Of a stretch of DNA of 64,000 nt, positions 1 through 64,000 are shown piece by piece; within the stretch, counting starts at the first letter, position 1, and every line of letters starts with the position of its first letter. The notes beneath the pieces are model-generated. The model was not told the origin of the DNA. It saw only the letters and a program-made list of their open reading frames with translations, and did no database searches. The translations under genes were made by a program, and so were the position numbers. Origin of the DNA: Nocardiopsis gilva YIM 90087 (GTDB lineage Bacteria > Actinomycetota > Actinomycetes > Streptosporangiales > Streptosporangiaceae); contig NZ_CP022753.1 in NCBI RefSeq assembly GCF_002263495.1, positions 5,758,312 to 5,822,311 of the forward strand, written 5' to 3'.

Positions 1-624
1 GCGCCACCGTACCCGCACGCCGCGTCGATCGGCCGCCGCAATGCCCACCGGCTGGGCGATCGGGGCCGCTCAGGCCGGGCGAACCGCGAAGAGTTGGGAG
101 ATTACCGCCATACTCCCACCACTCGTCCCGAACCGGACGCTAGAGTCGCGTGCGGAGCATCCGAGCATAGCGTGCCGGCAGTCCCGATCAGCGCCGCTGC
201 CGCGCCGCTCGACCGACGTGGCCCCGGCTCTCGGACGGACCGCGCTCACCGTGCCCGGCTTCCCGTCCGCTCACGACGCCGGAGGGCACCTGATAGCGCG
301 AGAGTCGCCCTACCACGGCTCTCGGCACCCACGACGGGTTATCCTCGGGCCGCACGCTCGATGCCCTACATCGGATGAGCCGCGAACGGATCCGTCGGCG
401 CCTCGTCTTGGAACACAGCAGGTCACCCCGAAGTCGGGCGGCATCCGACCGCTGTGGTCCACGACTCCGCACGATCACGGGCCCGGACCCCGGACCGGCC
501 GCGTCATCAACCCCCATGTGCCGCCCCAGGACAGTCTCCGGAGCCTCCCATCGCACCGCATCCGAACGAGCCAACCGACGGCCGCCCCGGCCCTGACGGC
601 CGGCATCAGCGGCAGCACGCCGCC
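1..624. other. Upstream region with no convincing gene
   Basis: No open frame here looks like a real protein. The frames that exist are arginine-, alanine- and proline-rich translations typical of random GC-rich DNA, and the long minus-strand frame crossing into the next gene is a shadow of that gene's proline/glutamine-rich repeats. I see no clear tRNA, terminator or repeat. The region probably holds the promoter of the gene starting at 625, but I cannot place a convincing -35/-10 pair. Confidence 0.5.
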
Positions 625-2568
625 ATGAACAACGGACCTGCTGAGGAGCCCGCGCAGACCCCGCGACCGCCGCAGCCGGGCCAGCCCCCGCGCAGCGGAC
701 CCGGCGGTGCCATGGGACCGCAGGAGCCCCTTCCGCCCTCCCCCGGATCACCCCAGCACGCCGGACCGCCCGCCTCGCAGCCGCGACACGCGGGTCCCCG
801 ACCGGGACCGGGCGCTCCCCAGGGAGCACCGGCGCCGGGCGCCCCCGGTCCGCAGCAGCCCCAACCGCACCCCGGACCTCAGCAGCCGCTCCCCCCGGCG
901 CCCCCGCCCAACGGAGGCCGTCCGGGAGCGCAGCGCCCCGTGAACGGTCAGCCCCCGATGGGCGGCGCCACCGGCGGACAGCAGGCCCCCATGCCCGGCC
1001 CCCAGCAGCCGCCCGCGCCGGGCGTTCGCCCCGGCCCCCACCCGCCGACCGGCGGTCAGCCTCCGATGCAGCCGCCTCCCGGTTCGCCCCAGCAACCGCA
1101 GACCGGAGCACGGCCGCCGCAGCACCAGCCGGGACCGCAACAGCCCCCACAGCCACAACCGCACCGGGGCGCCCCGCAGGGCGCACCCGCGCCCCCGCCC
1201 GGACCTCCCCAGGCACAGCGCCCCGCGCTTCCACCCGCGGCCGAAGGTGCACCGCAGCGGCCCGGCCCGGCCGGGCCACCGCCCGCCCAAGGCGGCCCCA
1301 GCCCGCAACAACCACAGCAGCCGCAGCAGCCGCAGCAGCAACACCCTGGCCCGCAGGCGCCGCACGGCCTACCCTCGGGGCCGCCACAGCCGCCGCCTAC
1401 CGGCGCGCCGACGGGTGGCCAACCCGGCATGGGCCGGCCGACCGGCGGCCAGCAGCCCCCGATGGGTGGCCCCACCATGGGCACCCCCACCGGTGGACAG
1501 CAGCCCATGGGCGGGCCCCAGCAGGTCCCGGGTGGCGGCGGTCCGCAGCGGCACGCCGCCGAACCGCAGCCCCAGCAGCCGCCCGCGAACAGCGGGCCGC
1601 ACCAACCGCTGCAGGGACGTGTCCTGCAACCCGGCGCGCCCGCACCAGACGCGGACGCCGTCTCCGTTCCGGCGGAGGACCCCGTCTTCCCCCAGGACGC
1701 CGGTGCGGCCACGCAGAACATGAACGCCGTCGTCGACGACAACGCGACCCAGGCCATCCCGCCGGTCGACGACGACTTCGGCGGCCTGCCCATGTTCCGG
1801 GACGAGACCCGCAAGGGCGGCGCCACCTACGAGCGCACCGCTGAGATCGACCTGTCCGGCATGGACGTCGACGGCGACACCCCCAGCCGCGAGCGGGGCC
1901 GGCGCCGCGGCGGCACCAACGGCCGAAACAAGCAGGGCATCCTGCTGGGCGCGGGGTTCGTCGCTCTGCTCCTGATCGGCGGCGGGGGCGCGTTCCTCAT
2001 CGCCAGCAACAGCGGGTCGGACGGGTCGGACACCGGCTCCACCGGCGGCGAGGCCGCCGCTCCCGAGGCGCCGGTCGCCCTCGAAACCGGCGCGCTCTTC
2101 CCGGAGGACATCGAGATCGAGGGCGTGAAGTTCGAACGGGTCATCACCGACGACACCGGCGACAAGTGCGAAACCGCGACCCACGGCGGCTACGGCGACG
2201 TCCTCAAGGACAACGACTGCCAGCAGCTCATCCGCGCCACCTACGTCGACGCGGACGCCACCCGCGCCATCACCACCGGTGTCGCCGCGCTTCCGTCCCC
2301 GGACAACGCGACAGCGGCCCAGGAGGCCCAGGACCTGGGCGCGACCACATGGTTCGCCGGTCTCAAGGGGAAGGACGACACCGGCACCGAACGCATGGGC
2401 TTCGCCGGCGGCCACGCCTCCGGCGCCCAGTGGGGCCCCTACCTGGTCTTCACCCTCGCCGCCAACAGCGACGGCCGCGCCCCCGAAGGCGACGACTCCG
2501 ATCTGGCCGACCTGAGCGACGGCTTCACCAGCAACTCCCTGGAGTCCCTGGCCGAGAACGTCGACTGA
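625..2568 (+). CDS. Pro/Gln/Gly-rich disordered protein with one membrane segment and an extracytoplasmic C-terminal domain
   Basis: About 647 residues if translation starts at the ATG at 625 (MNNGPAEE). The frame stays open to a GTG at 454, but that extension reads like untranslated leader. Residues 1 to about 330 are low-complexity, dominated by P, Q, G and A with GGQQPP/PQQP-type repeats. An acidic linker follows, with a T-Q-A-I-P-type motif, then a basic stretch ending GRNKQG. One hydrophobic helix (GILLGAGFVALLLIGG) lies at about residues 437-460. The roughly 185-residue C-terminal part, with two cysteines (DKCET, DNDCQQ), should lie outside the cell. This is the layout of many actinobacterial proteins with a disordered cytoplasmic tail and an exported sensor-like domain. 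I do not recognise the outer domain and assign no function. Confidence 0.75.
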   Translation: MNNGPAEEPAQTPRPPQPGQPPRSGPGGAMGPQEPLPPSPGSPQHAGPPASQPRHAGPRPGPGAPQGAPAPGAPGPQQPQPHPGPQQPLPPAPPPNGGRPGAQRPVNGQPPMGGATGGQQAPMPGPQQPPAPGVRPGPHPPTGGQPPMQPPPGSPQQPQTGARPPQHQPGPQQPPQPQPHRGAPQGAPAPPPGPPQAQRPALPPAAEGAPQRPGPAGPPPAQGGPSPQQPQQPQQPQQQHPGPQAPHGLPSGPPQPPPTGAPTGGQPGMGRPTGGQQPPMGGPTMGTPTGGQQPMGGPQQVPGGGGPQRHAAEPQPQQPPANSGPHQPLQGRVLQPGAPAPDADAVSVPAEDPVFPQDAGAATQNMNAVVDDNATQAIPPVDDDFGGLPMFRDETRKGGATYERTAEIDLSGMDVDGDTPSRERGRRRGGTNGRNKQGILLGAGFVALLLIGGGGAFLIASNSGSDGSDTGSTGGEAAAPEAPVALETGALFPEDIEIEGVKFERVITDDTGDKCETATHGGYGDVLKDNDCQQLIRATYVDADATRAITTGVAALPSPDNATAAQEAQDLGATTWFAGLKGKDDTGTERMGFAGGHASGAQWGPYLVFTLAANSDGRAPEGDDSDLADLSDGFTSNSLESLAENVD

Positions 2569-2594
2569 CACCACCCCCGAGCCGCACACCCGCC

Positions 2595-2655
2595 GGTGAT
2601 CACTGGGTTCGTCCGCGCAAAACGGACAGAATCGGCGACTTCCGCCGTGATCACC
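2595..2655. repeat. 60-bp palindromic unit A
   Basis: A 61-base unit bounded by the inverted repeat GGTGATCAC / GTGATCACC. The interior contains GCAAAACGGACAGA, which is shared in opposite orientation with unit C at 2981-3040. It starts 26 bases after the stop of the upstream gene, so it could also act as that gene's terminator. Length and TGATC edges match the other four units in the window. Confidence 0.7.
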
Positions 2656-2676
2656 GCGTGGTCGGCGGTGTGGTCG

Positions 2677-2740
2677 GGGGGTCTGCTGGGCGGCCTTGTC
2701 GGCGTTCATCCTGCCCGGTGTCCCGTGGTGAAAAGCGGCA
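2677..2740 (+). repeat. Inverted long-repeat module, left copy
   Basis: A 24-base block (2677-2700, GGGGGTCTGCTGGG...) and a 16-base block GTGGTGAAAAGCGGCA (2725-2740) are identical to two blocks in opposite orientation at 3200-3223 and 3160-3175. The spacing between blocks, 24 bases, is the same in both copies. Weaker similarity (GGGGGTGGGG-like) continues to about 2785. Non-coding in any plausible frame. Confidence 0.75.
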
Positions 2741-2845
2741 CCGAGGGCCGGTGGGGGTGGGGCGCCGTGGTCGTCCAGCGGCGTCGGGTGGGTGGCCCGG
2801 GGCGGGAAGACGCTCGCTGTAGGCCCGTTATGTCCGCGCCTGTGT

Positions 2846-2905
2846 TGATCTCGGGAAAGTGCGCCAAAAAACCGCTGGAATTTGGCGCACTTTGCCGAGA
2901 TCAAC
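2846..2905. repeat. 60-bp palindromic unit B
   Basis: A 60-base unit with 24-base inverted arms starting TTGATCTCGGGAAAGTGCGC and differing at a single position. The 12-base centre is AAACCGCTGGAA. The exact reverse complement of that centre occurs in unit E at 47364-47455, whose arms are nearly identical, so B and E are copies of one element 44 kb apart. Confidence 0.85.
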
Positions 2906-2980
2906 GAATCCACCCTGCGCCAACCAGGACAAACAGGGCAAAGGGCCCGCCGCGCCGCACCACCGCGGCCCCCTTCCGCC

Positions 2981-3040
2981 GATGATCATGGGAATTTCTC
3001 TGACTCTGTCCGTTTTGCCGGAACAATTCCCATGATCATC
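2981..3040. repeat. 60-bp palindromic unit C
   Basis: A 60-base unit with perfect 14-base arms GATGATCATGGGAA / TTCCCATGATCATC. The core TCTGTCCGTTTTGC is the reverse complement of the core of unit A. The TGATC edges and unit length match the rest of the family. Confidence 0.8.
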
Positions 3041-3159
3041 GCGGGGAACTTGTGGCAAACCGGGCATACCCGGCGCCGGGTGATTCGCTATCCGGCTTTT
3101 GGGCCGTCCGCCCGCCCTCCCGGGAGCCGAGAGGCGCCCCCAGCCCCCTCCGCCGTCGC

Positions 3160-3223
3160 TGCCGCTTTTCACCACAGAGCGCCGGAAAGGGAACCACCAG
3201 ACAAGGCCGCCCAGCAGACCCCC
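3160..3223 (-). repeat. Inverted long-repeat module, right copy
   Basis: The minus-strand copy of the module at 2677-2740: a 16-base block at 3160-3175 and a 24-base block at 3200-3223, identical to the left copy and with the same 24-base spacing. The two copies enclose palindromic units B and C. The overall arrangement resembles a decayed element with subterminal inverted repeats, but I see no transposase. Confidence 0.75.
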
Positions 3224-3243
3224 GGGACTCTCCCGATCCCTAT

Positions 3244-4095
3244 CTAACCGGACAGGGTCCGCACTCTGCGGGTGGCGGTGGCGCGCGTGGCCAGGTCGGT
3301 GTCGGCGGGGTAGCGGATTTCCTCCAGGCTGAGGCCGTGGGGTGGGACGACGTGGACGGCCGAGTCGCGGACTCCGGCGTTGAGGACGGTTCGGGGCCAT
3401 GACGTGTCGCGGCGGCCGTCGCCGACCGCGAGGACGGCGCCGACCAGGGCTCGGACCATGTTGTGGCAGAAGGCGTCGGCCTGGACGGTGCCCGCGTAGA
3501 GGTGCTCGTCCTCGCGCACCCACTCCAGGCGCAGCAGTTCGCGGATGGTCGTCGCGCCCTCGCGCTTGCGGCAGTAGGCGGCGAAGTCGTGTTCGCCGAG
3601 GAGCTCGGCCGCCGCCTGGTTCATGCGGTCCAGGTCGAGGGGGCGCTTGTGCCACAGGACGTCGTGGCGGCGCAGTGGGTCGACGCCGCCGGGGGCATCG
3701 CTGACCCGGTAGACGTAGCGGCGGTACAGCGGGGAGAAGCGGGCGTCGAAGCCCTCGGGAGCCGGGGCCACGGCGCGGACTCGGACGTCAGCGGGGAGGA
3801 CCCCCGACAGGCGACGCAGCAGACGGTCACCCTCAGCGGCCCACAGATCCACAGGGACGTCCAGATGGGCCACCTGCCCACGTGCGTGCACGCCGGCGTC
3901 CGTCCGTCCGGCCACGGTCAACTGAACGCCGTCCAGACGCAGCACACGTGCCAGAGCGAACTGCAGTTCTCCCTGGACCGTTCGCCGTCCCGGCTGCTCG
4001 GCCCACCCGGAGAACTCGGTGCCGTCGTAGGCGATGTCCAGTCGCAGCCGGAGGAGCTCAGGCGTGCTCGTCGTGGGCGACGCCGGGTCGTGCAT
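3244..4095 (-). CDS. truA: tRNA pseudouridine(38-40) synthase TruA
   Basis: Converts uridines 38-40 of the tRNA anticodon arm to pseudouridine. About 283 residues from the ATG at 4095 (MHDPASPTT); the frame is open further upstream, but that stretch lacks TruA similarity. The catalytic aspartate lies in [18 protein letters not shown]. Other family features are the N-terminal [25 protein letters not shown], and the C-terminal [17 protein letters not shown]. It follows rplQ by about 230 bases, the usual end of the alpha operon in actinobacteria. In Streptomyces, rplM-rpsI typically follow; here a repeat cluster does. Confidence 0.95.
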
Positions 4096-4202
4096 CTGTG
4101 GTCTCCAGGATCGTCGAGGTCGTGTGGGATCGCCGTCGTGCCGGTGGGGTGCGTGTCCCCAGGTACCCATGCCGCTGTGCTCCCCACCCGCGGCCCCGAC
4201 GC

Positions 4203-4243
4203 ACGAAGTGCCCGGCCCCCGGATCGGGGATCGGGCACTTCGT
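4203..4243 (-). terminator. Hairpin between rplQ and truA
   Basis: Perfect 12-base arms ACGAAGTGCCCG / CGGGCACTTCGT with a further inner CCCCGGATCGGGG stem. It lies about 85 bases past the rplQ stop and has no T-tract, as is common in actinobacteria. It could terminate or attenuate the alpha operon before truA. Confidence 0.6.
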
Positions 4244-4326
4244 CGCGTAAGGCGATGCGTACGGCGCTCATGCCGACCGGGCCGGCATGAGGCCGATGAC
4301 CGATGAAGCGCGAACGCTGAGCGTTC

Positions 4327-4815
4327 CTACTTCTCCTCGGTCGTCTCGTCGGCCTTGGTCTCGGCCTCGGCCGGAGCCTCGGTGGTCTCCTCGGCCTTGG
4401 CCTCGGTGGCCTGCTCCGCCGCCGGCGCGGCCGGGACGGTCGTGGCGGCCGGAGCGGACAGGGCCTCGACCAGCTCGATCACGGCCATCGGGGCGTTGTC
4501 GCCCTTGCGCGGACCGATCTTGGTGATCCGGGTGTACCCGCCGTTGCGGTTCTCGAAGCGCGGGCCGATCTCGGTGAACAGCTCGTGCACGACCGACTTG
4601 TCGCTGATCTTGGTCAGCACCTGGCGACGCGCGTGCAGGTCGCCGCGCTTGCCCAGGGTGATCAGCTTCTCAGCGTACGGGCGCAGCCGCTTGGCCTTGG
4701 CCTCGGTGGTCTTGATGCGGCCATGCTGGAACAGCGCGGTCGCCAGATTCGCCAGCATGAGCCGCTCGTGGGCCGGGCCGGCCCCCAGGCGAGGCCCCTT
4801 CGTTGGCGTGGGCAT
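4327..4815 (-). CDS. rplQ: 50S ribosomal protein L17
   Basis: Large-subunit protein near the exit tunnel. 162 residues. The conserved core is residues 1-118 ([43 protein letters not shown]), and a roughly 45-residue tail rich in A, E, T and K follows. Such a tail is usual for high-GC actinobacterial L17. It follows rpoA by 67 bases, the conserved alpha-operon order. Confidence 0.97.
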
Positions 4816-4882
4816 TGTGTCGTTCTCCTAGTGATGCGGTCCTCGACCAGGCACTCGGCCGTGGACCATTGGGCGACGTCTT

Positions 4883-5902
4883 CTAGTACTGCTCGGTCTC
4901 GACGAAGGACTGGTCATCGTCGTCGGAACCGTAGGAGTCGGCCGCGCTGCTGGGGTCGAATCCGGGCGGGGAGTCCTTGAGCGAGAGGCCCATGTCGATG
5001 AGCTTCTGCTTGACCTCTTCGATGGACTTCGCGCCGAAGTTCCTTATATCGAGAAGGTCCTGCTCGGAGCGTGCGACGAGCTCGCCGACGCTGTGGATGC
5101 CCTCGCGCTTGAGGCAGTTGTAGGAACGGACCGTGAGGTTGAGGTCCTCGATCGGCAGCGCCAGGTCGGCCGCCAGGGCGGCGTCCGTCGGCGACGGGCC
5201 CATGTCGATGCCTTCGGCGTCGACGTTGAGCTCACGGGCCAGACCGAACAGCTCGACCAGGGTCTTGCCGGCGCTCGCGACGGCGTCGCGCGGCCGGATG
5301 GCCGGCTTGGTCTCGATGTCGACGATCAGCCGGTCGAAGTCGGTGCGCTGCTCGACACGGGTGGCCTCGACCTTGTAGGTGACCCGCAGGACCGGCGAGT
5401 AGATCGAGTCGATCGGGATGCGCCCGATCTCCTGGCCCGGCTGCTTGTTCTGCGCGGCGGAGACGTAGCCGCGGCCGCGCTCGACCGTCAGCTCCATCTC
5501 CAGCTTGCCCTTGCTGTTGAGCGTCGCGATGTGCAGGTCGGGGTTGTGCACCTCGACACCCGCCGGCGGGGCGATGTCCGCGGCGGTGACGACACCCGGG
5601 CCCTGCTTGCGCAGGTACATCAGCACCGGCTCGTCGTGCTCGGAGCTCACGACGAGGCCCTTGAGGTTCAGGATGAGCTCGGTGACGTCTTCCTTGACAC
5701 CGGGAACGGTGGTGAACTCGTGCTCCACGCCCTCGATGCGGATGCTGGTGACAGCGGCACCGGGGATGGACGAGAGCAGGGTCCGCCGGATCGAGTTCCC
5801 GATCGTGTAGCCGAAGCCCGGCTCCAGGGGTTCGATGACGAACTTGGAGCGGTACTCCGCGAGCGACTCCTCGGAGAGCGTCGGACGCTGAGCGATCAAC
5901 AT
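4883..5902 (-). CDS. rpoA: DNA-directed RNA polymerase subunit alpha
   Basis: Assembly platform of RNA polymerase. The start at 5902 gives [12 protein letters not shown] and 339 residues, and is preceded by a strong GGAAAGGA site; an in-frame codon 7 residues earlier would put the ribosome site inside the gene. Alpha-NTD is at about 1-230 ([25 protein letters not shown]). Alpha-CTD is at about 255-312 ([32 protein letters not shown]), which contacts DNA UP elements and activators. An acidic C-terminal tail follows. rpsD is not between rpsK and rpoA, as in Streptomyces and unlike mycobacteria. Confidence 0.98.
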
Positions 5903-6008
5903 GGTCCGTGATTCCTTTCCCACGGCCGCCCGCTATATGACGGCCACTGGACGGCTCCGCGAACGCGAAGCCCTGATTACCTCTTACCCGGATCTCCGGG
6001 TTACCCCG

Positions 6009-6040
6009 CCTCGCGGGCCCCAAGGAAAGGACCCGCGAGG
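6009..6040 (-). terminator. Hairpin in the rpsK-rpoA gap
   Basis: Arms CCTCGCGGG / CCCGCGAGG (9 bases, perfect) with a 14-base loop, between rpsK and rpoA. No T-tract. It may be a partial attenuator or an mRNA-stability hairpin adjusting rpoA output. Confidence 0.4.
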
Positions 6041-6061
6041 ACAACGCGGTCGACGGGCGGG

Positions 6062-6469
<408 letters not shown>

Positions 6470-6542
6470 ACCTGACTACTCCCAAGATCATCGGTCCGTT
6501 GGCGTTTCCGGACTCGAAGCTGTTGGCTTACGTCCGGACGGA

Positions 6543-6923
6543 CTACTTCTTACCGGCCTTCTTCTTGCCGGCCACGGTCTTCTTCTTGCCCTTGCGGGTA
6601 CGCGCGTTGGTCTGCGTCCGCTGGCCGTGGACCGGCAGGCCGCGACGGTGCCGGATGCCCTGGTAGCAGGCGATCTCCATCTTGCGCCGAATGTCGGCCT
6701 GGACCTCACGGCGGAGGTCACCTTCGACCTTGTAGTTGGCGTCGATGTAGTCGCGAATCTTCACCAGCTGGTCTTCGGTGAGCTGGTGGACGCGGGTGTT
6801 CGGGTCGACGCCCGTGTTCTTCAGAGTCTCGATAGAGCGGGTGCGCCCGACCCCGAAAACATAAGTGAGAGCGACCTCCACCCGCTTGTCGCGGGGGATG
6901 TCAACGCCGGCAACGCGTGCCAT
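6543..6923 (-). CDS. rpsM: 30S ribosomal protein S13
   Basis: Head protein of the small subunit that contacts the large subunit. The start at 6923 gives [20 protein letters not shown] and 126 residues; the upstream in-frame extension is not S13-like. The family motif [25 protein letters not shown] is present, and the lysine-rich C-terminal tail ([14 protein letters not shown]) is usual for actinobacteria. It follows rpmJ. Confidence 0.97.
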
Positions 6924-7142
6924 GTGGGCGAACTCCTTCGTACTAGTGCGGAGGTCTTTCCCGTTCCCCAACCCTCTCGTCGCCCAATCGACGAGGCCCC
7001 GGCCTCCGACCGGGGGTTATCTCCCGCCGCGATCGTTCGCGGATCCGAGGAGATGGAACGAGACTTCTACAGCTTCTTCTTCGCCGCCGAGGCGCGGACG
7101 TCCAACGCCCACGTGGCGGACGAGCCTGTCAAGAAGCGGCCG

Positions 7143-7256
7143 TCAGCCCTGACGCTGCTTGTGGCGCGGGTCCGAGCAAATGACCATGATCCGGCCGTTG
7201 CGGCGGATGACACGGCACTTCGCGCAGATCTTCTTGACGCTCGGCTTGACCTTCAT
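7143..7256 (-). CDS. rpmJ: 50S ribosomal protein L36, zinc-binding form
   Basis: A small gene of 37 residues starting ATG at 7256 ([20 protein letters not shown]) and ending HKQRQG. Zinc ligands are C11, C14, C27 and H32, the complete C+ set, so this is the zinc-dependent paralogue type. It sits between infA (68 bases upstream) and rpsM, the conserved order. Confidence 0.96.
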
Positions 7257-7324
7257 GGTGTCTCCGAACTCATGCCATCACGCTACGCCGTCTCCCTCGG
7301 GGAAGGCGGCCGACGCGCGAGGGC

Positions 7325-7546
7325 CTACTTGTAGCGGTAAACGATGCGCCCGCGCGTGAGGTCGTACGGGCTCAGCTCCACAACGACGCGGTCGTCGGGG
7401 AGGATACGGATGTAGTGCATCCGCATCTTGCCGCTGATGTGGGCAAGCACCTTGTGCCCGTTGTCGAGCTCCACTCGGAACATAGCGTTGGGCAGGGACT
7501 CGATAACGGAGCCCTCGATCTCGATGGCGCCGTCTTTCTTAGCCAT
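7325..7546 (-). CDS. infA: Translation initiation factor IF-1
   Basis: A 73-residue OB-fold protein that binds the 30S A site during initiation. The start at 7546 gives [20 protein letters not shown]; another in-frame start codon lies 3 codons upstream, but the chosen one gives the standard N-terminus. Conserved [19 protein letters not shown]-type core (here [15 protein letters not shown]). First gene of the alpha-operon block, behind a roughly 320-base non-coding stretch with its own promoter candidate. Confidence 0.97.
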
Positions 7547-7730
7547 ATCCTCCACGCTTCGGAATCAGCCCCGTGGCCGCGGGGAACACGAGGCAGGGCC
7601 GTTGGCGGCCCGGTACCAATTGCTGAATCGAACACTGAGAAATCAGGTCAACTGCGTCAGCATACGTCGAGGAACCGAGCGGATGCGATTTCAGGCAGCC
7701 TGACCCAACAGCCCGAGTGTGGGCATAGCC

Positions 7731-7760
7731 AGTCTAGCGTGCTCGGGCGAGTGGTCTCGA
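7731..7760 (-). promoter_or_regulatory. Candidate promoter for infA-rpmJ-rpsM operon
   Basis: On the minus strand, a TAGACT -10 (7736-7731) lies 18 bases from a TCGAGA -35-like hexamer (7760-7755). It would give a leader of about 175 nt to infA. The 319-base gap 7547-7865 holds nothing else I can support. Confidence 0.35.
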
Positions 7761-7865
7761 CACTAGGCACGTGACGTGCCGCGGAACGGCGATACCGTCC
7801 CGCTGCGTCGGCGGTGCCGGCGTTTCCTCCGGTGTCCGCCGCCCCTGTCTACCGCCCGCAGGCGG

Positions 7866-8369
7866 TCAGTCGTCCTCCGCCCGGTCGGACCCCGTCTTGG
7901 TGAAGAACAACGCGAGGGTGATCAGCAGCATGATCATCCCCCACGGCACGAGCACCCACAGGAACCACGGATAGCCGTCGGTGGTGCCGGTGAGGAACAG
8001 GATCGACCAGATCGAGAAGCAGACGGTGTTGACCCCGGCCCACAGCCCCCAGGGAATCAGCAGTGCCGGATCCTTCAGCAGGTCGCTCGTCTGCGGAGAG
8101 CGCTCGTCCCCCGCACTCTCGGTGCGTCGCGCCTCCCGCACCGCCTGCCCCTCGGTGGCGCGGCGCTTCTCCGTGAGGTCGCGCTCCGGCAGGTCGCGGG
8201 TGAGGGGGTCGAGTTCACCGACGGTCCGCGCCTTGTAGGCGCTCTCGAGCCGGGCGCTGAACTCGTCGTTGTCCAACCGCCCCTGGGCGAAGTGCTCCTG
8301 CAGGAGCTTGGCCACGCGATCGCGATCGGTGTCGGAAGCCCTGATCTCCGGCGCTGACTCGGACACCAC
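7866..8369 (-). CDS. DUF1707 domain membrane protein
   Basis: 167 residues. The N-terminal DUF1707/SHOCT-like domain (residues about 8-60: IRASDTDRDRVAKLLQEHFA, GRLDNDEFSARLESAYKART, LDPLTRDLP) is a short helical domain common in actinobacterial membrane proteins. A charged linker follows, then two membrane helices (about 105-128 and 136-158). A GTG at 8369 or the adjacent GTG at 8366 is the start. It stands alone between map and infA, in the same direction. Function unknown; the DUF1707 assignment is the only firm statement. Confidence 0.85.
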   Translation of the reverse strand: MVSESAPEIRASDTDRDRVAKLLQEHFAQGRLDNDEFSARLESAYKARTVGELDPLTRDLPERDLTEKRRATEGQAVREARRTESAGDERSPQTSDLLKDPALLIPWGLWAGVNTVCFSIWSILFLTGTTDGYPWFLWVLVPWGMIMLLITLALFFTKTGSDRAEDD

Positions 8370-8454
8370 TCACACCATCCTCGATGACTGACCGGGGCCG
8401 GATGACCACGCGGCCCATCCTAGCGACCGGACCGGTGCCCCTCCATCCCGATCA

Positions 8455-9279
8455 TCAGAAGCCTGGGTCCACAAAGCCCATTTCGGCCATCTTCGCCCGG
8501 TTCTCCTCGCGAGCGGTGAGGACAAGGGGGCCATCGGCGGTGATCGCGACCGAGTGCTCGAAGTGGGCCGAGCGCTCGCCGTCGCGGGTGACGACGGTCC
8601 AGCCGTCCTCCAGCTGCACGACGTGCCGGGTGCCCCGGTTGGTCATCGGCTCGATGGCCAGGCACATGCCCTCGGCCAGCCGCATGCCCTTGCCCGGCCG
8701 CCCGTGGTTCAGCACGTGCGGTTCCATGTGCATCTCGGTCCCGATGCCGTGCCCGCCGTACTCCTGCACGTTGCCGTACCCGCCCTGGGACTGGATGTAG
8801 GAGTCGACGGCGTGTCCGATGTCACCGAGCCGCTTGCCGGGACGCAGCTGGGCGATGCCCTGCCACATGGACTCCTCGCAGACCTCCAGCATCCGCTGGT
8901 CGGCCGCACTGATCTCCCCCACCGCGACCGTGATCGCGGAGTCGCCGTGCCACCCGTCGAGGATGGCACCGCAGTCGATGGAGATGATGTCCCCGGCCTC
9001 CAGCACCTTGGTGTCGCGCGGGATGCCGTGCACGACCTCCTCGTTCACCGAGGCGCAGATCGACCCCGGAAAGCCGTGGTAGCCCTTGAAGGAGGGCACC
9101 GCCCCGGAGTCGCGGATGCTGCGCTCCGCGATCGCGTCGAGGTCCAGCGTGGTCATGCCGGGTTCGACGGAGGAGCGCAGCAGGTCGAGCGTGCGGGACA
9201 CGACCTGGCCCGCCGCCCGCATCTTCGTGATCTCACCCGCGCTCTTGAGCTGGATCGCGGGTTCTGCTTTGCGGAACAT
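8455..9279 (-). CDS. map: Methionine aminopeptidase, type I
   Basis: Removes the initiator methionine from nascent proteins using two divalent metals. 274 residues. Metal-ligand motifs are visible in order: SIDCGAILDGWHGDSAITVAVG (two Asp), GHGIGTEMHMEPHVLNHG (His), AIEPM (Glu) and FEHSVAITADGP (Glu). The start shares one base with the adk stop (TGATG), so translation is probably coupled. Third gene of a secY-adk-map operon. Confidence 0.97.
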   Translation of the reverse strand: MFRKAEPAIQLKSAGEITKMRAAGQVVSRTLDLLRSSVEPGMTTLDLDAIAERSIRDSGAVPSFKGYHGFPGSICASVNEEVVHGIPRDTKVLEAGDIISIDCGAILDGWHGDSAITVAVGEISAADQRMLEVCEESMWQGIAQLRPGKRLGDIGHAVDSYIQSQGGYGNVQEYGGHGIGTEMHMEPHVLNHGRPGKGMRLAEGMCLAIEPMTNRGTRHVVQLEDGWTVVTRDGERSAHFEHSVAITADGPLVLTAREENRAKMAEMGFVDPGF

Positions 9280-9929
9280 CAGCCCTTGGCCCTCAGCGCT
9301 TCCTTGGCCCGGGCGGTGACGTCCTCGACCGCGCCGGTCGCCTGGATCGACACCAGGAGGCCACCGCCCTCGTAGAACGAGACCAGCGGCGCGGTCTGCT
9401 CCCGGTAGACCTCCAGGCGGTGCCGGATGGTCTCCTCCTGGTCGTCGTCGCGCTGGAACAGCTCACCGCCGCAGAGGTCGCACACGCCCTCCTGCTTCGG
9501 CGGGTCGTACAGCACGTGCTGCACGTGCCCGCAGTTGCGGCAGGAACGGCGGCCCGACAGCCGCTTGACGACCTCTTCCTCGTCGACCTTGAGCTCGAGC
9601 ACCGCGTCGAGGCGCTCGTCCATGTCGTCGAGGATCTTGTTCAGGGTCTCCGCCTGGGCGACATTGCGCGGGAACCCGTCCAGCAGAAAGCCGCCCTGGG
9701 CGTCCTCCTGGCCGAGACGGTCGCGGACCATCGCGTTGGTGACCTCGTCGGGAACCAGGTCGCCCCGGTCCATGTAGGCCTTGGCCTGCTTACCAAGCTC
9801 GGTGCCGCCGCTCACGTTGGCACGGAAGATGTCGCCGGTGGACACCTTCGGAATCGACAATTCTGACGCCAGGATCTGGGCCTGGGTGCCCTTACCGGCA
9901 CCCGGCGGTCCCACCAATACGGCACGCAC
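9279..9929 (-). CDS. adk: Adenylate kinase, zinc-LID type
   Basis: Catalyses ATP + AMP to 2 ADP. 216 residues from GTG at 9929 ([20 protein letters not shown]). The P-loop is at residues 8-15, the AMP-binding segment is [10 protein letters not shown], and the LID carries four cysteines (CRNC...CDLC, about 129-155), so it is the structural-zinc form. The start overlaps the secY stop by one base (TAGTG) and the stop overlaps the map start by one base. Confidence 0.98.
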
Positions 9930-11242
9930 TATCGCAGAAAACCTTCGTAGTTCCTCTGCTGGAGGTGACTCTCGATCTGTTTCACCGTGTCCAGCCCGAC
10001 ACCGACCATGATCAGGATGCTCGTACCGCCGAAGGGGAAGTTCTGTGTGGCACCGGAGGCACCCATCGCGATCATCGGCAGCAGAGCGATCAGCCCGAGG
10101 TACAGCGACCCGGGCGTCGTGAGCCGCGTGAGTACGTAGTCGAGGTACTCCGCGGTCGGACGCCCCGGACGGATACCCGGGATGAACCCACCGTACTTCT
10201 TCATGTTGTCGGCCACTTCAGTGGGGTTGAAGGTAATGGCCACGTAGAAGAAGGCGAAGCCAACGATCAGTACGAAGAATGTGGCCATGTAGACCGGATG
10301 GCTGCCGCTGACGAAGTACTCGGAGAGGAACCTCACAACGACGTTGTCCGACTCCTGACCCATCAGGCCGATGGCCAGCTGGGGCAGGTACAGCAGCGAG
10401 GAGGCGAAGATGACCGGGATGATGCCGGCCTGGTTCACCTTCAGCGGGATGTAGGTGGAGCTGCCGCCGTACATCCGGCGCCCGACCATCCGCTTGGCGT
10501 ACTGCACCGGGATGCGGCGCTGGGCCTGCTCGATGAAGACCACGCCCGCGATCAGCACGATGCCGGCGATGACGATCAGCGCGAAGATCCAGGCCTCCTG
10601 CTCCTGGAAGATCGTCATGATGGCGGAGGGGAAGGTCGCGATGACCTGGGTGAAGATCAGCAGCGACATGCCGTTGCCGACACCGCGCTCGGTGATCAGC
10701 TCACCGAACCACATGATGATGCCGGTTCCGGCGGTCATCACGAAGACGATGGTGACCAGGGTGAGCAGGTCCTGGTTGGGCATGTAGGAGCTCACCGGGA
10801 TCTGCTGCTGGAAGAGCTGCCCGGTACGCGCCATCGCGATGATGCTGGTGGACTGCAGGATCGCCAGAGCCAGCGTCAGATACCGCGTGTACTGCGTGAT
10901 CTTGGTCTGCCCGGCCTGGCCCTCCTTCTTCAGCGCCTCCAGCCGTGGAATGACCACCGTGAGCAGGTTGATGATGATGCTCGCGGTGATATAGGGCATG
11001 ATGCCCAGCGCGAACACCGCCAGCTGCAGCAACGCGCCACCGCTGAACAGGTTGATCAGCGCGTACACGCCAGCGGCGTCCGTCTGCTGGACGGCCTCGA
11101 GCTGGTCTCTGATCGCCGCCGAGTTGATGCCCGGAGCCGGGATCACCGATCCAAGGCGGAAGATGGTCAGGATGAACAGTGTGAACAGCAGCTTGTTACG
11201 CAGGTCAGGCGTGCGGAACGCACGGACGAACGCACCTAGCAC
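9929..11242 (-). CDS. secY: Preprotein translocase subunit SecY
   Basis: Pore-forming subunit of the SecYEG channel in the cytoplasmic membrane. 437 residues with ten predicted membrane helices. Recognisable are the plug/TM2 region ([20 protein letters not shown]), [12 protein letters not shown] in loop C4, and the cytosolic [23 protein letters not shown] loop that contacts ribosome and SecA. The GTG start at 11242 is preceded by an excellent GGAGGAG site. Unlike a compact spc operon, a terminator and about 410 bases separate it from rplO, so it probably has its own promoter. Confidence 0.98.
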
Positions 11243-11495
11243 GTCTCCTCCTGCGAGGCTTCGGCGGCGGAACCGGTTCGAGACATCGCGGCCGATCCTG
11301 AATCGTCGTAGAGCGTCAGCCCCGAGCGTCTGCCCGGAACTCGGAATTCCTCGTTGAAATCGGTTGAGCAGTAGCGATCCACGCCATTTCGATCTCCGCG
11401 GTGTTCACGCGAGAAGATCTTCCACAGCATGGACCGCAAGCAATGCAATAGGGAACTGTAACAGTCATCGCACGGTCAGGCGGGATCGGGATGCT

Positions 11496-11519
11496 AACGA
11501 TCGGCCGTGGCCGATCGTT
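11496..11519. promoter_or_regulatory. 24-base palindrome in the rplO-secY gap
   Basis: AACGATCGGCC-GT-GGCCGATCGTT, perfect 11-base arms, about 255 bases upstream of secY. It could be a second terminator after rplO, or an operator or leader hairpin for the secY unit. The rest of the 11243-11586 interval shows no convincing promoter. Confidence 0.4.
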
Positions 11520-11586
11520 CCGAACCCCCGTGGCGATCAGCACAACACCCGCACATCACCGGGCAAATCCCCCGGAATACGAGCGA

Positions 11587-11626
11587 GGGCGCCCGCCGGT
11601 CCCATCGGGTGGGATGGCGGACGCCC
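11587..11626 (-). terminator. rplO terminator
   Basis: Hairpin 26-65 bases past the rplO stop. Outer arms GGGCGCCCGCC / GGCGGACGCCC have one mismatch, and an inner stem TCCCA/TGGGA surrounds a CCCG-type loop. It marks the end of the S10-spc transcript before secY. Confidence 0.65.
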
Positions 11627-11651
11627 TTTCGCACGCACGTGGGAATGATCC

Positions 11652-12110
11652 CTACACCTCGGTGACGGTGCCACCGGCGGCGGTGATCTTCTCCTTGGCG
11701 GACGTGGAGAACGCGTTGGCGCTCACCTGAACGGCCACCGAGATCTCCCCGGTGCCCAGCACCTTGACGAGCTGGTTCTTGCGAACCGCGCCCTTGGCGA
11801 CCAGGCTGTCGATGGTGACCTCGCCACCCTCCGGGTACAGCTCGCTCAGCTTGTCCAGGTTGACGACCTGGTAGGTCTTCTTGAACCTGGCGTTGCTGAA
11901 GCCCTTGATCTTCGGCACCCGGCGGATGAGGGGCATCTGGCCACCCTCGAAGCCGACCGGGACGGTGGAACGAGCCTTCGTGCCCTTGGTACCACGACCG
12001 GCCGTCTTGCCCTTGGACGCCTCGCCACGACCCTTGCGGATCTTGGCCTTGTTGGAGCCCGGAGCCGGACGGAGGTGGTGAAGCTTGAGCAGCTCGCCGG
12101 AGTCACTCAT
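11652..12110 (-). CDS. rplO: 50S ribosomal protein L15
   Basis: Large-subunit assembly protein. 152 residues. The glycine/basic N-terminal extension ([31 protein letters not shown]) and [18 protein letters not shown] are typical. The start overlaps the rpmD stop by four bases (ATGA), indicating coupled translation. Confidence 0.97.
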
Positions 12111-12292
12111 TCGCTGACCTCCTCGACAGAGATGAGGTGCGCAACGACGTTGATCTGCCCGCGAACCTCGGGACGGTCCTCACGGATAACGGACTTGCCG
12201 ATCCGGCCCAGACCGAGCGAGCGCAGGCTGTCGCGCTGCTTCTGCTTGCCGCCGATCTTCGAGCGGACCTGCGTGATCTTCAACTTCGCCAT
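12107..12292 (-). CDS. rpmD: 50S ribosomal protein L30
   Basis: 61 residues from ATG at 12292 ([20 protein letters not shown]), usual length. Conserved [23 protein letters not shown] segment and C-terminal [10 protein letters not shown]. It lies two bases after rpsE and overlaps rplO by four bases. Confidence 0.96.
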
Positions 12293-12294
12293 GT

Positions 12295-12897
12295 CTAGGC
12301 CCCCGCCTTCGCTTCCGCACGGGCGCGCAGCATGGCGGCCGGAGCGACGTCCTCGATGGGCAGACCGCGGCGGGCCGCGATCTCCTCGGGACGGCTCAGG
12401 TCCTTCAGAGCCGCGACCGTGGCGTGGACGATGTTCAGCGGGTTCGACGAGCCGAGCGACTTGCTCAGGACGTCGTGGATGCCGGCGCACTCCAGCACCG
12501 CGCGGACCGGGCCACCGGCGATAACACCGGTACCGGGGGCCGCCGGACGCAGGAGGACGACGCCGGCGGCGTCCTCGCCCTGGACCCGGTGCGTGATCGT
12601 GCCGGCGATGCGCGGGACGCGGAAGAAGTTCTTCTTCGCCTCCTCGACACCCTTGGCGATGGCAGCCGGAACTTCCTTCGCCTTGCCGTAACCCACACCG
12701 ACCATGCCGTTGCCGTCGCCGACGACCACCAGGGCGGTGAAGCTGAAGCGCCGACCACCCTTGACGACCTTGGCGACCCGGTTGATGGTCACAACTTTTT
12801 CGATGTAGGAGACACCCTTGTCTGCGGCGCCGCCGCGGCGATCGTCACGGCGGTCACGCCGCTCGCCACCGGCGCCGCGCCGCGGAGCTGCAGCCAT
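12295..12897 (-). CDS. rpsE: 30S ribosomal protein S5
   Basis: Fidelity protein at the mRNA entry channel. 200 residues. The N-terminal 25 residues are an R/G/D-rich extension ([14 protein letters not shown]), then the double-stranded-RNA-binding fold ([40 protein letters not shown]), then the C-terminal domain ([37 protein letters not shown]). Downstream of rplR in the spc operon. Confidence 0.97.
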
Positions 12898-12945
12898 CAG
12901 TGGTTCCTCTTCCCGTCGTTGTTTCCGAGCTGAGAGTTCATCACC

Positions 12946-13332
12946 TTAGAACTCCAGCCCGCCGGAACGCGCGCTGTCGGCCAGCGCCGCGATCCTGCCC
13001 GTGTACTGGTTGCCGCCGCGGTCGAAGACGACCGCGGAGATGCCGGCCTCCTTGGCGCGCTGCGCGATGAGCTCGCCGACCTTCTGCGACTTCTCGGTCT
13101 TCTTGCCCTCGACCGAGCGGATGCTCGGGTCCATCGTGGAGGCGGACACCAGGGTGTGGCCCACGGTGTCGTCCACGATCTGCGCGATCATGTGCTTCGA
13201 GGAGCGGGTCACGACCAGGCGCGGACGCGCCGACGTGCCCGTGACCTTCTTGCGGATCCGCAGGTGCCGCCGCGCACGGGACGCCGCACGCTTGCTCGTG
13301 CCCTTGCGCACCAGCGTCATTGCCTTGCCCAT
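12946..13332 (-). CDS. rplR: 50S ribosomal protein L18
   Basis: Binds 5S rRNA. 128 residues from the ATG at 13332, or 124 from the ATG at 13320 ([10 protein letters not shown]); the two starts cannot be separated by ribosome-site strength. Conserved [35 protein letters not shown] and the C-terminal [18 protein letters not shown]. It begins two bases after the rplF stop. Confidence 0.96.
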
Positions 13333-13334
13333 GC

Positions 13335-13871
13335 TTACTTGCCCGCCTTTCCGGCCTTGCGGCGGATGTGCTCACCCTTGTACCGCACGCCCTTGGCCTT
13401 GTACGGGTCAGGCTTGCGCAGGCTGCGGATGTTGGCAGCGACCTGGCCCACAAGCTGCTTGTCAATACCGTCGACGTGCAGCAGGGTCGGCTTCTCCACG
13501 CGGAAGCTGATGCCTTCCGGCGGCTCCACAACGACGGGGTGGCTGTAGCCCAGCGAGAACTCCAGGTTGGAGCCCTTGGCCTGGACGCGGTAACCGACGC
13601 CGTGGATCTCCAGCGTCTTGGTGAACCCCTGGGACACGCCCTCGATGAGGTTCGCGATCAGCGCACGGGTCAGGCCGTGCAGCGACCGGTTCTCGGGCTT
13701 GTCGTCGGGACGCACCACCGTGATCGTGCCGTCTTCCTGCGAGACGGTGATCGGAGCGGCGATAGTGTGCGACAGTTCGCCCTTCGGCCCCTTGACTTTG
13801 ACGTCTTGCCCGTCAATCGTGACTTCGACGCCCTTCGGGACCGAGATCGGCAGTCGACCGATTCGCGACAT
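13335..13871 (-). CDS. rplF: 50S ribosomal protein L6
   Basis: Supports the GTPase-associated region near the sarcin-ricin loop. The start at 13871 gives [20 protein letters not shown] and 178 residues; upstream in-frame codons overlap the rpsH-rplF gap and are not L6-like. Two L6 repeats are visible, with the C-terminal signature GKQ-type region replaced by the normal [20 protein letters not shown]. Neighbours rpsH and rplR are in standard order. Confidence 0.97.
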
Positions 13872-13887
13872 GCTGAAATCTCTCCCT

Positions 13888-14286
13888 TTACCAGACGTAG
13901 GCGAGGACTTCGCCGCCCACGCCACGCTTCTTGGCCTGCTTGTCCGTCATCAGGCCACCGGACGTCGAAATGATGGCAACGCCGAGGCCACCCAGGACAC
14001 GCGGAAGGTTCTCCTTCTTCGCGTAGACCCGCAGGCCCGGCTTGGAAACCCGGCGCACGCCGGCGATCGAACGCTCACGGGTGGGCCCGTACTTCAGGTC
14101 CACCACGAGGTTCTGGCCAACGGGGGCTTCCTCGGTACGCCAGCCCTGGACGTACCCCTCCTGCTGGAGGATCTCGGCGATGTGCGCCTTGATCTTGGAA
14201 TACGGCATTGACACACTCTCGTGGTACGCCGAATTCGCGTTACGCAGACGCGTAAGCATGTCTGCGATCGGGTCGGTCATCGTCAT
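13888..14286 (-). CDS. rpsH: 30S ribosomal protein S8
   Basis: 16S rRNA-binding assembly protein. 132 residues from ATG at 14286 ([20 protein letters not shown]), preceded by GAGGAAGGG; the ATG two codons later is an alternative. C-terminal family signature [20 protein letters not shown] is present. A gap of 324 bases with two hairpins separates it from rpsN, which is unusual within a spc operon. Confidence 0.97.
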
Positions 14287-14553
14287 GGCCGATAGGCCCT
14301 TCCTCACCGCGGTTTCCCCAAGGACAGTACTGTCCAGTGCAGCCTGTTCCCGCGCACTCATGAGCGCGCGGGTTCCTCTAGGACCTACGGCGTGGTCGTG
14401 GGCACCGTGCCGCCGGAGCGGTCACCGTGCCCTGTCGGTTCATTCCTTATGAGCTACCGCGCCCGGCCGCGGACGCCGTCTCGACGGCGGCGGCTCAGGC
14501 CCGGTCGTCCTCGCGGTGGTAATGACGGAGTCCTACCATCCGCTTCGTATGAG

Positions 14554-14604
14554 GCCCGGTTCTTCACCGGGCGGGTCCCCGGGCCGACCCTCGGGTCGGC
14601 CCGG
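14554..14604 (-). terminator. Double hairpin between rpsN and rpsH
   Basis: First in transcription order is CCGGGCCGACC / GGTCGGCCCGG with a three-base loop (14579-14604), only 6 bases past the rpsN stop. Next is GCCCGGT / ACCGGGC with a five-base loop (14554-14572). Neither has a T-tract. Together they look like a terminator or strong attenuator inside the spc operon. The remaining 14287-14553 shows nothing else I can name, though a promoter for rpsH would be expected if termination is efficient. Confidence 0.6.
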
Positions 14605-14610
14605 TGGGGA

Positions 14611-14796
14611 CTACCAGCTCGACTTGCTGATGCCCGGGAGCTCGCCCCGGTGCGCCATCTCGCGGAAGCAGATACGGCACAGGCCGAACTTCCGGAAGAC
14701 GGCACGCGGGCGGCCGCACCGCGAGCAACGAGTATACGCGCGGACAGCGAACTTCTGCTTCCGGTTCGCCTTGGCGATCAACGCCTTCTTAGCCAT
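14611..14796 (-). CDS. rpsN: 30S ribosomal protein S14, zinc type (type Z)
   Basis: 61 residues from ATG at 14796 ([20 protein letters not shown]). The short zinc-binding form with C24, C27, C40 and C43 (CSRC, CRIC). Zinc-independent long S14 paralogues in actinobacteria are elsewhere, often under Zur control; this is the housekeeping spc-operon copy. It begins 11 bases after rplE. Confidence 0.97.
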
Positions 14797-14807
14797 CCCA
14801 GATCCCC

Positions 14808-15398
14808 CTAGGCTTCCTTGAAGGGGAACCCGAGCTGCTTGAGCAGGCTGCGCCCCTCTTCGTTGTTGGTCGCCGTGGTGACGACAGTGATGTCCATCCC
14901 ACGCTGGCGGTCGACCTTGTCCGGGTCGACCTCGTGGAACATGACCTGCTCGGTCAGCCCGAAGGTGTAGTTGCCGCGGCCGTCGAACTGCTTCGGGGAG
15001 AGCCCGCGGAAGTCCCGGATCCGGGGAAGCGCCAGGCTCAGCAGCCGGTCGAGGAACTCCCACATGCGGTCGCCGCGCAGCGTGACGCTGGCGCCGATCG
15101 GCATGCCCTCGCGCAGCTTGAACTGCGCGATCGAGTTCTTCGCACGGTTGACCTTGGGCTTCTGCCCGGTGATCGCCGTGAGGTCGGTGATCGCGCCCTG
15201 GATCAGCTTCGCGTCGCGAGCGGCCTCACCGACACCCATGTTGACCACGATCTTCGTCAGACCGGGGACCTGCATGATGTTGCCGATGCCGAACTCTTCG
15301 CGAAGAGAAGGGACGATCTCCGAGCGGTACTTCTCCTTGAGGCGGGGCATCGCCGGGGCGGCGGTGCCTGCGCTCGCCGTCTCATTGGTGACCGTCAT
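14808..15398 (-). CDS. rplE: 50S ribosomal protein L5
   Basis: Binds 5S rRNA and contacts P-site tRNA. 196 residues. A short A/T-rich N-terminal extension precedes the core ([74 protein letters not shown]). The start shares one base with the rplX stop (TGATG). Confidence 0.98.
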
Positions 15399-15703
15399 CA
15401 GATGTCCTTACCGGTACGGCGGGAGATCCGAACCTTCGTGCCGTCGTCCTCGAAGCGGTACCCGACGCGGGTGGCCTTGCCGTCCTCCGCGAGCGCAACG
15501 TTGCTCACGTGGATCGGCGCCTCCTTCGTCACGACCTCGCCCTGCTGGCCGGCCGCCGGGTTCGCCTTCTTGTGCTTCTTAATGAGGTTCACGCCCTCGA
15601 CGACGACACGCTGCTCCTTGGGAAGAGCCTTGACGACCTTCCCGGTGGCACCCTTGTCCTTGCCGGCGATGACGATGACCTCGTCGCCAGATTTGATCTT
15701 CAT
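15398..15703 (-). CDS. rplX: 50S ribosomal protein L24
   Basis: Early assembly protein with a KOW motif at the N-terminus ([21 protein letters not shown]). 101 residues. [13 protein letters not shown] and the downstream [12 protein letters not shown] are family features. Three bases after rplN, one-base overlap with rplE. Confidence 0.97.
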
Positions 15704-15706
15704 CGC

Positions 15707-16075
15707 CTAGAGCACCTCCGGCGCCAGCGAAATGATGCGCATGAACTTCTTGTCCCGCAGCTCACGGCCGACCGGGCCGAAGATGCGAGTACCTCGCGGG
15801 TCCCCACCGTCCTTGATGAGGACGGCGGCGTTCTCATCGAAGCGGATGTAGGAGCCGTCGGGCCGGCGGCGCTCCTTGGAGGTACGCACGATAACGGCCT
15901 TGACGACATCGCCCTTCTTCACGCCGGCGCCGGGAAGGGCGTCCTTCACCGTCGCGACGATGGTGTCGCCGATGCCCGCGTAGCGCCGACCCGAGCCACC
16001 GAGGACACGGATGGTCAAGATCTCCTTGGCCCCCGTGTTGTCGGCGACCTTGAGTCGCGACTCCTGCTGAATCAC
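15707..16075 (-). CDS. rplN: 50S ribosomal protein L14
   Basis: Intersubunit-bridge protein. The GTG at 16075, seven bases after CAGGAGC, gives the standard 122-residue protein ([20 protein letters not shown]); the longer open frame reads through untranslated sequence. Family motif [20 protein letters not shown] and C-terminal [19 protein letters not shown]. Confidence 0.96.
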
Positions 16076-16175
16076 GTCTGCTCCTGATATTGGCAGGCGG
16101 GTTCCGACCCGCACTGCTAGGTGGTCTCACCCCTTGGGCGGCCGATCTCCACGAACCGGCCGCCGAGGCAGGGGT

Positions 16176-16466
16176 TTACTTGGCCTTCTCCAGGATCTCC
16201 ACGACGCGCCAGCGCTTGGTCGCGGACAGCGGGCGGGTCTCCATCAAGCGGACCCGGTCACCGATGCCGCAGGAGCTCGCCTCGTCGTGGGCCTTGTACT
16301 TGGTGGTGCGGCGGATGATCTTGCCGTACAGCGCGTGGCTGACCCGGTCCTCGACCTCGACGACCACGGTCTTCTGCATCTTGTCGCTGACGACGTAGCC
16401 CTCGCGCACCTTGCGGTAGTTGCGCTCGGAGCCCGTCGCGCTCACCTTCTCGGAGTTCTCGCTCAT
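16176..16466 (-). CDS. rpsQ: 30S ribosomal protein S17
   Basis: 16S rRNA-binding OB-fold protein. 96 residues; the first 15 or so ([16 protein letters not shown]) are an actinobacteria-type extension before [40 protein letters not shown] is the family signature. The start overlaps the rpmC stop by four bases (ATGA). Confidence 0.97.
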
Positions 16467-16717
16467 TCGGCTGCTTCCTTCGTCTTCTCAGCCGACTCAC
16501 CGGCCAGCGGCACAATGCCGAGCTCGTGCTCCCGCATGACCGTGTAGATCCGAGCGATCTCACGCTTCACGGTGCGCAGCCGCCCGTGGTTGTCCAGCTG
16601 CCCGGTGGCGGCCTGGAAGCGGAGGTTGAACAGCTCTTCCTTCGCCTCCTTGAGCTTGGCGGCCAGGTCCTCCTGGGACTGGGTCCGAAGCTCCTGGGCG
16701 GTCAGGGACTTCGCCAT
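16463..16717 (-). CDS. rpmC: 50S ribosomal protein L29
   Basis: Two-helix protein at the tunnel exit that forms part of the docking site for trigger factor and SRP. 84 residues from ATG at 16717 ([17 protein letters not shown]); [20 protein letters not shown] is the family core. The start shares one base with the rplP stop, and the stop overlaps rpsQ by four bases. Confidence 0.97.
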
Positions 16718-17133
16718 CACGCCTCCACTTCGCGCTTCACGAACTTGCACTTCATCGGGAGCTTGTGCATCGCCCGACGCATGGCCTCCTTGGCCACGTC
16801 TTCCGGCACACCCGACAGCTCGAACATCACGCGCCCGGGCTTCACCGGGGCCACCCACCACTCGGGGGAGCCCTTACCGGAACCCATGCGGGTCTCGGCC
16901 GGCTTCTTCGTGAGCGGGCGGTCCGGGAAGATGTTGATCCAGACCTTGCCGCCACGCTTGATGTGACGCGTCATGGCGATACGAGCGGACTCGATCTGCC
17001 GGTTGGTGACGTAGGCGGCCTCCAGTGCCTGGATGCCGTACTCACCGAAGTGAACCTGCGTCCCACCCTTGGCGCGACCCTTGAGGTCCGGGTGGTGCTG
17101 CTTGCGGTACTTGACCTTGCGGGGAATGAGCAT
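16717..17133 (-). CDS. rplP: 50S ribosomal protein L16
   Basis: Contacts A-site tRNA near the peptidyl-transferase centre. 138 residues. [60 protein letters not shown] and [20 protein letters not shown] are diagnostic. Three bases after rpsC, one-base overlap with rpmC. Confidence 0.98.
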
Positions 17134-17136
17134 CGG

Positions 17137-17963
<827 letters not shown>

Positions 17964-17964
<1 letters not shown>

Positions 17965-18338
17965 TATCGGGTCCTTTCCTTCGTCTTCGACGAGGCGCCG
18001 GCGCTGTCGCGCGGCTCAACGACCACGGTGATGTGGCTCGTCCGCTTGGTGACCCGGAAGGCGCGGCCGAAGCCCCGCGGCCGGATGCGCTTCAGGGTCG
18101 GACCCTCGTCCACCCAGGCGCGCCCGACAACCAGCGTCTCGCGGTCCAGCTTGTCGTTGTGCTCGGCGTTGGCGATGGCGCTCGCGAGCACCTTGCCCAC
18201 AGGTTCGCTTGCCGCCTGGGGCGCGAACTTGAGCACCGCCACTGCCTCGTCAGCGGGCAACCCGCGAATAAGGTCCACCACCCGGCGGGCCTTTCGGGGC
18301 GTAACACGGACGAACCGTGCCTGTGCCCTCGTTCCCAT
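17964..18338 (-). CDS. rplV: 50S ribosomal protein L22
   Basis: Tunnel-lining protein. The ATG at 18338 ([20 protein letters not shown]) with GAGGGAAA upstream gives 124 residues. [19 protein letters not shown] and the beta-hairpin region [20 protein letters not shown] are diagnostic; this hairpin is where macrolide-resistance changes occur and no insertion is seen. Confidence 0.97.
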
Positions 18339-18429
18339 CGCTTTTCCCTCGCTCACGGAAATCACCCCCACGCACCGCTTTCTCTACTGGGCACTGTGGG
18401 GTATATGGCTCTTACTCCTACTGCAACCG

Positions 18430-18708
18430 CTAACGACGGCTGCGGCGGTCTTCCTTGACGTGGCTCCGGAAAGTGCGCGTGGGAGCGAACTCGCCGAGCT
18501 TGTGGCCGACCATCGACTCGGACACGAACACGGGAATGTGCTTGCGACCGTCGTGGACGGCGATGGTGTGCCCGATCATCTCGGGGACGATCATGGAACG
18601 CCGGGACCACGTCTTGATGACGTTCTTGGTGCCCTTCTCGTTCTGGACCTCCACCTTGTTGATCAGGTGGTGGTCGACGAAGGGACCCTTCTTAAGGCTA
18701 CGTGGCAT
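18430..18708 (-). CDS. rpsS: 30S ribosomal protein S19
   Basis: Head protein that contacts S13. 92 residues: [73 protein letters not shown] 91-base gap to rplV is larger than most in this operon. Confidence 0.97.
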
Positions 18709-18720
18709 CAGACGTGCTCC

Positions 18721-19554
18721 TTACCGCTTCTTCTTGCTACGCCGACGCACGATGAGCCGGTCACTGGCCTTGTTCTTCGCCCGGGTCCGGCCTTCCTTCT
18801 TGCCCCACGGGCTGACCGGGTGGCGGCCACCGGAGCTCTTGCCCTCACCACCACCGTGCGGGTGGTCGATCGGGTTCATGACCACACCGCGGACGGTCGG
18901 GCGCTTGCCCTTCCACCGCGAGCGGCCGGCCTTGCCCCAGTTGATGTTGGACTGCTCGGCGTTGCCGACCTGTCCCACCGTGGCCCGGCAGGTGACCTCG
19001 ACCTGGCGCATCTCACCGGACGGCATACGCAGCGTGGCGTAGGCGCCCTCCTTGGCGAGCAGCTGGATCTGCGTGCCGGCGGACCGGCCCAGCTTGGCAC
19101 CGCCACCCGGCTTCAGCTCGACCGCGTGCACGAACGTACCCGTGGGGATGTTGCGCAGCGGCAGGCAGTTGCCCGGCTTGATGTCCGAGGTGGGGCCGTT
19201 CTCGACCTTGTCACCCTGCTTCAGGCCGGCCGGGGCGAGGATGTAGCGCTTCTCGCCGTCGACGTAGTGGAGCAGGGCGATGCGCGCGGTGCGGTTCGGG
19301 TCGTACTCGATGTGAGCGACCTTGGCCGGGACACCGTCCTTGTCGTGGCGACGGAAGTCGATGACGCGGTAGGCGCGCTTGTGTCCGCCACCCTGGTGGC
19401 GAGCGGTGATCCGGCCGTGGCCGTTTCGCCCGCCCTTGGAGTGAAGCGGACGCACCAGGGACTTCTCCGGCTCCGAGCGCGTAATCTCGACGAAGTCGCT
19501 CACGCTGGAACCGCGACGACCCGGTGTCGTCGGCTTGTACTTACGAATGCCCAT
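18721..19554 (-). CDS. rplB: 50S ribosomal protein L2
   Basis: Core protein needed for peptidyl-transferase centre assembly. 277 residues. [40 protein letters not shown], the conserved C-terminal [20 protein letters not shown] with the functionally critical histidine, and a basic tail. The gap to rplW is 56 bases. Confidence 0.98.
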
Positions 19555-19610
19555 CTTCTTCGTGCATTCCTTTGCGTGTTACTTGTGCTGAAGCGGTCAG
19601 GCGGACCTGA

Positions 19611-19901
19611 TCAGACGCCGAAGATGTCGATCCGGTCGCCCTCGCGCAGGCTCACGACCGCGCGCTTGGTGTCGGGACGCTTCCCGTAACCGAACCGCGT
19701 GCGCTTCCGCTTGCCCTGACGGTTGATCGTGTTCACGGCGGTGACCTTCACGTCGAAGATCTTCTCCACCGCGATCTTGATCTGCGTCTTGTTGGCGTCA
19801 GGCCGGACCAGGAACGTGTACTGGTTCTGGTCCATCAGGCCGTAGCTCTTCTCGGAAATCACCGGCTCGACGATGATGTCCCGAGGGTCGGGGATCCTCA
19901 C
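19611..19901 (-). CDS. rplW: 50S ribosomal protein L23
   Basis: Tunnel-exit protein and chaperone docking site. 96 residues from GTG at 19901 ([20 protein letters not shown]). [20 protein letters not shown] and [20 protein letters not shown] are family features. The GTG overlaps the rplD stop by four bases (GTGA). Confidence 0.97.
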
Positions 19902-20569
19902 TGGTCGTCCTCCTGAGACGTCGCTGCCTTCGCGGCACCGGACGCGTGAGCCAGGAACTCCTCGTAGCCGGCCTCGGTGAAGACGACGTCGTCCGAGTAG
20001 AGGACGTCGTAGGTGTTCACCTGGTCGGCGTCGAGGATGTGCACCTCGCGCAGGTTCCCCAGCGCCAGACGGTTGTGCTCGTCCTCGTGGGCCAGGACCA
20101 CCAGCACCTTGTCGGAGTCGGTGAGCTGGCGCAGCGCCTTCAGAGCGGTCTGGGTGCGCTTGGTGGTGACGTCGGCAGCGACGAAGTCGCTGATGACGTG
20201 CACGCGCCCGTTGCGCGCCCGGTCGGAGAGGGCGCCGCGGACGGCGGCGGCCTTCATCTTCTTAGGCGTGCGCTGGGCGTAGTCCCGCGGCTGCGGCCCG
20301 TGGACCGTGCCACCGCCGGTGTACTGCGGAGCCCGGATGGAGCCCTGGCGGGCCCGGCCGGTGCCCTTCTGGCGGTAGGGCTTCTTGCCACCGCCGCGGA
20401 CGGCGCCGCGGGTCTTGGTGGCGTGGGTTCCCTGGCGCCCGGCGGCCATCTGCGCGTTCACGACCTGGTGCATCAGCGAGATGTTCGCCTGCTGGTCGAA
20501 GATCGCCTCAGGGAGCTCGATGCTCCGGCCGGCCGCGCCGTCGGGGCTCTTGACCTCGATCGTCGCCAT
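19898..20569 (-). CDS. rplD: 50S ribosomal protein L4
   Basis: Tunnel protein; in enterobacteria it autoregulates the S10 operon, not shown for actinobacteria. 223 residues. The extended loop [30 protein letters not shown] that reaches the tunnel is intact. The C-terminus extends about 15 residues past the core ([16 protein letters not shown]). Three bases after rplC. Confidence 0.97.
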
Positions 20570-20572
20570 GTC

Positions 20573-21223
20573 TTACTTGTCCCCCTTCGCGGCGGTACGG
20601 ACGAGCACCAGCCCGCCGTTGGGGCCGGGAACCGCACCCTTGACCAGGATGAGGCCCTTCTCCGCGTCCACCGACTGCACGGTCAGGCTCTGCACGGTCT
20701 TGCGCACGTTGCCCATGCGCCCGGCCATCCGCAGGCCCTTGAACACGCGGCCGGGCGTGGCGCAGCCGCCGATGGAGCCCGGCGAGCGGTGCTTGCGTTG
20801 GGTGCCGTGCGTCGCGCTCAGGCCGTGGAAGCCGTGGCGCTTCATGACACCGGCGAAGCCCTTGCCCTTGGTCTTGCCCGTGATGTCGACCTTCTGGCCG
20901 ACCTCGAAGGCGTCGGCGGTGACCTCCTGGCCGAGCTGGTACTCGGTGGCGTCGGAGGTGCGCACCTCGACGTAGTGGCGTCGCGGGGTGAGCTCGTGCT
21001 TGCGCAGGTAGTCGCCGAGCGGCTTGTTCACCTTGCGCGGGTTGATCTTCCCGAAGCCGAGCTGGACGGCGGAGTAACCGTCGGTCTCCGGGGTACGGAC
21101 GCGCGTCACGACGCACGGACCGGCCTTCACAACGGTGACGGGCACGATCTTGCCCGACTCGTCGAAGACCTGGGTCATGCCGAGCTTCTCGCCCAGAACT
21201 CCCTTGATCTGCTTGGTGGCCAT
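20573..21223 (-). CDS. rplC: 50S ribosomal protein L3
   Basis: Assembly initiator whose loop reaches the peptidyl-transferase centre. 216 residues. [20 protein letters not shown] at the N-terminus; [20 protein letters not shown], with the loop [20 protein letters not shown] close to the catalytic site, shows no unusual change. Thirteen bases after rpsJ. Confidence 0.98.
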
Positions 21224-21236
21224 GTCTGTGCGTCCC

Positions 21237-21545
21237 TTAAAGCTTGATCTCGATGTCGACGCCGGCCGGAAGGTCGAGCCGCATGAGCGAGTCGACGGTC
21301 TTCGGCGTCGGGTCGATGATGTCGATCAGCCGCTTGTGCGTGCGCATCTCGAAGTGCTCGCGCGAGTCCTTGTACTTGTGCGGCGAGCGGATGACACAGT
21401 AAACGTTCTTCTCCGTCGGCAACGGCACCGGGCCAGCGACGCTCGCGCCAGTCCGCGTCACGGTCTCGACGATCTTTCGAGCCGAGCTGTCGATGACCTC
21501 GTGGTCATAGGCCTTGAGCCGAATGCGGATCTTTTGTCCCGCCAT
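21237..21545 (-). CDS. rpsJ: 30S ribosomal protein S10
   Basis: First gene of the S10 operon, also the NusE antitermination partner of NusB/NusG. 102 residues: [60 protein letters not shown]. About 170 bases of leader separate it from the tuf terminators. I could not find a clear promoter in that leader. Confidence 0.97.
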
Positions 21546-21719
21546 GGTGGCCTTTTCGTCCTTCGCTTAGTGTCCGTAGAGGCGCGGTGCCAGTTGACCG
21601 GCCCTGTGCCCTGCAGAGGCTGCCCTTTAATTACTGAGGCTCTATTCACCTGAGAAACTGCTACAGGGCTGTCCCCTGGAGGTGCATCACCGCTACAGAG
21701 CCCGATGACGTCGTTCATG

Positions 21720-21802
21720 GTGTGGCGGCCGGGTCCGGGCTTGCCGCGCCCCGAGGGGCACGAGGACCCGGCCGCCACACAGGGGCGGACGATGCCGCCC
21801 CT
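21720..21802 (-). terminator. Tandem tuf terminators
   Basis: Just past the tuf stop is AGGGGCGG / CCGCCCCT with a six-base loop (21781-21802). It is followed by a perfect 17-base stem, GTGTGGCGGCCGGGTCC with its complement (21720-21736 and 21764-21780), with an inner CCCC/GGGG stem. Two strong adjacent stems without U-tracts fit actinobacterial termination and would isolate the str operon from the S10 operon. Confidence 0.8.
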
Positions 21803-21813
21803 GCGCGTTGCTG

Positions 21814-23007
21814 CTACTTGATGATCTTGGTAACGCGGCCCGCGCCGACGGTCCGGCCACCCTCACGGATGGCGAACTTCAGACCCTCTTCCATGGCGAC
21901 CGGCTGGATCAGCTGGACCGTCATGCCGGTGCTGTCGCCCGGCATGACCATCTCGGTGCCCTCGGGCAGCGTGACGACGCCGGTGACGTCCGTGGTCCGG
22001 AAGTAGAACTGCGGGCGGTAGTTGTTGAAGAAGGGCGTGTGGCGGCCACCCTCGTCCTTGGACAGGATGACGACCTGGGCCTCGAACTCCGTGTGCGGGG
22101 TGGTCGTGCCCGGCTTGATGACAACCTGGCCGCGCTCGACGTCCTCGCGCTTGGTACCGCGCAGCAGCAGACCGACGTTGTCGCCCGCGTGGCCCTCGTC
22201 GAGGAGCTTGCGGAACATCTCGACGCCCGTAACGGTCGTCGTCTGCTTCTCTTCCTTGATGCCGACGATGTCGACGGTCTCGTTGACCTTGATGATGCCG
22301 CGCTCGATGCGGCCGGTGACGACGGTGCCGCGACCGGTGATCGAGAAGACGTCCTCGATCGGCATCAGGAACGGCTTGTCGGTGTCACGCTGCGGCTCGG
22401 GGATGCTCTCGTCCACGGCCTTCATGAGCTCCAGGACGGCGTCGCTCCACTTCTGCTCGCCCTCCAGGGCCTTGAGCGCGGAGACCTTGACGACCGAAGC
22501 GTCGTCGCCCGGGAACTCGTACTCGGTGAGCAGCTCACGGATCTCCAGCTCGACGAGCTCGAAGATCTCCTCGTCGTCCACCATGTCGGCCTTGTTCAGG
22601 GCGACCACGATGGCCGGAACGCCGACCTGGCGGGCCAGGAGCACGTGCTCCTTGGTCTGCGGCATCGGGCCGTCGGTGGCGGCGACGACGAGGATGGCCC
22701 CGTCCATCTGCGCGGCACCGGTGATCATGTTCTTCACGTAGTCCGCGTGACCCGGGCAGTCAACGTGGGCGTAGTGACGCGCCTCGGTCTGGTACTCGAC
22801 GTGAGCGACGGAGATGGTGATACCGCGCTCGCGCTCCTCCGGAGCGTTGTCGATGTCCTCGAACGGCGTGAACGGGTTCAGGTCCGGGTGCGCCTCGTGC
22901 AGAACCTTGGTGATAGCAGCGGTAAGCGTGGTCTTACCGTGGTCGATGTGACCGATGGTGCCGATGTTTACGTGCGGCTTGGTCCGCTCGAACTTGGCCT
23001 TCGCCAC
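21814..23007 (-). CDS. tuf: Elongation factor Tu
   Basis: GTPase that delivers aminoacyl-tRNA. 397 residues from GTG at 23007 with GGAGAAG upstream. G1 [11 protein letters not shown]3 [10 protein letters not shown]4 [10 protein letters not shown]; domains 2 and 3 complete through [11 protein letters not shown]. Fourth gene of the str operon; no second tuf is in the window. The elfamycin-contact region looks ordinary. Confidence 0.99.
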
Positions 23008-23060
23008 TGGACTTCTCCTAGACGTACAGAGTTGCTAGCTGACTGGTTACGTGTCCGCGG

Positions 23061-25175
<2,115 letters not shown>

Positions 25176-25221
25176 GTGGCTCGTCTTCTCTCGGTCTCTC
25201 GTATCGATTCGGCCGCGGGGA

Positions 25222-25692
25222 TTACCAGCGGTAGTGGGCGAAAGCCTTGTTCGACTCCGCCATCTTGTGTGTGTCCTCGCGGCGCTTGACGCTCGCGCCA
25301 AGACCGTTGCTGGCGTCGACCAGCTCGTTCATCAGGCGCTCGGTCATCGTCTTCTCGCGGCGCTGCCGCGAGTAGGTGACCAGCCAGCGCAGAGCGAGTG
25401 TGGTGCTCCGGGACGCACGGACCTCGACCGGCACCTGGTAGGTGGCGCCACCAACGCGGCGGCTGCGCACCTCAAGGGAGGGTTTCACGTTGTCCAGAGC
25501 ACGCTTCAGAACCACGAGCGGGTCCTGGCCCGTCTTCTCGCGGGAGCCCTCGAGGGCGTCGTAGACGATCCCCTGGGCGATGGAGCGCTTGCCGTCCAGC
25601 AGCACCTTGTTGATCAGTGCGGTAACCAGCGGCGACCCGTAGACGGGGTCAGTGATCAGCTGGCGCTTCGGCGCCGGGCCCTTGCGCGGCAT
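25222..25692 (-). CDS. rpsG: 30S ribosomal protein S7
   Basis: Primary 16S rRNA binder of the head. 156 residues: [24 protein letters not shown]-type [39 protein letters not shown], and the C-terminal [18 protein letters not shown]. Two bases downstream of rpsL. Confidence 0.98.
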
Positions 25693-25694
25693 GC

Positions 25695-26066
25695 TTACTT
25701 CTCCTTCTTAACGCCGTAACGGCTACGCGCTTGCTTGCGGTTACGGACGCCCTGAGTGTCCAGCGAACCGCGGATGACCTTGTACCGGACGCCCGGCAGG
25801 TCCTTCACACGGCCACCGCGCACGAGCACGATGGAGTGCTCCTGCAGGTTGTGCCCGACACCGGGAATGTAGGCAGTGACCTCGATACCGCTGCTCAACT
25901 TCACACGGGCGACCTTGCGCAGCGCGGAGTTCGGCTTCCGGGGCGTGGTGGTGTAAACACGCGTGCACACACCACGACGCTGCGGACTCCCCTTCAGCGC
26001 CGGGGTCTGGCTCTTTGTGAGCTTGTCCTGTCGGCCCTTGCGGACCAGCTGCTGGATGGTGGGCAC
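25695..26066 (-). CDS. rpsL: 30S ribosomal protein S12
   Basis: Decoding-centre protein and first gene of the str operon. 123 residues from GTG at 26066 ([20 protein letters not shown]). The streptomycin-determining lysines are wild type: [10 protein letters not shown] (K44) and [12 protein letters not shown] (K88). From sequence alone the organism should not carry an rpsL-type streptomycin resistance. Confidence 0.98.
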
Positions 26067-26326
26067 CGCGTCTCCGTCTTTCTCGTGACCTACGCCGGTT
26101 CTCTTAGCCGATATCGCTATTGACCTGCTGAATTTCCCGTTCCCCCCGACCCCCGAATCCGGGCGTGTCGCGCTCTACCCCAAGCATGGCGAATATCGAT
26201 ACGCCCGACCTGGTGGTCGAATCACGTGGGAGGAGGTGTCACGTGGCACTCTTCCTCGCCGCCCGCACGCGGGACCGGCGAAAAAGCACACACGTGTGAC
26301 CCGTTGACTCACGGGCACGAAGTTAG

Positions 26327-26355
26327 AGAGTACCGAATCGGTTGTGCCTGGTCAA
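26327..26355 (-). promoter_or_regulatory. Candidate str operon promoter
   Basis: On the minus strand TTGACC (26355-26350) and TACTCT (26332-26327) are separated by exactly 17 bases, a good match to the principal sigma factor consensus. The start would fall near 26320, giving rpsL a leader of about 255 nt. The rest of 26067-26579 holds no gene; small plus-strand frames there are arginine-rich noise. Confidence 0.6.
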
Positions 26356-26579
26356 AACGTAAGACCAGCACTCCGCGGTACCCGTACTCCGGAGCCGCAT
26401 GCTGCCGTAGGCCACTATCAGTGTACGCCGTCAGAGCAGTGGTCGGGTTGGCCAACGGTCGCACTCCGGCACGAAACCTCTATACCACGGGGAAACATGG
26501 CGTGGCTCCACCCGACAACCTCGGCGTGTCGCCCGGAAAAGGGGTGGGGTACGCGTCGTGGACGTGGCGACGATCACGA

Positions 26580-26628
26580 CGACGGCGCCCCGCCGTCCCG
26601 TGGTGCACGGGACGGCGGGGCGCCGTCG
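26580..26628 (-). terminator. Terminator of the DUF4190-like gene
   Basis: A perfect 21-base stem, CGACGGCGCCCCGCCGTCCC at its left edge, with a seven-base loop TGGTGCA (two bases of which can also pair). It lies 21 bases past the stop of the 1110-residue gene. Among the longest perfect hairpins in the window. Confidence 0.8.
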
Positions 26629-26648
26629 GCTGGGCGTGAGGTCGCCGC

Positions 26649-29600
26649 TCAGATGAACATCACGACGGCCACAGCGGCCTCGACGAGGAACAGCACGATG
26701 CCGACCGCGGCGAGGACGGTACCGGTGGTCACCAGGTTCAGGCCTTCGAGCTCACCGTCGGAGGCCTGGATGTTGCGCTTGGCCTTCGGCCCGGTGATGA
26801 ACGCCGCGAGCGCGGTGAACAGGCCGATCACCGGAACGAGACCGAGGATGCCGAGCCACAGGGTGGTGGTGGCTCCGGATTCCGTCTCCGGCCAGTAGTC
26901 GATGTTGTCGTACCCCGGGTAGGGGTCGCCGCTGCCGCCGTCCAGCGGACCGTCGTTGAAACCGGGGAAGTCGTCGGCGATCGGGTCGCGACCGCCACGG
27001 CCCCGGCGCGAGGACGGTTCCTCGGGTGCGGGCTCGCCGTAGCCGTCGTACCCCTCGTCGTCGTAGTACTCCGCACCGTCCCGGTCGCGGTAGCCGGCGT
27101 CGTAGTCGGCGTGGTCGGCGTACCGGTCGCCGTGCTCGGGCGCCGGAGCGTACGGGTCACCGCCGTCGGGCGCGAAGCGGCCGTCGCGGTCCGGACCGTA
27201 GTCGCCGTAGGCGTCCGGCCCGTGATCGTCGGCATAGCCCTGGTCGGGGCCGGGCCGGTGATCGTAACCGTCGTGGTCCGACCAGCCGCCGGGTCCGTCC
27301 TCGACGTGGCGGTCGCCGTAGGCGTAGTGGCCGTCAGGACCGCCGTCGTAGCCGTACTCCGCCGGCCGGTCCCCCGCGGGAGGGTCGGCGTACGCGTCGC
27401 CGCGGCGGTCCGCGCCGAGGTCATCGGGGAGCGCGGGCATCGCCTGCGTCCCCTGCATCGCGTCGGCGTAGCTCGTATTCTCCGCCCAGGATTGCGTGTC
27501 CGCGCCGCGCTCAGGCTCGCCACTCGCTCCGCCGCCGATCACGTCGGGCCGCGGGGCCCACGGCTCGGGGGCGTAGGCCTCGTCCACGCCGGGGCCGCGA
27601 CCGAACGCGTCGCCGCGCTGGTCGTACTCGGCCTCGCCGCGCCGGTCCGGACCGAGTTCGTCCTCGACCCCCCGCTGCGGCGACGGCATCGGGCTCAGCC
27701 GTGCGCCCCAGTCGTCGAGACGCGCGCCCTCGTCGGAGTCGGGCGCCCCGCCCCCCTGCGCGCGCGCCTGCGCCTGCTGGGCGGCGATGGACGCCAGCGG
27801 GTCGTCGGCCGCCGGGGCACTGTCCGCACCCGGTTCGGAGTCCGCCGCGGACGGACCGGCGGGGTCGGCCGCGAAGAACTGCGTGGTGTGCTCGGGCGAA
27901 CCGTCCCGCCGCTTCTGCTCGGCCCGCAGCGCTTCCTCGCGCACGGAGTCGGGCAGGCGGGGGTCATCCCTGCTGAACGCCCAGGTGTTCCCGCTTCCCG
28001 TACCGAGCTGGCCGCCGAGGTCCGACGACGCACCGCCGGGCGCCGGGGTGCCGGCGCCGGGAGCCTCCGGGTCGCGCGGTACCCCCTCCCCGCTTCGCGC
28101 GGTGTCGCCCTCGGCGGGCGACGGCGCGGCCGGGTCGATCCGCGCGAACGGACCGGTGGTCGGCGGGGGAACGTCGGTCGCGGCCCACGGGCTCTCCCAC
28201 TGGCCGGTGGTGGCCCCGGCCGGGGGCTCCTCCGCGGGCTGCCGCCCCATGTAGGGCCGGGAGAGCTCGTCGGTGTACTCGCCGGTGGGCAGCGACGGTT
28301 CCACCGGTCCGGCGGACCGCTCCCAGCCGGCCTCCTGGACAGCGTCGTCCGACGGGGTCCAGGTGCCGCCCGCGCTCAGCGGGTCGTCCCACCGGACGTC
28401 CCGGCGGCCTTCGTCCGCGCCACCGGCCGGATAGCCCGCACCGGACCGGGCCGCGGGATCCGTCGAGACCGCCGGGAAGCCGCCGGTCGTCGCCGGAGGG
28501 GCACCGAAGGGCTCACCGTAGGCGGGGCGGCCGGGCTCGTCACGCGGTGGCGCGAAGCCGTCCTGGGGGCCTTTCGGGGCCAGGTCCGGTGTCGCCCCGC
28601 CGGGGACCCCGCCATCCCCGTGTCGGGGCTGGGGCCCGGACGCGTCGGCGCGGTCCCACCGCTCGGGCTGGTCCGAGTACGGGGGAAAGGCCGAGGGGGC
28701 CGGGGAGGAGGAGAAGTCCGTGGTGTCGGCGGGGGTCTCGGGGGCCCAGCCGTTCGCGTGGTCCGTCCGCTCCGGCTCGTTCCGGACGTTGGTGTCGGCA
28801 CCGAGGGCGGGGCCGCCGAACAGCCGGGCGGAGGGATCGTCGGGCCGTCCCGGCTCCGGCGCGGGAACCCCCGGAACCGGACCGGCCGCCTCCTGCGGGT
28901 GGCCGAGCTCCTGGCCGAGGGCGGCGTGGTCCGTCCCGCGGTGGTCCTGCTGGTCGGGGGCGGCGGGGTGAGCCTCCTCGGTGGTCGGCGCCATCGGGGC
29001 GTCGGGACGCTCTCGGCGAACGCTCGATCCGAACCCGGGGTAGCCGCCCGTGCCGCCGGGCACATTGAACGGCAGGTCCCGCAGGTCACCCTGAGGCGTC
29101 CACGCCGGTTGCGCGCCCGTGGGCACCCGGTAGACCCCACCGGCGGGGGCCTCGTCGGTGCTCTCACCGTCGGAGGGGGCCGATGGCGCGGGTCGGTCAT
29201 CGGCTCCCGCCATGGGACGGTCCCGCGCGTCTCCGGCGGAGGGCTCCGAGGGGGTGGAACCGGTCATCGGATCGCCCGGTCCGGCATAGGGCGCGGGAGC
29301 GCCGGACGCGTAGGGCGGCAGACCCGGTGCGGTGCGGGGGTCGTACGCCGGTGCCGAGCCGGTGCCCAGGTCGTACTGGGGGCTCGTCGGCATCGGCGCG
29401 TCGGGCTCCGACGCCGGCATGCCGGGCCAGCCGCCACTGTGGGTCGGCCCGCCTGCGGGCGGTCGGCCGCCGAGCGACGACTGCTCTCCCGTGGCCGGTG
29501 CGCCGCCGGTGGACGACGGTCCGTCGGCGGGCGATGGTCCGCCGACAGGCGGCTGTCCGCCGGTCGCTCCGGGGTAGCCGGGCGCACCGGGCAGCGGCGG

Positions 29601-29981
29601 AAGGCCCCCCGGCAGGTCCTGGCCGGGAGCGGACCCCAGCCCGCTCTGCGACGGCTGCGCGCCCGTGGGCTCACGCGTGTCCGACCCCAGGCCGCCGAGG
29701 GCCGAGGGGTACGGCTCCGCCATGCCCGGGCGCGTTCCGCTCATCCCCGGGTAGCCGCCGGTGTTCGGGAACCCACCGAAGGAGCCGGGCGTGCTGTCCG
29801 CGTCGCGTGCCGGTGCGGCGTCGCCCGCCGCTCCGTCGACTTCGTCGTCCCCCGTGTAGGGGTCCTGGTAATGCGACTGTGTGCGGTACCGGTCGCCAGT
29901 CGGCGTGAACCAGGAGCCCGGCTTCTGCCGCTCCTGCTCCTCCTCCGATGACCCGTACCGCCCTCCCCCGTTGTCCGTCAC
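26649..29981 (-). CDS. Large disordered protein with C-terminal DUF4190-like membrane domain
   Basis: 1110 residues from GTG at 29981 (MTDNGGGRYGSSEEEQERQK). Residues 1 to about 1030 are low complexity: Pro/Gly/Ala/Asp-rich repeats of the GYPG, PPAGGP and PSADG kind, then a Tyr/Asp/His-rich stretch (about 850-1000) with DGYDHRPG-like repeats. The last 75 residues carry two membrane helices (TTLWLGILGLVPVIGLFTAL and TTGTVLAAVGIVLFLVEAAV) separated by a short basic/acidic loop with GPKAKRNIQ, the layout of DUF4190. A cytoplasmic disordered tail anchored by two helices is likely. It lies alone between rpoC and rpsL and has its own strong terminator. Function unknown. Confidence 0.8.
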   Translation of the reverse strand: MTDNGGGRYGSSEEEQERQKPGSWFTPTGDRYRTQSHYQDPYTGDDEVDGAAGDAAPARDADSTPGSFGGFPNTGGYPGMSGTRPGMAEPYPSALGGLGSDTREPTGAQPSQSGLGSAPGQDLPGGLPPLPGAPGYPGATGGQPPVGGPSPADGPSSTGGAPATGEQSSLGGRPPAGGPTHSGGWPGMPASEPDAPMPTSPQYDLGTGSAPAYDPRTAPGLPPYASGAPAPYAGPGDPMTGSTPSEPSAGDARDRPMAGADDRPAPSAPSDGESTDEAPAGGVYRVPTGAQPAWTPQGDLRDLPFNVPGGTGGYPGFGSSVRRERPDAPMAPTTEEAHPAAPDQQDHRGTDHAALGQELGHPQEAAGPVPGVPAPEPGRPDDPSARLFGGPALGADTNVRNEPERTDHANGWAPETPADTTDFSSSPAPSAFPPYSDQPERWDRADASGPQPRHGDGGVPGGATPDLAPKGPQDGFAPPRDEPGRPAYGEPFGAPPATTGGFPAVSTDPAARSGAGYPAGGADEGRRDVRWDDPLSAGGTWTPSDDAVQEAGWERSAGPVEPSLPTGEYTDELSRPYMGRQPAEEPPAGATTGQWESPWAATDVPPPTTGPFARIDPAAPSPAEGDTARSGEGVPRDPEAPGAGTPAPGGASSDLGGQLGTGSGNTWAFSRDDPRLPDSVREEALRAEQKRRDGSPEHTTQFFAADPAGPSAADSEPGADSAPAADDPLASIAAQQAQARAQGGGAPDSDEGARLDDWGARLSPMPSPQRGVEDELGPDRRGEAEYDQRGDAFGRGPGVDEAYAPEPWAPRPDVIGGGASGEPERGADTQSWAENTSYADAMQGTQAMPALPDDLGADRRGDAYADPPAGDRPAEYGYDGGPDGHYAYGDRHVEDGPGGWSDHDGYDHRPGPDQGYADDHGPDAYGDYGPDRDGRFAPDGGDPYAPAPEHGDRYADHADYDAGYRDRDGAEYYDDEGYDGYGEPAPEEPSSRRGRGGRDPIADDFPGFNDGPLDGGSGDPYPGYDNIDYWPETESGATTTLWLGILGLVPVIGLFTALAAFITGPKAKRNIQASDGELEGLNLVTTGTVLAAVGIVLFLVEAAVAVVMFI

Positions 29982-30058
29982 TGTGTTCGTTCTCCAGACC
30001 GCGCCTGCGCGCTTGAGTCCCCATCCGAATCCGAGTATGCCGACCGGGAACGACGAAC

Positions 30059-30095
30059 GGCGGTAGTTCCACCCCTTCCGGAGTGGACTACCGCC
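30059..30095 (-). terminator. rpoBC terminator
   Basis: GGCGGTAGTTCCAC pairs with GTGGACTACCGCC with a single bulged T and an 11-base loop, 44-80 bases past the rpoC stop. It separates rpoBC from the following gene. Confidence 0.7.
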
Positions 30096-30138
30096 GCTGC
30101 CAGATCAATCAATCGATCTCACCGGTCGTCTCTCGACG

Positions 30139-34014
<3,876 letters not shown>

Positions 34015-34048
34015 TTAATTCGTCCCCTGCTCTTGAAGATCGCGGAAG

Positions 34049-37516
<3,468 letters not shown>

Positions 37517-37680
37517 CAGGGGTCCTTCCGAAGGCTTGTGGCGGTTGATGCGCGCGCACGCCGGACGACCCAAGGTGTCGGAGTACCGTCGAAATCGGAA
37601 GGCTCCCGTCAGGAGCACGTACGAGGAGCGCCGAGATCACGAAGAATCGGACACAACGCACGGACACCGGCACACGGATC

Positions 37681-37733
37681 GTCAAAGGGCAGCGCAAAAG
37701 GGCAGTGTAGCCGAATACTACACCGCTGTCCAA
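37681..37733 (-). promoter_or_regulatory. rpoB promoter with overlapping palindrome and pyrimidine-rich start region
   Basis: Minus strand: TTGGAC (37733-37728), 18-base spacer, TACACT (37709-37704). A palindrome GTGTAG-7-CTACAC (37705-37723) covers the -10 and half of the spacer, a typical place for an operator. The initial transcript region carries GCCCTTTTGCGCTGCCCTTT, with CCCTTT repeated. Leader to rpoB is about 180 nt. Confidence 0.6.
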
Positions 37734-37799
37734 CCGTGGCCCCCGGAGTCATTCACGACACCACGCAGCATCGCCCCAACCGACGAATCCGTCAAGCCC

Positions 37800-37822
37800 G
37801 GAGCCCCTTCAGAGGGGGCTCC
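37800..37822. terminator. Hairpin in the rplL-rpoB interval
   Basis: GGAGCCCC / GGGGCTCC with a seven-base loop, about 70 bases upstream of the rpoB promoter. It could be a second terminator for rplJL read-through. The surrounding 37734-38241 otherwise shows no gene; its frames are short and arginine/glycine-rich. Confidence 0.5.
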
Positions 37823-38241
37823 CGGGGCCGTGAGAGGTCCCACAGGCCACCGGGGGTGTGAATGACCGGATAACCGGGAAAGACCCGTAGGTCCAGGCGC
37901 CATCCGGTCACCACCGCCCCCAGTATCCCCGAGACCGGAGACACGGGCCAACCGCGATCGGTCGGTAACGGCGGAGTCACACCGAGACACGGAACGGCGC
38001 GAGAACTCCCCCCGAGTCCCATCGGCACCACCCGTATGGCCACGCGGCACGCCCGAAACTCACCAGCATCGTCGGCATTCGGCCCTGTCCGACCGGATGC
38101 GGACACCGGGTCGCCCGGCACGCAGCCGTCGGCGCCAAGCTGGACCTACAGGTTCCGCACGAGGCGCTGCCGAAAGATCGGGCCAGCCGCCGCGCGGACG
38201 GACATCGCGGACGCCACGGAGAACAGCGAGATACACAGCGA

Positions 38242-38275
38242 AGGGCGGCCGCCCCCGAAAAGGGGCGACCGCCCT
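38242..38275 (-). terminator. rplL terminator or attenuator
   Basis: AGGGCGGCCGCCCC / GGGGCGACCGCCCT, 14-base arms with one mismatch and a six-base loop CGAAAA, 39-72 bases past the rplL stop. In E. coli a partial terminator between rplL and rpoB sets the ratio of ribosomal protein to polymerase mRNA; this one probably does the same. Confidence 0.7.
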
Positions 38276-38313
38276 GTGCAAGCTGTGCGAAACAGCGGTG
38301 CAGTCCGGCCGGA

Positions 38314-38703
38314 CTACTTGAGGGTCACCGTGGCGCCGGCGCCCTCGAGGGCTGCCTTGGCCTTCTCGGCGTTCTCCTTGTTGACACCCTCGAGCAGCGG
38401 CTTCGGGGCGTTGTCGACCAGGTCCTTGGCCTCCTTCAGGCCGAGGCTCGTGAGACCACGGACCTCCTTGATGACCTGGATCTTCTTGTCGCCGGCGGAC
38501 TCGAGGACGACGTCGAACTCGTCCTTCTCCTCCTCGGCGGCGGCCTCGCCGCCACCGGCGGCCGGGGCGGCGACGACGGCCGCGGCCGGGGCGGCGGCGG
38601 TGACGTCGAACTTCTCCTCGAACTGCTTCACGAAGTCGGCCAGCTCGAGAAGGGTCATCCCCTCGAACTGCTCCAGCAGCTCTTCGGTGCTGAGCTTCGC
38701 CAT
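38314..38703 (-). CDS. rplL: 50S ribosomal protein L7/L12
   Basis: Stalk protein that recruits translation GTPases. The start at 38703 gives [20 protein letters not shown] and 129 residues. N-terminal dimerisation helices, an A/G/E-rich hinge (about 40-65), and the C-terminal domain with [20 protein letters not shown] and [19 protein letters not shown]. About 100 bases after rplJ. Confidence 0.98.
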
Positions 38704-38803
38704 GATTGCGATCTCTCTTTCTCTAGCAACACGCGCGTCCGGCGACGCCGTGCCGAGCCTTGCCATATCGGCGCGACCGCACCGACAAGGATCGTGGGGT
38801 TTC

Positions 38804-39328
38804 TTAGGCTTCGTCCGTACGCTTGTCGTGCAGCGCCTGAGCGAGCCGCACGGTCTTCGACGGCAGAGCCTGGAACACGGCGGCGGCCTGGCCCTGCTTG
38901 GCCTTGAGCGCGCCAGCCAGCTTCGCGAGGATGACCTCGCGGGACTCGAGATCGGCCAGCCTGTTGATCTCGTCGGGCGACATCGCCTTACCGTCGATGA
39001 CGGCGCCCTTGATCACCAGCGGCTTGTTCGCCTTCGAGAAGTCACGCAGCCCCTTGGCGGCCTCGACCACGTCACCGTGGACGAAGGCGATGGCGGAGGG
39101 ACCCTCGAACAGGTCGCCGACCTGCTCGCCAAGACCGGCCTCGTCGGCGGCGATCTTGGTCAGCGTGTTCTTCACGACGCGGAAGCGCGCGTTCTGGCCG
39201 AGGCTACGACGCAGCTCCCTGAGCTGCGCCACAGTGAGCCCCCGGTACTCGGTCAGCACAGCGCCCTGCGAGTCACGGAACTCCTCCGTGAGCTCGGCGA
39301 CCGCGGCTGCCTTATCCGGCCTCGCCAT
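38804..39328 (-). CDS. rplJ: 50S ribosomal protein L10
   Basis: Stalk base that holds L12 dimers and usually represses its own mRNA. The ATG at 39328 ([20 protein letters not shown]) with GGAAGGAG upstream gives 174 residues. [20 protein letters not shown] and [20 protein letters not shown] are typical. The open frame extends 46 codons upstream across the L10 leader attenuator, which argues strongly against a longer protein. Confidence 0.97.
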
Positions 39329-39395
39329 GGGACTCCTTCCAACAGTGAACGCCGGTGGTTCCCAAGGGACCAGGTGAGGAGCGGGCGAGGGCATG

Positions 39396-39569
39396 AAAAA
39401 AGCCCCGGCGCAGGCGCACGGGGCGGGCGGATCCACGACATCCCACAGACGAACACAGCCGTCCACGGAGGACAGGGATCAACACGGCACTCAGCACACC
39501 TGCGCAGGCCGCCCACATCACGTGGGACCTTAGGTCACCCGTTGGGTGACGACCGGCGGTCTTCGGCAG
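39396..39569 (-). ncRNA. Ribosomal protein L10 leader with intrinsic attenuator
   Basis: The minus-strand leader of rplJ carries GCCGAAGACCGCCGGTCGT near its 5' end and CCTGCGCAGGTGTGCTGAG in the middle, both resembling conserved parts of actinobacterial L10 leaders. It ends with the hairpin GCCCCG / CGGGGC (39424-39402) followed directly by TTTTTT (39401-39396). In this family the L10-L12 complex binds the leader and favours termination. The T6 tract is the only classical U-tract terminator I found in the window. Confidence 0.75.
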
Positions 39570-39575
39570 TTCTCC

Positions 39576-39605
39576 ATGTTAACCGATGTCCCGGGGTGCG
39601 GCGAA
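39576..39605 (-). promoter_or_regulatory. Candidate rplJL promoter
   Basis: Minus strand TAACAT (39581-39576) with a weak TTCGCC (39605-39600) 18 bases upstream. The predicted start just precedes the conserved L10-leader 5' segment, which supports the placement even though the -35 is poor. Confidence 0.4.
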
Positions 39606-39622
39606 CACCATCAGACTTCTCC

Positions 39623-39684
39623 GTTGATCTCGGGGATATCGACCGAATGTCGGCGATCATTCGGTCGATATCCCCGAGATCAAC
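39623..39684. repeat. 60-bp palindromic unit D
   Basis: A 62-base unit with perfect 26-base arms beginning GTTGATCTCGGGGATATCGA and a ten-base centre GTCGGCGATC. It shares the TTGATCTCGGG edges with units B and E but has a different inner arm. It lies between the lipoprotein gene at 39759 and the rplJ promoter and could terminate the former. Confidence 0.85.
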
Positions 39685-39758
39685 GAAGGGGTGACGAGCG
39701 GTGCGCCGGGCGCGTTCGCGGGCCCGGCGCACGCACCGCCTTCGGATGCCGGCGCGGT

Positions 39759-40559
39759 TTAGTACCCGCCGAGGTCGGAGCCGCCGCCCAGGCCCGGGGT
39801 GAGGTCGTCCATGCTGCCGATCTGGCTCTCACTCGGGAACTGGACCTCGCTCGGCTCGTTGAACGAGTGGAAGTCGACGGTCGACGTGAAGGCGTCGCCG
39901 AGCTTGGTCACCACGCGGCGGGGCAGCCCGTCGCCGTCGATGTAGGCCTCGAACTCCACGGTGTCGACACCGGCCTGCTCGAACTGCTCCCGCGCCGCCT
40001 GCTGCGCGTCCGCGTCGTCGACCTCCTGCAGCGCCTCCTCGGTGCTGTAGGACCCGGTGTACTTGGTCGTGGGGACACCGTCGATGTCCTGGCTCCCGGC
40101 CTCCTCGGCCTGCTTGACCGCCATGAGCTTCTCGACCTCGGAGAGCGGGTCCTGGCTGCCGACGTCGACCTGCTGGTCGCCCGGGTCGAAGCGGATCCAC
40201 TCGGGGGTGTCCCCGCCCATCTGGCCCATGCCCATCGAGTCGGCCTTCATGACCATGTCGGTGCCGCGCATCAGGACGGTCGCCTGCTGGCCCTGCATGT
40301 CCATCTCCATCTGGAGCGTCGGCTCGGGGTTGCGCGTGTAGTCGATGTCCGCGGACATGTCCATGCTCTGGGCCCCGACCGAGCCGGACATCGTCATCGA
40401 CGCCGTGTAGGTGTCGGCCTTCTCGGCGTCGTTCGCCATGTTCTTGACGACTTCGAGCGGGCTCGGACCGCCCAGCCCCGGCAACGGCAGAACCGAACAG
40501 CCCGAGACGGCCAACGCCAGGCCCGCGCCCGCAGCGGCCGCAGCGATCTTCTTCAGCAT
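39759..40559 (-). CDS. Lipoprotein, LppX/LprG/LolA-like fold suspected
   Basis: 266 residues. Signal peptide with lipobox LAVSGC, lipidated Cys at 21. After a short linker the mature part reads VVKNMANDAEKADTYTASMT, then alternating strands rich in M and D (MDMSADIDYTRNPEPTLQME), then a KYTGSYSTEEAL segment and the AYIDGDGLPRRVVTKL motif. These match the many actinobacterial lipoproteins with a half-barrel fold that holds lipids or glycolipids. Related by motif and layout to the divergent neighbour at 40803. Exact substrate unknown. Confidence 0.8.
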   Translation of the reverse strand: MLKKIAAAAAGAGLALAVSGCSVLPLPGLGGPSPLEVVKNMANDAEKADTYTASMTMSGSVGAQSMDMSADIDYTRNPEPTLQMEMDMQGQQATVLMRGTDMVMKADSMGMGQMGGDTPEWIRFDPGDQQVDVGSQDPLSEVEKLMAVKQAEEAGSQDIDGVPTTKYTGSYSTEEALQEVDDADAQQAAREQFEQAGVDTVEFEAYIDGDGLPRRVVTKLGDAFTSTVDFHSFNEPSEVQFPSESQIGSMDDLTPGLGGGSDLGGY

Positions 40560-40802
40560 CGATCAAGCTCCCACTTCAGATATCAGCCGAAATCGGCCGG
40601 TTCGATCCATACGCGGTCTCTGACGTCGCATACGCCACTCGGGTTCCGCCTCGTCGCGGGAGGATTCGACGGCGGGCGGATCGCTGACCGGTCGCAGGTC
40701 GCGGGCGAACACGACAAAGCGACCGTTTCGACACACTTCAGTGGAATCATTGACGGTGCCGCACCCCCGCGGCCCCATGTTCCCCGCCCATGGGTCCCCT
40801 AC

Positions 40803-41675
40803 ATGAGAAGCAGAAAGCTGAATACCCCAGTGCGATCCCGTATCCCCGCGCTCATGGCCGTCGGCGGCCTCGCCCTTGTCACCACCGCCTGCGGCGGTGG
40901 CGCCGCCGAGGACGCCCCCGAGAAGACGCACGAGTCCGAGCCGCAGCAGGAGACCGCGGCCACGAAGCCCAGCGACATCTTCGAGCTTCTCGGCACGAAG
41001 ACGGCCGAGCTCGACAACTACCGGGTCGATGTCGAGATGACCGTGGAGGACGAGGAGATCGGCACCTACCGCCCGTCCTTCTCGTACCAGGTCATGGACG
41101 ATCCGGAGGCGATCCTCATGGATGTCGACTTCGGCGAGGAGTTCGGCGACGCCTTGGTGGAGGCCATGGGCGGTGAGGAGCCTCCGGGCGGCCTCGACGC
41201 CTTCACCCACACCACCCTGGTCTACGTCGGCGACGACGTCTACGTGAAGAACGACCACGGGCTCCACGGCGACGCTCCCTGGGTGCGCTCAACCGACGAG
41301 TCCCGGGAGGACATGCCGGACGTCGAACTCGACGACTTCATCGACCTCACCGAGGCGCTGTCCCAGGTCGACGACGTGAAGGAGGCCGGGACCGAGGAGA
41401 TCAACGGGCAGGAGACCACGCACTTCACCGGGTCGCTGACCCAGAAGGCCATCGACGCCACCGAGGACGCGGACAAGCGCGAAACCTTGAAGGAGCTCTT
41501 CGACGGGGAGATCGAGGGTCAGCTCGACTTCGACGTGTGGGCCGACGCGGACAGCATCCCGCACCGCGTCACCCTGAAGGACGACGAGGTCGACATGACG
41601 ATGGAGTTCTCCGAGATCGGCAAGGTCTCCTTCGAGGTCCCCGCCGAGGACGAGATCGGTGAGATGAAGGCCTGA
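40803..41675 (+). CDS. Lipoprotein paralogous to the divergent neighbour
   Basis: 290 residues from ATG at 40803 (MRSRKLNTPVRSRIPALMAV), or 281 from the GTG at 40830, which gives a tighter signal peptide. Lipobox LVTTAC, lipidated Cys at about 30. Acidic linker, then KTAELDNYRVDVEMTVEDEE, INGQETTHFTGSLTQKAID and WADADSIPHRVTLKDDEVDM. These correspond to the same landmarks in the 39759 protein (TKYTGSYS, DGLPRRV). A long open frame runs upstream to 39546 antisense to that gene and is not coding. The pair is transcribed divergently from a 243-base interval. Confidence 0.8.
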   Translation: MRSRKLNTPVRSRIPALMAVGGLALVTTACGGGAAEDAPEKTHESEPQQETAATKPSDIFELLGTKTAELDNYRVDVEMTVEDEEIGTYRPSFSYQVMDDPEAILMDVDFGEEFGDALVEAMGGEEPPGGLDAFTHTTLVYVGDDVYVKNDHGLHGDAPWVRSTDESREDMPDVELDDFIDLTEALSQVDDVKEAGTEEINGQETTHFTGSLTQKAIDATEDADKRETLKELFDGEIEGQLDFDVWADADSIPHRVTLKDDEVDMTMEFSEIGKVSFEVPAEDEIGEMKA

Positions 41676-41730
41676 CCCGCTCTCCCACCCCTTCGATGAC
41701 GCGCGAGATCGGAGGGGTGGGCAACACGAA

Positions 41731-41768
41731 GGGGCGCCGTCCCGTCCGTACGGACGGGACGGCGCCCC
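41731..41768. terminator. Bidirectional terminator, 38-base palindrome
   Basis: GGGGCGCCGTCCCGTCCGTA followed by its own reverse complement, fully palindromic over 38 bases. It sits between the converging ends of the lipoprotein gene (stop 41675) and rplA (stop 41835). Confidence 0.8.
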
Positions 41769-41775
41769 TCGACAC

Positions 41776-41811
41776 ATCAGCGGCGGCCGGGAAAACCCGG
41801 CCGCCGCTGAT
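41776..41811. terminator. Second terminator between converging genes
   Basis: Perfect 16-base arms ATCAGCGGCGGCCGGG / CCCGGCCGCCGCTGAT around an AAAA loop, 24 bases past the rplA stop. Most likely the primary rplKA terminator. Confidence 0.75.
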
Positions 41812-41834
41812 CGCTACGCGTGGTCCTGACGCGA

Positions 41835-42512
41835 TCAGACCTCGAGCGGGATGCCCGGGCCCATGGAGGTGGTCAGGGTGGCCTTCTTGATGTAGCGGCC
41901 CTTCGCGGCGGACGGCTTGAGGCGCTGCACCTCGTCGAGGGCGGCACTGTAGTTCTCGACCAGCTTCTCGTCGTCGAACGAGAGCTTGCCGACGATGAAG
42001 TGCAGGTTCCCGTGGCGGTCCACGCGGAACTCGATCTTGCCGCCCTTGATGTCGGTCACGGCCTTGGCCACGTCCGGGGTGACGGTGCCGGTCTTCGGGT
42101 TCGGCATGAGGCCCCGCGGACCGAGCACGCGGCCCAGGCGGCCGACCTTGCCCATGAGGTCCGGGGTGGCGACGACCGCGTCGAAGTCGAGGAAGCCGTT
42201 CTGGACCTCCTGGACGAGGTCGTCGTCGCCGACGTAGTCGGCGCCCGCGGCGCGCGCCGCCTCCGCGCGGTCACCGGTGGCGAAGACCAGGACCCGAGCG
42301 GTCTTGCCGGTGCCGTGCGGCAGGTTGACGGTGCCGCGGACCATCTGGTCGGCCTTGCGCGGGTCGACGCCCAGGCGCAGGGCGACCTCGACGGTCGCGT
42401 CGAACTTGACGGTGCTGGTGTCCTTGGCCAGCTTCACCGCGTCGGCCGGAGCATAGAGCTTGCTGCGGTCGATCAGCTCGCTGCTTTTGCGGTGGTTCTT
42501 GCTGCGCTTCAC
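41835..42512 (-). CDS. rplA: 50S ribosomal protein L1
   Basis: Stalk protein that aids release of deacylated tRNA and represses rplKA in several bacteria. The GTG at 42512, seven bases after ACAGGAG, gives [20 protein letters not shown] and 225 residues. [20 protein letters not shown] is the family signature. 76 bases after rplK. Confidence 0.96.
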
Positions 42513-42588
42513 GAAAATCTCCTGTGAGACGTGTGGTCGGGGGCCAGCGCCTGGCCCTGCCACGGGATGTTCAACGACGCCGGACGGG

Positions 42589-43017
42589 CTACTTGATCAC
42601 GATGCCCATGGAGCGGGCGGTACCCGAGACGATCTTCTCGGCCTGGTCGAGGTCCTCGGTGTTGAGGTCGGGCAGCTTGGTCTGCGCGATCTCACGCACC
42701 TGGTCCTGGGTGATGGTGCCCGCCGTGGTGCGGCTCGGGTCCGTGGCGCCCTTGTCGATGCCGGCGGCCTTGAGGATCAGCTTCGGAGCCGGCGGCGTCT
42801 TGGTGATGAAGGTGAAGGAGCGGTCCTCGAAGATGGTGATCTCAACGGGGATGACGCTGCCGCGCTGGGCTTCCGTCGCAGCGTTGTACTGCTTGCAGAA
42901 GTCCATGATGTTGACGCCGTGCGGACCGAGAGCGGTACCGACGGGCGGGGCCGGCGTGGCCTGGCCAGCGGGAAGCTGAACCTTGACGAGCGCCGCGACC
43001 TTTTTCTTCGGAGGCAT
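42589..43017 (-). CDS. rplK: 50S ribosomal protein L11
   Basis: GTPase-centre protein and thiostrepton-site component, needed for RelA activation. The ATG at 43017 ([20 protein letters not shown]) gives 142 residues. The proline-rich N-terminal domain [20 protein letters not shown] is unchanged from the usual sensitive form. Confidence 0.98.
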
Positions 43018-43190
43018 TTCGGGTCCTTTGCCTGGTCTGCTGTGTTTGCCTGGGCCGATCCGCACCGCTTGCGCGAAGCGGTGTGGTTCGCGGAGGGTCG
43101 GCCGGGCGGTTGCACGAACCGCTCCGGACGAACACCGTCACCCGCGTGGAGTAGCGCGCCCCTGCCAGGCCCAGGGCGGAGCGCGAATAA

Positions 43191-43239
43191 TGCCCCGCAG
43201 GAGCGGGGCACGACGGGCCCGCCCCAGCAGGGCGGACCC
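43191..43239 (-). terminator. Tandem hairpins between nusG and rplK
   Basis: GGGCCCGCCC / GGGCGGACCC (43215-43239, one mismatch) and TGCCCCGC / GCGGGGCA with a four-base loop (43191-43210), 77-125 bases past the nusG stop. They suggest that secE-nusG and rplK-rplA are separate or attenuated transcripts. The rest of 43018-43315 is the rplK leader. Confidence 0.65.
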
Positions 43240-43315
43240 ATCAAGTCTACGCGCCATCGGTCGATGGCCGCGCCGCGGGCGATCTCAACTGGCCGCTGCG
43301 GCGCGCGGAGACGTA

Positions 43316-44131
43316 TCAGATCTTGGAGACCTGGTTGAAGGCGAGCTCGACCGGGGTCTCGCGACCGAAGATCGACACCAGCACCTTGAGCTTCTGGGTG
43401 TCGGGGTTGATCTCGCTCACGGTCGCCGGAAGCGTGGCGAAGGGGCCCTCCATGACGGTGACCGACTCGCCGACCTCGTAGGCGACGTCCGAGCGGACCT
43501 CGGGCTTCTCCTTCTTGGTCTCCTCCGGCTCCTCCTCGGGCTCAGGCGCGAGAAGGTCGGCGACCTCCTGCAGGCTCAGCGGAGCCGGCTTGTTGGACAG
43601 GCCCACGAAGCCGGTGACGCCCGGGGTGTTCCGGATGGCCGACCAGGATTCGTCGGTGAGCTCCATCCGGACCAGGACGTAGCCGGGCAGCACCTTCTCG
43701 GTGACCTGCTGCCGCTTGCCGCTCTTGACCTCGGTGACCTCCTGGGTGGGCACCTCGACCTGGAAGATGTAGTCCTCCATGTTGAGCGACTGCGTGCGGC
43801 TCTCGACGTTGGCCTTCACCCGGTTCTCGTAACCGGCATAGGTGTGCACGACGTACCAGTCGCCAGGAAGCAGCCGGAGTTCCATCTTGAACTCCTCGAC
43901 GGGGTCGAGCTTGGGCAGCTCGGGCGCAGCTGCCTCCCCCGCCTCGCCGTCGACGGCCTCGTCACCGTCGTCGGCGGCATCGCCCTCGATGGTGTCGGCG
44001 GCGTCGCCGGTCGCGCCGGCGTCGGACGCCTCGGGCTCCACCTGCTCGGCGTGCTGACCGGTCGCTTCCTCCGACGACTGATCAGTTTCCTCAGCGGGGA
44101 GGTCGTCAGAGGTCAGTGGGGACTCGGACAC
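43316..44131 (-). CDS. nusG: Transcription termination/antitermination factor NusG
   Basis: Binds RNA polymerase through its NGN domain and S10 or Rho through KOW. 271 residues from GTG at 44131. Residues 1 to about 85 are an acidic, disordered extension usual for actinobacteria. The NGN domain starts near [20 protein letters not shown], with [20 protein letters not shown]. The C-terminal KOW domain is [21 protein letters not shown] 35-residue charged insert ([20 protein letters not shown]) lies between the domains. Confidence 0.97.
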
Positions 44132-44295
44132 GGCTGCTCTTTCTCTCGTCGGTTAGGCGCTCGCGGATCGGCGCATCCATCGGTAGCGCCGGTGCCGGTT
44201 TCTGCCAGCTTACGGTCTCATCGGCCGCGATGGGACCAGGCCGGACACAGCGAGCGCGCCGCGCCGCGTATCAGCCCCGGGTTGTGGGGCCCGGA

Positions 44296-44547
44296 TCAGG
44301 CCTCCGGGCTGCCGAACGTGCTGTAGAGCCAGGTGACGGCTTCACCGAAGCCGAAGTCGAGCAGAGAGACGTACCCGACCAGGATGAGGACAAAGACGAT
44401 CACGACGATCGTGTAGGTGATGAGTTCGCGGCGCGTGGGCCAGCGAACCTTGCGAAGCTCGCCGACGACCTGCTTGCTGAAGGTCACCGGACCCGTACGA
44501 CGCTTGCGCTCCTTCTCGGGCTTCGCGTCGGCGTCAGTCTGTGTCAC
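44296..44547 (-). CDS. secE: Preprotein translocase subunit SecE
   Basis: Clamp subunit of SecYEG. 83 residues from GTG at 44547. Basic cytoplasmic helix (VVGELRKVRWPTRRELITYT) followed by a single membrane helix (IVVIVFVLILVGYVSLLDFG), the single-TM short form. It follows tRNA-Trp and precedes nusG, the conserved order. Confidence 0.96.
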   Translation of the reverse strand: MTQTDADAKPEKERKRRTGPVTFSKQVVGELRKVRWPTRRELITYTIVVIVFVLILVGYVSLLDFGFGEAVTWLYSTFGSPEA

Positions 44548-44660
44548 CTGAAGTCCTTAGGAGTCGTCGGTCCGTCCGGCACCTTCTCGGCGTGACCCCC
44601 GCTTGTGGCGGAGATCCCAGCGCGCTCGCTCGCGATGCGCCGCCGTGAGGGAGCTGTTTG

Positions 44661-44733
44661 CAGGGCAGGAGGGACTCGAACCCCCAACCGCCGGTTTTGG
44701 AGACCGGTGCTCTTCCAATTGAGCCACTGCCCT
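44661..44733 (-). tRNA. trnW: tRNA-Trp (anticodon CCA)
   Basis: 73 nt. Acceptor stem AGGGCAG / CTGCCCT, D arm GGCTCAATTGGAAGAGC, anticodon loop CTCCAAA in the stem CCGGT/ACCGG, T arm GGGGGTTCGAGTCCCTC. The 3' CCA is not encoded. Situated upstream of secE, as in Streptomyces and mycobacteria. Confidence 0.96.
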
Positions 44734-44959
44734 TCGGGTGCCGCATTCTCGGCTGCTCCGCCAAGATAGCCGCGTTCCCACGATAGCCGCAACAACAGAG
44801 GCGGGGCACAACGTTTTCCACGACCCGTCCCGCCTGTCCGAGGACCATCGGATGCCAGAGTCTATGCCCATTGGAGACCCAAGACCAACCCGGCGCTCGC
44901 GCAGCGGGTAGTCCCACCTTCCGGGAAACCACCCGGCACCTCATGCAAGCATGGGGTAC

Positions 44960-46168
44960 ATGACTGACCGACCTCGTATCTCCGAACGCATCGGCGGCAT
45001 CTCCGAGTCGGCGACCCTGGCCGTTGACGCCAAGGCCAAGGCCATGAAGGCGGCCGGGCGCCCCGTCATCGGATTCGGCGCCGGGGAGCCCGACTTCCCC
45101 ACTCCCGACTACATCGTCGAAGCGGCCGCCAAGGCGTGCCGCGAACCGCGGTTCCACCGCTACACCCCGGCGGGGGGCCTGCCTGAGCTCAAGGAGGCGC
45201 TGGCCGCCAAGACCCTGCGTGATTCCGGTCTCAAGGTCGACCCGGCGCAGGTCCTGGTGACCAACGGCGGCAAGCAGGCCATCTACGAGGCGTTCGCCAC
45301 GCTGCTCGATCCGGGCGACGAGGTCATCGTCATCGCTCCCTACTGGACGACCTACCCGGAGTCCATCAAGCTGGCCGGCGGTGTGCCGCGCTACGTGGTC
45401 ACCGACGAGTCCACCGGCTACCTGGCCTCCGTCGAGCAGCTGGAGGCCGCGCGCACCGAGCGCACGAAGGTCCTGCTGTTCGTCTCCCCGTCCAACCCGA
45501 CCGGCGCGGTCTACACCCCGGAGCAGGTCCGGGAGATCGGCCAGTGGGCGGCGCGCAACGGGCTGTGGGTGCTGACCGACGAGATCTACGAGCACCTCGT
45601 CTACGGCGACGCGAAGTTCAGCTCCATGCCGGTCGAGGTGCCCGAGCTGCTCGACCGCACCATCATCGTCAACGGCGTCGCCAAGACCTACGCGATGACC
45701 GGCTGGCGCGTGGGGTGGGTCGTGGGCCCCAAGGACGTCGTGAAGGCCGCGAGCAACCTGCAGTCGCACGCGACCTCCAACGTCGCCAACGTGTCGCAGG
45801 CCGCCGCCCTGGCCGCCGTCTCCGGCTCGCTGGACGCGGTCGCCGAGATGCGCACCGCGTTCGACCGGCGCCGCCGCACCATCGTCCGGATGCTCAACGA
45901 GATCCCGGGCGTGCTGTGCCCCGAGCCGCAGGGCGCGTTCTACGCCTACCCGTCGATCAAGGAGGTCCTCGGCAAGGAGATCCGCGGCAAGCGCCCGCAG
46001 ACCTCCACCGAGCTCGCCGAGCTGATCCTGGAGCAGGCCGAGGTGGCCGTCGTTCCGGGCGAGGCGTTCGGAACCCCCGGCTACCTGCGCCTGTCCTACG
46101 CGCTCGGCGACAGCGACCTGGCCGAGGGCGTCGGCCGCATGCAGAAGCTGCTGAGCGAAGCGGAGTAG
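44960..46168 (+). CDS. aspC: Pyridoxal-phosphate aminotransferase, aspartate aminotransferase family
   Basis: Class I/II aminotransferase, probably aspartate-oxaloacetate. 402 residues from the ATG at 44960 ([20 protein letters not shown]); an ATG three codons earlier is also open. [26 protein letters not shown], and the PLP lysine in [17 protein letters not shown] are present; LRLSYALGD near the end holds the substrate-carboxylate arginine. The family includes aromatic and methionine aminotransferases, so the substrate is not fully fixed. Monocistronic, with a palindromic terminator behind it. Confidence 0.9.
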
Positions 46169-46200
46169 CGGCCCCGCGGCCCGCTCCGTCCCCACATCCT

Positions 46201-46230
46201 GGGCCCCGGAACCCGCGGGTTCCGGGGCCC
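46201..46230 (+). terminator. Terminator after aminotransferase gene
   Basis: A 30-base perfect palindrome whose left half is GGGCCCCGGAACCCG, 33 bases past the stop. Confidence 0.7.
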
Positions 46231-46333
46231 ACGTGTGTCCGCCCGCCGTCCCGGCGGTCGGCCCCGCCTTCGAGCGATCCTTTTCCTGGGGGACCTTGTG
46301 ACGGCACGCGCCGTCGTACGGCACCCTTGTTTC

Positions 46334-47359
46334 ATGGAACGCCCGATCACCCAGCTACCCAAGGCCCACCTGCATCTCCACTTCACCGGCTCCCTGCGCC
46401 ATTCGACCCTGGTGGACATGGCCCGGGAGCGCGGGGTCCACCTCCCGCAGGCCCTGGTCGACGATTGGCCACCCCGGCTGCGGGCGACCGATGAGCGCGG
46501 CTGGTTCCGGTTCCAGCGCCTGTACGACATCGCCCGGTCGGTGCTGGGCCGGCCCGAGGACATGTACCGGCTCCTGCGCGAGGCCGCCGAGGACGAGCGT
46601 GCCGCCGGTTCGGGGTGGCTCGAGATCCAGGTCGACCCCAGCGGGTACGCGCCCCGCTTCGACGGCCTCACGGCCACGCTGGAGCTCATCCTGGACGCCG
46701 CGCGCGTGGCCGAGCGGGAGACGGGGGTCGGGATCGGGATCATGGTCGCGGCCAACCGCACCAAGCACCCCCTGGACGCGAAGGCGCTGGCGCGGCTGGC
46801 CGCCCAGTACAGCGGGCGGGGCGTGGTCTCGTTCGGGCTCAACAACGACGAGCGGCGCGGCCGGGCCCTGGAGTTCGAGGGCGCGTTCCGGATCGCCAGG
46901 CGCGCCGATCTGCTGTCGGCCCCGCACGGCGGCGAGCTGGGCGGCCCCCGCAGCGTCCGGGAGTGCCTGGACGAGCTGGCCGCCGACCGCATCGGCCACG
47001 GCGTCCGCGCGGTCGACGACCCCTACCTGGTGGAGCGCATCGCCACGCAGGAGGTCACGCTGGAGGTCTGCCCCACCTCCAATGGCGCTCTGGGGGTGTT
47101 CGAGGAGATCGAGCACGTGCCGCTGCGCTGGCTGTTCGACGCGGGTGCCCCGATCGCGCTGGGTGCCGACGACCCCCTCCTCTTCGGGCCGAGGCTCGCC
47201 GAGCAGTACGAGATCGCGCGCACCGTGTTCGGCTTCACCGACCCCGAGCTGGCCGAGCTGGCGCGGATGTCCATCCGCGGGTCGGCCGCGCCCGACGCGC
47301 TGAAGAAGGAGCTCCTGGCGGGCGTGGACGCGTGGCTGGCCACGCCCCCGCCCCAGTGA
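46334..47359 (+). CDS. add: Adenosine deaminase
   Basis: Hydrolyses adenosine to inosine with a single zinc. 341 residues from ATG at 46334 (MERPITQLPKAHLHLHFTGS). Zinc and catalytic residues are visible: HLHLHFTGS (HxH), SAPHGGELGGP (His/Glu), DRIGHGVRAV (His) and GADDPLLFG (Asp pair). A longer in-frame start is open, but the chosen one places the HxH at the usual depth. The stop is followed within five bases by palindromic unit E. Confidence 0.93.
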   Translation: MERPITQLPKAHLHLHFTGSLRHSTLVDMARERGVHLPQALVDDWPPRLRATDERGWFRFQRLYDIARSVLGRPEDMYRLLREAAEDERAAGSGWLEIQVDPSGYAPRFDGLTATLELILDAARVAERETGVGIGIMVAANRTKHPLDAKALARLAAQYSGRGVVSFGLNNDERRGRALEFEGAFRIARRADLLSAPHGGELGGPRSVRECLDELAADRIGHGVRAVDDPYLVERIATQEVTLEVCPTSNGALGVFEEIEHVPLRWLFDAGAPIALGADDPLLFGPRLAEQYEIARTVFGFTDPELAELARMSIRGSAAPDALKKELLAGVDAWLATPPPQ

Positions 47360-47363
47360 TCCC

Positions 47364-47455
47364 GTTGATCTCGGGAAAGCGCGCCAAATTCCAGCGGTTT
47401 TTTGGCGCAGTTTCCCGAGATCATCGACTCTTTGGCGCACTTTCCCGAGATCAAC
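47364..47455. repeat. 60-bp palindromic unit E with a duplicated arm
   Basis: The 61-base unit 47364-47424 has left arm GTTGATCTCGGGAAAGCGCG and the centre TTCCAGCGGTTT, the reverse complement of the centre of unit B. A second copy of the right arm (TTTGGCGCACTTTCCCGAGA, 47431-47450, then TCAAC) follows after a six-base spacer. The element fills the gap between two converging genes and could terminate both. Confidence 0.85.
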
Positions 47456-47462
47456 AGGGGAG

Positions 47463-48053
47463 TCAGAGCGCGATTGTGCGCAGCCCCTGCAGCAGCATGC
47501 CGCCTCCGGCGAGGAAGAACAGCACGGCGGCGCCGACCTGGATGGCGCGTTCGGGGAGCTTCTTGCCGAGCACGGCGCCGAGTCCGATCGCGATGGCGTC
47601 GGCCGCCACCATGCCGATGGTGGAGCCGATCCACACGGGGAGCCAGTCGTACTGCGTGCCGACGGCGATCGTGGCGAGCATCGTCTTGTCGCCGAGTTCT
47701 GCGGCGAAGAACACCACGAGGACGGTGACGAACGCCGAGGGGATGCGCCGCGATGCCGCGCGCTCCTCGTCTTTGGCGGTGAGGTCGTCGCCGCGCAGCG
47801 TCCACAGGCCGAAGAGGATGAAGGAGACCCCGGCGATCAGCGTGACCCAGTCGGTGGGGATGGCCAGGCCCAGCACTTCGGCGAGGAGGACGCTGAACCC
47901 GTGGACCGCGACGGTCGCGGCGGTGATCCCGAGCAGCACGGTCCCCGCCCGATAGCGCGTGGCCAGGGACATCGCGACGAGCTGGGTCTTGTCGCCCATT
48001 TCCGCGATGAAAATCGCGCCGGTTCCGACCGCCAATGCGGTGGCGAACTCCAT
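47463..48053 (-). CDS. GDT1/TMEM165 (UPF0016) family manganese exporter
   Basis: 196 residues from ATG at 48053 (MEFATALAVGTGAIFIAEMG). Two copies of the family motif E-x-G-D-K-T: EMGDKTQ in TM1 and ELGDKTM in TM4. Six membrane helices as two inverted repeats; the central cytoplasmic loop is charged (RGDDLTAKDEERAASRR). Members move Mn2+ or Ca2+ in exchange for protons. The manganese riboswitch immediately upstream points to Mn2+ export here. The longer open frame to 48227 crosses the riboswitch and is rejected. Confidence 0.92.
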   Translation of the reverse strand: MEFATALAVGTGAIFIAEMGDKTQLVAMSLATRYRAGTVLLGITAATVAVHGFSVLLAEVLGLAIPTDWVTLIAGVSFILFGLWTLRGDDLTAKDEERAASRRIPSAFVTVLVVFFAAELGDKTMLATIAVGTQYDWLPVWIGSTIGMVAADAIAIGLGAVLGKKLPERAIQVGAAVLFFLAGGGMLLQGLRTIAL

Positions 48054-48148
48054 GATCGTCCCGCTTCCCTTTCCACGTCGCGCTGCGGCGCACCGGGCGG
48101 AAGCGAAAAAGCGGACGCCACGCTTCGACCCGGAACGCATGTCCGGAC

Positions 48149-48250
48149 CGAAGGTCTCGTCCGCCTGTGGCAGTGGAGGCTCATGCGACCGGGCCGACGT
48201 CGTGGCCGGCCAGCGTGTCGATCGCATGGATTAGGGACTACTCCCCTTCG
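48149..48250 (-). ncRNA. yybP-ykoY manganese riboswitch
   Basis: On the minus strand the stem CGAAGG (48250-48245) pairs with CCTTCG (48154-48149). It is followed by the class hallmark GGGGAGTAG (48246-48238) and preceded at the 3' side by GACGAGACC (48161-48153). In this class those two segments form the Mn2+ and Mg2+ binding internal loops. A GC-rich helix with GGCCGGCC in its loop lies between. The downstream gene is a GDT1-family Mn exporter, the classic partner. The expression platform (48148-48054) is described in the findings. Confidence 0.85.
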
Positions 48251-48259
48251 ACGAATCGG

Positions 48260-48288
48260 ACTTTATACGCCGAAAAGGGGAAATGCAA
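48260..48288 (-). promoter_or_regulatory. Promoter of the Mn exporter unit
   Basis: Minus strand TTGCAT (48288-48283), 17-base spacer, TAAAGT (48265-48260). The start would fall a few bases before the riboswitch P1 stem. Together with the riboswitch this fills the 48054-48367 gap after murB. Confidence 0.5.
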
Positions 48289-48367
48289 TTTCTCGGGGCG
48301 GCTCATAAATGCCCGAAGAATGCCGAATATCAGAGTTGGGTACCCCGAAATTAATTGGTCCGGGAGC

Positions 48368-49441
48368 CTAAAGTCCGACGCCCACCATCACCGGCTCGTT
48401 GACCAGGGTCACGCCGAACGCCTCGGCCACCCCGCCGCGCACCTCGCGGGCGAGCCGCAGCAGGTCCTCGGTGGTGGCGCCGCCGGGGTTGGTCAGCGCG
48501 AGCGTGTGCTTGGTGGAGATCCGGGCGGGCCCGGCACCGTAGCCCTTGTGGAATCCGGCGCGGTCGATGAGCCAGGCCGCGGAGAGCTTCACATGGCCGT
48601 CGGCGGCGGGGTGGGCGGGCGCCGCGGTGTCCGGGCCGAGCCGATCGGCGACGCGCTTGGTGAACTCGGTGAACGCCTGGGCGTCGAGGATGGGGTTGGT
48701 GAAGAAGGACCCGGCGCTGCGCGTGTCGGGGTCGGCGGGGTCGAGCACCATGCCCTTGCCCTTGCGGAGCGCCAGGACGGTGCTGCGCGCCTCGGCCAGC
48801 GGCACCTGCTCCCCCGCCTCGACGCCCATGGTGCGGGCGACCTCGGCGTAGCGGATGGGCCGGCTCAGGTCGCCGCGGGTGAGTTCGAACACGACCTCGC
48901 ACACGACGTAGCGGTCGCTGCCCTTGAAGACGCTGTCGCGGTAGGTGAAGCCGCACGCGGCGTTGTCCATCACGCGCCGCTCGCCGGTGTGCCGGTCCCA
49001 GACCAGCACCTCGGTGATGGTCTGGCTGACGTCCTGGCCGTAGGCGCCGACGTTCTGGATCGGGGTGGAGCCGACCCGGCCGGGGATACCGGAGAGGCAC
49101 TCGATCCCGCTGAGCCCTTCGGCGACGGTCTGTTCGACGAGGGGTTCCCACCCCACGCCGGCGTCGGCGCGCAGGCGGACGGTGTCGTCCCGGGTGCCCG
49201 GCTCCATCGTGACGCCCTGGGAGTCGACGTGGACCACCGTCCCGGCGAACCCGGCGTCGGCGATGACGAGGTTGCTGCCGCCGCCCAGGACGAGCAGCGG
49301 CTCACCGGCGGCGTCGGCGGCGGTCACGGCGTCCACCAGCTCGGCGGTGTCGCGGGCGGTGACGAACCGCCCGGCGGGGCCGCCGAGGCCGAGGGTGGTG
49401 TAGTCGGCCAGCCGAACGTCGGACTCGGTGTGAACGGTCAC
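48368..49441 (-). CDS. murB: UDP-N-acetylenolpyruvoylglucosamine reductase
   Basis: FAD enzyme that reduces UDP-GlcNAc-enolpyruvate to UDP-MurNAc in peptidoglycan synthesis. 357 residues from GTG at 49441. FAD-binding LGGGSNLVIADAGFAGTVVH and LSGIPGRVGSTPIQNVGAYG; the catalytic serine is in RSAGSFFTNPI and the C-terminal part includes AAWLIDRAGFHKGYGAG with SISTKHTLAL-like spacing. Type I form with the full third domain. It lies downstream of hadB, as in mycobacteria and streptomycetes. Confidence 0.96.
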   Translation of the reverse strand: MTVHTESDVRLADYTTLGLGGPAGRFVTARDTAELVDAVTAADAAGEPLLVLGGGSNLVIADAGFAGTVVHVDSQGVTMEPGTRDDTVRLRADAGVGWEPLVEQTVAEGLSGIECLSGIPGRVGSTPIQNVGAYGQDVSQTITEVLVWDRHTGERRVMDNAACGFTYRDSVFKGSDRYVVCEVVFELTRGDLSRPIRYAEVARTMGVEAGEQVPLAEARSTVLALRKGKGMVLDPADPDTRSAGSFFTNPILDAQAFTEFTKRVADRLGPDTAAPAHPAADGHVKLSAAWLIDRAGFHKGYGAGPARISTKHTLALTNPGGATTEDLLRLAREVRGGVAEAFGVTLVNEPVMVGVGL

Positions 49442-49571
49442 GTGCTACCTCTGTGGGACGGGGAAAAGGTGGCGGCTCCCCGCCGCGGCCGCCGGTCTGC
49501 GGCCGCGTGCGACGGAAGCGGGGCTCAGGGACGATGGCATCGGAGACGATGCGCGGCCGAGCGGGGCGGCC

Positions 49572-50000
49572 TCAGGCGAGCCGGACGACCGCGTTGGCGC
49601 GGACCAGCACCTTGGCGCCGCCGGAGCGGGCGGTCAGGGCGACCACGACCTGGTTGTCGTCGCGCTTCTCCTTGACGACGCCGCTGACGCTGATCTCGGC
49701 GCCCTCGTCGTCATCGGGCACCACGACGGGCGCGGAGAACTTCACACCGTACTCGACCAGGGCGCCGGGGTCGCCGACCCAGTCGGTGACCAGGCGACCG
49801 GCCTCGGCCATGGTGAACATGCCGTGCGCGATGACGTTGGGCAGGCCCACGGACTTGGCGACGCGCTCGTTCCAGTGGATCGGGTTGAAGTCGCCAGAGG
49901 CCCCGGCATAGCGGACCAGGTCGAGGCGGCGGACCGGGTAGACCTGCTCGGGCAGCTCGGTGCCGACCTCGACATCGGTGTAGCGGATGGTGGCGGCCAT
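49572..50000 (-). CDS. hadB: (3R)-hydroxyacyl-ACP dehydratase, HadB-like (MaoC fold)
   Basis: 142 residues. The hot-dog fold with the hydratase-2 catalytic motif is in ASGDFNPIHWNERVAKSVGL (Asp and His), followed by PNVIAHGMFTMAEAGRLVTD. It is the catalytic partner of the non-catalytic subunit encoded 18 bases upstream. In mycobacteria HadAB dehydrates FAS-II intermediates; in non-mycolate actinomycetes the pair is present too and its exact substrate is less certain. Confidence 0.88.
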   Translation of the reverse strand: MAATIRYTDVEVGTELPEQVYPVRRLDLVRYAGASGDFNPIHWNERVAKSVGLPNVIAHGMFTMAEAGRLVTDWVGDPGALVEYGVKFSAPVVVPDDDEGAEISVSGVVKEKRDDNQVVVALTARSGGAKVLVRANAVVRLA

Positions 50001-50017
50001 ACTGTGCTCCCTGCTCC

Positions 50018-50479
50018 CTACTTCTGGTCCTGGGCGGCCTCGCCGCGCACCACGAGCATGTTGACGGACGTCACGACGTGCTCGCCCTCGACGGTGGAGA
50101 TCTCGCTCTCCAGTGTGACCATCTCGGTGGCACCGAGGGTTTTGATCTCGGCGATCCGCGTCACGGTGTCGACGACGTCACCGGCCCGCAGGGGGCGGCT
50201 GTAGCGGAAGGTCTGCTGCCCGTGGACGACCCGGGAGAAGTCGAGGCCGAGCTCGGGGTCGACGGCGGCCTGCGCAGCGGCGTCCATGCCCAGGATGATG
50301 GGGAAGGTCGGCGGAGCGATGACGTCGGGGTAGCCGGCGGCCTTGGCCGCCTCGATGTCCGTGTAGAGGGCGTTCGAGTCCTGGATCGCGCCAGCGAACT
50401 CCCGGATCTTGCCGCGGGTGACGTCGTAGGGCTGTGCCGCCCGGTACTCCCGCCCCACAAAGTCGCGGTTGATCGCCAT
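50018..50479 (-). CDS. hadA: HadA-like dehydratase subunit
   Basis: 153 residues, N-terminal MaoC-like hot-dog domain: FVGREYRAAQPYDVTRGKIR, EFAGAIQDSNALYTDIEAAK, APPTFPIILGMDAAAQAAVD, HGQQTFRYSRPLRAGDVVDT. It lacks the D-x-x-P-x-H catalytic motif and is expected to bind the acyl chain. First gene of hadA-hadB; no hadC in the window. Confidence 0.88.
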   Translation of the reverse strand: MAINRDFVGREYRAAQPYDVTRGKIREFAGAIQDSNALYTDIEAAKAAGYPDVIAPPTFPIILGMDAAAQAAVDPELGLDFSRVVHGQQTFRYSRPLRAGDVVDTVTRIAEIKTLGATEMVTLESEISTVEGEHVVTSVNMLVVRGEAAQDQK

Positions 50480-50540
50480 GGACTCCCTCTCAAAAGCCGA
50501 TGATGGGCCGCGTCCGGCATACGCGCCCCCTTAACACTAA

Positions 50541-50572
50541 TAGCCCAGTGAGCTGCGACGCTCACTGGGCTA
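50541..50572 (-). terminator. rpmG terminator
   Basis: Perfect 13-base arms TAGCCCAGTGAGC / GCTCACTGGGCTA with a six-base loop, 62 bases upstream of hadA. It separates the tRNA/rpmG unit from hadAB. Confidence 0.75.
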
Positions 50573-50720
50573 TCTGCGCGTATATCACCGCGGAACCGCC
50601 GCTGATCCGGCCGTCGCGCCCGGGCGGACCGGCTCTGCGGAACGCGGCCGGGACGGAGAACGGCGACCCCATGGGACGGTGGGGATCGCGGCGCGCGGCG
50701 CCTCCGCTACGAAAGCGGGA

Positions 50721-50888
50721 CTAGCGGGTCTCGCGGTGCTCGGAGTGCTGCCGGCAGTTCGGGCAGAACTTCTTCAGCGAAAGACGGTCGGGGTTGTTCC
50801 GACGATTCTTGCGCGTGATGTAGTTACGGTGCTTGCACTCCTGGCAGGCCAGGGTGATCTTCGGCCTCACATCGGCGGTGGCAGCCAC
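50721..50888 (-). CDS. rpmG: 50S ribosomal protein L33, zinc-binding form
   Basis: 55 residues from GTG at 50888 ([20 protein letters not shown]), with GAAAGG upstream. C15, C18, C42 and C45 form the zinc ribbon (CQEC, CPNC), so it is the C+ paralogue. It lies between tRNA-Met and hadA, an order shared with mycobacteria. Confidence 0.95.
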
Positions 50889-50998
50889 GTCGGAGTGCCT
50901 TTCTCGCTGGAATCCAAACTGACAACTGCGTGCTAACGCAGCACACTGCAAAAGACCCGCGTCGACCCCTGGCACAGTGACAGGGGTCTCGCAGGTGG

Positions 50999-51071
50999 TA
51001 GCGGAGGCCGGACTTGAACCGACGACACAGCGATTATGAGCCGCTTGCTCTACCGACTGAGCTACTCCGCC
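50999..51071 (-). tRNA. trnM: tRNA-Met (anticodon CAT)
   Basis: 73 nt. Acceptor GGCGGAG / CTCCGCT, D arm GCTCAGTCGGTAGAGC, anticodon loop CTCATAA, T loop TTCAAGT. The G1-U72 wobble and paired acceptor argue for elongator rather than initiator. CCA is encoded immediately 3' (50998-50996). Confidence 0.94.
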
Positions 51072-51188
51072 TGGATGCCCGGGCGTTCCGGATCCGCAGT
51101 GAAAGGATACCGGAGGCTCGGCTCGACCGGCGAATGAGATTCCGCCGGTCACCCACCTGAGTGGACCGGAAGCTCAAACAAGTGGTGG

Positions 51189-51261
51189 AGCCCCTTTACG
51201 GAATCGAACCGTAGACCTTCTCCTTACCATGGAGACGCTCTGCCGACTGAGCTAAAGGGGC
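51189..51261 (-). tRNA. trnT: tRNA-Thr (anticodon GGT)
   Basis: 73 nt. Acceptor GCCCCTT / AAGGGGC, D arm GCTCAGTCGGCAGAGC, anticodon stem TCTCC/GGAGA with loop ATGGTAA, T loop TTCGATT. CCA is encoded (51188-51186). Paired with tRNA-Met upstream of rpmG. Confidence 0.95.
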
Positions 51262-51380
51262 ACGCTCCCTTGGCTTTCCCCCGGGGCTTCCGGGGTTCCG
51301 CCCTTCGCGTTGGTGATGACTATACAGGGGTTTCGGGGTGCTCTGCCAAATCGAACGCCGAGGACCCCCGCGACCAGCAC

Positions 51381-53477
51381 TCATCCACCGTACTGCCCGG
51401 GTGCGTCGACCCAGACGTTGGACATCGCGTCCCGGTGGATCGTCCGGATCGTGGCGGGCAGGCCCAGCCGGATCAGGGCGTCGGGCAGCCGGGTGTCGTG
51501 CGTGAACACGATGATCTGGCGGTGGCGGCCGACCTCCGCGAGCACTGCGGACAGCCCCTCGACGGTCTCGGTGTCCATGGCCTGGACCGGGTCGTCCAGG
51601 ACCAGGAAGCCGAACGGGTTGCCCGGGATCAGGGTCCGCGGCAGGCACACCGACAGCGCCAGCGCCTGGAACTCGCCCTGGCTCAGCAGCCCCGGCGCGT
51701 TGCCGTCGTTCTCCACGCCGTCCACGGCGACGTCCACGGCCATCCGCCGCTGCATCCCCCGGCCGACCAGGCGCAGCCGCTCCAGGTCGATGTGGCGCTC
51801 CTGACGCAGCCGCTGCCAGACGTGCTCGGCCTGGGCCGCGAGCGGGCGCAGGCGTTCGGCCCGGATCTCCCCGGCCAGGCCGGTCAGCCAGTGCAGCGCC
51901 TGCTCGGCGGGGACCAGCGTCTCGTGCGCGCGCGAGGCCGAGCGCGCGTCGTCGATCCACGCGGACAGCTGCTCGGCCAGGGCGGCCCAGCCGTCCGTGG
52001 GGTCGTCGAGGCGCTCACCGGCGGCCCTCCGGGCGCTGGTGGCCGCCGAGCGGAAGCGGCGGCCCACGGTCTCGATGTGGTCGGCCAGCTCACCCAGGTC
52101 GGTGATCTTCGTGCCCGCCTCCCACTGCGCCCAGACCTGCCCGAGCTCGCTGTCGGCCGGCAGCCAGGACGGCATCGGCGCCAGCAGGAACCGGGCCTTG
52201 TCACGGGCGTCCTCGGCGCGCTCGTAGGCGGCCGCGGCACTCGCGGCAATAGGCTCCAGCTTCGCGATCTCCGCTCTGGCCTGCCGGGCCCAGTCCGGCC
52301 CGAGGACTCCCTCGGCGTGGCACGTCGGGCAGTCGGACTCCTTGGGGTGGCGCTGGTGGTGCTCCAGCGCTTGGCTCAGCAGCGTCACGACGCCGCGCGC
52401 GCGGTCGCCCTTGGTCCCGGCCGCCATGGCCAGTTCCATCGCCGCTCCGCGCAGCTCGTTGACGACGTCGCTCATCAGGGACCGCTCCGGAACCGACATC
52501 CGGCGCAGCCGTCGCATGACGAGCTGCTGGCCGGGGTCGGCCGGGCCGTCGTCGGCGGCGATGACCGCGAGCCGGTCGAGGTCGATGGACGCGGACGCCG
52601 CCGTGAGCAACTCCACAGCGCGCGTGGCGCGAGGGTCGCTGCCGTCCTTGAGCTGGGAGATCAGGAACGGCAGATCGCGACTGGGGCGATCGCGCACCTT
52701 TGCCAGGCGGTCGCAGGCCTTGGCGAGGCGGCGCTCGGCCTCGGCGAGCTCGGTGAGTCCGAGGAGCGCCGTGATGGTGTCGTACAGCTCGACGGCGCGC
52801 CCGGTGACGGTCCGGCCGAGCTCGTCGTAGGAGAGGAACGGCCGGTACCGGGCGAGTTCCGGGTCCAGGCCGAGGCTGCGCAGCGGCGCGGTCATGCCGG
52901 AGTGCGACACCACCTCGCCCCGGGCGGAGCGCACGCTGTCGCCGGTCCAGTGGCGGGTGACACGTGTGGGGCCGGGGTCGCCGTCCATGTGCAGCTCGAC
53001 GCTGACCTCGGTGCTGTCCTCGAAGTGCAGGTTGCGCCAGCCGTCGCGCCACGCCGTGGGCATCGCGTCCCAGCGGGGGTTCCGACCAGTCAGCGCCGCC
53101 TGGGCGGCCTCGGCGAAGCTGGACTTCCCGGATCCGTTGCGGCCGACGATGACGGTCAGGCCGGGGCCGGGCGGGAATTCCAGCTGGGCCGGGCGGCCGA
53201 TGCCGCGGAACCCCTGGACCTCGATCCGGCCCAGATAGCTTCGCCGCAGCTGGGGCCTGGGCGGCGGGGTGCGCACCTCGTCCGCGAGCCCGTCGACCGC
53301 CTTACCCCGGGCAAGGGCCGCCACAGCGTCGTCCCCGTGCAGAGCGGCCGCCACCCACTGCCGCGCCGTCGCACCCAGGGAGGACTCGGCCAGCCGCTCC
53401 AGAACCTCCAGAGCCGACTCGCCGCCGTCGTCCTGACCGGCGTCCTCATCGGAGAACGTCGCAGGGATTGTCGTCAC
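51381..53477 (-). CDS. RecF/SbcC-like AAA ATPase with zinc-hook-like motif
   Basis: 698 residues from GTG at 53477. Residues 1-75 form an acidic then helical extension (ALEVLERLAESSLGATARQW). The ATPase head begins YLGRIEVQGFRGIGRPAQLE, with P-loop GRNGSGKS at 112-119. Helical arms follow, interrupted by CPTC at 383-386 (KESDCPTCHAEG), placed as in Rad50/SbcC zinc hooks. The signature is LLSQGEFQALALS and Walker B is FGFLVLDDPVQAMD, with a switch histidine in VFTHDTRL. No nuclease domain. Terminators separate it from jetC, so co-function is only inferred from position. It may instead be a stand-alone DNA-repair type ATPase. Confidence 0.8.
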   Translation of the reverse strand: MTTIPATFSDEDAGQDDGGESALEVLERLAESSLGATARQWVAAALHGDDAVAALARGKAVDGLADEVRTPPPRPQLRRSYLGRIEVQGFRGIGRPAQLEFPPGPGLTVIVGRNGSGKSSFAEAAQAALTGRNPRWDAMPTAWRDGWRNLHFEDSTEVSVELHMDGDPGPTRVTRHWTGDSVRSARGEVVSHSGMTAPLRSLGLDPELARYRPFLSYDELGRTVTGRAVELYDTITALLGLTELAEAERRLAKACDRLAKVRDRPSRDLPFLISQLKDGSDPRATRAVELLTAASASIDLDRLAVIAADDGPADPGQQLVMRRLRRMSVPERSLMSDVVNELRGAAMELAMAAGTKGDRARGVVTLLSQALEHHQRHPKESDCPTCHAEGVLGPDWARQARAEIAKLEPIAASAAAAYERAEDARDKARFLLAPMPSWLPADSELGQVWAQWEAGTKITDLGELADHIETVGRRFRSAATSARRAAGERLDDPTDGWAALAEQLSAWIDDARSASRAHETLVPAEQALHWLTGLAGEIRAERLRPLAAQAEHVWQRLRQERHIDLERLRLVGRGMQRRMAVDVAVDGVENDGNAPGLLSQGEFQALALSVCLPRTLIPGNPFGFLVLDDPVQAMDTETVEGLSAVLAEVGRHRQIIVFTHDTRLPDALIRLGLPATIRTIHRDAMSNVWVDAPGQYGG

Positions 53478-53638
53478 CGCCGATCACCCCACCCGCCCCA
53501 TCGCTTTACTGTTCCTTTGCAGGTTAGGACAGATGGGATGAAAGCAATAGCCGGATGCGCACACCGGGCGCTGACGCTCGCCCGGTGCCGCGCACCGCCC
53601 TCGGCACCTTCGCGGGGCGGGTCGCGCCGCCGCGTCCA

Positions 53639-53678
53639 CCCCGTCCCACCGGGGACGGGGTCTCCCGGCCGCCGGGAG
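53639..53678 (-). terminator. jetC terminator, two stems
   Basis: CTCCCGGC / GCCGGGAG (53662-53678) eight bases past the jetC stop, then CCCCGTCCC / GGGACGGGG (53639-53660). The remaining gap to the ATPase start at 53477 holds its leader; a TTGCTT and a TAACCT lie there, but the 15-base spacing is poor. Confidence 0.6.
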
Positions 53679-53685
53679 CACGTGA

Positions 53686-56600
53686 TCACACCCCGATAAG
53701 GCGCCTCCGCCGCCCGTCCCAGCTGAAGTGCAGGGTGGCGATGCCCGGCACGGCGGGATCGCGCAGACACTCGTAGATGTGCAGGCTCGGCACGTTCGGG
53801 AAGCAGCCCCAGACCCGTTCCGAGGTCAGCACGAAGTCGAGGTCGAGCTCGACGAGCAGTCCCAGGAGGCGCCCGTGGGTGGGTTCGTCGACCTTGGCGA
53901 AGGCGTCGTCGAGCAGGATGAGCCGGGGCGCGGTGGGGGCCTGCTCGGCCAGCGCGTCGAACTGCGCCGCCGCGGCGGCGAACAGCACCAGATAGGCGAT
54001 GACGCGCTGCTCGCCCTGGCTCAGGGCGGTGCGGTGGCTGAGCCGGCGTTCGCGCTCGGGGTAGGCGGCGTTGGTCACGTACACGGTGAACGCGAACCAG
54101 GAGCGGTAGTCCAGTGCCGCCCGGAGCTGCGCGCCACCGGTCGCCGTCGGGTCCAGTCGGCGGATCGCCTCGATGCAGCGGCGCAGCGCGTCACGCAGCC
54201 GGGTGCTCTCCACCCGGGTGCGCTGTGCGGCGGGTCGCGCCAGCAGCGGCACAACGGCCTGGATGTCCTCGTCGGCATCGGGGGCGAGGTCCCACTCCAG
54301 CCGGACGCCCAGGCCCTGGGACGTGGTGACGTCGCCCAGCACCCCGTTCATCGAGGAGATGAGCGCCCGGGCGGCGTCGATCTGCTGGGAGAGGTGTCCG
54401 GCGAGCTCACCGAGCAGGTGGCGCTCGAACGCCTCCTCCTCTCGGATCAGTACGGCCTCCTCGGCCTGGGCGATGGCCCGGTCGAGGCGGTCGGCGTAGT
54501 CGGTGATGTCGTAGGAGCCGCCGTCGTCGTGCACGGTGACGCGCTTGAGCCCCGCCGGTTCGGTGAGCTCGGTGCGCGCGCCCACGGCCCCGCTGGAGGC
54601 GAGAAGCCGGTGCAGCTCCTCACGGCGCCGCAGGATGCCGCTGTCGTCGATCAGCGGGTCCTCGGCGCCCTCCCCGAGCCCGGCCTCGATGGCGGCCACG
54701 AGGGCGTCCAGCTCACGCACGCGCTCGGCCAGGGCGTCGTGGTCCTCCGCGTCCTCGGCCCCGGCGTCGTCGGTCGCGCCGTCGGTGGCCGGCTCCGCGG
54801 TGTCCTCCGCGCCGTCCGCGGTTTCGGTATCGCGCCGTCCGGCCAGAGGGGCGACGTCGGCGAGACCGGCCGCCGCCAGCAGAGTGGTGTCGGGCCGTCC
54901 GTCGGCGTCCTCGATCATCCGGTGCAGTCCGTCGCCCGCGGCACAGGCGCGACGGGCCTGCCCGGCGCGTTCGAACACGGCGGTGTCGAGGCGGGTCTCG
55001 GCGGCGACACGGTCGTCACGGGCCTGCTGGGCCGCGCGCTCCACCTCGGGGAGGCGTTTCTCGGCCTCCTCCATGCGCCCGCGGACCTCGCCCACGGCCG
55101 TCTCGATCTGCTCGGGTACGGCCACACGGGCGCGGTCGGTCAGCTCGATCTGGCGGCGCACGGTGATCATGTCGCCGATGGCGGCGGTGCGCGCGTCCTC
55201 CGCGATGATGCGGTCGGAACGCGTGCGCTCCCAGTCTGCGGTGTGCCGCTGGTACTCCTCCAGCTGGACGGCGAGGGCCTCCAGATCGCGGTAGGCCGAG
55301 GCGATCTGCACGCGCAGCCGGTCGAGCACGGTCAGGGTGCCGGTGAGCTGGTCGGGGGCGGCGGGCAGGGCGTGCTCGGCCGCCGGTTCGGCCATCTCCG
55401 AGCGCAGCGCCAGGGCGTCGCGGCGGGCGGCCTCGGCGGCGTCGGTCGCGGCGGTGTGGTCGCGCTTGGCGTCGGCCAGCCAGGAGCGGGCGTTGTCCAG
55501 CGCCGCCCACGCGGCGGCGAGGCCGCCGGGGTCCGGCAGGTCCCGGACGGTCGCCACGAGGGCGCCGTGCCTCTGCTCGATGTCGCTGCGCCGCTCCCCC
55601 GCCTCGGCCAGCAGGGCCTCGGCGATGTCGATGCGCCGGTCGATGTTGGCGACGTGGCGGTCGTTGGTATCGGTGCGCACGTCCGCGCCGATGTACTCGG
55701 GGGCCGACTTGAAGTGGGCGCCGGAGGTGACGCCGAGCCGCCACCGCCCGTCGAGGGAGACCGCGCTCGCCGGGGGTGAGGCGCTGTCCCGCCGGTGCCG
55801 GGGCTGGGGGTCGACGACCTCCTCGCCGGGGGCGGGCAGCAGCCCGATGGAGCACAGCAGCGCCTCGACGGTCCTGGGCGCGATGCCGGAGTCGCCCATG
55901 TCGGCCGGGGTCAGCGCGTCGAGGAGGGTGCGGCCGTTGGCCTGGCGCGAGGGGGTCAGGACCAGGTCGCGGGTTCCGGGGTCGACGACCGCGCCGTCGG
56001 CCGTGATCCACCCGGACAGCAGGCCGCTCGCCTCGAGGGCGGCCTCCAGGCCGGCGCGCTCCGACGTCGTGAGTTCGGGGGTGAAGTCGACGGCCATGTA
56101 GAAGGGGAGGCCGGCGCTGGGCCTGCGGGGGGCCGTCGCCCACTGGGGGCGGGCCGCGGGGATGTGATCGCTCCCGTTGTCCTTGCGGTCGGCGAGGTCG
56201 TCGAGCTCTCCGGCGAGTTCGCGCTCCTCGCCGACGGCGGTGTCGCGCCGGGTGCGCAGGTCGCGCAGGAGGGGGTCGACCATGTCGTGCACCGCGTCGG
56301 CGATGGTCGCGGGGACGTCGGCGTCGAGCACCCGCCGCGCGTCGTCGAGCGGCAGCTCGACGTGCTCCTCGAGGGCGGCGACGGCCTCGTTCAGGTCGGC
56401 CTCGGGAACGACCTCGCGCAGCCGGGTGGTCCATTCGCGGACCTGGTGGGCGTAGTCGGCGCTGGCGGTGCGGACCGCGTCGATGGCCGACCGCTCCCGT
56501 TCGGCGGCGCGTTCGAGCGCGGCTTCGGCGGCCTCGGCCTCGCCGTCGAGTGCGGCCTCGCGGCGCTCGGCCGCCGCCCGTTCGATGGCGCGGTCGCGCA

Positions 56601-58458
56601 GCGCCGCGGCGGTCTCGGCGCGCGCCGCGGCCGCCCCGTCGGCGTAGCCGAGCAGGTCGTGCAGCTCGGCGAGTCTGCCGCGCAGCTCGACGAGGTCGAT
56701 ACCGGCCACCGGATCGCGTTCGACGGCCTGTTCCAGGCCCTCCAGGTCGACGTGGGTGACGCTCTCGCGGGGCGCGAGGATGGTCGGCACCGGCTGCGGC
56801 ACCTGCCCGAGCGTGCCGGGATCGATGCCCCCGGTGCGGGCGGTCTCCTCCATCTCGGAGTGCAGGCGCTGCAGGCCGGACAGGGCGCGTTCGATCGAGG
56901 CGATGTCGTTGGTCAACCTCTCCTTGGCGCGCTCCTCCGACATCAGGGCGTAGCCCGCGGCCGTCCAGGCGGCTTCGGCCGCGCGGATGTAGGCGCTGAC
57001 GGCGGCCTGGCGCGCCTCGTGCTCCTGGACGCTGACACCGGCGTCGGCCATGGCGCCCGCGGTGAGGGTGTCGGCGTCGGAGGCGGCGGTGTCGCGCGTG
57101 CGGCGGAGCCGGTCGCGCTCTTCCTGGACGGCGCTCTCGGCCGCGACGAGCTGGTCGAGCTCGTCGGTGAGGCGGGCGACCTCGGAGTCGCGATGCTGGT
57201 ACTCGCCGATCTGCTCGCGGACGGCGTGCGCCTCGGTGCGCAGGGTGCCGCGCAGGTAGCTCCGGTAGTCGGTGAGGAAGGCGGAGACCTGGTCGCGTGC
57301 CGTGCCGAGGGAGGCCAGGCGGTCGCGTGCCTCCTCCAGGTCGGCGATATTGCGCGCGACCTCGTCCAGGACGGTCTCGTCCATGGGAGGCAGGGCCTCG
57401 GCGAGGACCGAGACGAGCTCACCGGCCTCCAGCCGCTCGCCGATGGTGGGGCGGCGCAGCCGGTAGAGGAGGTGGATGAGGTTGCGGTAGCGGACGGGGT
57501 CGTCGATGCCGAACAGCTCGCGCATGACCCGGGCCCGGTAGGTGACCGGGGTGTCGTAGCAGTTGTCCTGGCCGACCTCGGTGCGGAGCCGGTCGATGGG
57601 CATCGGGCGGTCGTCGACGGCGAGGCTGAGATCCGTGCCGACGCGGCGGTCGGTGACGAAGAAGACGCTGCGGGCGCCGGTGTCGGCGGACGCGGTGATG
57701 GCGGCGCCGAGCGTCAGGTGGGCGGCGCCGGACTCCTCGGTGTCGCCGTCGCGGACGAACTCCACCCACAGGTAGCCGAGGAGGGAGGTGGTGGGGGCGG
57801 AGTCGGTGTTCTCGTCGCCGCGGCCCGCGCCGTCACGGTCGTCGTCGCCGTCGGCGGGGGTGCGGCCGTCCAGCATGAGCCAGCGCAGGCTGGTGCGGCT
57901 GGTGCCGGTGGTGTCGAGGCGGCGGGCGTCGCCGTCGAGGAGGAACGGCAGCAGCATCTCCAGCGCCTTGGACTTGCCGGTGCCGTTGCGTCCGCGCAGC
58001 AGGAGGCGGCCGTCCGCGAAGTCGAAGGTGTGGTCGTCGTACTGCCAGACGTTGCAGATTCCGGCGCGGTTGAGCCGGTACCGGCAGGCGCGGTCCGCCT
58101 CCCCGTCGCTCGGCGACCGACGGTCCGCGGACGCGCCTGCCGGCGTGTCCGGTGCGTCAGCGGCGTCGGTGCCGGCGGCGCCGTTTCCTGCCGCGGTCTC
58201 CTCGGTGCGCTCTTCCAGCGCGGTCCCGGACCGGGCCGGAGCGTGGCCGTTCGGGGACGGGGCGGCGGCCGCGCCGTCGTCCTCGGATACCGGGGCGCCA
58301 GACGACGCCAGGAGGTCGGTCCCGCTGTCCTCGCCCGCACCGGCTTCGTCGGATGGGGACGGCGCCGAGGGAACCGTGCGGTCGTCGCCGCCCTGGGCCG
58401 GGCCCATGCTGCGGACCTGCCGCATCACCGAGGCGATCGGGTCATCCAGGTCGGACAT
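53686..58458 (-). CDS. jetC: JetC-like SMC ATPase of type II Wadjet (TIGR02680-like)
   Basis: MukB-like ATPase that in Wadjet drives loop extrusion on small circular DNA. Chosen start is ATG at 58458 (MSDLDDPIASVMRQVRSMGP), six bases after GGAG, giving 1590 residues; a GTG at 58515 is also open. Residues 1-120 are disordered, acidic and unusual. The conserved part begins YRLNRAGICNVWQYDDHTFD, with P-loop GRNGTGKS at 156-163 followed by KALEMLLPFLLDGD. Long coiled-coil arms rich in E, A and R surround a hinge. The signature is LSQGEQRVIAYLV and Walker B is RLILLDDAFAKVDEPT. All ATPase motifs are intact. Confidence 0.85.
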   Translation of the reverse strand: MSDLDDPIASVMRQVRSMGPAQGGDDRTVPSAPSPSDEAGAGEDSGTDLLASSGAPVSEDDGAAAAPSPNGHAPARSGTALEERTEETAAGNGAAGTDAADAPDTPAGASADRRSPSDGEADRACRYRLNRAGICNVWQYDDHTFDFADGRLLLRGRNGTGKSKALEMLLPFLLDGDARRLDTTGTSRTSLRWLMLDGRTPADGDDDRDGAGRGDENTDSAPTTSLLGYLWVEFVRDGDTEESGAAHLTLGAAITASADTGARSVFFVTDRRVGTDLSLAVDDRPMPIDRLRTEVGQDNCYDTPVTYRARVMRELFGIDDPVRYRNLIHLLYRLRRPTIGERLEAGELVSVLAEALPPMDETVLDEVARNIADLEEARDRLASLGTARDQVSAFLTDYRSYLRGTLRTEAHAVREQIGEYQHRDSEVARLTDELDQLVAAESAVQEERDRLRRTRDTAASDADTLTAGAMADAGVSVQEHEARQAAVSAYIRAAEAAWTAAGYALMSEERAKERLTNDIASIERALSGLQRLHSEMEETARTGGIDPGTLGQVPQPVPTILAPRESVTHVDLEGLEQAVERDPVAGIDLVELRGRLAELHDLLGYADGAAAARAETAAALRDRAIERAAAERREAALDGEAEAAEAALERAAERERSAIDAVRTASADYAHQVREWTTRLREVVPEADLNEAVAALEEHVELPLDDARRVLDADVPATIADAVHDMVDPLLRDLRTRRDTAVGEERELAGELDDLADRKDNGSDHIPAARPQWATAPRRPSAGLPFYMAVDFTPELTTSERAGLEAALEASGLLSGWITADGAVVDPGTRDLVLTPSRQANGRTLLDALTPADMGDSGIAPRTVEALLCSIGLLPAPGEEVVDPQPRHRRDSASPPASAVSLDGRWRLGVTSGAHFKSAPEYIGADVRTDTNDRHVANIDRRIDIAEALLAEAGERRSDIEQRHGALVATVRDLPDPGGLAAAWAALDNARSWLADAKRDHTAATDAAEAARRDALALRSEMAEPAAEHALPAAPDQLTGTLTVLDRLRVQIASAYRDLEALAVQLEEYQRHTADWERTRSDRIIAEDARTAAIGDMITVRRQIELTDRARVAVPEQIETAVGEVRGRMEEAEKRLPEVERAAQQARDDRVAAETRLDTAVFERAGQARRACAAGDGLHRMIEDADGRPDTTLLAAAGLADVAPLAGRRDTETADGAEDTAEPATDGATDDAGAEDAEDHDALAERVRELDALVAAIEAGLGEGAEDPLIDDSGILRRREELHRLLASSGAVGARTELTEPAGLKRVTVHDDGGSYDITDYADRLDRAIAQAEEAVLIREEEAFERHLLGELAGHLSQQIDAARALISSMNGVLGDVTTSQGLGVRLEWDLAPDADEDIQAVVPLLARPAAQRTRVESTRLRDALRRCIEAIRRLDPTATGGAQLRAALDYRSWFAFTVYVTNAAYPERERRLSHRTALSQGEQRVIAYLVLFAAAAAQFDALAEQAPTAPRLILLDDAFAKVDEPTHGRLLGLLVELDLDFVLTSERVWGCFPNVPSLHIYECLRDPAVPGIATLHFSWDGRRRRLIGV

Positions 58459-58644
58459 CGACGTCTCCGCTCCCTCGATCATGTTGGCGGCGCCCTTCGC
58501 CCCGCTCCCGCTCACCGGCCGTCCTCCGCACCGTGTCCTGCGTCGGCCTCGCGCCGGGGACCCCGCCCGTCGGCGGTCCTGACATTGTCCCGGATCCCCG
58601 CGGGCGGACGGACGCCATCGGCGCAGAAGACATCGCTCGCCGTG

Positions 58645-59913
58645 TCACGCTCGCTCTCCCGGCACCGACTCCGTTTCTTCTCCCTCACCCCGCACCGTTG
58701 TCGCGTCCGCGCGCTGCGATCGCTGCCCCCGTCTGCCTCCGTACCGGGCGGCGGCCGCGAGGAGGCTCCAGCCGTCGTACCCGGTGGCGCTCGGCGAGGG
58801 GTGGCTCATCAGACCGGCGTCGCGGAGCAGTCGGAGCACACGGTGGGTGAGGTCGTCCTGGTCGGGGATGTGGGAAAGGGCGGTACGGGACCAGCAGTGG
58901 CGCGGCTCGGCGTCGGGAGCGACAACGGCGGCGATCTCGGTGCGCAGGGTGTCGGGGGGCACGGGGACAGCGTGCACGGGTGAGTGCTCCGGACGCAGCC
59001 GCGCGATCAGGCGCTCCAGCAGAAGCAGCGCCGCCTGGCCGATCGGGTCGCCGCTGGGGAAGACGGCGCCGCGGTCCTCCTCGGTCTCGTCGGGCATGAT
59101 CAGCGCGATGCCCTCGGCGCGGATCTCGGCGTCGCAGCCGAGCAGCTCGCCGAGTTCGGCGACGGCCCGCCACTGGTGGTGGGCGAGGCGCTCGCGCTGC
59201 CGCTCGGACAGGTCGGCGCGGTAGACGACGGGCGTCTCGGCGAGCATGCGACGCAGCGCGACCTCACCGGCTTCGTCGCCCGACGGGTCGGTGCCCTCCA
59301 TCCCCTCCACGAAGACGGAGGGGTCGGGAGCGGAGTGCGGCGGGTGCGCGACCACGCGGCGGGCCAGCTCCAGATCGACTTCCAGCCACACCTCCCGCGC
59401 CCCGTCGGCGGCGTACCCGGAGTACGCGGCGAGCGTCCCCTCGCGTTCGGTGATCACGCCCCAGCCGACGAGGTGGCGCAGTGCGGCGGCGAAGGTGCGG
59501 CGCTCGGCCATCCGGTCGCGGGGGTCCAGGTCGAGTCCGGCCTCCGTGGCAGCGGCATGCACGTCGGCGGCCAGCCGCGACACCGGAAGCGTGGGCGGCG
59601 CCTCCACCAGGGCGGCCAGGGCGAGGGCGAGGTAGGTGTAGGCGCGCGGGGAGAAGTGGGCGCCGCTGGACCGGGTGAGGGGGCGGGCGACGGACCGGAC
59701 GAGGCCGGTCTTGGCGAGGCGTGCGTGGTCGGCCGCGACCGTCAACCGGTAGTCCAGGATTCGGTGGAACCGCTGGATCAGCCAGTCGGAGTGGGCGCGG
59801 ATGACCGCGAAGTCCTCGGGGTGGGTGCGGGCGGTGACGATCGGGGCGGTCAGGAGCCGCCGCGCGGCCGCCTGGCGCTCTCCGATGAGCGCGATGTCCT
59901 CGCTGGACTCCAC
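58645..59913 (-). CDS. jetB: JetB-like kleisin-interacting subunit of type II Wadjet (DUF2398/TIGR02678-like)
   Basis: 422 residues from GTG at 59913, eight bases after a strong GGAGGTGA. ERQAAARRLLTAPIVTARTH, the HSDWLIQRFHRILDYRLTVA segment and ARLAKTGLVRSVARPLTRSS are the landmarks of this family, followed by a winged-helix-like region (LRHLVGWGVITEREG) and ETPVVYRADLSERQRERLAH. In Wadjet, JetB (KITE-like) sits on the kleisin JetA and JetC. It looks full length. Gaps of about 118 and 186 bases separate it from jetA and the chosen jetC start. Confidence 0.85.
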   Translation of the reverse strand: MESSEDIALIGERQAAARRLLTAPIVTARTHPEDFAVIRAHSDWLIQRFHRILDYRLTVAADHARLAKTGLVRSVARPLTRSSGAHFSPRAYTYLALALAALVEAPPTLPVSRLAADVHAAATEAGLDLDPRDRMAERRTFAAALRHLVGWGVITEREGTLAAYSGYAADGAREVWLEVDLELARRVVAHPPHSAPDPSVFVEGMEGTDPSGDEAGEVALRRMLAETPVVYRADLSERQRERLAHHQWRAVAELGELLGCDAEIRAEGIALIMPDETEEDRGAVFPSGDPIGQAALLLLERLIARLRPEHSPVHAVPVPPDTLRTEIAAVVAPDAEPRHCWSRTALSHIPDQDDLTHRVLRLLRDAGLMSHPSPSATGYDGWSLLAAAARYGGRRGQRSQRADATTVRGEGEETESVPGERA

Positions 59914-60031
59914 TGGTGTCCGTCACCTCCTGCGCCTGGTTATGTGCTTCTCGGGGCCGAAGGGGCGCCGGTCGTCTCGTGGTGGTCGGGGTAGGCCAGG
60001 GCAGTGCGCCGATGAGATCGCCCGGCCCGAT

Positions 60032-60823
60032 TCACGCCTGGCGGACCAGCCGGATCCCGGGATCCAGCCCCGCCAGCCCGCAGTCGTCCGTCGTCGTGTC
60101 GGACACGGCGGTGTCGTCGGTGTCCTCGGTGTCGTCGATCTCGTCAGCGTCGGTCCCCGCGTCGACCGCGTATGCGGTGATCTGCATCCGCAGGCCTTCG
60201 AGTGTGAGGTCGCCGTCAGCCCCCCGCAGGGTGATGCGTGCCGTCGGAGCGCTGCGGATGTGCAGCCGGATACCGAGTTCGAGGTCTCCGGCGGAGACGG
60301 GGGAGAGGGTGGCGTCACCGGCGCTCAGGGTGGCGGTGAGGAGTTCCATGAGCACCTCCAGCGCGAGGCCGGACAGGTGCGGCCGGGCATTGTCGCCCGT
60401 GGGTTCGGCCAGCACGCGGCGCAGCTCCTGGGCGGCGGTGCGCCGCCAGTGAGCGGAGGACTCGGCGGCGTCGCGCAGGCGCGCCTGCTGGTCGGTGTGG
60501 TCGGGGATGGGGGCGGGGGGCAGAGCGCTGGTGAGCCGGAGGGCGGCGGTGCGGGCGAGTGGCGCGTCCCACCAGCTCGTGGTGGCGGCGACGGCGTCCT
60601 CACCGGTGCCGCCGAGGTGGCGGGCCGGGTGGACCGCGAACGCGGCGGTGAAGAGCTCGTGCGCGGTGTCGGTCTCAGCGGCTTCGAACCAGGAGGCAAG
60701 GCGGAGCAGCGCGGCGCGGCCGTGCCTGGGCACAGGCACACCCGTGTCGTCCGCGCGCTCGCTGGCCCGCGCGACGCCGTCGTCGGCGGTCGCCGTCGTC
60801 GCCTGGTTCGCTGAGTCACCCAC
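60032..60823 (-). CDS. jetA: Truncated JetA-like protein (C-terminal half of DUF2397/TIGR02677)
   Basis: 263 residues from GTG at 60823. It begins with a short variable stretch, then RHGRAALLRLASWFEAAETD, AHELFTAAFAVHPARHLG and TTSWWDAP, which correspond to about the middle of JetA. Then come the R/A-rich helical part and a C-terminal beta domain (ITLRGADGDLTLEGLRMQI), and an extra acidic tail. Type II JetA is normally about 500 residues; the N-terminal half with the winged-helix and kleisin-like helices is absent. An in-frame TGA lies just upstream (60829-60827), and no JetA N-terminal sequence is visible in the 60830-61020 gap. It may be a pseudogene remnant or a reduced subunit. Confidence 0.65.
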   Translation of the reverse strand: MGDSANQATTATADDGVARASERADDTGVPVPRHGRAALLRLASWFEAAETDTAHELFTAAFAVHPARHLGGTGEDAVAATTSWWDAPLARTAALRLTSALPPAPIPDHTDQQARLRDAAESSAHWRRTAAQELRRVLAEPTGDNARPHLSGLALEVLMELLTATLSAGDATLSPVSAGDLELGIRLHIRSAPTARITLRGADGDLTLEGLRMQITAYAVDAGTDADEIDDTEDTDDTAVSDTTTDDCGLAGLDPGIRLVRQA

Positions 60824-60947
60824 AACTCAGCAGACTAAAGACCCTGGGCCACTGTCGCGCCCAAAACCCGGGCTCCGACATCCGCGGCGATACCCGAAAC
60901 TACGCCTTGACCTGCGAAGAAACCATCCCCTGTATTTCTTGAGGAGA

Positions 60948-60991
60948 ACCCGTCCCCGCGACGGTGGCCGAGCGGTGTCGCGGGGACGGGT
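60948..60991 (-). terminator. Terminator before the Wadjet-like cluster
   Basis: Perfect 15-base arms ACCCGTCCCCGCGAC / GTCGCGGGGACGGGT with a 14-base loop, 30 bases past the stop of the lipoprotein gene at 61021. It isolates that gene from jetA. Confidence 0.8.
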
Positions 60992-61020
60992 CGGCCAGTG
61001 GACCGGGCGGCCCGCGGTCC

Positions 61021-61542
61021 TTAGTCGGTCGACGGAACCATCAGCCGGCCGCCGTCGGCCTCCTCCATGCGCTCCTTCATGTCCGGGGGAAGCTCGGAGT
61101 CGTCCGGCACCGAATAGGCGGTGTAGTAGTCGTCGCCGTCGAAGTCCTTGGGGGTGTCGAGCTCGACGGTGACCGGGAAGGGGTCGTCCTGGCACTCGGG
61201 GAGGCACCAGGTTCCCGACACCGTGCCCTCGCCGACGGCCGGCGACTGGCCCCAGCCGGACCAGGTCAGGTCGGAAAAGGTGGTGAACTCCGAGGCGACC
61301 AGGACCTTCGGGCGCTGGTCGCGGAATCCCTCCTCGTTGCCGTAGGTGTTGAAGACGTAGATCTCGCCGTCGTCGCGGCCGTCCCCATCGGTGGGCGTGG
61401 GCTCGCCCGCTGTCGCTGTCCTGTCGGTCGGCGAGGGCGCGCCGCCCGGACCACCTCCGGAGCCGCCGTTTCGGTCCCCGCATCCGGCGACCGCTGTCAG
61501 GGCGCACAGCGCCCCGACGACAGCCAGGCGTGTCATGTCCAT
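61021..61542 (-). CDS. Small lipoprotein of unknown function
   Basis: 173 residues from ATG at 61542 (MDMTRLAVVGALCALTAVAG), five bases after GGGAGGGG. Lipobox with Cys at 21, then a G/S/P/T/D-rich linker. The mature domain is about 115 residues: EIYVFNTYGNEEGFRDQRPK, SDLTWSGWGQSPAVGEGTVS, GTWCLPECQDDPFPVTVELD. The CLPEC pair and the W-x-W strands suggest a small secreted beta domain. I do not recognise the family. Confidence 0.75.
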   Translation of the reverse strand: MDMTRLAVVGALCALTAVAGCGDRNGGSGGGPGGAPSPTDRTATAGEPTPTDGDGRDDGEIYVFNTYGNEEGFRDQRPKVLVASEFTTFSDLTWSGWGQSPAVGEGTVSGTWCLPECQDDPFPVTVELDTPKDFDGDDYYTAYSVPDDSELPPDMKERMEEADGGRLMVPSTD

Positions 61543-61688
61543 GTCGTCCCCTCCCACCACTGCGTTGGCTACGCCCCGTGGTGATCCCCTTTCTGCGAGC
61601 GATCTCACTTCCAGGTGACCCGGACGCGGGCCGCTGTCGTCGCGCACCCCCATGCGGCCGCCGCCCTATCTGCGTGCCACAACCCCCA

Positions 61689-61717
61689 TTACCAAACAAG
61701 CGCTTGGCTGTTATAAG
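61689..61717 (+). promoter_or_regulatory. Promoter with KstR2-like palindrome, probably leaderless
   Basis: TTACCA (61689-61694), 17-base spacer, TATAAG (61712-61717); the ATG of the next gene begins only seven bases after the -10, so the transcript is probably leaderless. The spacer is filled by AACAAGCGCTTGGC (61695-61708), which fits the TetR-type KstR2 consensus (A-n-CAAG-nn-CTTG-n-T) at all but the last position. A repressor there would block polymerase directly. Confidence 0.6.
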
Positions 61718-61723
61718 GGGGTC

Positions 61724-62230
61724 ATGAGCACGCCACGGGTCTCCGCCGCCGAGGGATGGTTCATGGTCGACGCTGACGGTCCCCACCTCCTGGGGACACG
61801 CTGCGCGGACTGCGGAACCGTGCACTTTCCGCCGGAGCGGGGGTTCTGCCGCAATCCGTCCTGCTCCGGCGAGGATTTCGCGCACATCCGGCTCTCCCGG
61901 CGCGGCCAGATCTGGTCCTATACCGACAGCCGCTACCCGCCCCCGGCGCCCTACATCGCGCGGACCGATCCCTACGAACCCTTCACGCTGGCCGCGGTGG
62001 AGCTGGCGGCCGAGCGCATCGTCATCCTGGGGCAGACGGTGCCCGGCGTGACCGTCGACGACCTGGAGATCGGCCAGGAAGCGGAGTTGGCCGCGGGCGT
62101 GCTGTACGCCGACGACGCGTGCGAGTACCTCATCTGGAAGTGGCGTCCGCTGCCCGGCCCCGCAGAGGGCGGGGGCGACGGCGTCGATGCCCGCACACGG
62201 CCCCGGCCGGATGCGGGGCCGGGCCGATGA
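61724..62230 (+). CDS. DUF35 OB-fold protein with zinc ribbon
   Basis: 168 residues from ATG at 61724 (MSTPRVSAAEGWFMVDADGP). The rubredoxin-like ribbon has CADC and CRNPSC (HLLGTRCADCGTVHFPPERG), followed by the OB fold (RRGQIWSYTDSRYPPPAPYI, VILGQTVPGVTVDDLEIGQE). DUF35 proteins partner thiolases or lipid-transfer aldolases (the Ltp2-ChsH2 type) and bind acyl-CoA. The end overlaps the thiolase start by four bases (ATGA), which supports a complex. Confidence 0.88.
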   Translation: MSTPRVSAAEGWFMVDADGPHLLGTRCADCGTVHFPPERGFCRNPSCSGEDFAHIRLSRRGQIWSYTDSRYPPPAPYIARTDPYEPFTLAAVELAAERIVILGQTVPGVTVDDLEIGQEAELAAGVLYADDACEYLIWKWRPLPGPAEGGGDGVDARTRPRPDAGPGR

Positions 62231-63417
62231 CCGCCGCCGACGTCGCCGTCGCGGGCACCGGCATGCACCCGTGGGGAAAGTGGGGCCGCGGTTTCGTCGA
62301 ATACGGCGTCACCGCCGCTCGAGCGGCCCTCGCCGACGCCGGCATCGAGCACACCGACGTCGGCTTCATCGCCGGAGCCTGCACCATCCGCAACGGTTAC
62401 CCCGGGTTCGTGGCCGGGGCCACGTTCGCCCAGGCGCTCGGCTGGAGCGGCGCGCAGATCGCCAGCTGCTACGCGGCGTGCGCGAGTGGCGCGCAGGCCA
62501 TCGCCGTCGCCCGCGCGCAGATCTTGGCCGGGCTGTGCGACGTCGCCCTGGTCATCGGCTCGGACTCCGCGCCCAAGGGCTTCTTCGCGCCCGTCTCCGG
62601 GGACCGCCCGGACGACCCCGACTGGCTCCGCTTCCGTCTCCTGGGCGCGACCAACCCGGCCTACTTCGCGCTGGCGGCTCGGCGCCGTATGGCGCTGTAC
62701 GGCTCCACTTCGGCCGATTTCGCCCGGGTGAAGGTGAAGAACGCGGGCCATGGGGCGGCCAATCCCAACGCGCGCTACCGCGCGAAGGTCACCGAGGAGG
62801 ACGTGCTCGCGTCCCCGATCGTGGCCGACCCGCTGCGGCTGCTGGACATCTGCGCGACCAGCGACGGGGCGGCCGCTCTGGTTCTGACCGGGGTGGACCA
62901 CGCGCGCCGACGCCAGCGGCGGCCGGTACGCCTCAGCGCCGTCGCCACGGTCACGCCGCGCTTTCCGAACCACCTTCTGGAAATACCGAACTTCGCCACC
63001 GATTCCTGCCTCGTTCTCAACCCACCCGAGACGCCATTTCGCGCCTCCATCGCACAGGCCGCCTACGAACAGGCCGGGGTGGGGCCGGAGGATCTCGATC
63101 TGGCCGAGGTGTATGACCTGTCGACCGCCCTGGAACTGGACTGGTACGAGGACATCGGGCTGTGCCCGGTCGGGGACGCCGAGGGATTGTTGCGCGACGG
63201 CGCGACGGAGATCGGCGGGCGCATCCCGGTCAATCCCAGCGGCGGACTCGCGAGTTTCGGTGAGGCGGTCCCCGCGCAGGCGATCGCCCAGGTATACGAA
63301 ATCACCCGACAATTGCAGGGGCGGGCCGACGACCGCCAGGTGCGCCCCGCACGCGTCGGAATCGCGGTGAATCAGGGCCTTTTCGGGCACGGCTCCGCGG
63401 TCGTCCTCCGACGGTGA
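62227..63417 (+). CDS. Thiolase-like lipid-transfer protein (SCP-x/Ltp type)
   Basis: 396 residues from ATG at 62227. The thiolase fold lacks many canonical acetyl-CoA thiolase motifs. The nucleophile-loop cysteine is in SCYAACASGAQAIAVARAQI; the second half has DLAEVYDLSTALELDWYEDI and NPSGGLASFGEAVPAQAIAQ, and GLFGHGSAVVL closes it. This pattern is that of Ltp/SCP-x thiolases and retro-aldolases used in sterol or fatty-acid side-chain breakdown. The DUF35 partner and KstR2-like site favour a degradative role; thiolase versus aldolase activity cannot be decided by reading. Confidence 0.88.
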   Translation: MTAADVAVAGTGMHPWGKWGRGFVEYGVTAARAALADAGIEHTDVGFIAGACTIRNGYPGFVAGATFAQALGWSGAQIASCYAACASGAQAIAVARAQILAGLCDVALVIGSDSAPKGFFAPVSGDRPDDPDWLRFRLLGATNPAYFALAARRRMALYGSTSADFARVKVKNAGHGAANPNARYRAKVTEEDVLASPIVADPLRLLDICATSDGAAALVLTGVDHARRRQRRPVRLSAVATVTPRFPNHLLEIPNFATDSCLVLNPPETPFRASIAQAAYEQAGVGPEDLDLAEVYDLSTALELDWYEDIGLCPVGDAEGLLRDGATEIGGRIPVNPSGGLASFGEAVPAQAIAQVYEITRQLQGRADDRQVRPARVGIAVNQGLFGHGSAVVLRR

Positions 63418-63430
63418 TCACAAAGGCGAG

Positions 63431-63476
63431 AGGATCCCCCGGCCCACCCCGGTGCGGGGAAAGGCGCGGGGAATCC
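63431..63476 (+). terminator. Terminator after the DUF35-thiolase operon
   Basis: AGGATCCCCCG / CGGGGAATCCT, 11-base arms with one mismatch and an inner GGCC/CACCCC-GGGG structure, 13 bases past the stop and followed by CCCTTTCTTTC. Confidence 0.7.
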
Positions 63477-63547
63477 TCCCTTTCTTTCGAATCTCGGCGC
63501 TGACTACGGCGACTAGGTCACGGCCGCCGCGTCACCCAACTACCTGA

Positions 63548-63847
63548 TTAGTAGTGGTGGCCGTGGTGGTGATGGCCGTGGTGGCCGTGGTGGTGGCCGT
63601 GGTGGTGGCCGTGGTGGTGGCCCTTGTGCTTCTCAACATTCGTGTTGATCGGGCCGTTGGTGCAGTGGCCGGTGTGCTGCGGCGACGCGATCGGAATCGC
63701 GAGGATGTTGGCGTTGCAGAGCTGAATTGGAATCAGCTGCAGGTTGTTGTTGGCCGTGTAGCCGTCGGCGTGAGCGGGCGTCCCCATCATCAGGGCGCTC
63801 ATGGCGGCCCCGGCCACGAGGGCACCCGCAGCGAACTTGCGCAGCAT
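63548..63847 (-). CDS. Chaplin-like secreted protein with histidine-rich tail
   Basis: 99 residues. Signal peptide MLRKFAAGALVAGAAMSALM ending PAHA, then a core of about 37 residues with NNNLQLIPIQLCNANILAIP and two cysteines 18 apart (LCNAN, GHCTNG). The pattern is that of the chaplin domain: alternating hydrophobic residues and a disulfide loop. The tail after VEKHKG is GHHH repeats ending HHY, able to bind Ni, Cu or Zn. GGAG lies upstream of the ATG at 63847. A second copy follows at 63868. The chaplin assignment is by pattern only. Confidence 0.75.
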   Translation of the reverse strand: MLRKFAAGALVAGAAMSALMMGTPAHADGYTANNNLQLIPIQLCNANILAIPIASPQHTGHCTNGPINTNVEKHKGHHHGHHHGHHHGHHGHHHHGHHY

Positions 63848-63867
63848 TGTGGAGCTCCTTACCAGAA

Positions 63868-64000
63868 TCAGTAGTGGTGACCGTGGTGACCGTGGTGGCC
63901 GTGGTGGTGGCCGTGGTGACCGTGGTGGTGGCCCTTGTGCTTCTCAACGTTCGCGTTGATCGGGCCGTTGGTGCAGTTGTGGGTGTGCTGCGGCGAGAAG
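63868..64000 (-). CDS. Second histidine-rich chaplin-like protein, cut by window edge
   Basis: The C-terminal 43 or so codons are visible: FSPQHTHNCTNGPINANVEK then HKG and GHHH/GHH repeats ending HHY and TGA at 63870-63868. Nearly the same as the end of the 63548 protein (SPQHTGHCTNGPINTNVEK), with small differences (HN for GH, AN for TN). The N-terminus lies beyond the window. Confidence 0.75.
   Translation of the reverse strand, partial: FSPQHTHNCTNGPINANVEKHKGHHHGHHGHHHGHHGHHGHHY

Follow-up and report, generated by a model that had tools for sequence, protein, structure and literature searches.

At one fixed chromosomal site, Nocardiopsis gilva YIM 90087 and its relatives keep a type II Wadjet-derived gene set with no JetD nuclease and only the C-terminal half of the kleisin JetA. 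This state is common to the clade and not the accident of one genome. Comparison of the sequences indicates that both the cutter and half of the ring-closing part appear to have been lost long ago, and since the remainder has been kept at a single site on the chromosome, it probably now does another job on DNA. On balance, we read the locus as a domesticated, effector-free descendant of type II Wadjet, whose product would act as a non-dimerising SMC clamp on the chromosome.

The window analysed here, a stretch of 64,000 nucleotides, carries the four genes of the locus on the minus strand, at the positions that the initial annotation had assigned to them. Profile matches and coordinates agree with its identification of JetC, a full-length JetB, a C-terminal half-JetA and the neighbouring ATPase and tRNAs. 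The KITE subunit JetB (58645..59913, minus strand; PADLOC JetB2) aligns with positions 1–362 of the 363 in PF09661 (E 3.5e-79, 267 bits against a cut-off of 26.9), while its TIGR02678 score of 100.9 bits lies below the cut-off of 124.65. The SMC ATPase JetC (53686..58515, minus strand; PADLOC JetC2) matches TIGR02680 from end to end (E 6.5e-252, 839 bits against a cut-off of 463), as well as chain A of PDB 9QE0 (E 1.7e-61). Its N-terminal extension of about 140 residues is variable: among 41 JetC proteins from loci with a halved JetA, 24 to 563 residues separate the start of the open reading frame from the P-loop, and with this variation we rejected the extension as a substitute for the missing half of JetA. 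Directly 3' of jetC lies a 10-bp inverted repeat (53638..53661, minus strand), a weak terminator-like candidate from sequence and fold, as the stretch folds no better than its shuffles (z -0.75). Scanning for promoter and terminator consensus sequences gave hits at shuffle level only. An open reading frame of 98 residues between jetC and the ATPase gene (53474-53770) overlaps the end of jetC and, by eye, looks like chance.

Where was JetA cut, and what remains of it? The surviving protein (60032..60823, minus strand, 263 residues) matches only positions 300–482 of the 483 in PF09660 (E 1.9e-26) and, with a score below the cut-off, 303–490 of the 494 in TIGR02677. It is neither the full-length DUF2397 kleisin of type II Wadjet nor the complete kleisin of MksBEF-like systems. 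One codon upstream of its GTG start, an in-frame TGA (60829-60827) closes the frame, so no N-terminal half of JetA is hidden in frame. Sequence and structure comparison place the protein at about residues 309–495 of JetA from the Neobacillus vireti type II Wadjet. In its structural model, which has a mean pLDDT of 73 and is confident in the C-terminal domain only, residues 106–221 match residues 390–495 of JetA in PDB 9QE0, with a Z of 7.3, a level that the tool calls common; the next, unrelated row reaches 4.3. The cut is shared. JetA is truncated at profile positions 288–300 in 41 of the 42 locus-bearing genomes and full-length in the remaining one. At the new start, 34 of 40 half loci carry the motif TCT[CT]TA[GC][TGC]CTGCTG, which occurs nowhere else on either strand in 2.0 Mb of sequence from 56 loci. 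In N. gilva a −10-like TAGTCT element (60832..60837, minus strand) ends 8 nt before the GTG. This arrangement suggests the promoter of a leaderless transcript.

With the part that should close the ring gone, half-JetA could also have ceased to be a kleisin and become a small regulator or adaptor, leaving JetB and JetC as a kleisin-free, Rad50-like pair. The variable linker and C-terminal tails of half-JetA would fit such a role. We consider it very unlikely, however, as the C-terminal DUF2397 domain itself is conserved and JetB, which normally sits on the kleisin, is kept at full length.

Absence of jetD from the locus, already claimed from the sequence, holds up: tblastn with the JetD of the same genome found no match in the window at E <= 1e-4. 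Across whole genomes, 19 of the 42 locus-bearing ones have a JetD match somewhere, which could in principle act in trans, and the other 23 have none. In eight genomes JetD is absent and half-JetA is the sole DUF2397 match. As a general explanation, supply in trans of JetD or of the N-terminal half of JetA was therefore rejected. Similar sets do occur elsewhere in N. gilva. A complete jetABCD lies at 0.31 Mb (L007), and the initial annotation had reasoned that such a system would reduce the present locus to a decaying duplicate. The complete set exists, but with no JetD match in 23 of 42 genomes and with frames that are not broken throughout the relatives, it does not make the locus a decaying duplicate. 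A further set at 2.39 Mb (L008), whose JetB was recognised through similarity to the JetB of the window, combines full-length jetA, jetB and jetC beside a superoxide dismutase gene. Like the locus described here, this type II JetABC arrangement, also seen in L050 and L051, has no adjoining JetD; unlike it, it retains a full-length JetA, and its JetC falls on a branch of its own in the tree.

The distribution of the locus provides the evolutionary frame. In 200 genomes drawn from the larger family, close orthologs of JetB and of the neighbouring ATPase were found in the same 42. More distant JetB matches, at 42–46% identity, also occur in genomes without a close ATPase, and five such loci (L047, L141–L144) possess full JetA and JetD. 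Allonocardiopsis opalescens, sister to all others, has jetABC at the same site with a full-length jetA and no jetD. In the JetC tree, proteins of the half loci form one clade of 41 tips (support 0.987), and the JetC of L136, with full JetA and no JetD, is its sister (support with L136 included, 1.0). For the final tree the row of L135 was replaced by a correctly framed version and rows L007c, L049 and L144 were left out. These comparisons support a course in which the site held a jetABC set without jetD, of which A. opalescens still preserves the full-length jetA. The first 300 or so residues of JetA were then lost in the line leading to Nocardiopsidaceae, with the new start-site motif placed exactly at the new start of jetA, and the set has since been inherited vertically under purifying selection.

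Could the genes be a mere relic, with jetB and jetC left over by chance once jetA and jetD had broken? The initial annotation offered a dead defence as one option, for which the half gene and the missing nuclease speak, as do frame changes that affect one or more of the four genes in five of 54 named loci (L162, L163, L173, L190, L220). Against decay, the same cut point recurs across the clade with a conserved start-site motif, and so does the gene order. Walker A, Walker B and signature motifs are intact in 41 of 41 half-locus JetC proteins, and the motifs of the ATPase in 42 of 42. The jetC frame is open in all 42 locus-bearing genomes, far from the frameshifts throughout relatives that decay was expected to leave. 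Values of dN/dS range from 0.12 to 0.57 in 26 usable comparisons without a control gene; for JetC, the first 140 residues of the window protein were trimmed and the L128 row was unused. A decaying relic is thus extremely improbable. Start motif, synteny, motifs and dN/dS indicate a selected, vertically inherited locus, in line with the ongoing selection proposed at first, and the alternative proposal, a reduced SMC complex lacking a nuclease, is borne out as anatomy and as evolution.

The fourth gene encodes a Rad50/RecF-like ATPase (51381..53477, minus strand) that matches PF02463 (SMC_N) and PF13476 (AAA_23) and carries a P-loop and a CPTC motif. It is followed by tRNA-Thr(GGT) (51186..51261, minus strand) and tRNA-Met(CAT) (50996..51071, minus strand), fixed neighbours that adjoin it in all 18 loci tested. 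All 42 genomes preserve its Walker A, LSQGE and DDPVQAMD motifs, and CxxC is present in 41 of 42 within the stretch scanned. As in Rad50/SbcC, RloC and LmuB-like ATPases, the two ABC halves of the window protein lie far apart with the CxxC between them, and P-loop, CxxC hook, ABC signature and Walker B are all in place. It differs from this group in having neither an adjoining Mre11/SbcD or Lamassu partner nor a domain after the ATPase C-lobe; at the locus its neighbours are jetC and the tRNAs. Among the best 80 of 354 relatives on which the comparison drew, the distant ones carry an extra C-terminal tail, with 190–200 residues after Walker B compared to 56–128 in the clade studied here, and a small HEPN-like gene directly downstream. 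For this small gene, PADLOC and Pfam searches returned nothing above a Pfam cut-off, and Foldseek alone gave no match to its protein at E <= 0.001. With at most 90 candidates scored, the HEPN-like partner is found in at least five of the 42 genomes, never at the locus, and has no match in the other 37. With neither the tail nor the HEPN-like partner of its relatives, the ATPase is, by sequence, reduced too.

A different outcome would be an active defence with a substituted effector, in which the killing step comes from the ATPase next to the jet genes or from a JetD or other nuclease encoded elsewhere. The shared occurrence of ATPase and JetB, the HEPN-like module of the ATPase's distant relatives and the 19 genomes with a JetD match all lean this way, but the tailless form of the ATPase here, the scarcity and off-locus position of HEPN-like partners and the 23 genomes without a JetD match make it quite improbable. 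Whether the complex recruits the ATPase, as the initial annotation proposed, is likewise suggested only: the two keep company in the same genomes, but the ATPase gene is convergent to the jet genes in one of them, lies about 5 kb off in a second and sits on another contig in three.

How does the preferred reading, a domesticated clamp, compare to known systems? As in type II Wadjet (N. vireti nvJET, PDB 9QE0/9QE1), JetB and JetC match their families over their length; the absence of JetD, the loss of about the first 300 residues of JetA and the fixed chromosomal site in the clade set the locus apart. Like MksBEF-type complexes, it keeps SMC and KITE subunits without a nuclease. According to the available part of PMC10586767, MksBEF of Pseudomonas is probably a derivative that has no JetD and serves to organise the chromosome. 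A JetD-less Wadjet I is also kept in Stenotrophomonas maltophilia, which its authors think is probably inactive as defence (PMC11680222, available part). Both are type I-like and, in those parts of the sources, no halved kleisin is described for them, compared to the type II set with halved kleisin and extra ATPase here.

The N-terminal part of a kleisin holds the other SMC neck. Half-JetA retains the C-terminal part, which should hold one JetC head, perhaps together with JetB. It lacks the N-terminal part, through which two motors dimerise in the solved structures of type I Wadjet and MukBEF (PMC10586767, in the part available). The product would then be a single, non-dimerising ATPase of JetC2, JetB and half-JetA with an open kleisin gate. 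It would clamp or compact DNA instead of extruding loops from both sides, and it would have no nuclease to set off. It would probably act on the host chromosome, in organisation or repair, and the zinc-hook-like ATPase may be a second disarmed SMC-like machine kept alongside, possibly as a partner.

Such a complex might still oppose plasmids or phages without cutting, by entrapping or compacting and thereby silencing foreign circular DNA in the manner of Smc5/6. The intact SMC ATPase and the Wadjet ancestry agree with this, as does the eukaryotic Smc5/6 precedent proposed in the consulted part of PMC10586767. We regard it as unlikely, however, as the locus is syntenic and vertical, with the ATPase present throughout one genus, in 40 of 40 genomes (split in two of those), unlike the patchy JetD, and as the type I plasmid recognition proposed in the same part of that source needs paired motors.

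If the domesticated clamp is real, the path from defence to housekeeping that has been proposed for MukBEF and MksBEF would gain a second, independent and further-advanced case, whose intermediate, full JetA without JetD, still exists. A natural SMC complex that makes do with the C-terminal half of a kleisin would also test the need for a closed ring and for motor dimerisation, and carriage by Thermobifida fusca and many cultured Nocardiopsis makes such a test feasible. More tentatively, two independently disarmed coiled-coil ABC machines may have become fixed next to each other in the ancestor of Nocardiopsidaceae: a Wadjet-II complex without nuclease and with half a kleisin, and a Rad50-like ATPase without HEPN-like module. 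Today they may work on DNA as a single composite machine, open at the kleisin, whose role in the chromosome is a core one. Beyond the two tRNAs, marker w48167 is an open reading frame antisense to the minus-strand frame 48368-49441, and its conservation is probably that of this minus-strand gene.

Four genes follow one another on the window's minus strand, the first encoding a JetA-like protein (60823-60032) that aligns to the 483-position DUF2397 profile only from 300 to 482 and whose frame is closed by an in-frame stop one codon upstream. Next come JetB (59913-58645) and JetC (58515-53686), both type II Wadjet by profile search, a Rad50/RecF-like ATPase (53477-51381) with P-loop, ABC signature, Walker B and a CPTC motif, and tRNA-Thr and tRNA-Met genes. 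The initial annotation had read from the sequence a halved JetA, type II Wadjet-like JetB and JetC, no JetD, and a RecF/SbcC-like ATPase with tRNA genes downstream of jetC; the analysis confirms this observation. Elsewhere in the window, GC content reaches 0.775 at 28001-30000, some 10 points higher than in most of the 10-46 kb region around it.

The genome, a single contig of 6.14 Mb, holds two additional type II sets. The initial annotation had reckoned with a complete system elsewhere, and the whole-genome profile check finds one, JetD included, at 0.31 Mb (L007). The other, at 2.39 Mb (L008), has full-length JetA, JetB and JetC without JetD and adjoins a superoxide dismutase gene. Such full-JetA JetABC sets without adjoining JetD are seen in L008:6793-14169, L050 and L051, and superoxide dismutase and X-Pro peptidase genes adjoin them in 3/3 genomes examined. 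Because this type forms a separate branch of the JetC tree, where branches are long, a second loss of JetD is suggested.

How widespread is the locus? Among 200 genomes drawn from the family, the ATPase is matched in 61 (E <= 1e-20), with 59-100% identity in 42 and only 35-43% in the other 19. JetB is matched in 107 (E <= 1e-10); the copy taken as orthologous, by its position and 44-100% identity, occurs in the same 42 genomes as the close ATPase, and the locus was fetched from all of them. JetC and the ATPase share a contig in 39 and lie on different contigs in G009, G072 and G181. Synteny, which the initial annotation had proposed comparing, is kept: order and orientation are the same in 38/42, the ATPase being convergent in Allonocardiopsis opalescens (G083), and in 18/18 loci tested the ATPase has the tRNA-Thr/tRNA-Met pair beside it, with tRNA-Tyr on the JetA side in 11 of these loci. 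The gap between jetC and the ATPase gene is ~80-1000 bp, except in G183, where ~5 kb is inserted (L109:3944-9013). In one genus the ATPase is present in 40/40 genomes, split in two pieces in two. From the best 80 of 354 relatives in a scan of named genomes, 78 loci were retained, and 54 of these are close orthologs, from Nocardiopsis, Thermobifida (including T. fusca), Streptomonospora, Marinactinospora, Marinitenerispora, Actinorugispora, Murinocardiopsis, Allosalinactinospora, Allonocardiopsis and one record titled Glycomyces fuscus. By taxonomy look-up, Thermobifida and Marinactinospora are Nocardiopsidaceae, and Allonocardiopsis is incertae sedis in the same order.

The halving of JetA is equally regular. 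In a genome-wide DUF2397 search, 41/42 genomes have a match starting at profile position 288-300 (in G069 on a separate contig, close to its end), and only G083 has a full-length match at the locus. Among the 54 close loci from the best 80 of 354 relatives, JetA is readable in 46, as 45 halves and one full copy (L189, the Allonocardiopsis opalescens locus of G083); the stretch examined in the other eight holds no JetA. JetD is matched at E <= 0.001 in 19/42 genomes, in 15 above the family cut-off, and in none of the remaining 23. Eight genomes (G011, G019, G023, G063, G065, G066, G086, G206) have the half copy as their sole DUF2397 match and no JetD match at that threshold. DUF2397 occurs in 79 of 345 genomes drawn from the class. 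With at most four candidates scored per genome, matches running from 288-300 to ~480 are found in 19, all of the window's family, and the nearest outside it is a single fragment (272-459, G512), so in this sample the halved form looks confined to this clade. Half-locus JetC forms one clade in the JetC tree (41 tips, support 0.987). Since JetC of G083, with full JetA and no JetD, is its sister (support 1.0 with G083 added), JetD was probably lost from the locus before JetA was halved.

Is this a dead defence, as the initial annotation had allowed, or a reduced SMC complex? The proposed dN/dS estimates (Nei-Gojobori, without a control gene) give 0.23 for half-JetA, 0.32 for JetB, 0.22 for JetC and 0.12 for the ATPase between the window and its close counterpart L039. 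Six further pairs, leaving out JetC of L128, read in a wrong frame, and with one pair having no ATPase, range over 0.20-0.57, the maximum being one half-JetA pair. JetC is open in 42/42 drawn genomes. Counting against selection, at least one of the four genes has a frame change in 5/54 named loci from the best 80 of 354 relatives: JetC in L162, JetB in L163 and L173, JetB, JetC and ATPase in L190, and JetC and ATPase in L220. L190 also has a split in a neighbouring marker, which points to sequencing error, whereas the neighbours in L220 are whole. We reject the dead-defence reading, given the Walker A, Walker B and signature motifs kept in 41/41 half-locus JetC, Walker A, LSQGE and DDPVQAMD kept in 42/42 ATPases, dN/dS of 0.12-0.57, a halving point fixed at 288-300 in 41/42 genomes, and conserved synteny.

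In type I Wadjet and MukBEF, two motors are dimerised by the kleisin N-terminus (PMC10586767), and the stoichiometry of nvJetABC is given as (JetC2JetB1JetA1)2 (PMC12647877). Residues 5-493 of Neobacillus vireti JetA (9QE0 chain E) match the full type II JetA profile (E 2.5e-50). Half-JetA aligns to its residues 309-383 by sequence (E 0.0027). In structure, the confidently modelled part of half-JetA, 106-221 (mean pLDDT of the model 73), matches 390-495 with Z 7.3 and an rmsd of 3.2 over 104 residues, the next unrelated chain scoring Z 4.3. On these alignments, the missing part is residues 1 to ~308. A further role of the kleisin's N-terminal part is to close the ring at the SMC neck, and with dimerisation and closure both assigned to the absent part, the complex would be non-dimerising and open. 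The best reading is an exapted, effector-free Wadjet-II derivative. JetD-less sets are known from MksBEF (PMC10586767) and from S. maltophilia, whose conserved jetABC is thought probably inactive as defence (PMC11680222); both are type I-like, whereas the present locus is type II with a halved JetA. In open-licence PMC papers, the sole literature covered, searches turned up neither a halved kleisin nor this locus.

The distant ATPase relatives (35-43% identity) occupy 34 loci, in which no Jet gene was found. Beyond Walker B they extend for another 190-200 residues, compared with 56-128 in the locus ATPases. In 33/34 a small gene follows directly, often overlapping the ATPase gene by 4 nt; L215, the one locus without it, breaks off shortly behind the ATPase. 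The extra tail seems to be related to the small protein (hhalign probability 86%, E 5e-6, in a single comparison). The small protein model (pLDDT 91) best matches the HEPN protein 2HSB (Z 13.6, rmsd 2.4, 111 residues), and 7/12 top structural-match titles name HEPN or a MntA-HepT pair; Foldseek alone gives nothing at E <= 0.001. As helical bundles readily give middling Z, we call the predicted fold HEPN-like. The Nocardiopsidaceae locus has neither the tail nor the small gene. HEPN-like partner matches occur in only 5/42 genomes (G023, G072, G086, G154, G197), in each case away from the locus; in three of the five, the match adjoins a second ATPase of the distant type. Among control genomes with the distant ATPase, the partner is matched in 6/6. 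Because two tailed ATPases fall together with the 42 close ones in a midpoint-rooted tree, whose rooting is uncertain, the tail appears to have been lost by the locus ATPases, not gained by their relatives. The apparently unnamed two-gene family (L198-L219, L221-L232), a ~812-aa zinc-hook-like ABC ATPase with the extra tail followed by a ~126-aa HEPN-like gene, has hosts in Pseudonocardia, Geodermatophilus, Dormibacterota and others, and resembles a defence or toxin system.

Half-JetA itself has a common N-terminus across loci, MGDS-like in many genera and MGLNQ-like in Nocardiopsis. In 34/40 half loci the start codon is preceded, at a distance of a few bases, by the motif TCT[CT]TA[GC][TGC]CTGCTG, which has 0 other occurrences in the 2.0 Mb of 56 loci, both strands counted. 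L043, L044, L110, L113, L137 and L138 lack it, as does the region before the full-length JetA of the JetD-less L136. The spacing from motif to start codon suggests that half-JetA transcripts may be leaderless.
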